Assembly: GCA_013697635.1 (NCBI GenBank)
Contig: JACCWM010000195.1
Location: 1 to 32,729, forward strand
Direction: 5' to 3'
Length of the DNA: 32,729 nt
Source: Lujinxingiaceae bacterium
GTDB lineage: Bacteria; Myxococcota_A; Bradymonadia; Bradymonadales; Bradymonadaceae
Under the pieces are notes generated by a model that was given only the letters and a program-made list of their open reading frames with translations, was not told the origin of the DNA and did no database searches. Below, one piece after another: positions 1 through 32,729 of this stretch (the first letter of the stretch is position 1; every line of letters begins with the position of its first letter). Made by a program: the position numbers and the translations under genes.

Positions 1-50
1 ACACAGGCCAAGGTCGGCTCGAGCCGTAAATTGCAGGAAAGGTCGGGGTG

Positions 51-88
51 CCAGGGCACCCGACTCTCGCCAGGGCACCCGACTCTCG
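51..88. repeat. 19-bp perfect tandem duplication
   Basis: Two identical 19-bp copies lie head to tail at 51-69 and 70-88. The first copy also forms the right half of a small inverted repeat (arms 46-52 and 55-61). The block directly precedes a hexanucleotide tract, so the whole 51-156 stretch is a local repeat cluster in the gap beyond the 3' end of the minus-strand gene ending at 170. No gene is visible in 1-169. Confidence 0.95.
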
Positions 89-90
89 AA

Positions 91-156
91 CGGAAACGGA
101 AACGGAAACGGAAACGGAAACGGAAACGGCAACGGAAACGGAAACGGAAACGGAAA
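91..156. repeat. Hexanucleotide microsatellite, 11 units of CGGAAA
   Basis: Eleven consecutive 6-bp units run without interruption. Ten are CGGAAA and the seventh (127-132) is CGGCAA. On the minus strand this is a TTTCCG tract starting about 13 bases beyond the stop codon of the M15 lipoprotein gene. The unit length is a multiple of three. Tracts of this kind change length by replication slippage, so copy number may differ between strains. Any role in the mRNA 3' end is unknown. Confidence 0.95.
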
Positions 157-169
157 CGAAACCCGACCG

Positions 170-1297
170 CTACTCCCGAACCACCATCCCCTCCGTCAAC
201 TCCACACGCCGGCGCAGCTCCTCATCGACGATCTCCCAACACCCGCCCACACACCGCGCCGGCAGCTCCTTTGGCCGCTCAAACAGCGCCCAACTCGCCT
301 TGTAATTCACCACGTCCTTGCCCGTCAGCTTGCGCAGCCGGGCAAACTCGTCGGCCTTGATCCGGTCCGACATTCCCGGATGCCACTCCAGATGAAAGAT
401 GTCGTTGAAACTCTCGCCCCACACAAAACCCAGCCCCCGCGCCATATTGCCCACGATGTACCACTGCTCCCGATCTTGGGCGAAGTGGCGCGATGCGTCC
501 TTCATGTCCACCCGGTGCGACAGATTGAAGTCGATGCCCATCCCAAACGCATGCCAGCTCGACAGCCGTCGCGATTTCCTGCCCGGCTTTTGGTAGCGCC
601 GATAGCCCGAGATGAACTGAATTTGAACGCCTTGCTCGAGCGCCAAAAAGTACAGAATACGCGCGCGCCGAGCGATCTCCGGATGCACCGTCTTGAGATG
701 GCCTCCCCCGCGAATCTGGTCGTCGTCGAGCATCACAATCACTCCGGGCCTGTCGACACTCGGACACAGCGTCTGCTCGTCGAGCTCGTGCAACACCAGC
801 CTGCCCCGATGCTCGCCAGGGCGAACACGCGCCACAAACTGCTCTGCCTGACAAAGCGCCACAGCGAGCGCGACGATCTCGATATCGCCCGCAACGCGTA
901 CCAGGCTCGCCAGCTCGTCGAGCGACTCGAGCGCGGGCAAATTGACCAGATAGAGATCGGCGCCGATCTCGCGCACGTTACTGATTCCAGAGAGCGAGCT
1001 CAGCGCCAAACTGTTGATGATGTGCAGCGAACCGGTGATGCGCTCGAGCCTCGGTAGCGCGTGCAGATGGGCATGGGGCCAATTCTGCACATGAAGGTCG
1101 CCCTCGATCACCCGGCAATGGCTGTAGTCCTGCGCGTCGTCGAGGCGCACATCACCCACGCAGACGCCCAATCCGGAATACTCGATCGGTGGCGCAGCGA
1201 TCGGCTGCTCCGGCTCGACGACGACGCGCTGTGTGCGATCCGTTGCGCATGCGCTGAGCAGGGCAAATATGCTCGTGATCATCAGAAGACGGCGCAT
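170..1297 (-). CDS. M15-family (VanY-like) peptidase lipoprotein with L-domain-like repeats
   Basis: A predicted envelope lipoprotein of 375 residues. The N-terminus is a short signal peptide ending in a lipobox LSAC (lipidated Cys17). Residues about 40-150 form repeating beta/leucine-rich segments resembling receptor-L-domain-type solenoids. Residues about 200-310 look like an M15/VanY zinc peptidase: SxHxxGxxxD with His249 and Asp256, then DIFHLEW with His302 and Glu304, the expected zinc ligands and catalytic acid. The family cleaves D-amino-acid-containing peptide bonds in peptidoglycan, so a wall-trimming role in the periplasm is likely. An upstream in-frame ATG at 1345 would add 16 residues before the signal peptide. 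I prefer 1297 because the signal peptide then begins correctly and a possible promoter lies at 1355-1384. The catalytic assignment is solid; the L-domain reading is weaker. Confidence 0.8.
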   Translation of the reverse strand: MRRLLMITSIFALLSACATDRTQRVVVEPEQPIAAPPIEYSGLGVCVGDVRLDDAQDYSHCRVIEGDLHVQNWPHAHLHALPRLERITGSLHIINSLALSSLSGISNVREIGADLYLVNLPALESLDELASLVRVAGDIEIVALAVALCQAEQFVARVRPGEHRGRLVLHELDEQTLCPSVDRPGVIVMLDDDQIRGGGHLKTVHPEIARRARILYFLALEQGVQIQFISGYRRYQKPGRKSRRLSSWHAFGMGIDFNLSHRVDMKDASRHFAQDREQWYIVGNMARGLGFVWGESFNDIFHLEWHPGMSDRIKADEFARLRKLTGKDVVNYKASWALFERPKELPARCVGGCWEIVDEELRRRVELTEGMVVRE

Positions 1298-1378
1298 CAA
1301 AAGCCCAGGGCTTAGAAATGAGGACGTGGGCGACAAACCCGGCATAGGAGGCCAAAATTAGCACGCGCGATCGCGGCC

Positions 1379-1424
1379 GGTCAACGCTTGCGCGTTGACG
1401 ACAAACTCCGATAGTGACTAGTTA
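1379..1424. promoter_or_regulatory. Palindrome and possible divergent promoters between the M15 and amidohydrolase genes
   Basis: A perfect inverted repeat with 8-bp arms (GTCAACGC, 4-base spacer, GCGTTGAC) occupies 1380-1399, between two divergent genes. Each arm contains a TTGAC, which could serve as a -35 element. Leftward, TTGACC at 1379-1384 is followed 18 bases on by TAATTT at 1355-1360. Rightward, TTGACG at 1395-1400 is followed 18 bases on by TAGTTA at 1419-1424. Both -10 elements are weak. A dimeric regulator bound to the palindrome could control both directions; this is inference. Confidence 0.4.
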
Positions 1425-1467
1425 GGCGCGGCAATTGACGTCAGCCCGTTTGAGCAAGCAACGCACC

Positions 1468-2994
1468 ATGAGACCTGTCAAACCGATCCTCGCAAGCCTG
1501 AGCTCGCTCGCCATGCTCGCCATGCTCGCCATGCTCGCCATACTCGCCAGCTCGAGCGGCTGTTCGCCGGCCGAGGCCGTGGTCGTGGCCGAACCCAAGC
1601 TCGTCGAGCAACCAGCGCAGCGCTCGACCAACACCTGGCCGCCCGACTTTACGCGCCTCTCGGCGGACCTCGTGCCTGCAGCGCGGACGACCAACCCGCA
1701 AAAAGTGTTGCTGCGCGGCGCAACGATCATGACCGCTGCTGGCTCCACCATCGAGAACGGCGACTTGCTGCTCGTCGACGGGCGCATCGAAGCCGTCTCG
1801 GCCGAGCACCTCGCGGTGGACGACGACGTTCGCGTGATCGATGCGCGCGGCAAGTTTGTGACGCCCGGCCTCATCGACACCCACTCCCATCTGGGCGTCT
1901 ATCCCAGCCCGAGCGTCGAGGGCAACAGCGACGGCAACGAGGCCACCGACCCGATCACGGCCGATATCGACGCGCTCAACGGAATCTGGCCCCAGGACCC
2001 GGGCTTCGAGCGCGCCCTGGCCGGCGGCATCACCGCCCTGCAGGTGCTGCCCGGCTCGGCCAACCTCGTCGGCGGTCGCGCCGTCACCCTTGAGCTTCGT
2101 CGCGCCCTCAGCTCGCGCGCCATGGTCTTTGCCGGTGCTCCCAAAGGCGTCAAGATGGCCTGCGGCGAGAACCCCAAACGCGTCTATGGCGCCCGAAACG
2201 CGCGGCCCTCAACACGCATGGGAAGCGCCGCCGCCTTGCGCAGCGCCTTTCAGCGCGCCCGCGAGTTGCAAACCGTCTACAGGCGCCATGAGCGCGCCTT
2301 CAACAAGTGGCAGGACAACGCCGAGCGAAAGCTCGAGGATCGCCCCGATCCTCCCACACGAAACTATGGCCTTGAGACCTTGATCGGGATCATGGACGGC
2401 ACGCTGCTCTTGCACGTGCACTGCTACCGCGCCGACGAGATGGTCCAAATCCTCGAGATCGCCGATGAATTCGACTTCAAGGTGCGCTCGTTTCATCACG
2501 CCATCGAGGCCTACAAGGTGCGCGCACTGCTCGCTGAGCGTGGCGTCAGCGTCTCGACCTGGGCCGATTGGTGGGGGTTTAAGATGGAGGCCAACGACGC
2601 GATCGTCGAGAACCTGGCACTGCTCAGCCAGGCCGGCGCGCGCGCCATCGTGCACTCCGACTCGCAAATCGGCATCCAACGCCTCAACCAGGAGGCCGCC
2701 AAGGGCTACCATGCCGGCCTCGCAGCCGGCCTCGAGCTCACCGAAGACGACGCGCTTCGCTGGATCACGGCCAATGCCGCCTGGGCGCTGGGAATCCACA
2801 ATCACACCGGCACCCTCGAGCCGGGCAAGCGCGCCGATGTCGTGCTCTGGTCGGCCCATCCTTTCAGCGTCTACGCCAGAGCCGAGCTGGTATTTGTCGG
2901 CGGCGAGCTGGAGTTTGACATCGCCCAAAATCCCGTCCGCCCGTGGAGTGACTTCGAGGCCGCGCGCGATCACAACACCGAGGTGACCCCATGA
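1468..2994 (+). CDS. Amidohydrolase-superfamily lipoprotein (imidazolonepropionase-like), catalytically complete
   Basis: A metal-dependent hydrolase of 508 residues, probably exported and lipidated: a hydrophobic N-terminus ends in SSSGC (Cys32), a weak lipobox. The mature part has the amidohydrolase beta-sandwich and TIM barrel. TPGLIDTHSH supplies metal ligands His139 and His141, HVHCYRADEM supplies His316/His318, HHAIEAY supplies His343/His344, and HSDS supplies the catalytic Asp398. GTLEPGKRADVVLW is the typical C-terminal return to the sandwich. The substrate cannot be told; relatives act on cyclic amides, peptides and similar compounds. ATG 1468 was chosen over an upstream TTG (1435) because it puts a basic residue cluster directly before the hydrophobic core. 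The stop overlaps the next start by 4 bases (ATGA), so the two genes are translationally coupled. The signal peptide holds a 9-bp tandem repeat. Confidence 0.85.
   Translation: MRPVKPILASLSSLAMLAMLAMLAILASSSGCSPAEAVVVAEPKLVEQPAQRSTNTWPPDFTRLSADLVPAARTTNPQKVLLRGATIMTAAGSTIENGDLLLVDGRIEAVSAEHLAVDDDVRVIDARGKFVTPGLIDTHSHLGVYPSPSVEGNSDGNEATDPITADIDALNGIWPQDPGFERALAGGITALQVLPGSANLVGGRAVTLELRRALSSRAMVFAGAPKGVKMACGENPKRVYGARNARPSTRMGSAAALRSAFQRARELQTVYRRHERAFNKWQDNAERKLEDRPDPPTRNYGLETLIGIMDGTLLLHVHCYRADEMVQILEIADEFDFKVRSFHHAIEAYKVRALLAERGVSVSTWADWWGFKMEANDAIVENLALLSQAGARAIVHSDSQIGIQRLNQEAAKGYHAGLAAGLELTEDDALRWITANAAWALGIHNHTGTLEPGKRADVVLWSAHPFSVYARAELVFVGGELEFDIAQNPVRPWSDFEAARDHNTEVTP
1507..1551 (+). 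repeat. In-frame 9-bp tandem repeat inside a signal peptide
   Basis: Five consecutive 9-bp units of CTCGCCATG type, the last two slightly diverged, encode a Leu-Ala-Met/Ile repeat. It forms the hydrophobic core of the amidohydrolase signal peptide. Gain or loss of a unit would change the core by exactly three residues without shifting the frame. Confidence 0.95.
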
Positions 2995-4256
2995 ACAAGC
3001 CTGCACGCGCCCTTAGCCTCGCGTTTGTCCTGCTCGCCATGCTCATCGCCTGGTCCTCGAGCGCTTCGGCCCAGAGCATCGCCCTGGTCGGCGCCCAGGT
3101 CCACCCGGTCAGCGGCCCGCTGATCGAGGACGGCGTCGTGGTGATCGGGGCCAACGGCCGCATCCTGGCCGTCGGCGGCCCCACGCTGGCGATTCCCTCG
3201 GGCGCGACCATCATCGACGTCGCCGGCAAGGTCATCACCCCGGGCCTGGTCGACGCGCACACGGGCGTCGGCATGGTCGAGGTCGACTCGGTCAGCGCCA
3301 CGCGCGATCTCGACCGCGGTGGCGCACATCTGGTGCGCGCCTCCTATCTGGCCGCCGACAACTTCAACCCGGACAGCGCCGTTGTGCCCGTCACCCGCGC
3401 AGGCGGCGTAACCGTGGTCAACCTCGTGCCCCGAGGCGGCCTGGTCAGCGGTCAGTCGTCCTGGGCCAATCTGGCAGGCGCCGGCGCAACGGGCGGCGTC
3501 TTTGGCCCCGCCACGGCCATGCACGTCGCGCTCGGCGAGCACGGCAGCGCCGTGGCCGGCGGCTCGCGAGGCGCCACCTTGATGATGCTGCGCGAGCTCT
3601 ACGACGACGTGGTTTTTTACCGCGACAACCGCGCCCGCTTCGACGAGAACCGCGCCCGTCCCCTGGCCGCAAGCCGCCTCGATCTGGGCGCGCTGCAGGC
3701 CACCCTCGATCGGCGCATGCCCGTGGTCTTCACCGCGCATCGCGCAAGCGACATCCTCGCTGCCCTCAAGCTCGCTGAGCAACTCGGCCTTCGACCGATC
3801 ATCGCCGGCGCCTCCGAGGCCTGGCAGGTAGCCGACGAGCTTGCGCGCCGCGCGGTGCCCGTGATCATCGACCCCATGGACAACCTGCCCCAGCGCTTCG
3901 AGACCCTTGGCGCGCGATCCGATAACGCCGCGCTGCTGGCCCGAGCCGGCGTGCCCCTGATCATTTCGACCTTCTCCAGCCACAACGTGCGAAACCTGCG
4001 CTTTTACGCCGGCAACGCCGTGCGCGCAGGCCTCGACTACTCCGCCGCCCTCAAAGCGATCACGGCCGCGCCAGCCACGAGCCTCACCAACGGCCCTGCC
4101 AACTTTGGCACCCTCGAGCCCGGCAAGCGCGCCCATATCGTCGTCTGGTCCGGCGACCCTTTTGAGTTCTCCACCCAGGCCGAGCGCGTCTACATCGACG
4201 GCGCCGAGGTCTCGCTCGATCATCGCCAGAAGAGATTGCTCGAGCGATATCGCTAA
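2991..4256 (+). CDS. Amidohydrolase-like protein lacking metal ligands (probable pseudoenzyme partner)
   Basis: A 421-residue periplasmic protein with a signal peptide ending ASA|Q near residue 27. It keeps the amidohydrolase scaffold: VITPGLVDAH near residue 81 and GTLEPGKRAHIVVW near residue 373. The metal centre is gone, however. HxH reads His90-Thr-Gly, the HVH strand reads VFT near residue 247, the paired histidines read Ala-Gly near residue 272, and the HSD motif reads STF near residue 326. Catalysis by the usual mechanism is therefore unlikely. The gene starts inside the stop of the preceding active homologue (ATGA overlap), which points to equal production and possibly a heterodimer in which this chain is structural or regulatory. 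It ends 16 bases from the convergent lysine-biosynthesis gene. Assignment to the superfamily is firm; the partner role is inference. Confidence 0.8.
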   Translation: MNKPARALSLAFVLLAMLIAWSSSASAQSIALVGAQVHPVSGPLIEDGVVVIGANGRILAVGGPTLAIPSGATIIDVAGKVITPGLVDAHTGVGMVEVDSVSATRDLDRGGAHLVRASYLAADNFNPDSAVVPVTRAGGVTVVNLVPRGGLVSGQSSWANLAGAGATGGVFGPATAMHVALGEHGSAVAGGSRGATLMMLRELYDDVVFYRDNRARFDENRARPLAASRLDLGALQATLDRRMPVVFTAHRASDILAALKLAEQLGLRPIIAGASEAWQVADELARRAVPVIIDPMDNLPQRFETLGARSDNAALLARAGVPLIISTFSSHNVRNLRFYAGNAVRAGLDYSAALKAITAAPATSLTNGPANFGTLEPGKRAHIVVWSGDPFEFSTQAERVYIDGAEVSLDHRQKRLLERYR

Positions 4257-4272
4257 ACCTCGGGCGGGTTCC

Positions 4273-6861
4273 TCAGCCCTTCAAAAAATGCTCGGTCGCC
4301 GGCGCACGCAGATTGTAAAACGAGCTCATTGAGCGTCCGTAAGCGCCGGCCGTGGCGATCAACAACACGTCGCCCTGCTCGGTCGTGGGCAGGCGGCGCA
4401 GATGGCCGAGCACATCACCGCTCTCGCAGATCGGGCCGACGATCTCGGCCTCCAGGGCGGTCGGCTCGTCGAGACGCGTGAGGTTGACGATCTCGTGGTA
4501 GGCGCCGTAGAGCGCCGGGCGGATCAGCGAGTTCATGCCCGCGTCGATACCCACGTAGCGAATCGCGCCCTTTTGCTTGAGCTGGGTCACGGTGGCCAAG
4601 AGAACGCCCGCCTGAGCGACCAGATAGCGGCCCGGCTCGAGCCACAGCTCAAAGCGCGGGTGGGCCTCCTTGAAGCTTGCCAGGGTCTGGGAGAGCTCGG
4701 CGATGTCGAGCGCGTTCTGGTTGGCGCGCTCGGGAACACCCAGGCCGCCGCCCAGATTGAGGATGCGCACGTCGGGGAAATCCTGGGCGGCCTCGGCCAA
4801 AAACAGCGCCGTCTGCGACCAGGTGCCGGTGGTGCGAACGCCGCTGCCGACATGGGCGTGCAGGCCGACGATCTTGAAGCCCACCTGCTCGGCCAAAACC
4901 TTGAGCCGGGCCAGCTCGCCGGGCGATACGCCAAACTTCGACTGGGGTCCTGCGGTGCGCACGTACTTGTGGTGGCCGTAGCCCTGGCCGGGATCGATGC
5001 GCACGAGCACCTCTTTGCCCGCAAAAACCTCGGGCCAGCGCTCGACCGGGTGCATGTTGTCCAGCGTGACGTAGGCGCCGTACTCGAAGCCCAGACGGTA
5101 CTCCTGCTCGGGTGCAAAATTGGGCGTAAACAACAGACGCCCGGCGCCAAGCTTGGGAAATAGCCCACGCACATGCTCGAGCTCGCCAGGCGAAACACAC
5201 TCAAAGCCCAGACCGGCCGCGTAGAATTGCTTGAGGATCTCCGGGTGAGGGTTGGCCTTGACCGCATAGAACACCTGATTGACCGGCTCGATGCTCAAGA
5301 GCGAATCGACCGAGCTCTGCAAGCTCGGCGCATCGTAGACATAGACCGGGCTCTCGACCGCTGCCAGGCTCAAGAGCTCGTCGCGACGCGCGCGCCACCA
5401 GGCCGTGGCGAACACCGGCGCCTCCTCCTCGGCGCCAAACAACTCCTGCCAGGTCGGGCCGAACATCTCGTCGGTGGTGCGCTCGCGAAACAAGAGCGAG
5501 TGCAGCTTTCGCACCAGGCGGTCGGCCTGGTCCTCGTCGACGACAAAAGTCAGGTTCAAGTCGCTCGCCGCCTGCGAGACCATGTAGATCTTGTGCTCCT
5601 CGAACACCTCGAGCGCGGGCGCCAGTCGATGCAAAATCGAGCGGATATTGTGGCCCACCAGGCTCACCGCCGCGCAGGGGCCGATGATGCGCGCATCGCA
5701 GTGCGCCTTGAGATCCGCGAGCAGGTGGTTGACCGCGCCCGGGTCGAGGGCGTTGGCCATTGGATCGAGCGTGACCGTGACGTTGGCCTCGGAGGTGCCC
5801 ACCAGATCGATCGAGAGGCCGTTTTGCTTGAACACCCCAAAAATATCGGCCAAAAATCCCACCTGCTGCCACATGCCCAGCGTGTTCATCGACACCAGCG
5901 AGATCCCGGTCTTGGCGCTGATCGCCTTGACCTGAGCCCCAAAATCCGGCGCGTCCGACGAGATCACCGTGCCCTCGAGCTCCGGGTGCTCCGTGCACTT
6001 GATATGCAGCGGAATGCGATTGGCACGCACGGGAGGCAGACAACGCGGATGCAAGACCTTGGCGCCCATCGTGGCGAGCTCCTGGGCCTCGTCGTAGTCG
6101 AGCTGGCGCAGCAGCCGAGCAGAGGGCACCTCGCGCGGATTGGCCGTAAACATGCCCGGCACATCGGTCCAGATCTCCAGGCGCGTCGCCCCGATCTTCG
6201 CCGCAAAATACGCCGCCGAAGTATCCGAGCCGCCGCGGCCCAAGAGCACCGTCTCGCCGGCGTCATCGCGCGCGATGAAGCCTTGCGTCAAAAGCGCCGC
6301 ACCCGGCATCTCTCCCAGCCGCTCAGTTAGTGCCCCGTCCGGCGAAAAATCACACGCCGCCGACAAAAACAGCCGGTGCTCGGTCGCATTGGGCTCGCGC
6401 ATCGACAAGAGCATCTGGCGCGCATCACACCAGCTCGTCTCGAGACCCGTTCGCGTCAAATACGCCGCGCCCAGCCGGGTCGACATCAGCTCGCCCATCG
6501 CCATCACGCGCGCATGAACCCGCGGGCTGACCTCGCGAATCAGCGACACGCCGAGCAACAAGCGCCCGAGCTCCTCGAACTCCTCGCCGAGCAATTGCTC
6601 AAAATCGACCCCCATCTCGTCCGCAAGCACCCGGTGGCGCCGCTCCACCTCGTTTAGCAACGCGTCGTATTCACCGCGTTTGGACTCCACGAGCAGCTTC
6701 TCGAGCATGTTCGAGACGCCGCTGAGCGCCGAACACACGATCAAAGGCCGCAAGCCCTGGGCGATGCTCTGGCGCGCCACCCGTGCAATCGTGTCCCAGC
6801 GCTCGCGCGACGACACACTGGTCCCACCAAACTTCACGACGATCCAATCCTGCGAGTTCAT
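4273..6861 (-). CDS. lysC-lysA: Bifunctional aspartate kinase / diaminopimelate decarboxylase
   Basis: An 862-residue fusion joining the first and last enzymes of lysine biosynthesis. Residues about 7-290 are aspartokinase: KFGGTS near residue 10, SALSGVSN, RGGSDTS, WTDVPG and the ATMGAKVLHPR segment. About 310-450 are two ACT regulatory domains, expected to bind lysine or another amino acid. About 490-862 are PLP-dependent diaminopimelate decarboxylase: YAVKAN near 531 with the PLP lysine, HAHVGSG, NLGGGLG, EPGRYLV, and GPICESGD near 811 with the catalytic Cys. The middle pathway steps are not in the window. ATG 6861 was chosen because the kinase motif then begins at the usual distance; an upstream ATG (6960) would add 33 residues unlike the family. 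The same domain order is known as a fusion in Xanthomonas-type bacteria. DAP also feeds peptidoglycan, so the gene is probably essential. Confidence 0.95.
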   Translation of the reverse strand: MNSQDWIVVKFGGTSVSSRERWDTIARVARQSIAQGLRPLIVCSALSGVSNMLEKLLVESKRGEYDALLNEVERRHRVLADEMGVDFEQLLGEEFEELGRLLLGVSLIREVSPRVHARVMAMGELMSTRLGAAYLTRTGLETSWCDARQMLLSMREPNATEHRLFLSAACDFSPDGALTERLGEMPGAALLTQGFIARDDAGETVLLGRGGSDTSAAYFAAKIGATRLEIWTDVPGMFTANPREVPSARLLRQLDYDEAQELATMGAKVLHPRCLPPVRANRIPLHIKCTEHPELEGTVISSDAPDFGAQVKAISAKTGISLVSMNTLGMWQQVGFLADIFGVFKQNGLSIDLVGTSEANVTVTLDPMANALDPGAVNHLLADLKAHCDARIIGPCAAVSLVGHNIRSILHRLAPALEVFEEHKIYMVSQAASDLNLTFVVDEDQADRLVRKLHSLLFRERTTDEMFGPTWQELFGAEEEAPVFATAWWRARRDELLSLAAVESPVYVYDAPSLQSSVDSLLSIEPVNQVFYAVKANPHPEILKQFYAAGLGFECVSPGELEHVRGLFPKLGAGRLLFTPNFAPEQEYRLGFEYGAYVTLDNMHPVERWPEVFAGKEVLVRIDPGQGYGHHKYVRTAGPQSKFGVSPGELARLKVLAEQVGFKIVGLHAHVGSGVRTTGTWSQTALFLAEAAQDFPDVRILNLGGGLGVPERANQNALDIAELSQTLASFKEAHPRFELWLEPGRYLVAQAGVLLATVTQLKQKGAIRYVGIDAGMNSLIRPALYGAYHEIVNLTRLDEPTALEAEIVGPICESGDVLGHLRRLPTTEQGDVLLIATAGAYGRSMSSFYNLRAPATEHFLKG

Positions 6862-7046
6862 TGCCACGATGAAATACCTTCTATGGTTCGCTACGTCCCA
6901 AAATCCTTGATTCTGCACATGAAAATGGCGCCGATTTCTATACGCAACCACGCCAGCCATGTCCAGCCACCTTTGCCCGACATCTCCCCTTGCCAGCCTC
7001 AGCCCGAAGCGGCCATGATAGGGCCGCCTTCCGACCCGAGGACCTC

Positions 7047-8432
7047 ATGCATTCGCCACGCCTTCGCTTGACCGCGCTCTTTTTTGCCGCCCTGGCCCTT
7101 GCGGCTTGCTCGTCGGAGCCCAAAGCCTCGCCAGACGCCGGCCCCTCGGACACCTCGGCGGACGCGCCTGGGCCTGGCGACGCCCCAAACACGCTCGACG
7201 TGGCCCGCGACACCAAAGGCGCCAACGACACCGACGCCCAGCCCCTGAACCCACCGAGCTTTGCCGAACGCACCCGGCCCGGCCGCTGGCTTCGCGGCGA
7301 CTTCCACGTGCACTCCGTCGGTGCTTCCAACGATACTGGCCCGGAGAGTCTTCCCGCCCGGATCAAGGAGGTGGCGATCGCCCGCGGCCTCGATCTCGTC
7401 GTGCTCACCGACCACAGCAATTCTACCGGCAGTGACGCGACCACCCGCGACGAAGACCCCGATCTCTTCAACCAGGGCCCCGAGTTCACCCACTGGGAGC
7501 TCACCCGTACGCTCTCCGACGAAAACTTTCTGATGGTCCAGGGCAACGAGCTCAGCCCGGTCAACCCCAACACCTCGCTTCCCACCGGCCACATCGGCTG
7601 TTTTCCGCGCACCTTGAACGATTTTGACCCCGATGTCGCCTTCATCGACCGGCCCCAGGGCGACGTCAGCGGTGGATCGGCCCTTCAACAGGCGCTCGAC
7701 GTCGGCTGCTTTGCGATCATCAACCACCCCTTCGGGCCGACCAACTGGATCTCCTACGACTGGACGGCGCTCAACTACGACGGCATCGAGGTCTTCAACG
7801 GCGGCGCCGGCTTCAACCAGTTCGACCGCCTGGCCGTCGATGCCTGGGCCTGCGACATCGCCAATGGCAAGCGCACTACCGCCATGGGCGGCAGCGACAA
7901 TCACCGCGTCGACATCGTGCCTCCTGGCACAGTCCTCGATCCACCGCTGGCACACCCCACGACCTTTGTCTGGGCCGAGGCCCTCGATTGGCCCCAGGTG
8001 ATCGCAAGCCTCGAAAGGGGCCGCGTCACCATCTCCGATACCGGAAGCCCGCTCGAGCTCGACGTGCACGCAGCCGACGGCGCCTGGCTCGCCATGATCG
8101 GCGACAGCATCGATGCCCCCCAGGCACGCTGGGGGCGCATCCGCGGCGCCCTGCACGCGCTGCCCGTCCACCACCGCAACGTGCGCCACCTGCGCCTCTA
8201 CCGCATTCGTGCGGGCGCCTGCGAGGACTTGCGTGAGCCCAACCGCATCGTCGCTCCCAAGCCCAACCTCGAGCTGCTCCACGACGAGATCATCGCCTCC
8301 GACTCGAGCTTCGACATCGCCGTTCACCTCGAGCTCGCCCCCGGCGACGCGATCTTCGCCCTGCTCGCCCACGACATCCCCAGCCTGCTTCACTATGGCG
8401 CCGCCGTCAGCAACGCCGTGCACGCTCACTGA
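7047..8432 (+). CDS. PHP-domain metallohydrolase lipoprotein (CehA/McbA-like)
   Basis: A 461-residue predicted lipoprotein. A signal peptide ends in lipobox LAAC (Cys21), followed by a linker of about 60 residues rich in Ser, Asp, Pro and Ala. The rest carries the metal-binding motifs of the PHP superfamily in order: DFHVHS (His87, His89), LTDHS (Asp122, His123), GNELS (Glu168), INHPFG (His227) and GGSDNH (Asp284, His286). All expected ligands are present, so an active hydrolase is likely. CehA/McbA-type members hydrolyse esters or phosphoesters, but the substrate here is unknown. The start is set by the signal peptide and a GAGGA ribosome-binding site at 7038-7042. The gene is divergent from the lysine fusion gene and converges with the pseudokinase gene 15 bases downstream. 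Confidence 0.85.
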   Translation: MHSPRLRLTALFFAALALAACSSEPKASPDAGPSDTSADAPGPGDAPNTLDVARDTKGANDTDAQPLNPPSFAERTRPGRWLRGDFHVHSVGASNDTGPESLPARIKEVAIARGLDLVVLTDHSNSTGSDATTRDEDPDLFNQGPEFTHWELTRTLSDENFLMVQGNELSPVNPNTSLPTGHIGCFPRTLNDFDPDVAFIDRPQGDVSGGSALQQALDVGCFAIINHPFGPTNWISYDWTALNYDGIEVFNGGAGFNQFDRLAVDAWACDIANGKRTTAMGGSDNHRVDIVPPGTVLDPPLAHPTTFVWAEALDWPQVIASLERGRVTISDTGSPLELDVHAADGAWLAMIGDSIDAPQARWGRIRGALHALPVHHRNVRHLRLYRIRAGACEDLREPNRIVAPKPNLELLHDEIIASDSSFDIAVHLELAPGDAIFALLAHDIPSLLHYGAAVSNAVHAH

Positions 8433-8447
8433 TAGCCTTTGGAGCGA

Positions 8448-10118
8448 TCAGCCGGGCATCACCCAGACACAGCGAAACGAGTGGTTCGCCCGGCGCTCGT
8501 CTGGCGCATAGCGCCCACGCGTCGCGCAGCGCAGCGCGAAGGCCGTGTGCACAAACGATCCACCGCGCAGCACCTTCTTGGTCCCGCTCGCGGGGCCCTT
8601 CGGGTTGGGCTGGGCTGAGCCCTTGTACGAGCCCCGATCGAACCAGTCGTCGACCCATTCAAAGGCATTGCCGGCCATGTCCAAAAGACCAAACGGGCTC
8701 TGGCCCTGCGGGTATTGGCCGACATCGGTTGGGCCATCCTTGCCACCAAACCAGGCGTGCTCCTCGCCCGGATCCTCGCCGCCCCAGGGATAGATGCGAC
8801 CGTCGCTGCCACGCGCGGACTTCTCCCACTCGGCCTCGGTGGCCAGGCGCTTGCCTGCCCACTTCGCATAGGCCTGGGCCTCATGCCAGGTGACGAAAAC
8901 CACCGGATGCAAAGGGCGCAAGGCGACATCGTTGTGCTCGGCCCAGCCCTGAGGCGGCGTAAGCCCGCTGGCATCGAGATAAGCCTGGAATTGCAACGCC
9001 GTCACCGCCGTGCGATCGATAAAGAACGTATCGACGTGCACCATCGACATGGGAAACTCTTCGTCGCGGGCATGGGGATGATCGGGCTGGCTGCCCCGAA
9101 AGAAGGTGCCGGCGCCCACGCGCATCATCTGCGCCCAGGGCGCGCCCTGCTGCGCGCGCTCGAGCGCGCTCAGCGCCTCCTCGGCCGAAGCCGGCCGCTT
9201 TGTCGGGTTGACCGAGAGCATCGACTCGAGCACCTCGCAAAGCGCAGGCGTCAGCTCCGCCAGCGAGGCGCTCGCGGCCGTCTCACGCAACGAAAAGCTC
9301 GCCGGCGCCTTGACCAGCGCCCTGGGCAGCTCACCCAAGATCGCCTCCACGATGCACACGCCGAGCGCGAAGATGTCGCTTTGCGCGCTGCTCACGCCGT
9401 GCATCAATTCGGGCGCGCCGTAGGGGCTTCGCGCGGCTTCGCCAGCCCCGGAGTTGACGCGCATGCCCACCAGCGTGCCACGACCGGCGGCGTCGAGCAC
9501 CGCAACATGGGCCGTGCCGGCCACGTTGTAGCCGACCAGGGTCACCTTGGGCGAAGCCCCCGGGCCTCGCGCGATCAACAGATTCGCGCTGCTCACCTGG
9601 CGATGAATCACGCCGTGCTCGTGCATGTGCCCCAGCGCGTCGAGCGCCTGGGCGGCCAGCTCGATGACGATCGCCACGGGCAGGCGGCCGCGCTGCTCGA
9701 CCAACTTTTGCAGCGAGCTGCCCTCGGCGCGCGCCATGATGTAGGCCGGACGCTCACCGGTCTCGACCACGTCGAGAATCGGTGCCAGGTTTCGATGATT
9801 GAGCGCGGCCAACCCGCGCGTATCCTTGACAAAGCGCAAGCGCAACGCGCCGTCGCTTGTGCCCTCATCCGAGAGCGTCTTGATCACCACGCGCGTGTTC
9901 GTCGACGGGTCATGGCCCAGCAGCAAGTTGGGGTTGGAGGCGCCTGGCATCGGGCCGACCACCGTCCAACGATTACCCAGCAGGGCCGAGGTTGGCGTGC
10001 CGCGAATCGTCTCACCGGTATCGGCAACGGCCGGGATCAGCGGCTCATGGCAGCGACGACATTCCTCTTGATCTGCGAGGTTTCGCGTGCCGCATTTGGA
10101 GCAAATCGCGGTAGCCAT
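8448..10118 (-). CDS. Zinc ribbon, pseudokinase and FGE-sulfatase-like fusion protein
   Basis: A 556-residue cytoplasmic protein with three parts. Residues 6-23 form a zinc ribbon (CxxC at 6/9 and 20/23). Residues about 48-320 are Hanks-type kinase-like: VVIK keeps Lys80, the APE and SDxxxxG signatures remain, and NPTKRPS-like Arg is present. However, the catalytic HRD reads HRQ (Gln174) and the DFG Asp is absent (VGYN near 195), so phosphotransfer is doubtful. Residues about 330-556 are an FGE-sulfatase (SUMF1-like) domain with RLATEAEWEKSARG, GLLDMAGNAFEWVDD, RGGSF and SFRCV. The cysteine pair that makes formylglycine in true FGE is not present, so the domain is probably structural or binds a ligand. 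Kinase-FGE fusions are known; the zinc ribbon with a dead kinase is less usual. An upstream ATG (10235) was rejected because the zinc ribbon starts naturally at 10118. Confidence 0.85.
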   Translation of the reverse strand: MATAICSKCGTRNLADQEECRRCHEPLIPAVADTGETIRGTPTSALLGNRWTVVGPMPGASNPNLLLGHDPSTNTRVVIKTLSDEGTSDGALRLRFVKDTRGLAALNHRNLAPILDVVETGERPAYIMARAEGSSLQKLVEQRGRLPVAIVIELAAQALDALGHMHEHGVIHRQVSSANLLIARGPGASPKVTLVGYNVAGTAHVAVLDAAGRGTLVGMRVNSGAGEAARSPYGAPELMHGVSSAQSDIFALGVCIVEAILGELPRALVKAPASFSLRETAASASLAELTPALCEVLESMLSVNPTKRPASAEEALSALERAQQGAPWAQMMRVGAGTFFRGSQPDHPHARDEEFPMSMVHVDTFFIDRTAVTALQFQAYLDASGLTPPQGWAEHNDVALRPLHPVVFVTWHEAQAYAKWAGKRLATEAEWEKSARGSDGRIYPWGGEDPGEEHAWFGGKDGPTDVGQYPQGQSPFGLLDMAGNAFEWVDDWFDRGSYKGSAQPNPKGPASGTKKVLRGGSFVHTAFALRCATRGRYAPDERRANHSFRCVWVMPG

Positions 10119-10293
10119 CTTGAAAATCTCTCGAGCAACGCGCTGGAAACATGGCGAAAATGTCAGGAACATGCCCATCTGAACATGGCGCATCGGCGCG
10201 TCCATGGTCAAGACTAAAGCTTGAGCAATACCCAAGATCTATCGTGTTCGCTCGCTGCGGGCAACCCGCCGGACAACTTGCAACCACAACCCC

Positions 10294-10322
10294 TTGCGCA
10301 AACCGCGTCAGCTCACTATAAG
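10294..10322 (+). promoter_or_regulatory. Sigma-70-type promoter for leucine dehydrogenase
   Basis: TTGCGC at 10294-10299 and TATAAG at 10317-10322 are separated by 17 bases. Transcription would start near 10329, giving a leader of about 50 bases before the GTG start at 10381. The TTG at 10294 opens the reading frame but coincides with the -35 hexamer, which argues against its use as a start codon. Confidence 0.6.
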
Positions 10323-10369
10323 TGCCTCGAAACACGTCGGAAGTTCTACGACAGGTCAACACCATGTGC

Positions 10370-10376
10370 AGGAGGA
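10370..10376 (+). promoter_or_regulatory. Strong ribosome-binding site that fixes a GTG start
   Basis: AGGAGGA lies 5 bases (counted from AGGAGG) before GTG 10381, a near-perfect Shine-Dalgarno match. Confidence 0.85.
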
Positions 10377-10380
10377 CTTT

Positions 10381-11466
10381 GTGGATCTCTTCAAGTACGC
10401 CCACCAGCTTCACTACGGCACCATTCACTTGTGCGTCGAGCCCGAAATCGGCCTGCACGCGATCGTCGCGTTGCACAACCTCAAGTTTGGCCCGGCCATC
10501 GGAGGCACCCGCTTTGTGGAATACCCCTCGAGCAACGATGCGCTTCGCGATGCGCTTCGCCTGGGCCGGGGCATGACCTACAAGGCGGCGATCAGCAACC
10601 TGGCCCACGGCGGCGGCAAGGCCGTCATCGTGCGACCGCCCAACTTGAGCGAAGAACAACGCGTCGAGATCTTTGCCGCCTTCGGCCGCTTCGTCGACTC
10701 GCTCGGCGGCCGCTACATCACCTGTGAGGACAGCGGCACGCGCGTCTCGGACATGAACGTCGTGCGCCAGCACACGCGCCACGTGCTCGGCTACGATCCG
10801 GCCAGCGGCAGCTCGGGAGACCCCTCGCCATTGACCGCGCTGGGCGTTCGTCGCGGCATCGAAGCCGCCGCCAAGTTCAAATGGGGCCGCGATGACTTGA
10901 GCGGCCTGCATGTGGCCATCCAGGGCGTGGGCCATGTCGGCTACTATCTGGCCCGCGAGCTCCACGCCGCCGGCGCAAAGCTCACCGTCACCGACATCAA
11001 CCAACAAGCCGCCGCACGCTGCGCCGAAGAGTTTTCGGCCACCGTCGTCGCCCCGGAGGCGATCTTCTCGGTGGACTGCGATGTGTTTGCGCCCTGCGCG
11101 CTCGGCGCGGTGATCGATGACCACACCCTGCCCCAGCTCAGCTGCGCCGTCGTCGCCGGCGCCGCGAACAACCAGTTGGCCGAGGACCGCCACGGCGTCA
11201 TCTTGCGCGAGCGTGGCATCGTCTACGCCCCCGACTACGCGATCAACGCCGGTGGCCTGATCAACGTCGCCGAGGAGTTCGCCGGCTTCGACGCCGATCG
11301 CGCGCGCATCAAAACCGAGGCGATCTTTGAGACCCTGCTCGAGATCTTCGAGCGCTCACGCGTTGAGAATTTGCCGACCAACGTCGTCGCCGATCGCATC
11401 GTCGAAGAAAAACTCTACGGGCGCACGCTCACCGGCAGCCACGCCTCGGTCGCCGTCGAGGCCTAA
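10381..11466 (+). CDS. ldh: Leucine dehydrogenase (Glu/Leu/Phe/Val dehydrogenase family)
   Basis: A 361-residue NAD-dependent amino-acid dehydrogenase that interconverts leucine and other branched-chain amino acids with their 2-oxo acids and ammonia. GPAIGGTR near residue 38, GRGMTYKAAISN with Lys68 and HGGGKAVI with Lys80 match the substrate-binding and catalytic lysines of Bacillus leucine dehydrogenase at the same numbers. CEDSGT follows near 121, the Rossmann motif GVGHVG near 180, and NAGGLINVAEE near 290. The GTG start is chosen because of the strong ribosome-binding site and because the N-terminus then aligns with the family (VDLFKY). Its likely role is branched-chain amino-acid catabolism or supply of precursors for branched fatty acids. 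It ends in a 4-base overlap with the stop of the convergent PhoH gene. Valine or phenylalanine specificity cannot be excluded. Confidence 0.93.
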   Translation: MDLFKYAHQLHYGTIHLCVEPEIGLHAIVALHNLKFGPAIGGTRFVEYPSSNDALRDALRLGRGMTYKAAISNLAHGGGKAVIVRPPNLSEEQRVEIFAAFGRFVDSLGGRYITCEDSGTRVSDMNVVRQHTRHVLGYDPASGSSGDPSPLTALGVRRGIEAAAKFKWGRDDLSGLHVAIQGVGHVGYYLARELHAAGAKLTVTDINQQAAARCAEEFSATVVAPEAIFSVDCDVFAPCALGAVIDDHTLPQLSCAVVAGAANNQLAEDRHGVILRERGIVYAPDYAINAGGLINVAEEFAGFDADRARIKTEAIFETLLEIFERSRVENLPTNVVADRIVEEKLYGRTLTGSHASVAVEA

Positions 11467-12848
11467 AGCAGGTTCGCGGCGCGCTCGGCCAGGTCCGAGC
11501 GCTCGCCTTTGAACAGGCTGACCGTCGCCGCGATGCTCTGGCCCTTGAAGCGGTTGACCACGTAGGTCAAGCCGTTGGACTCGCTGTCCACATACGGGTT
11601 GTCGATCTGGTAGGGGTCGCCGGTGAGCACGATCTTTGTGCCCTCGCCCACGCGCGTCAAGATCGTCTTGACCTCGTGAGGCGTGAGGTTTTGCGCCTCG
11701 TCGACGATCATGAACAGGTTGGGCAGCGAGCGGCCCCGGATGTAGGTCAACGGCTCGATCTCCAAAATCCCCATGGCCTTGAGCTCGTCGGCGCCGCGCC
11801 CGGCACGCTTGTCCGCGCGGCTGATCCCCATCAAATACTCGACGTTGTCAAAGATCGGGCGCATCCACGGATCGAGCTTCTCCTCTACCGAGCCCGGCAA
11901 ATAGCCGATATCGCGGCCCATGGGAAAGATCGGGCGGCTGACGACGAGCTTGTGGTAGGTCTGCTCCTCGGTCACCTTGCGCAAACCGGCCGCGATCGCC
12001 ACCAGCGTCTTGCCCGTGCCCGCCTTGCCAATGAGCGTGACCAGGCTGATGCTGTCGTCCAAGAGCGCATCGAGCGCAAAATACTGCTCCTTGTTTCGCG
12101 GACGAATCCCCCAGACGTTGCCGTCGCGCACCTTGGTCAAGGGCCGAATGATCCCCGTCTCATCGCCAACCGCCCCGATATGCATGCGCCCAAGCGAGGT
12201 CTGGTTGTCGGACTGGCTTCGCAACAGCACGTACTCGTTGTCGTAGAATCCGCGCGCCGGCGACGGCGAGTTGGAGTCCGCCCCATAGATGCGCCCCGTG
12301 GCGTAATCTTTGAGGTTGATCGTCAGCTCGCCGTGCTCGTGCAGATCGTTGATCAGCTGCTCGGGCACCGCAAATTCGCTCGCCCCCGGATACAGCTCGC
12401 TGATTGAGGAGATATCCTCCTCCTCGAAGTTCTCCGCCGACAGGCCCAGGGCATCGGCGCGAACGCGCAAGTTGGTGTCCTTGCTGATCAGGATGCAGGG
12501 CACATCCGGCTCGCTCTCCTGAATCTCGAGCGCAACGCACAAGATCAGGTTGTCCTTCTTGTCCGAGTGCAAAAACTGGTTGGCCGGCTTCTTGGTCGCA
12601 TACGAGACGCGAAGCGTGCCCCCGTTGTCCAGCGCCACGCCTGTGCTCAGACTGCCACGCTGGCGATACTGGTCCAGGATGCGGCCCACCTCGCGCGCGT
12701 TTCGGCCAAGCTCACTGAGCTCGCGCTTGAAGGTGTCGATCTCCTCGATCACATAGATCGGGATGATGACGTTGTTCTCCTTGAAGCGAAAGATCGCCAG
12801 CGGATCGTGGAGCAGCACGTTGGTATCGACGACAAAGTTCTTAGACAT
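11463..12848 (-). CDS. phoH: PIN-PhoH family ATPase / RNase
   Basis: A 461-residue cytoplasmic protein with an N-terminal PIN domain and a C-terminal PhoH ATPase. The PIN part (about 4-150) carries the acidic residues of the nuclease site: VVDTN with Asp8, VIEEID near Glu35, Asp99, and SKDTN with Asp124. The PhoH part (about 245-461) has Walker A GKAGTGKT at 274-281, SRP and LPGS segments, and Walker B FMIVDEAQN. PIN-PhoH (PhoH2-type) proteins have been described as ATP-dependent RNA unwinding and cleaving enzymes; both activities look intact here. A GAGG ribosome-binding site sits 4 bases before the ATG. The gene is last in the minus-strand run and lies 63 bases after the diguanylate cyclase, so co-transcription is possible. 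No antitoxin gene adjoins it. Confidence 0.92.
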   Translation of the reverse strand: MSKNFVVDTNVLLHDPLAIFRFKENNVIIPIYVIEEIDTFKRELSELGRNAREVGRILDQYRQRGSLSTGVALDNGGTLRVSYATKKPANQFLHSDKKDNLILCVALEIQESEPDVPCILISKDTNLRVRADALGLSAENFEEEDISSISELYPGASEFAVPEQLINDLHEHGELTINLKDYATGRIYGADSNSPSPARGFYDNEYVLLRSQSDNQTSLGRMHIGAVGDETGIIRPLTKVRDGNVWGIRPRNKEQYFALDALLDDSISLVTLIGKAGTGKTLVAIAAGLRKVTEEQTYHKLVVSRPIFPMGRDIGYLPGSVEEKLDPWMRPIFDNVEYLMGISRADKRAGRGADELKAMGILEIEPLTYIRGRSLPNLFMIVDEAQNLTPHEVKTILTRVGEGTKIVLTGDPYQIDNPYVDSESNGLTYVVNRFKGQSIAATVSLFKGERSDLAERAANLL

Positions 12849-12911
12849 GGCGCCTCGGCTTGTCCCATTCGCGCCTTGAACAACGCGCGCGCTGAGAGTG
12901 TGAGTGGGTGG

Positions 12912-15107
12912 TCAGCCTTGCTTTTTAGCCTGCATCTCTTGATAGACCGTTACGCGGTTACGTCCGTTCTGCTTGGAATGATAGAGCGCCTGATCGGCAA
13001 GATCGACCAGTTTGTGCGCATCGTCGGCATCAAAGGGCCCGCAGGCATAGCCCATGCTGATCGTGCACTGCAGTGGCCCCTTGTCGGTCTGAAAGACCAG
13101 CTTGCTGAATTCCTCGCGCAATCGCTCGGCGACCTGGCGGCCGGCCGCCAGCTCGGTCTCCTCGAGGATCACCACAAACTCCTCGCCACCGTAGCGCGCC
13201 GGCACGTCCACCTCGCGAAGCGCCGCCCGAAAAAGTTTGCCCACCTCGCGCAACACCTCGTCGCCCACCGGGTGACCATAGGTGTCGTTAACCGACTTGA
13301 AGTGATCGATGTCGGTCAAGATCAGGCCGAAGTTTCGCCCGGAGCGCTTGTGGCGCGCCATCGCCTCGCCCAACTTCGTCTGGAAGGTGCGCCGGTTGGC
13401 CAACTGTGTGAGCCCGTCGATGCTCGCCATCTCCTCCATCTTGGCATAGAGGCGAGCGTTTTGAAGCGTGACCGCGACCTGGTTGGCGACCACCTCGAGC
13501 ATCTCGCGGCGCTCCGTGGAGAACTGCAGCGCTTCGCGGTGAGCAACGACAAACGTGCCCAGCGGGCGATCTTGGACGATCAACGGCAAGACGAGCATGC
13601 TCTTCATCTCCTCGAGGCGCTCCTCGCGCGTGAAGACCACCGAGGCGCCGTCGCGAAAATTGCCGCCAAAGGGTAGATAATGGCGATTTTTGACGACCAT
13701 CGAAACCAGGCCCTGATTGTTCTCGAAATTTCGCCCGACCCAGGCGCTGACATCCTGGCCCAGATGCGTGCTCTGGTCGACGACCGCAACGCTGTGGCGA
13801 TCGCTTTCCTCGTCATAGATGGTAAGTGCGGCGAAGTCATAGGCCACGATCTGTCCAACACTCTCCATGGCGACCTTGTAGGCGTCTGCGGGCGTGAGCA
13901 CGCCGTTGAGCTTGCGGCTGGCCTCGTAGAAGCGCCCCAGCTCAAAGCGCGTGCGCTCAATGCTCGAGAACATGCGCTCGTTTTGGATCGCCCGCAAAAT
14001 ATAGCTGGCCGCGTCGCGCACGACCTTCTCATCGTCGTCGCCAAAGGGCTGGCCGCCGATGCGGTCAACGCACAAGACGCCGCGAAGATGGCCTCCCTCG
14101 ATCACCGGGACGCCGAGAAAAGACGTCACTTTTTGCGGCTCCCGGTAGTAGGACAAGCCGCGAAAGCCCGCGCGCACTTCGCGCAGGTTCACCGTCTCAC
14201 GCCCGCGCGTAATCGGCCCGATCACACCGCGCGCCGGGTCGATGTCCTCCTCGATCACGGCGTCGCTGTCGCTGACCAACTCCTTGATGCGCAGCTTCTC
14301 GTTTCGAACGTCGAACCACAAAAGCACGCAGGTATGACAGCGAAGCGCGGTCTTCAACAGCTCGAGGCTCACATAGATCGTGTGGTGTACGGCATCGACC
14401 GCATCGCGCACGATCAGCTCCTCGGCCTGCTCACGGTTGGCCGTCGTCGTCTCCGAGCGCCCGGCATGGATCAGGCGAAACTCGCGGGCATCGACGAGCA
14501 TCTTCTCGCGCTCCTGCTCGACCTCCTGGCGGTAGCGCTGGCGGCGCTCCAGCGCCTCGCGCCCGTGCACGAAGTAGCTGAACAGCCCGAAGGCCAGCAC
14601 AAAAGCGCTGCGCGAGAGCGCCAATCCCAGATCGACCTGCTCGAGGCCAAAGCTTGCGCCACCGGGCGCCAAAACGCCCCCGCTGGCAGTGCCGACCAGA
14701 TGTGAGGCCCACTCGATCGCCAGCGCCGCGCCTGCGGCCAGCGCGCTCACCCGCGCCGGATGCAGCGAGACGACCAGCGCCACGACCAGATAAACCAGCG
14801 CATAGGTGTCGATCCCCCACAGACTCAGCGTGCGCGTGGCGACCAGCGCGGTCGTGATCGCCAAAAGCGCGCGCTCGAGCTCAAAGCCCAGCGCCGCCTG
14901 CCCGCGCGAGCGAAAGTTTCGCACGCCCAGCCACACGCACACGCCGACCAAGACGGCCACGACCACCAGGTTGCCAAAGGGCGCAAGCGGCGCACTGCCC
15001 ACAAAGCCGGCAACGTACAAGACGCCCGACAACAGCGCCAGGCCGGTGGGCCAGCTCGCTTCAATGGTCAGGGGATGGCGGATCAAACTGCGCGTTGCGG
15101 TCGTCAT
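12912..15107 (-). CDS. Membrane GAF-GAF-GGDEF diguanylate cyclase
   Basis: A 731-residue inner-membrane signalling enzyme. Residues about 1-165 hold several hydrophobic helices, probably a membrane sensor, followed by a charged helical linker (about 165-210). Two GAF-like domains follow at about 215-380 and 395-550; they bind small ligands or mediate dimerisation. The C-terminal GGDEF domain (about 565-720) starts with SIDGLTQLANRR and has GGEEF at 640-644, so synthesis of cyclic di-GMP from GTP is expected. RxxD (Arg631-Asp634) five residues before GGEEF is a product-inhibition I-site. The start at 15107 is supported by GGAGG (15115-15119) with a 7-base spacer; a longer frame starting at 15311 would run into the upstream gene. 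The neighbours (DivIC/ExbD-like and ExbB/ExbD) suggest an envelope-linked signal. Confidence 0.93.
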   Translation of the reverse strand: MTTATRSLIRHPLTIEASWPTGLALLSGVLYVAGFVGSAPLAPFGNLVVVAVLVGVCVWLGVRNFRSRGQAALGFELERALLAITTALVATRTLSLWGIDTYALVYLVVALVVSLHPARVSALAAGAALAIEWASHLVGTASGGVLAPGGASFGLEQVDLGLALSRSAFVLAFGLFSYFVHGREALERRQRYRQEVEQEREKMLVDAREFRLIHAGRSETTTANREQAEELIVRDAVDAVHHTIYVSLELLKTALRCHTCVLLWFDVRNEKLRIKELVSDSDAVIEEDIDPARGVIGPITRGRETVNLREVRAGFRGLSYYREPQKVTSFLGVPVIEGGHLRGVLCVDRIGGQPFGDDDEKVVRDAASYILRAIQNERMFSSIERTRFELGRFYEASRKLNGVLTPADAYKVAMESVGQIVAYDFAALTIYDEESDRHSVAVVDQSTHLGQDVSAWVGRNFENNQGLVSMVVKNRHYLPFGGNFRDGASVVFTREERLEEMKSMLVLPLIVQDRPLGTFVVAHREALQFSTERREMLEVVANQVAVTLQNARLYAKMEEMASIDGLTQLANRRTFQTKLGEAMARHKRSGRNFGLILTDIDHFKSVNDTYGHPVGDEVLREVGKLFRAALREVDVPARYGGEEFVVILEETELAAGRQVAERLREEFSKLVFQTDKGPLQCTISMGYACGPFDADDAHKLVDLADQALYHSKQNGRNRVTVYQEMQAKKQG

Positions 15108-15165
15108 CGTGTGGCCTCCATGGCTTTTCACGTTTCGAGCATGTCGTGCATCTTCGAGCAACGTC

Positions 15166-15672
15166 TCAATCGCCGTAATCGGCCGGTGCCAGCGGGCTGG
15201 CCTCGACCACGTCGACGATTCGCTGGCGCAAAATCGCGCCGACCTCGCCGACAAACACCACCGAGAGCTTGGCTCCGGCCACATCGCGGCCCAGGTTGAC
15301 CAGGGCGGCATCGAGTGAGTCGAGCGCGACGACCTTGCCAGCGAGCTCGATCTTCTCCTCTTTGACCACCAGGCGTACCTGCACGGTGATCATCGTATCG
15401 GGCTCCTCAAACTGAAAGATGATCTCGCCCGGGCGCGCAAGGCCCACGCTCTCGCGTGCGCGCCGCTCGGCCAGGCGCGGATCGTCTCGAAGCGCCACGA
15501 TCTTCTTCTCCAACTGCGCATTCTTGTTCGCAAGCTCGCGGTTTTGTAGCCGCAAGCCCTCGAGCTCTTCGGCGAGGCGCTCGACCTGCCCTAAGTTGGG
15601 ATGGGTAAAGACGTAATAGCCCGCGGCACAAATCACCGCCACGACCACCAATGTCATTATCACTCGCACCAT
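15166..15672 (-). CDS. DivIC/FtsB-like membrane protein with ExbD-like C-terminal domain
   Basis: A 168-residue single-pass membrane protein with two unlike halves. Residues about 5-23 are a transmembrane helix; 28-62 form a heptad-like coiled coil with Asn/Gln/Leu pattern. Residues 61-84 (RDDPRLAERRARE, then GLARPGEIIF) match the conserved segment of DivIC/FtsB division proteins. FtsB normally ends shortly after this point. Here about 80 more residues follow, whose pattern (strand, IELAGKVVALDSLDAAL, GAKLSVVF, RIVDVVEAS) resembles the periplasmic domain of ExbD/TolR. The gene lies directly between an ExbD gene and a diguanylate cyclase on the same strand. A link between division-site complexes and a proton-driven ExbB/ExbD motor is an attractive inference. 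The DivIC half is well supported; the ExbD half needs structural confirmation. Confidence 0.75.
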   Translation of the reverse strand: MVRVIMTLVVVAVICAAGYYVFTHPNLGQVERLAEELEGLRLQNRELANKNAQLEKKIVALRDDPRLAERRARESVGLARPGEIIFQFEEPDTMITVQVRLVVKEEKIELAGKVVALDSLDAALVNLGRDVAGAKLSVVFVGEVGAILRQRIVDVVEASPLAPADYGD

Positions 15673-15761
15673 GACTCGTCTTCCGCTGACTCCAAGCTCT
15701 GGCGACTACGCTATCAGCGATCGCGCCGGATGCAAGAAAAGCCCAGGCCCAGAGCAAGGGC

Positions 15762-16184
15762 CTATTTGCTGGGCCGCGAAATCACCAGGTTCACGCGCTT
15801 GAAGCCCACCTGTTTGACGAGATCGAGCAGCTCGACGACGCGCCCGTGACTGGCTTCGACGTCGCCCTTGAGCAAGATGCTGGCATCGGGATTGGTCTGA
15901 AAATAAGCGTCGAGCTTCTCGCGCAGCGCATCACCTTGCCAGGCGACGCCCTCGTCCATGACGACCTCGCCGGTGGCCGTCACCATGAGCACCACACGCT
16001 CGCCCTTGGCCGAGTCTTCACCGCTGACGGCTTCGGGCAAGTTGATCGGGATCTGGGCCTCGTTGGCCTGGGCGAAGGTCGTCGTGATCAAAAAGAAGAT
16101 CAGCAGCAAGAAGACCACGTCGATAAGCGGCGTAATCTCGAGCGTCGACTCCACGCGGCGCTTTCCGACACTGCGAAAGTTCAA
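15762..16184 (-). CDS. exbD: ExbD/TolR-family biopolymer transport protein
   Basis: A 140-residue inner-membrane protein. A short basic N-terminus leads into one transmembrane helix, TPLIDVVFLLLIFFLI (about 18-34), which contains the proton-carrying Asp22 typical of ExbD/TolR/MotB-like partners. A periplasmic domain (about 60-140) follows with the standard GDVEASHGRVVELLDLVKQ segment. With ExbB it should form a proton-motive-force-driven motor that energises outer-membrane transport or envelope processes. Translation starts at a TTG that overlaps the ExbB stop (TTGA), supported by a perfect AAGGAGG 4 bases upstream. No TonB gene is visible in the window, so the target process is unknown; TolR is an alternative name. 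Confidence 0.92.
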   Translation of the reverse strand: MNFRSVGKRRVESTLEITPLIDVVFLLLIFFLITTTFAQANEAQIPINLPEAVSGEDSAKGERVVLMVTATGEVVMDEGVAWQGDALREKLDAYFQTNPDASILLKGDVEASHGRVVELLDLVKQVGFKRVNLVISRPSK

Positions 16185-16975
16185 GAAGCCTCCTTCTTGG
16201 CCTCACCAAGCGCCTTGGGAGAGCCCGCCTTGTCGACGCCCTTGTCGACGCCCTTGTCGACGCCCTTGTCGACCGCCGCCGGCCCACGCTCCTTGCGCTC
16301 CGCCGCGGCAGCCATCGCCTCGAGGCGCGCCTCACGGCCCTTGTAGGACTGATCGGGCGGCACCAGGTAGTCGAGCGCCTGCAGGCTGGTATCCTCGAGC
16401 TCGACGCCGAAGCGATCGACGCGCGTCAAGATGTAGCGATAGCCCAGATAGACCGGAATGGCGACGGTGAGCCCGGCCGAGGTCGTGATCAACGCCTCCC
16501 AGATGCCGTTGGCCAGCGCGCCGGGGTCGGTGCCACCGGCGGCTGCGGCCTGGTTGACCACACGCTGGAAGACGCGAATCATGCCGGTGACCGTTCCCAG
16601 CAGGCCGAGCAGCGGCGCGACCGTGGCGATCGCGCCCAGCGCGTTGGTGAAACGCTCCAGATAGTGCATCTCGCGCCGGCCCGTCTCCTCCATGGCCTCT
16701 TTGACCAACGCGCGATCACCGCCGGCATAACGAATGCCCGAGCCCAAGATGGCCGCTATCGGCGAGCGGTTTTGCGAACACAGCGCCTCGGCCTCCTCGT
16801 AGCGGCGCTCTTCGAGCAGCTTGGTCACGAGGCGGATGAACTTGGCAGGCAAGATCTTCGCGCGCTGCAAGCTCCACATGCGCTCGAGAAAAAAGGCCAA
16901 GCCAATGATCGAACAGGCCAGGATGGGGATCATCAACCATCCACCCTTGGCCAAGAAAGCATAGATTTCTGCCAT
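16181..16975 (-). CDS. exbB: ExbB/TolQ/MotA-family proton channel protein
   Basis: A 264-residue inner-membrane protein with three transmembrane regions: about 11-32 (GWLMIPILACSIIGLAFFLER), about 110-135 (ALGAIATVAPLLGLLGTVTG) and about 160-182 (ALITTSAGLTVAIPVYLGY). The APLLGLLGTVTGM and TTSAGLTVAIP motifs are diagnostic of the family. It pairs with the overlapping ExbD gene to form a proton channel. The C-terminal cytoplasmic tail is unusual: a basic/Ala-rich stretch followed by four copies of a VDKG-type tetrapeptide from a 12-bp DNA repeat. The start at 16975 is preferred (GGGA five bases upstream and a normal family N-terminus) over an ATG 14 codons further upstream. The last codons of the gene contain the ribosome-binding site for ExbD. 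Confidence 0.92.
   Translation of the reverse strand: MAEIYAFLAKGGWLMIPILACSIIGLAFFLERMWSLQRAKILPAKFIRLVTKLLEERRYEEAEALCSQNRSPIAAILGSGIRYAGGDRALVKEAMEETGRREMHYLERFTNALGAIATVAPLLGLLGTVTGMIRVFQRVVNQAAAAGGTDPGALANGIWEALITTSAGLTVAIPVYLGYRYILTRVDRFGVELEDTSLQALDYLVPPDQSYKGREARLEAMAAAAERKERGPAAVDKGVDKGVDKGVDKAGSPKALGEAKKEAS
16189..16195 (-). promoter_or_regulatory. Perfect Shine-Dalgarno sequence for the TTG start of exbD
   Basis: AAGGAGG on the minus strand lies within the last codons of exbB, 4 bases before the TTG at 16184. It explains use of a non-ATG start overlapping the exbB stop. Confidence 0.85.
16229..16276 (-). repeat. In-frame 12-bp tandem repeat in the exbB tail
   Basis: Four consecutive 12-bp units encode Val-Asp-Lys-Gly (the terminal unit varies) in the cytoplasmic C-terminal tail of ExbB. 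The first three units read on the plus strand are identical and the fourth diverges in its last bases. Copy-number change would lengthen or shorten the tail by four residues at a time. Confidence 0.95.
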
Positions 16976-17058
16976 GAACATCCCGCAATGGAGGAAAAAC
17001 TGGCCCAGCAGATCCACTCAACACCGCAGGCGCCGAGACGCCTAGGGTGCAACGGCTC

Positions 17059-17460
17059 TCAGGGCCTCTTCTCAAAGAGTGCGCCGAGGAAGGGATACAG
17101 CCCTTGCCCGTCGAAGTACGACTTGAAGTTATCGATTGAAAGCTCATTGACCGTGCAGTACTGCTCGACCGTGCCCAGCAGCGCGATGCGCCGCTGGTTG
17201 ACCCGCGTGCGCACCACGAACAGCGCGATCAGTCCCACGCTCAGCGCCACCATCCAGGAGGCCGGACTGCTCAGCCAACCCAGAAAGAATGCGCCCACGA
17301 GCACCGCCGCCACGCTGAGCAACACAAAGCCGCCTCCGAAGCCGTAAACGCGTCCAAAGCGCTGGTCCATCTCACGGGCAAAGGCGCGGTGCAGCTCGGC
17401 CGGCTGGCCGTCGTCATGCTCTTGTGCTTGCTGCGCCGTCTCCAAGACCACCTCGCCCAT
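17059..17460 (-). CDS. Small two-helix membrane protein of unknown function
   Basis: A 133-residue protein I do not recognise. An acidic/Gln-rich N-terminus (1-30) with an AFAREMDQRFGRVYGFGGG segment is followed by two adjacent hydrophobic helices (about 40-60 and 64-82), then a basic loop and a soluble C-terminal part ending in Lys-Arg-Pro. Two upstream starts are possible (ATG 17466, TTG 17472). ATG 17460 is preferred because GGAG (17467-17470) lies 6 bases before it. It is the first gene of the minus-strand run and sits 83 bases before exbB, so it may be an accessory membrane component of that cluster. Confidence 0.7.
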   Translation of the reverse strand: MGEVVLETAQQAQEHDDGQPAELHRAFAREMDQRFGRVYGFGGGFVLLSVAAVLVGAFFLGWLSSPASWMVALSVGLIALFVVRTRVNQRRIALLGTVEQYCTVNELSIDNFKSYFDGQGLYPFLGALFEKRP

Positions 17461-17466
17461 GCTCAT

Positions 17467-17470
17467 CTCC
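17467..17470 (-). promoter_or_regulatory. Ribosome-binding site deciding the start of the two-helix membrane protein
   Basis: GGAG on the minus strand with a 6-base spacer to ATG 17460. It is too close to the alternative starts at 17466 and 17472 to serve them. Confidence 0.6.
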
Positions 17471-17473
17471 AAA

Positions 17474-17890
17474 CGCTCTCCAGCCTTGCAATTTCAACCA
17501 CTGCCCGAAACCTCGTAATCTAGCGGCTTATTTCATCTTTCTCGCGCTCAAAGCCCTGGCGCGCACACACCCGTATTACGATGCAGACGATCCGTTGTAA
17601 AAGCCCGCTGCCGCATTGTCAAAGCCTCGCAGTCGCCAGCGGGCCCCCGGGCGCGGCGACGATCGCCAAGCACGGGAATGCAAGATGCTTGCCGATTCAT
17701 TATATAACCGGGCACAAGAGCCCATCGGTTTCTGGATGCAAGCCGAACAATGATTAGCTTTGATTGCAGGCACGGTGGTAAGCGCGACTTACCCAAAAGA
17801 TGCACTCGAGAAGTCGGTTGCTTCGGACCATGGCCGACGTGACCGCCGAAGCTTTCGATATCCCGCTGGAAGATGCTGTGAGGTGATACT
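17474..17890. other. 417-bp divergent intergenic region
   Basis: The longest gene-free stretch in the window, lying between two divergent genes. It holds an AT-rich TATATAA at 17700-17706, a candidate -10 element for the rightward cold-shock-domain gene, but no convincing -35 was found. GAGGTGAT at 17880-17887 is the ribosome-binding site for the ATG at 17891. A reading frame on the minus strand through this region has no protein-like features. The length would suit a structured 5' leader, which is common upstream of cold-shock genes, but no specific structure was identified. Confidence 0.5.
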
Positions 17891-18631
17891 ATGGCGATCG
17901 GCGATGATGTAACCAACAAAATAGGGCACCAGCCGGCCGGGCGCGACTTGGCCCAGCAGCTGCGCGCCTATTTCGAACAAGCCGGCGCTCATCTGGAGTT
18001 CGACGAGACCTTTGAACAAAAGTACCTCCTCGACTTCACCATGACCCGCATTGAGAAGGTCCACGCCCACGTCAATCTGGGTGTGCACGTGACGGCTTCG
18101 GTCGACGATCTCGATGAACAACAACAATTCGTCCAGACCTCCAAGCGCGGGATCGTGCTCAAGGCGATTTACGTCGAGCTGACCGATACCTCGGTGGCAG
18201 CCGGCGGACTGCTCGTCGCCTTTGGAGCCTGTCTGGCCTTTCTCTTCGATCGACGCTATGCCCAGAGCAAAGCCATCGGCATGCGCATCAACGAAGACTG
18301 CTCGTTTCACTTCTTCGATATCGAGGACAACATCGAGCGCCTGCAGCGCATGTCCTTTGATGAAGAGCTCGACATCGGCGAGGATCTCGGTGGCCGGGTG
18401 ATCGCCTACTTCACCGAAAAGGGCTTTGGCTTCATTCAGACCGACGACGAACGCAAGTTCTTCTTTCACATTGCCAACGTCGTCGACGACGACCTGCGCG
18501 CCCGACTGCCCGCCTATGTCCCCGGTGAGATCATCCCCGTGGACTTTCAGTACGGTGGCAACGACGGCAAAAAGTACCCCAAGGCTATCAACGTCTCGCT
18601 GCCCGAGGGCAACGGCACCGACAGCCACTGA
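17891..18631 (+). CDS. Cold-shock-domain protein with an unrecognised N-terminal domain
   Basis: A 246-residue cytoplasmic protein. Residues about 166-236 form a cold-shock domain: GGRVIAYFTEKGFGFI with RNP1 KGFGFI at 177-182, KFFFHI with RNP2 at 189-194, and VPGEIIPVDFQ. This fold binds single-stranded RNA or DNA. Residues about 1-160 are not recognised. They are globular-looking, with helices at about 18-32 and alternating strands at about 46-100 (YLLDFTM, VNLGVHVTAS, KAIYVELTD), followed by a Gly/Ala-rich segment and a basic helix. The DF...HVT...VEL order loosely recalls a PD-(D/E)xK nuclease core, but the typical Gln or Glu-x-Lys is not clear, so this stays a guess. Ordinary CspA proteins are about 70 residues. 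A strong GAGG ribosome-binding site supports the start. It converges with the protease gene 20 bases downstream. Confidence 0.82.
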   Translation: MAIGDDVTNKIGHQPAGRDLAQQLRAYFEQAGAHLEFDETFEQKYLLDFTMTRIEKVHAHVNLGVHVTASVDDLDEQQQFVQTSKRGIVLKAIYVELTDTSVAAGGLLVAFGACLAFLFDRRYAQSKAIGMRINEDCSFHFFDIEDNIERLQRMSFDEELDIGEDLGGRVIAYFTEKGFGFIQTDDERKFFFHIANVVDDDLRARLPAYVPGEIIPVDFQYGGNDGKKYPKAINVSLPEGNGTDSH

Positions 18632-18651
18632 GGGCGCAGCCTTAGCCTCCT

Positions 18652-19566
18652 CTACCAGGAGGCCGCCTCAACGTGGGCTTCCATGCCGAGACACTCGAGC
18701 GGTGGCTTGACGATGGTCGTCTCGCGCGACTTGTTGGCGGCCACCTGGGCGACGCGCACCCGCTCGCTGTACTGCTCCCCGTTTGCCAACTGACAACTCA
18801 GCGCCACCTCCAGCTCGCGCACGTCGTGCACCGAGAGGTTGCGCGTGTGCAAGATCCAACGGATCTCGCTGCGGTGGCGCTCGATGTTGACCACGCCCTG
18901 GGTGGCGGCCACCATCAGCCACGGCTCGATATCATGGCGCTGATTGGCAAAGCCCTGCTGCGAGGCCAATTCCACCACGCCTGCGGTGTCGTCGATGCTG
19001 ACCCGGTAGCGCCTCAAGACGTTGAGCCCGAGCACGCCCACCAGGGGCCGACCCTCGATCCGCTCGTCGCCGCAGGAATCACAGATGATGAAGCTGACCC
19101 GGCTGTGGCGCCGGTCTCCAAGCTCCAGATTGGCGATGATGCCAAACTGGGTCGCAATATTGCCGTTGGCCGTTCGCACCACCGTGGTCGGATTCTGCGC
19201 ACGCGGGCTGATTCCGGCCTCGCGTGCAAAGCTCGTTGTCAGCGTGGTGAAGGTCGCTCCGGTGTCGACCATGAAATACACATCGCGCTCTTGCACCCGT
19301 GCCTTGACGAGGATCGCGCCCGCGCGCCGCTCAAAGGGCAGACGGATCGCCTCGGCACCGCCCCGGCCGACACGCTCGATGCGTGGATCGGCCATGTCCG
19401 ACCCCACCTCGCCAGTGGAGCCCTGGATCACCAGCACCGACTCGGACAACGTCTCCTGATTCTCGAACAAATCGCGCACATCTTGAGCCGTCGCCGTGCT
19501 CGAGCCGAACGCAATAAAGAGCCCGAAAATACCCAACCAAAACCAACACATCGGCTTGCTCTTCAT
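18652..19566 (-). CDS. Exported retropepsin-like aspartic protease
   Basis: A 304-residue protein with a signal peptide (about 1-27, ending TATA|Q). The core at about 75-205 is a retroviral-type (clan AA) aspartic protease: FMVDTGATFTTL with catalytic Asp101, a flap-like region with RTANG, and GVLGLNVLRRYRVSIDD, the conserved second motif. One catalytic Asp per chain means the active form should be a homodimer, as in bacterial TIGR02281-type proteases. The C-terminal 100 residues are extra and contain two or three Cys residues, probably a beta-sandwich; their role is unknown. GGGAGAG lies upstream of the ATG. It diverges from the M15-like gene with 83 bases between starts. Substrate unknown; likely periplasmic protein turnover. 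Confidence 0.87.
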   Translation of the reverse strand: MKSKPMCWFWLGIFGLFIAFGSSTATAQDVRDLFENQETLSESVLVIQGSTGEVGSDMADPRIERVGRGGAEAIRLPFERRAGAILVKARVQERDVYFMVDTGATFTTLTTSFAREAGISPRAQNPTTVVRTANGNIATQFGIIANLELGDRRHSRVSFIICDSCGDERIEGRPLVGVLGLNVLRRYRVSIDDTAGVVELASQQGFANQRHDIEPWLMVAATQGVVNIERHRSEIRWILHTRNLSVHDVRELEVALSCQLANGEQYSERVRVAQVAANKSRETTIVKPPLECLGMEAHVEAASW

Positions 19567-19649
19567 GGCTTACTCTCCCATTCTTGGCCGGCGGCCTGGC
19601 CAAGATGTCGTGGTCGCTTTGCGTGCCGCTTTATGCTATCAACCTTGCC

Positions 19650-20879
19650 ATGAAAGGTCTTGTAATTAACAGACATCCGACGAATTTTTCCCGCCTGCCG
19701 CTGACCCTGTTCGCGCTCATCTTGACGCTCTGCCACGGCTCGCCGGTCCAGGGCGGCGAGCCTGGCAGTGAACAGCTCGCCCGCAGCTTTAGCGAGCGCA
19801 AACTCGGCCCGGCCGAGATCTTGGGCGAGCTGGGCATCGAGGCGCCTCGAAGCTGTCTGGACTTCACCGACCGCGACGTGCTCGATGCCCGAAAAGCCCG
19901 TTGGGCATCGGCTATCGCCGTCTTGAACCACACCCACCCCGATCAGCTCGTGGGCTGGATCGTGGGCAGCACGCCGCCGCCCAAAGCGGCTCTTCGCGAG
20001 GCCGAGTTCCAAAAGGACTGCCTGCTCGCAGCGATGATCGGCGACGTCAACCGCTCACCGCTTCGCCTGCGCGTCATCCTCAACTACGGCGATGTCTTCG
20101 AAGGGGAGGTCGCCAACGCGCGCCAACTCGCCAGCCGCTTCGAGCAGACCCCCGGCTGGCGCCGACGCATCCTGAGCCATCTCACCCAGTCCTCATACCG
20201 CGACGCCAAGAGCCAGAGCCACATCTGGATGCGCAAATACCTCTTCGAGGGTCGCTCCTTCAACATCGTCTCCGAGCAGGCCGGCGAGCGCTGTGGCCTG
20301 CCTGCCGGCCAGACCTGGAAGCCCGAGTCCAGCCGCCACCACCGCTGCTGGAAGGAGCAACTCTCACCCGAGGAACGCGAGCGCGAGATCTTGCACGCCT
20401 CGAGCGCACCCGGCATCTCGCGCCATCACTGGGGAAGCGAGTTCGATCTCTTCAGCCTCAACCCCAACAGCTTCACCGACGGCGCGCCTTTAAACCACGA
20501 CTACCAGTGGATGACCCAGCACGCCCTCAACTTTGGCTTCTTCCAACCCTACCGCGGCGAGAAGGCCAAGGGCGGACACGCCGGCTACATGGAAGAGCGC
20601 TGGCACTGGTCCTATCTGCCTTTGGCCCAGGCAATCCACGACTTCATCGCCGCCAACGAGACCCGCGTCGAGCGCGCGCTCAACCACCAGTGGGACGAGT
20701 TCGAAGCGCGCTCCAACCGCTGGCGCCGCGCCAAGATCGCCTACTTTCCCTTCGTCCGATCACGCTGGCGCGACTATGTCTTCAACATCGACCTGCCCCC
20801 CGCACCGACCGTGGTGGCCGAGGCTGAGCCTGAGCCGGAGCTCGAGGCACGAAGCGACGTCCTCTCCAACGAGCCGTAA
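19650..20879 (+). CDS. M15-type (D-Ala-D-Ala carboxypeptidase-like) exported protein
   Basis: A 409-residue protein with a hydrophobic signal segment (about 17-36). The catalytic region resembles the VanY/M15 zinc peptidases: SRHHWGSEFDLF gives SxHxxGxxxD with His259 and Asp266, and GYMEERWHWSY gives Glu316 and His319. Residues between (SFTDGAPLNHDYQWM) match the usual insertion. About 200 residues before the peptidase core are not recognised and contain several Arg/Trp-rich helices. The C-terminus carries a short Glu/Pro tail. Probable role: trimming peptidoglycan stem peptides. The ATG at 19650 gives the best signal peptide, but no clear ribosome-binding site precedes it; alternatives are ATG 19605 and TTG 19584. 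Transcription ends at the strong terminator 22 bases after the stop. Confidence 0.8.
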   Translation: MKGLVINRHPTNFSRLPLTLFALILTLCHGSPVQGGEPGSEQLARSFSERKLGPAEILGELGIEAPRSCLDFTDRDVLDARKARWASAIAVLNHTHPDQLVGWIVGSTPPPKAALREAEFQKDCLLAAMIGDVNRSPLRLRVILNYGDVFEGEVANARQLASRFEQTPGWRRRILSHLTQSSYRDAKSQSHIWMRKYLFEGRSFNIVSEQAGERCGLPAGQTWKPESSRHHRCWKEQLSPEEREREILHASSAPGISRHHWGSEFDLFSLNPNSFTDGAPLNHDYQWMTQHALNFGFFQPYRGEKAKGGHAGYMEERWHWSYLPLAQAIHDFIAANETRVERALNHQWDEFEARSNRWRRAKIAYFPFVRSRWRDYVFNIDLPPAPTVVAEAEPEPELEARSDVLSNEP

Positions 20880-20900
20880 GCGGCCATGGCGCTCGGGCAC

Positions 20901-20938
20901 AAAAAAGGGCCGTGGTCATTGACCACGGCCCTTTTTTT
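20901..20938. terminator. Bidirectional Rho-independent terminator
   Basis: A perfect GC-rich hairpin (10-12-bp stem, GGGCCGTGGTCA pairing with its complement around a very short loop) is flanked by six A on the left and seven T on the right. It works in both directions: rightward for the M15-like gene ending at 20879 and leftward for the barrel gene ending at 20959. Confidence 0.95.
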
Positions 20939-20958
20939 AGACGCTGATTACGCCCGAC

Positions 20959-22236
20959 TCAGTAGCTCGCCCCGATGCTCAGGTTAAACGAGGAGTAGTT
21001 GGAGGCCGGTCCGTTGAAATTCCAAAACGGGAAACGAAACGACTTGTTGTCGGACGTCTTGGGCGGCTGCGTGGTGTTTAAGCTGCCACGCACGTTGAGC
21101 CAGTCGTTGATGCCATAGCGCAGACCGACGCTGTTCGCCGTGACCTGCGACATGCAACGGCCGCTGCAGCTGATCGCGGCATCGGGAGCAAACTGGTCGT
21201 CGTTGTTCTGGTAATAGGTCCAGTAGCTGTACAGCCCGTAGGAGACGCTAGCCGAGAGCGTCGACCAGATTGGAATGCTTGCGCTGAGCGCATTGCCCAC
21301 GGCAAACTCCGAGTTGTAGCCGTCGATGGCGATGTGCGTCGGCGAGACCTGCTCACCGGCGCGGTAGAGCGCATTCTCAAAACCGACTTCCTCGAGCGAG
21401 ATCGTCGGCGAAGTAAACTGATGGAAGAATTTCGTGCCCGAGAGCGAGTACGCCAGCGTCAGCTTACTAAAGAAGGTGCGCGAGATATCGACCGAGAGGC
21501 TCGAATCAAAGAGCAGGGTCGAGGCGCGCGAGGTTTTGCTCGTGGGCAACGAAAAGGACAAGCCGGGGCTGATGCTGATGCCCGTCGACTCGAAGGTATG
21601 GCCGTTCCAGCCGGCACTGAGCGAGATGTCCTGCAGTCGAAATTCCGCCGCTTCGTTGGCGATCGACGTGCTGTTCGCGGTCAGCCACTGGGTCATGCCA
21701 ATGCCCAGCCCGAAGCTGAACTCGCTGACGCGGTAGGCGCCCGAGAGCGAGAGCACCAGGCCGACGCGATCGTAGGCGTTGTTGGGAGCCGCGATCGTAT
21801 CGGCGTATTGGGTGTTGTTGGAAGCCGTCATAAAGGTTCCCTGGCCAACGACCATGCGCAGACCACCGGAGACGCTCCACGGCTTGGAGGCAAGCGCGGC
21901 ATCTTCACCCAAAACAGAGTCGAGCTCGGCATCGAGCGCGACCTCGGCTTGGGGCTGCGTCATGGGAATGGACTCGGTCGCGACCGCAGGCTCTTCAACG
22001 ACCGCGGCAACCTCGGGCTCGGCCGCAGGCTGCGGCTCAGGTGAAGGCCGTGGCTCCGGTTCTGGTTGATCCAGCGCCTGAGCTTGCTCTTCATCAGCCG
22101 CGACTTGTTCGGCCGCCACTTGTTCTTCGAGCTCTTGCTCGGGCTCAGCGGCGGGCTCCTCGGCAAACGCCGGCACGCAGACCAGCAAACCGGCTGCGAG
22201 GATTGCGCGCGTACTCCATGCAAAACACTTCTTCAT
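20959..22236 (-). CDS. Outer-membrane beta-barrel protein with acidic/proline linker
   Basis: A 425-residue protein. The signal peptide MKKCFAW...PAFA is cleaved before Glu-Glu near residue 25. Residues about 26-95 are low complexity (Glu, Pro, Ala), probably a flexible periplasmic arm that could reach the cell wall. From about 120 to the end, alternating hydrophobic/polar strands with many Ser, Thr, Tyr and Asn residues indicate a beta-barrel of roughly a dozen strands, ending in the C-terminal aromatic Tyr (SIGASY) expected for outer-membrane assembly. A pair of cysteines (CSGRC) lies in one loop. No specific substrate is suggested; transporter or structural porin-like roles are possible. 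ATG 22236 is chosen for the signal peptide and an upstream GAGAGAG. A possible promoter is at 22276-22304. Confidence 0.82.
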   Translation of the reverse strand: MKKCFAWSTRAILAAGLLVCVPAFAEEPAAEPEQELEEQVAAEQVAADEEQAQALDQPEPEPRPSPEPQPAAEPEVAAVVEEPAVATESIPMTQPQAEVALDAELDSVLGEDAALASKPWSVSGGLRMVVGQGTFMTASNNTQYADTIAAPNNAYDRVGLVLSLSGAYRVSEFSFGLGIGMTQWLTANSTSIANEAAEFRLQDISLSAGWNGHTFESTGISISPGLSFSLPTSKTSRASTLLFDSSLSVDISRTFFSKLTLAYSLSGTKFFHQFTSPTISLEEVGFENALYRAGEQVSPTHIAIDGYNSEFAVGNALSASIPIWSTLSASVSYGLYSYWTYYQNNDDQFAPDAAISCSGRCMSQVTANSVGLRYGINDWLNVRGSLNTTQPPKTSDNKSFRFPFWNFNGPASNYSSFNLSIGASY

Positions 22237-22275
22237 TCGAAACTCTCTCAAAGTTGGTAATCGCATTGCGTGCCT

Positions 22276-22304
22276 ATCTCTAATAGCCCATCGACACCAC
22301 GTCA
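22276..22304 (-). promoter_or_regulatory. Possible promoter for the outer-membrane barrel gene
   Basis: On the minus strand TTGACG (22299-22304) is followed after 17 bases by a weak TAGAGA (22276-22281). An overlapping TATTAG with TTGCTT at 18 bases is an alternative. The position, about 40 bases before the start codon at 22236, is reasonable. Confidence 0.35.
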
Positions 22305-22416
22305 AGCAACGTGTCGAGACGTTAGAAAATGATCTTCAGCCACTTTTTGCAAATACCGTACCGCAACGAGATCGTTCGCGAATTAACACCATGGAGCACG
22401 CGCTCGAAGGGGGCGC

Positions 22417-22842
22417 CTAGGCGGCCAGCGCGCTCTGGCGAAAGATGCGCCGAACGCCAGTAATTGCGCGGTAGAGGCCGACATGCTGGTAGACGCCGGG
22501 CTGGCCGACGAGACTCAAGTACAACTCTTCGCCGTCGATCTCGAAGGTGCGCACGTGCAAGGAGCGCTCGTCGACGCCGGGAACGAAGTTGTCGACATTG
22601 GCGAGGATGCTCTGGCGGCACTGGCGATCCACACAGCGCGCGAGCAGCGGCGCGTAGGCGGCCAGCGCATCCGACTCGAACTGCTCGCCGGCCGAGGCGA
22701 TCACCAGGCCGCGGCTATCGCCCAGCGTGAAGTTGCGAAGCTTCTCGCGAGAATAGATGTGCTCGAGCTGAAGCATAATGGCTTGGATAGCTTGCTTGCT
22801 GCGGCTGCGGCGGCGTTCGTTGGACATCTCGAGCACGGTCAT
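22417..22842 (-). CDS. Roadblock/LC7-like small protein
   Basis: A 141-residue cytoplasmic protein. After a basic N-terminal helix (ERRRSRSKQAIQAIMLQLE) comes a strand-turn-strand FTLGDSRGLVIASAG, an alpha helix (ESDALAAYAPLLARC), two further strands with GEELYLSLVG and a final helix. This order and the RGLVIAS signature resemble Roadblock/LC7 domains such as MglB, which bind small Ras-like GTPases or act as dimer platforms. No GTPase gene is in the window. ATG 22842 is chosen because AAGGAG lies 6 bases upstream; a TTG at 22866 would place that site inside the gene. A promoter candidate at 22956-22983 suggests independent transcription from the kinase gene upstream. A profilin-like fold of another family is possible. 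Confidence 0.6.
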   Translation of the reverse strand: MTVLEMSNERRRSRSKQAIQAIMLQLEHIYSREKLRNFTLGDSRGLVIASAGEQFESDALAAYAPLLARCVDRQCRQSILANVDNFVPGVDERSLHVRTFEIDGEELYLSLVGQPGVYQHVGLYRAITGVRRIFRQSALAA

Positions 22843-22848
22843 GATCCA

Positions 22849-22854
22849 CTCCTT
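22849..22854 (-). promoter_or_regulatory. Ribosome-binding site deciding the start of the Roadblock-like gene
   Basis: AAGGAG on the minus strand with a 6-base spacer to ATG 22842. Confidence 0.8.
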
Positions 22855-22955
22855 GGATACGCGCAACTCGCCATTGAGCGAGGCGCTGTGACGTCAAACC
22901 GTGCTTTGCGGTCAATCACCTGGCTGACCACGGTGTTGCACGGTGTCTGCAGGCA

Positions 22956-22983
22956 AGTGTAGGTGGGGGTGGCGAGGTGTCAA
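22956..22983 (-). promoter_or_regulatory. Promoter candidate for the Roadblock-like gene
   Basis: On the minus strand a consensus TTGACA (22978-22983) and TACACT (22956-22961) are 16 bases apart. It lies just downstream of the stop codon of the kinase gene (22989) and would give a leader of about 105 bases before 22842. Confidence 0.5.
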
Positions 22984-22988
22984 AAAAT

Positions 22989-25900
22989 CTAGCGCACACT
23001 GCGAATACAGGCTTCCACCCGTGCCAGATCTTCGAGCAGGTCGAGCTCGCGGTAAATATCGCGCGCCTTCTCCCACAGTGTCAGGGCTTGCTGCCAGCTG
23101 CCGGCCGCCGCGCGCAGCCGGGCGAGCTGCTCGAGCGGCTGGGCGTAATCGAGGTCGGCAATCGGGATCCGCTCGGAGAGATCGAGCACCTTCTCGAGGA
23201 TCACCGAGCTCTCCTCGTCCTGGCCGCGCAGCGCCTCGACGAGCGCCAGGTTGTACTCGATGCCGGCCGACAGATAGGGATAGTCGTCGGCGGCGATGAT
23301 ATCGCGCGCCGACGAGATAAAACGCCTGGCGCCCTCAAAGTCGGCAAGCGAGAGTGCGGTCAGCCCGAGATTTGCGTTCACCACGGCCACGTCGTACTGC
23401 GCGCCGATGCCCTGGTAGATATCGAGCGCACGGTCGTAGTTCTTGCGCGCCTCGCTAAAGCGGCTCTCAAAGCGCGCCACGTCGCCCAGGCCGTTGTAGC
23501 AGTGGCCTGCTCCGCGCCGGTCACCGAGACTTTCATAGCGGCCCAGCGCCTCGCGGTAGAGCCGGGCTGCCTCGGCAAAGTTCTTCTGGTAGCGGGCCAG
23601 CTGCGCCATGCTGAGCAGATTTCTCGCAATGCCAATCGGCAGCTCCTCGAGGCGATAGAGCGCGAGCGACTCCTTGTAGAATTCGAAGGCCTCCTCGCCA
23701 TGGCCGAGCATGCGCGCGATCTCGCCGAGCAACCACAAAGACTCGGCTCGCCCGTCGTCATCGTTTCGAAGCGCGGCCGAGCCAAGCGCCGCCGTGGCCA
23801 GCGCGCGGGCTTGCTCGTAGTCGCCGCGGTGCCAGGCCACGCGCGCCAGCCCGCGTGCGGCGTCCTCATCGGTCTCATGGAGGCTGGCGTCGCCGGCGAT
23901 CAGCTCGCGCACGCGCTCAAAGGCCCAATGGGCCGCCTCGAAATCACCACGCTGCCAGGCGACGTGGCCCAGGCCAAGCCAGCTCTGCGACAGCGCCCCC
24001 AACCCGTCAGCGCGCCGCTCAGCTCCCATCCACGCGACCAGGCGCACAATGCGACGATAGGCATTCTCGGCCCTGGGAAAATCGCCAAACCCCTCGTAGA
24101 GATCGCCCAGCGCGACGAGCGTCTCCAAATACTCGGCGACCAGGCTCGCCGCGCCCTCGGCCTTCAAGGCCGAGCCCAGCTCGCCGGTGGCCGAGTCGAT
24201 TCCGAGCATGCTCTCCATCAACTCGAGGCAAATCTCATAGGCCTCGCTGGCTTGTCGCAGCATGAACGAGCTTCGCGCCGCGCTGGCAGCCTTGCGATAC
24301 CAGCTCAGGGCCTGCTCCGGCACGCGCGCGGCGTGCCAGTGCGCGGCGATCTCGAGCGCATGGTTGTCCGCCGCCCGAGGCAGAACCTGCTCCATGGCCT
24401 TGGCCGCGAGCTTGTGCACCTTGCGAACGCTGCGCGGTCCCCCGGCATCGCGAAGCACGTAGTCGCGCACCAGTGCATGGCTGAAAGAATACCAATCATC
24501 GCGGCGCTCGGGGCTCTCGACGATCAGCCCCTCGGAGAGCAGGCGGTCGAGATCCTCATCGAAGTGGGCGATGCGATCGCGGTCGCCCTCGATGGCGACC
24601 ATTGCATTGAGCACGTCGTAGGCAAAGCGCGAGCCGGCCACGGCAGCACGGTGCAGCAGCTCCGAGAGCCGGCGGCCGGTGCCATAGCGCTCTTCGACTT
24701 GCTGAATGCGCACGCGAAACAGGTCGGCCAGGCTGGGCGGAACCGCGTCGCGCACGGCCTCGACATCACGCGCGCACCAGCTGCTGCCGTCCCACTCCAA
24801 CAACCCCTCGTTTCTCAAATAGCGAAGAAGCAGCAACAAGTGCAGCGGATTGCCCCCGGAGCGCTCAAAGACGATGTCGGTGAGCGCCTCGTCGACGGGC
24901 AACAAGGCGTTGACGAGCTGGTTGCCGCTGGCGCGCTTGAGTCGGCCAAGCGGGATCCGCTCGACGGTCTCACCGACGTAGCGACTCAAACCGTTGAGCC
25001 GGCTGGCCAGGGCGACATTCTCGGCCAAATCTTCGGTGCGCGCGGTGGCGATGACCATCATCGGCACCGCCCGGTGGCGCAGCTCCACGGCCAGAAAGTC
25101 CAAGAAGTCGGCGAGCTCGGCGCCGGCCCAATGGATGTCGTCGAGGATCACCAACTGGGGCTTGGCACGCGAGGCCAGCTCAAAGGCGCGCGCAACCGCG
25201 GCATAGAGCACCTGTGGCGAGGCCAGCGCCGATCTCGCATCGCCTGCGCGACCGGCTGGGCGCAGAAAATCGGTGATCGTCTGGGCATCCTCGCGCGGTG
25301 CCTGACCCCAGGCTTCCAGCCGATCGGTCACGCGCGCGAAAACGGCCTCGCGGGTCAAGCCGCGCGTGGCGAACATGCTCGCGAGCACCTCTTGGAGGCC
25401 ACGAAGGCCACCGTTGGAGCCGCGCGTAAAGGCGCCTATATGACCCTGCAACAAGCCCTGCTCCTCGACCTGCTCCTTGAACCACATCGTCAAACGCGTT
25501 TTGCCAACGCCGGCCTCACCGTCGATGATCACGAGGCTACCGCGCGCGGTGCGCCGAACGCGTTGGACCATGTCCATCAACCACGCCCGCTCGCGCGGCC
25601 GCCCAACAAAGGGAATGCGCTGAAAGGAGGCGACCGCCGTCGCCTCGGGCGCATCCCAGACCATCGGCATATCCGGGATGGTATGCGCGTCGAGCGGCTG
25701 GCTGACGATGTTCTCCTCGAGGGTGCCCGGCCGAGCGTCGGGCTCGGCGGGCATCGGCCGGGGAGCTCGGTGAGCCTGGGGGTCACTCTGGGCGCGCGCC
25801 AACAGCGGCTTGAGGGCTGCGCGCATCTCGACGGCCGAAGCCCAACGATTGGCCGGCTGCTTCTCGAGCGCCTTCATCACGAAGTCATGAAGCTCCTTCC

Positions 25901-26651
25901 AGATCGGTAGATCGGGGCGCGGGATCATCGGCGGCACGGCCTCATGCACGTGCAGGCTCATCACGGCCAGCCCCTTGTGCTCCCCATAAGGAGGCCGTCC
26001 GGTGAGCAGCTCATAGACGAGCAGGCCCACGTTGTAGAGATCCGAGCGCGGCGTCAACGTGCGCTCACCGCCGGCCTGCTCCGGGCTCATATAGCGCGGC
26101 GTGCCGACCACCTCGCCATGTTCGGTGTCGCGACCGTCGCCTTTGTCAAAGAGCAGCGCGGCGATGCCGAAATCGACGATCATCGGCTTGCCCAGCCGCT
26201 CGGGCAACTCCGAGCCGGCCACCACGATGTTCGCAGGCTTGAGGTCGCGGTGCACGACACCGCGCGCATGGGCGTGGGCCAGGCCAGCGAGCAATTGATC
26301 GCTGAGTTGCAAAACTTGGAAAAGCGAGATGCCCGTCTCAACCAGGCAGGTCAGTGGATCGCCGTCGATGAGCTCCATCGACATGAACATGCGCCCGCTG
26401 TCATCAACGCCGTATTCGTAAACCGCGGCGATGTTTCCATGGTGCAGGCGCGAGGCGGCGCGCGCCTCACGTGCAAAACGTCGGCGCAGATGCGCCAGGC
26501 TGGCCACCTCGGCGCGCAGCAGCTTGAGCGCGACCTGGCGGCCGTGCGGAAGCTGCGTGGCCCGCCAGATGGTGCCCACGCCGCCCTGGCTGAGCACTTC
26601 GTCAAGCACGAAGCGCCCATCGATGATCTCTTTGGCTACGGAGGACGGCAT
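22989..26651 (-). CDS. Ser/Thr protein kinase - AAA ATPase - TPR regulator
   Basis: A 1220-residue cytoplasmic signalling protein. Residues about 10-275 are a complete Hanks-type kinase: glycine loop SQGGVGTIW, Lys43, HRDLKPAN with catalytic Asp136, DFG at 160-162, and SPEQ in the activation segment. Residues about 340-720 are a STAND/AAA16-like ATPase with Walker A GEAGVGKT near 378-385 and Walker B LVILDDIHW near 500. Residues about 760-1215 are TPR-like helical repeats for protein binding. This layout matches large kinase regulators common in myxobacteria and also PknK-type proteins. The kinase looks active, unlike the one at 8448-10118. It begins 44 bases after the IgGFc-like gene on the same strand, so the two are probably co-transcribed. 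No strong ribosome-binding site precedes the ATG. Targets are unknown. Confidence 0.92.
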   Translation of the reverse strand: MPSSVAKEIIDGRFVLDEVLSQGGVGTIWRATQLPHGRQVALKLLRAEVASLAHLRRRFAREARAASRLHHGNIAAVYEYGVDDSGRMFMSMELIDGDPLTCLVETGISLFQVLQLSDQLLAGLAHAHARGVVHRDLKPANIVVAGSELPERLGKPMIVDFGIAALLFDKGDGRDTEHGEVVGTPRYMSPEQAGGERTLTPRSDLYNVGLLVYELLTGRPPYGEHKGLAVMSLHVHEAVPPMIPRPDLPIWKELHDFVMKALEKQPANRWASAVEMRAALKPLLARAQSDPQAHRAPRPMPAEPDARPGTLEENIVSQPLDAHTIPDMPMVWDAPEATAVASFQRIPFVGRPRERAWLMDMVQRVRRTARGSLVIIDGEAGVGKTRLTMWFKEQVEEQGLLQGHIGAFTRGSNGGLRGLQEVLASMFATRGLTREAVFARVTDRLEAWGQAPREDAQTITDFLRPAGRAGDARSALASPQVLYAAVARAFELASRAKPQLVILDDIHWAGAELADFLDFLAVELRHRAVPMMVIATARTEDLAENVALASRLNGLSRYVGETVERIPLGRLKRASGNQLVNALLPVDEALTDIVFERSGGNPLHLLLLLRYLRNEGLLEWDGSSWCARDVEAVRDAVPPSLADLFRVRIQQVEERYGTGRRLSELLHRAAVAGSRFAYDVLNAMVAIEGDRDRIAHFDEDLDRLLSEGLIVESPERRDDWYSFSHALVRDYVLRDAGGPRSVRKVHKLAAKAMEQVLPRAADNHALEIAAHWHAARVPEQALSWYRKAASAARSSFMLRQASEAYEICLELMESMLGIDSATGELGSALKAEGAASLVAEYLETLVALGDLYEGFGDFPRAENAYRRIVRLVAWMGAERRADGLGALSQSWLGLGHVAWQRGDFEAAHWAFERVRELIAGDASLHETDEDAARGLARVAWHRGDYEQARALATAALGSAALRNDDDGRAESLWLLGEIARMLGHGEEAFEFYKESLALYRLEELPIGIARNLLSMAQLARYQKNFAEAARLYREALGRYESLGDRRGAGHCYNGLGDVARFESRFSEARKNYDRALDIYQGIGAQYDVAVVNANLGLTALSLADFEGARRFISSARDIIAADDYPYLSAGIEYNLALVEALRGQDEESSVILEKVLDLSERIPIADLDYAQPLEQLARLRAAAGSWQQALTLWEKARDIYRELDLLEDLARVEACIRSVR

Positions 26652-26695
26652 ATCAAGCGCGACTCAAGCGCGGTCCATGACTCGAGTGATGCGCA

Positions 26696-28831
26696 TCATT
26701 CGTTGTCTTTGGGGATGCTGCTCAATTTCACAAGGTCGAGACCACCCGTGTAAGCATAGGACACGTAGTTGTCGTAGCCATAGGCAACCAGGCCAAAGGC
26801 CAGCGGTGCCGAGATCGTGTGCGGCCCATCGCCAACCGGGATGTGTGCGCGCATCATCGTCTGATCGGGGCTGATCTCGTGGTCATAGTCCTTGGGGAAG
26901 ATTTGCTGCCCGTCGAGCGTCAGGATGCCCGTGGGCGGGATCGACACCGTGATGAAATTGCGGTGGTAGGTCGCCGGGGTCAAAAACGAGTACGACGTGC
27001 GGTACTGCTCTTTGGGCGGAATCAGGAAGAACGACGGATCACCGGCGTAGTCACCCCAGTCAATCACGTTGTTGACCGTATTCTGGCTCGAGACGAACGC
27101 TCCCAACAAGATCGGCTCCGAGGCGATGACAGAAAACATGCGACGCGTTCCAAACTCACAGGTCTGGCCGGCGTTGAGGCGAAACTCGCCGGTGGCCGGG
27201 TCTTCGGAGAACTGAGCATCGCTGCAGTGTTTGACGCCCTCACCACTGGTCGACAAGGTGTTCGGGCGATTGAGATTGATTCCCGTCTTGATCACCGTAT
27301 TGTCCACGCGCGCCAAGAACTTCCAGTAGGTGCCCTCGCTCGAGTGCTGAGTCGGCGACTCGTTTCGAAGCTTGAGAGGCGCGGCAACGAAGTTTCGCCC
27401 CCAGGTCTCCATCGGAAAGAGCTGCGACTCGAGGTGATCGCAGGCGCCCTTGCTAAAGGGCACATTGGTGCAGGTGTGGCCGCCGAAGACAGCGACGGGC
27501 TTGCTCGCTGTCACGCGCGCACCGGTGAGGTCCTCGACCGGTGCCGCGCCGCGACCCCCGACGTTGAGCACCTCGAAGGGCTGCATCGTCACCGTAATCA
27601 AACCGCTGGCGCTGGGGCCGCTGATGCGATCCGGGCTCGTGATCGGATAGACCAGTTGGTGGTAGGGACGAAGCGGATCTTTGGACGGGCGAAGTTGAAT
27701 GTCGACCTGGGTATCAGGCTGTGTGGCGATCACCGTCAGATTGGCCGAATAGGCCTGCGGCAGGCGCGTGGCGCCGCCAGCCCACACCGCGTGACTCATG
27801 AACATGTAGTTCTCGGTCAGTGCGCTGGTCGGCAAGAGCAGGCTGGCATCGTTGGTGTAGTTGTAATTGCAGCACAACGGATTGAACTGGTAGGCGATGA
27901 CCGGCTGGGTCGAGACCACCCGATAGCCCGTGTCGGTCAGGGAGGTCGCACCGAAAGGAATCTTGCGATGAGGCAGGATCAACGTCATCGTCGACTGGCG
28001 CGGCAGCACCAGGTTTTCGACCGCGCCGTTGAGTGGGCCGGCCGTGCGCACGCCGTTGATGTCGAGCACCTCGGAGTAGACCGTCTGCAGCTCGTCTCCG
28101 GGAAACTTGATGTCGGTTCCCACGCGCCGTGAGGGCACCGAGAGCGCAAACTCACCATCAGCCGAGTAGATCGTGATCTCGGCCTCATAGCTTGTCGACG
28201 TATTGGCGATGACGATCGCATAGGGCGGGTGGCTCGCCGGCGACAGCGGGGGCGGATCGCCTGGCTTGTCCGGGTTGTTGAGCAGATGATTCTCCATCTC
28301 GACGGCCCAGTACTCGCAGCCGATGTAGCTGTTCTCGACCTCGGCTATCTGGCAGCGGTTGAGACAGAAGCCCTCATCGCAGCGGCCCTCTTCATCGGTC
28401 GGGCAGGGCTCGAGATCACGGTAGGTCTCAGCGTCCTCGTTGCACATCTGCGGTGTGTTACCACCACACTTGCGATGGCCAGGCACGCAGGTCACCCGAA
28501 TGCACTCGCCGTCGCGACACACCTCGCTCTCGGCGCAAACGCCGGGCAAGATCGCCGTTCCGGCGTCGTTGCAGACCTCGATGTTGGGCGTGTTTTCTCC
28601 GCGGCAGCCGAGCAGCGCGTTTGGCACACAGATCTGCGGCAGCACCGGCGGCACGTCGACCTCGACGTCGGCCTCAACGTCGACCTTTGGAACATCTTGT
28701 CCAACGTCGGGCACGACCGTATCCGGCTGATTATTGTTGTTATTGTTGCTAACAACCGGATCACTGCAGCCAACAAGGCCAGCAACCACAACGAAGCTAA
28801 GGGCGAGGAGGGGTGAAAAAGTACGCATCAT
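26696..28831 (-). CDS. IgGFc-binding-like surface lipoprotein
   Basis: A 711-residue lipoprotein. The signal peptide ends in lipobox LVGC (Cys22). A linker of six Asn residues and Val/Asp/Pro repeats (about 28-65) follows. Residues about 68-160 are Cys-rich, with repeated CxxG/C.DGEC-type patterns like short extracellular disulfide modules. Residues about 165-711 are a beta-rich domain; segments such as KPVAVFGGHTC and LESQLFPMETWG are typical of the IgGFc_binding family, named from a human mucus protein and widespread on surfaces of predatory and soil bacteria. A role in adhesion or surface structure is likely but not shown. Two ATG codons are adjacent (28831 and 28828); either may start. 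It precedes the kinase regulator at 22989 in a likely operon. Confidence 0.87.
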   Translation of the reverse strand: MMRTFSPLLALSFVVVAGLVGCSDPVVSNNNNNNQPDTVVPDVGQDVPKVDVEADVEVDVPPVLPQICVPNALLGCRGENTPNIEVCNDAGTAILPGVCAESEVCRDGECIRVTCVPGHRKCGGNTPQMCNEDAETYRDLEPCPTDEEGRCDEGFCLNRCQIAEVENSYIGCEYWAVEMENHLLNNPDKPGDPPPLSPASHPPYAIVIANTSTSYEAEITIYSADGEFALSVPSRRVGTDIKFPGDELQTVYSEVLDINGVRTAGPLNGAVENLVLPRQSTMTLILPHRKIPFGATSLTDTGYRVVSTQPVIAYQFNPLCCNYNYTNDASLLLPTSALTENYMFMSHAVWAGGATRLPQAYSANLTVIATQPDTQVDIQLRPSKDPLRPYHQLVYPITSPDRISGPSASGLITVTMQPFEVLNVGGRGAAPVEDLTGARVTASKPVAVFGGHTCTNVPFSKGACDHLESQLFPMETWGRNFVAAPLKLRNESPTQHSSEGTYWKFLARVDNTVIKTGINLNRPNTLSTSGEGVKHCSDAQFSEDPATGEFRLNAGQTCEFGTRRMFSVIASEPILLGAFVSSQNTVNNVIDWGDYAGDPSFFLIPPKEQYRTSYSFLTPATYHRNFITVSIPPTGILTLDGQQIFPKDYDHEISPDQTMMRAHIPVGDGPHTISAPLAFGLVAYGYDNYVSYAYTGGLDLVKLSSIPKDNE

Positions 28832-29019
28832 AAAATTATTTTCGCTGGTTGAGACGACTCTTCGAGCAGTTCAATCGATTTAATGATCGCCAGGTAAAAC
28901 AACAAAAAGCCCGGCTATACGTGGAGTTGCCCTGAAAACAGGCCCACTATACACATTCTCCTAACAAGAATCACTCGCTAGATCGGCGCATGGCACACAT
29001 CTTTGCGGTGTGCGCGATT

Positions 29020-29769
29020 TTAGCTCTCCGATCGCCAGGGTGTTACACCCTCGGGCGCCTTGCCGCAAGGGTGCATCTCGGAGCTATGCCAGACGCGAAA
29101 ACTCTGGAAGGACTCGTGAACGGCAAGCAGCGCGCGCTGGCGCAGCTCCTCGGCGCCGATGACAGGCTTGCTTGCGGCCTTTTTCTTGGCCGCGGCGGGC
29201 TCCACGGTGTCTTGGGCCTCTTCGGGCTCGCCGGGGCCAAGCTCGCTCAGGCGCTCGGTGGACAGGCGAATGAGCAACTCGAGCTCCCGATCGACGTAGA
29301 CAAACCAGTTATCCAACTCGGCACGCGAATTCTCGTAGCGCAAATTGGCCGCAGACGAGCTCGCTCCGATCTCGACGAGCTGCGAGCGAATCGCCTTAAG
29401 CGTGGCGCTGACCTGGACGACGACCTCGAGATCGTCGCCCAGCAGCTCACGCTCAATGGCACGCTCGGCGGCAAAGTAAGCGTCGCCAACGGTGGTCACG
29501 CGTGCGATCAATTCGCGGCACTGCGGATCATTGGTCTCGGCAAGCACGCTGCGCTCGCCGGCTTCGACCTGCATATCCGGGCGAAACAGCGTGTCACGAA
29601 AGTTGACCATGCCCCACAGCGTCAGCACCAGCGCCCCGAGGCATGCCAGCCCCACGAAAATCGCACGACGGCGACGCGTCGACTCGGCGCGCGCAAAATC
29701 AACGGCCAACGCGTCGAGCTCGCCGACATGGTTTTGGCCCTCTTGATCACTTTGTGTCGGTTTGGGCAT
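29020..29769 (-). CDS. Single-pass membrane protein of unknown function
   Basis: A 249-residue protein I do not recognise. An acidic cytoplasmic N-terminus (1-30) leads through a basic STRRRR stop to one transmembrane helix (about 36-56). The outer part (about 60-178) is predicted helical with repeated Ala/Glu/Leu heptads (ERAIERELLGDDLEVVV, RELELLIRLSTERLSEL), probably a coiled coil. A Glu/Pro/Ala-Lys linker (about 180-200) and a helical C-terminus with one Cys follow. The ribosome-binding site is AGGA about 12 bases, or AGGAG 2 bases, before the ATG. The gene is separated from its neighbours by 188 bases on one side and 298 on the other, so it is probably transcribed alone. Confidence 0.7.
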   Translation of the reverse strand: MPKPTQSDQEGQNHVGELDALAVDFARAESTRRRRAIFVGLACLGALVLTLWGMVNFRDTLFRPDMQVEAGERSVLAETNDPQCRELIARVTTVGDAYFAAERAIERELLGDDLEVVVQVSATLKAIRSQLVEIGASSSAANLRYENSRAELDNWFVYVDRELELLIRLSTERLSELGPGEPEEAQDTVEPAAAKKKAASKPVIGAEELRQRALLAVHESFQSFRVWHSSEMHPCGKAPEGVTPWRSES

Positions 29770-30067
29770 GGCTCCTGATCCTGGTTGCTGGCTGGCCTCG
29801 TCTGGGCCGTGGACGCCGTCGATGACGATTCTCGACGAAGCGTTTGTAAACTGGCTCCGAGCGTGTTAAGTGAGGCGACCGAATCTAAGCCGGTTTTATC
29901 TCGATGTACACGGCCAATCCAGTGACTCGAATAATTCACGCTATGTGCCGGTTTACACCTCGGTGATCGTGCCGATCGCACCCTAGGTTAAGAGCTTCGC
30001 ACCCGCCATTTGTTCCGAGTAGCTCATCGGCTCCGTCACGAAGTGAATTTGTAGTAGAGGGTTACGA
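29770..30067. other. 298-bp divergent intergenic region
   Basis: It must hold promoters for the leftward membrane-protein gene and the rightward cassette at 30068-32594. No clear -35/-10 pair was found in either direction; a weak TGGATT/TAAAAC pair is possible on the minus strand. The only firm signal is AGAGGG at 30056-30061, the ribosome-binding site for the TTG start at 30068. No reading frame here looks like a protein. Confidence 0.5.
30056..30061 (+). promoter_or_regulatory. Ribosome-binding site for a TTG start
   Basis: AGAGGG sits 6 bases before TTG 30068. The next in-frame ATG is 23 codons further on and lacks a comparable site, so the TTG is preferred. Confidence 0.6.
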
Positions 30068-31183
30068 TTGAACACGACAATTTTTCTCCAGCGCCATCTC
30101 GACGCATCTGACGAAGAAGTTCCCCGCCTCATTGAGATGGCAACCACTGCACTTGCAAAGGGTACGGATTTCCCCATGGGCTCGGGCACCGAGGAGCGCC
30201 TCTGGCGCTACCTTCAGTACCCGTACTATCTGGGTCTGTTTGCACAGAAGGTCGTGCACGCCGAGGGCATCTCCGATCATGTCAAAGAGAAGCTCTGCCA
30301 CGCCGTGCTCCAGATCAATATGCACCTCGACCAGGGCCAGGAGCCCGGCCCAGGCCTCTTCCAGCTGTCGGCCTGGCTTGGCCGCCACGCCCTGCTCTCC
30401 CACGACGATTATCTGGGCCTTCGCAAGGGTCTGATCTGGCTGCCTCGCCTGACGGACAGCTATGCCGAGCCCACGCGCCAGATTCTGCCGGCCTGCGACG
30501 GCATCTTTCGTGATCTGCAGATTCATCGCGAGCAGGCCATCGAGCTTGTCTTGATGATTTTGACGGCCAAAGAGGCGATCGGTGATCAGGGCCGCGAGAT
30601 ATTCGACCACCTCATGGAGCTGGCCGTCTTGAACAAGAGCCTCAAGCGCGAGGTCTGCCAGATCGTCGTTCAAAACGCCATCCCCTTCCCGCGCGGTGAA
30701 TACCAACATCCGCTCGAGACTAGCGCCTCCGAGCAAGACCGCCTGAGCATTCGCTTTTTGCCCGGCAGCGTTCGCCGCCGCGCCGTCGTTTGGCTTGCGC
30801 GCCTTGGCAAAGACCCCCTTGAGCTCTTGAAGCGCCTGCTCAAGCCCAATACCGTGCGCGGCTACGGCGGCGACCAGGTCGCAAGCGGCGCGCTCGATCT
30901 GCTCGACGAGCGCTGGGAGCTCATCGCCGATGAGCTGCGCCTGAGCCTGCTTCGAAAGGCCGCCGATCTGCCAGACACCGCTGTTCGAAAGCGCGCCTAC
31001 ATCCTTGGCGAGAAGTATCTGGGCATCGACTTCTTGCGCCAGGCGCTCGACGACAAGGCCAAGAGTTTGCGTGAGTGGGCCGAGGAGCGCCTCGCGCGCC
31101 GCGAGCGCGGCGAGCTGCCCAGCGAAGAGCAGCTTCAGGCCGAGCTCGACCAGGAGTTCGACGAGGAAGACAGCGACGAGTAG
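30068..31183 (+). CDS. Helical-repeat protein of unknown function, first gene of a three-gene cassette
   Basis: A 371-residue cytoplasmic protein with no recognised catalytic motif. It is almost entirely helical. The part at about 225-345 has HEAT-like helix pairs (RRRAVVWLARLGKDPLELLKRLL, VASGALDLLDERWELIADEL, TAVRKRAYILGEKYLGIDFL), a layout used for protein-protein binding. The C-terminus is a charged helix ending in a strongly acidic tail (DEEDSDE). A TTG start is used, supported by AGAGGG upstream. The next gene starts 3 bases after this stop, so the two are certainly in one transcript. The cassette's third gene is the rotary-ATPase-like protein, making this a candidate scaffold for it. 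Function unknown. Confidence 0.75.
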   Translation: MNTTIFLQRHLDASDEEVPRLIEMATTALAKGTDFPMGSGTEERLWRYLQYPYYLGLFAQKVVHAEGISDHVKEKLCHAVLQINMHLDQGQEPGPGLFQLSAWLGRHALLSHDDYLGLRKGLIWLPRLTDSYAEPTRQILPACDGIFRDLQIHREQAIELVLMILTAKEAIGDQGREIFDHLMELAVLNKSLKREVCQIVVQNAIPFPRGEYQHPLETSASEQDRLSIRFLPGSVRRRAVVWLARLGKDPLELLKRLLKPNTVRGYGGDQVASGALDLLDERWELIADELRLSLLRKAADLPDTAVRKRAYILGEKYLGIDFLRQALDDKAKSLREWAEERLARRERGELPSEEQLQAELDQEFDEEDSDE

Positions 31184-31186
31184 GCC

Positions 31187-31453
31187 ATGTTGAGCTGGAC
31201 GATCCGCATCGACCGGCGCAAGGCCGACCGCGACGCCGTTGCCGCCGCGCTGGCCATGCTCGGCGCATCGGTCAAAGATCTGGTCGTCGTCTTGGGCTCA
31301 CCCGAAGATTACTGGGCCGCGCCCGACGTCGGCGCGTTTCGCGACTTCGTCGAGTTTGCCACCATCTCGCATCCTGCCGAGGCTGGCCTCGAATACGCCG
31401 CCGAGGAGCTGCTCGAGAGCTTCGGCTGGCTGGTCGACTTTCAACGCTCATAA
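31187..31453 (+). CDS. Small protein of unknown function, second gene of the cassette
   Basis: An 88-residue acidic cytoplasmic protein without recognised motifs. The pattern is an initial strand (SWTIRIDRR), a helix (RDAVAAALAMLG), a strand (VKDLVVVLG) and further helices containing Trp and Phe, suggesting a compact alpha/beta fold. It lies 3 bases after one gene and 16 bases before the next start, tightly packed between both, which supports it as a real gene and a possible partner of one of them. No strong ribosome-binding site is visible; translation may be coupled to the preceding stop. Confidence 0.7.
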   Translation: MLSWTIRIDRRKADRDAVAAALAMLGASVKDLVVVLGSPEDYWAAPDVGAFRDFVEFATISHPAEAGLEYAAEELLESFGWLVDFQRS

Positions 31454-31456
31454 ATT

Positions 31457-31460
31457 GGAG
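31457..31460 (+). promoter_or_regulatory. Ribosome-binding site for the rotary-ATPase-like gene
   Basis: GGAG lies 9 bases before TTG 31470. The frame is open further upstream but that part overlaps the preceding gene. Another TTG at 31455 has no site of its own. Confidence 0.5.
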
Positions 31461-31469
31461 CTCCCCAAA

Positions 31470-32594
31470 TTGAAGGATCCAGAGTTCGAAAACTACGCGC
31501 CGGCCCTGGCCACCGTCGTGCATGTCGGCGAGGGCTGGATTCGCGCCTTTGTCGTCGACGCGATCCCCGCACTTGGCGAGGCGCTTGCCATCGTCGGCCC
31601 CCACGGCCAGCGGGTCTATGCCGAGGTGCGCCGCCACAGCGGCCACCGCCTCGTCGAGGCCTTGCTCTTTGACGCGCCCGCCTGGCTTAGCCCCGGCCTG
31701 CCTGTCGAGCGCACGCACCGCGCGGCCGCGATCGCCCTGCCCGAAGCGTGCGACCTCGTGCCCGGCGCTGATACCCTGGTTCCCCACGAGCCGGGCGAAA
31801 ACCTCGCCCTGGCCGCCCCCCGGCCATCCTTCGCCCAGCTCGACGGCCAAAGGCCCCCGCTCAACACCGGCATCGAGGCCCTCGATCTGCTCTCCCCGCT
31901 TGTCCAACGCGGCACCAACCTCGTCATCGACACCAGCACCGACACCGCGGCATTTGACGCCCTCGCGCGCTGCACCACCGCTGGTGCCGATCACGACGTC
32001 GCACTCGTCGTCACCACCGACGGCCGCGCTCTCGGCTTGAACGCCCGCCAGGTGCGCGTTGGCCAAGGTGCCGGCCAGCACCTGCTCGCGCTACGACTGG
32101 CGATGCGCTGGGCGATCGCGCTTCGCGACCGCGGCCAAAACGTCCTCTTTGTCGCCGAGCTCCCCCCCGTCGGCAGCACACCCACAAAACACACGGCCCG
32201 CGCAGAACAGGCGGTCACCGTCGGCTTTGGCGAAATCGTCGACCTCGTCGGCGAGGCCCTGGTCTCGACCCACAGCGCCGCGGTGACCGTACTCTTAAGG
32301 CTCTCGCTGGCCGATCCCGTCGGCGGCCTGGCCGAGATCATCGAAACCCTCGAACTCGGCGACATCGACGCCCAAATCTTCGTCACCAACGACGGCCGCT
32401 TCGATCCGCGCCGCTCCCACTCCCGCGCCCAGCTCCCCGCCTCCCGCGCAACCCAGCGCTCCGAGGCCCTGGCCATCCTCTCGCTCGCCCGAAAGGCCGA
32501 GGAGCGCAGCGAACTCTTTGGCGACGACGAACTCGAACCCCACGAACTAGACGCGCTCGACCAGGCCCAGGCCTGGATGGCCGGCCTTGCATAG
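31470..32594 (+). CDS. Degenerate rotary-ATPase (F/V/FliI-type) nucleotide-binding-subunit-like protein
   Basis: A 374-residue protein that aligns by eye with alpha/beta-type subunits of rotary ATPases. Residues about 11-95 match the N-terminal beta-barrel (VVHVGEGWIRAFVVDAIPA, GEALAIVG, LSPGLPVERT). PLNTGIEALDLLSPL at 130-144 equals the PLLTGIKAIDxLxPI signature before the P-loop. The P-loop itself (GDRQTGKT in F1) reads IDTSTDTA near 153-160, without Gly, Lys or Thr. RWAIALRDRGQNVLFVAE at 213-230 equals the EYFRDxGxxVLxxxDD segment, but the Walker B acids are missing. FDPRRSHSR at 311-319 equals the VDPLDSTSR segment. The C-terminal helical domain is reduced to about 50 residues. Family subunits are about 440-510 residues. 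Catalysis is unlikely, so a structural or regulatory role is inferred. Start TTG 31470 is moderately sure. Confidence 0.72.
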   Translation: MKDPEFENYAPALATVVHVGEGWIRAFVVDAIPALGEALAIVGPHGQRVYAEVRRHSGHRLVEALLFDAPAWLSPGLPVERTHRAAAIALPEACDLVPGADTLVPHEPGENLALAAPRPSFAQLDGQRPPLNTGIEALDLLSPLVQRGTNLVIDTSTDTAAFDALARCTTAGADHDVALVVTTDGRALGLNARQVRVGQGAGQHLLALRLAMRWAIALRDRGQNVLFVAELPPVGSTPTKHTARAEQAVTVGFGEIVDLVGEALVSTHSAAVTVLLRLSLADPVGGLAEIIETLELGDIDAQIFVTNDGRFDPRRSHSRAQLPASRATQRSEALAILSLARKAEERSELFGDDELEPHELDALDQAQAWMAGLA

Positions 32595-32680
32595 ATTCAT
32601 TAGTCGGCTGCCCTGGCCCCCCGACAACCCAGACCCACGCTGGCCGAGCGCGCCGTTTTCACTTTTTTTCGTCGCGCGAC

Positions 32681-32707
32681 TTGACCTGCTGAACAAGTGT
32701 TTATACT
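32681..32707 (+). promoter_or_regulatory. Promoter candidate for a gene beyond the right edge
   Basis: TTGACC (32681-32686) and TATACT (32702-32707) are separated by 15 bases, slightly short but both hexamers are close to consensus. Nothing is encoded in 32595-32729, so it probably drives a rightward gene outside the window. A T-rich stretch at 32656-32669 lies between the cassette and this promoter without a convincing hairpin. Confidence 0.45.
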
Positions 32708-32729
32708 GGCTGGCTCGATCGCCCACGTG

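Follow-up and report, generated by a model that had tools for sequence, protein, structure and literature searches.

A full-length F1 ATP synthase beta homologue without an ATP site, conserved in Bradymonadaceae

The stretch of DNA analyzed here (the window) is one whole contig of 32,729 bases from the 6.2-Mb genome of a Lujinxingiaceae bacterium in the family Bradymonadaceae. It carries a cluster of three tightly packed genes that encode, in order, a 371-aa protein, an 88-aa protein, and a homologue of F1 ATP synthase beta with no P-loop, which we refer to as pseudo-beta. The pseudo-beta reading frame starts with TTG at 31470, is open throughout, and stops at 32594. The features of the cluster, with residue numbers of pseudo-beta, are:

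30068-31183, + strand: first gene of the cluster, a conserved all-helical (HEAT/ARM-like) protein of 371 aa
31187-31453, + strand: second gene, a conserved protein of 88 aa, function unknown
31457-31460, + strand: putative ribosome-binding site GGAG, read from the sequence just 5' of the pseudo-beta TTG
31470-32594, + strand: third gene, pseudo-beta, the P-loop-less F1-beta homologue, 374 aa, TTG start
31536-31739, + strand: match to the F1 N-terminal beta-barrel, residues ~23-90, with strands in the AF2 model and approximate borders
31860-31934, + strand: TGIEALDLLSPL and the old P-loop position, residues 131-155, with G-G-x-N-L-I-x-D instead of Walker A
32136-32171, + strand: Walker-B position, residues 223-234, with L-P conserved in the family and a variable acid
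32235-32429, + strand: most conserved stretch of pseudo-beta, residues 256-320, which correspond to ITSTKKGSITS...TFAHLDATTVLSR...DPLDSTSR in beta
32430-32591, + strand: C-terminal helical domain, with GDDELEPHE as the DELSEED equivalent, ending at the point of beta FLSQPF

The 371-aa protein is lineage-specific and strongly conserved (66-83% identity), and it occurs as a single copy in all 21 Bradymonadaceae genomes. It has no relative in Pfam or NCBIfam and no significant fold match in the PDB, where HEAT/ARM types came closest with a best E of 5e-3; the V-ATPase chain ranked 34 among these fold matches was discounted as evidence. Elsewhere in the window, an 895-aa fusion of an aspartokinase-like amino-acid kinase (with ACT domains) and a diaminopimelate/ornithine-decarboxylase-type PLP enzyme is encoded at 4273-6960 (- strand). 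The gene at 26696-28831 (- strand), whose synteny is kept across Bradymonadaceae, specifies a secreted or lipoprotein-like product that carries an IgGFc-binding domain (PF17517).

A sequence-only reading had described the third gene as generically rotary-ATPase-like and had proposed PF00006 and PF02874 as the profiles to search. Neither gave a score with the single protein, and Pfam and PADLOC together returned nothing useful, the one 14.5-bit methyltransferase match being taken as chance. The only NCBIfam match of the single protein was a weak one to atpD, the F1 beta subunit (E=0.0011); against TIGR01039 it scores 17.8 bits, below the equivalog cut-off of 462.85 bits. A phmmer search of the PDB sequences likewise placed F1 beta chains first (E=1.8e-5). 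The profile of 17 pseudo-beta family members matched F1 beta at E ~1e-20, with alignments that run from residue ~15 to 373 in most chains, while alpha reached only 2e-5, SctN/FliI less, and Rho went unmatched. Profile-profile comparison by hhalign gave 114 for beta, 53 for alpha, 46 for SctN, and 21 for Rho, with all comparison sets drawn from the same bacterial group and those for SctN and Rho consisting of one and two sequences, respectively. The landmarks reported earlier as being in F1/V1/FliI order are indeed present: TGIEALDLLSPL, LRDRGQNVLF, and FDPRRSHSR align with F1-beta TGIKVVDLLAP, FRD.EGQDVLL, and DPLDSxS. Pseudo-beta is a full-length homologue of F1 beta without an ATP site, and the family profile and hhalign narrow its identity to an F1-beta paralogue specifically, not one that is alpha- or FliI-like.

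The predicted structure, which the same reading had suggested comparing with F1 alpha and FliI, also matches F1 beta best. The AF2 model (single chain, built from an eight-sequence alignment; pLDDT 78.5, pTM 0.76) aligns with F1 beta across residues 11-374 (Foldseek E 3e-21; Z 24.8, rmsd ~4), and all three beta domains are present in it, the crown-forming barrel of F1 among them. FliI and EscN score Z 23.4-23.8 and V1 B is likewise within about one Z unit, so fold alone cannot separate F1 beta from V1 B, FliI, or EscN; sequence does. The catch-loop region (residues 236-252) is short and modeled with low confidence.

As had been noted for the window protein, the Gly-Lys-Thr of the P-loop is gone: the Walker A of beta (GGAGVGKT), the general pattern G-x4-G-K-[ST], and any GK[ST] are absent from 23 of 23 members (the window protein and 22 homologues). 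The family has its own conserved pattern at this position, GGxNLIxD, which argues that the old P-loop site was not simply eroded. The alignments also lack the catalytic GER segment and the conserved Walker-B acid of beta. Here the earlier claim that Walker B acids are missing needs to be revised, as the window protein does carry an acid (VAELPP); it is its conservation that fails, the orthologues having D, E, T, S, or yet other residues there. Pseudo-beta is ~90 aa shorter than F1 beta. What it retains is the N-terminal barrel, TGI..LDLLSPL, STxxGSIT, DPxxSxSR, and the C-terminal helices, in which GDxEL resembles DELSEED. The family alignment has 13 invariant columns.

An initial contig scan with the single pseudo-beta protein gave no match, and the conserved 371-aa neighbor was used to find further relatives. 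Pseudo-beta orthologues, whose named hosts are Lujinxingia vulgaris and other Bradymonadaceae, are present in 20 of 21 genomes of the family; 18 (the window's genome counted) were recovered by single-protein search and two (G001 and G012) by profile, the latter strongly diverged (18-19% identity to the window protein). The sole genome without one is 87% complete. In a search of 331 genomes of the phylum, pseudo-beta was found only in Bradymonadaceae and a sister family, both Bradymonadales. Six further genomes gave weak profile matches; the three that were fetched have GGAGVGKT and are normal beta.

Few known proteins are as conserved as the F1 subunits, and within Bradymonadaceae the ordinary beta and alpha share 69-79% and 75-84% identity. 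The window pseudo-beta shares 26-40% with its main family orthologues, so it evolves far faster than the real beta or the adjacent 371-aa gene. Its dN/dS is nonetheless ~0.24-0.28 between congeners; pseudo-beta is not a pseudogene and is kept under purifying selection. The sequence-only description of a degenerate subunit that stands alone in this genome, with two unknown genes next to it, thus holds for a conserved family with a matching predicted fold.

About a dozen genomes have the three genes side by side at tight spacing. In five others (G004, G005, G006, G009, and G019), pseudo-beta and the 371-aa gene are separated and both retained, and so they are not obligatory neighbors. At two of the relocated loci, pseudo-beta overlaps (G005, L052:8225-10815) or adjoins (G004, L049:6052-9580) a gene whose coiled-coil product has apparent membrane segments, and pyruvate dehydrogenase E1/E2 genes come next.

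The window's genome has ordinary F1Fo genes in order (two b-type subunits, delta, alpha, gamma, beta, and epsilon) and also encodes SctN and two Rho proteins; its alpha and SctN have intact P-loops. The pseudo-beta cluster includes no gene for an alpha-like partner, and no secretion genes were seen in it.

In the sister family (f2), a P-loop-less beta homologue of 313-400 aa lies directly 3' of atpC, on the same strand and ~7-170 bases downstream, in four of four atp operons, these being the only sister-family genomes in which the operon is readable past atpC. The sister-family profile matches the window family over its full length with a score of 92 (E 6e-12), vs 53 for beta. The two sets of homologues form one clade in the tree (support 0.998). 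The pseudo-beta branch is too long to trust, and its position outside beta may reflect long-branch attraction. No such gene follows atpC in the examined genomes of class families f3-f6 or of the window's own family. Thus, pseudo-beta is co-encoded with atp genes in the sister family, while in the window's own family it lies apart from the atp operon. The simplest history would be that atpD was duplicated within the atp operon of a common ancestor, before the two Bradymonadales families split; that the duplicate lost its nucleotide site and was retained; and that it was later relocated out of the operon in the window's family.

Homology, predicted fold, Walker A loss, conservation, purifying selection, and the sister-family atp-operon position are shown here, and it is the last of these, together with the retained beta body, that makes a role on F1 our best guess. 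We give about even weight to the idea that pseudo-beta serves the cell's own F1Fo ATP synthase as an accessory factor, acting in its assembly or regulation independently of nucleotide. Of the roles suggested by the sequence-only reading, the operon position favors a regulator of a genuine rotary ATPase over a scaffold on its own or a link to an export ATPase. Pseudo-beta may attach to alpha or to part of F1 with no nucleotide involved, with the barrel, the conserved segment on either side of DPxxSxSR, and the C-terminal domain as candidate binding surfaces. It could then hold subunits while F1 assembles, or it could take a beta position and so limit or silence the enzyme. The more specific proposal, that a nucleotide-blind beta copy enters or caps the F1 head and either controls assembly or switches the enzyme off, is tentative and to our minds rather improbable as it stands.

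Several observations weigh against an accessory role. Because the gene in the window's own family lies outside the atp operon, with two unknown genes and elsewhere in some genomes, the operon link may be a mere trace of duplication origin. The beta-facing surface of alpha (75-84% identity) should constrain a tight partner, and yet pseudo-beta shares only 26-40% identity. The short, low-confidence catch-loop region of the model also counts against it.

The main alternative, possible but distinctly less probable than an accessory role, is that the beta fold was neofunctionalised after leaving the atp operon and now forms a nucleotide-independent complex with the 371-aa and 88-aa proteins, the sister-family position being ancestral. 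The tight adjacency of these genes in about a dozen genomes and the very rapid divergence of pseudo-beta are consistent with this, as is the changeable context seen in the two genomes where it meets the gene of a coiled-coil/membrane-segment protein. However, the 371-aa gene is highly conserved and pseudo-beta is not, and five genomes keep the two genes apart with neither lost. That pseudo-beta assembles by itself into a hexameric ring or scaffold independent of nucleotide, an idea of the sequence-only reading, is unlikely; the model keeps all three beta domains, including the crown barrel, but a fold by itself does not imply a ring. We consider it very improbable that pseudo-beta serves the type III secretion ATPase SctN: genes of the SctN type are present in these genomes and the structural scores of FliI and EscN are near those of F1 beta, whereas the sequence profile clearly favors F1 beta (114 vs 46), the cluster is without visible secretion genes, and the sister-family copy sits in the atp operon. 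Finally, large losses and fast divergence might suggest a functionless, decaying remnant of a duplicated atpD, but this can practically be dismissed given intact frames in 20 genomes of Bradymonadaceae and four of the sister family, the low dN/dS, the 13 invariant columns, and the new motif that is conserved where the P-loop used to be.

Pseudo-beta resembles F1 beta (AtpD, TIGR01039) in its full-length profile match, predicted fold, domain order, STxxGSIT, DPxxSxSR, and DELSEED region, and differs from it in lacking Walker A, GER, and the conserved Walker-B acid and in its length. Non-catalytic F1 alpha and V1 B subunits belong to the same superfamily; unlike pseudo-beta, they are constitutive subunits of a hexamer, and pseudo-beta is closer to beta, while the alpha of this genome has a P-loop. 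FliI/SctN export ATPases share the overall fold, with a weaker sequence profile and, in SctN, a P-loop. To our knowledge, a long-kept F1 beta duplicate without an ATP site has not been described, and we found no description of a P-loop-less F1 beta paralogue in searches of an open-access library. The nearest precedent for F1 paralogues that do a different job is the Type 2 and Type 3 F1-like ATPases of Mycoplasma (the MIB-MIP system and the gliding machinery). These retain Walker motifs and occur as sets of alpha, beta, gamma, and epsilon (PMC3369863; PMC12994834). Pseudo-beta, in contrast, is single and P-loop-less, with no alpha-like partner in its cluster.

If pseudo-beta acts on the ATP synthase, it would represent a new means of building or restraining the enzyme. 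Entry into or capping of the F1 head by pseudo-beta would be a form of F1 control distinct from epsilon, IF1, and zeta. If it has no role in the ATP synthase, it would show further uses of the rotary-ATPase fold without nucleotide. Cultured Bradymonadaceae (Lujinxingia) are available, so pseudo-beta is open to experiment.

The ordinary ATP synthases of these bacteria have features of their own. In families f1 and f2 (and apparently f4, where matches are split), the ordinary F1 beta has an insert of ~50 aa right after the N-terminal barrel, where the region measures 66-67 residues vs 17 in another family of the class. The insert has the look of a small SH3/Sm-like barrel; we know of no description of it. 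The insert of the local beta is missing from the window pseudo-beta. Loci with an insert-bearing beta include atpD of genome G000 (L076:670-2337, - strand) and the beta genes in L173, L175, L180, and L185. Three Bradymonadaceae genomes (G003, G007, and G010) also have another F1 alpha/beta pair that is more divergent and probably belongs to an N-ATPase.
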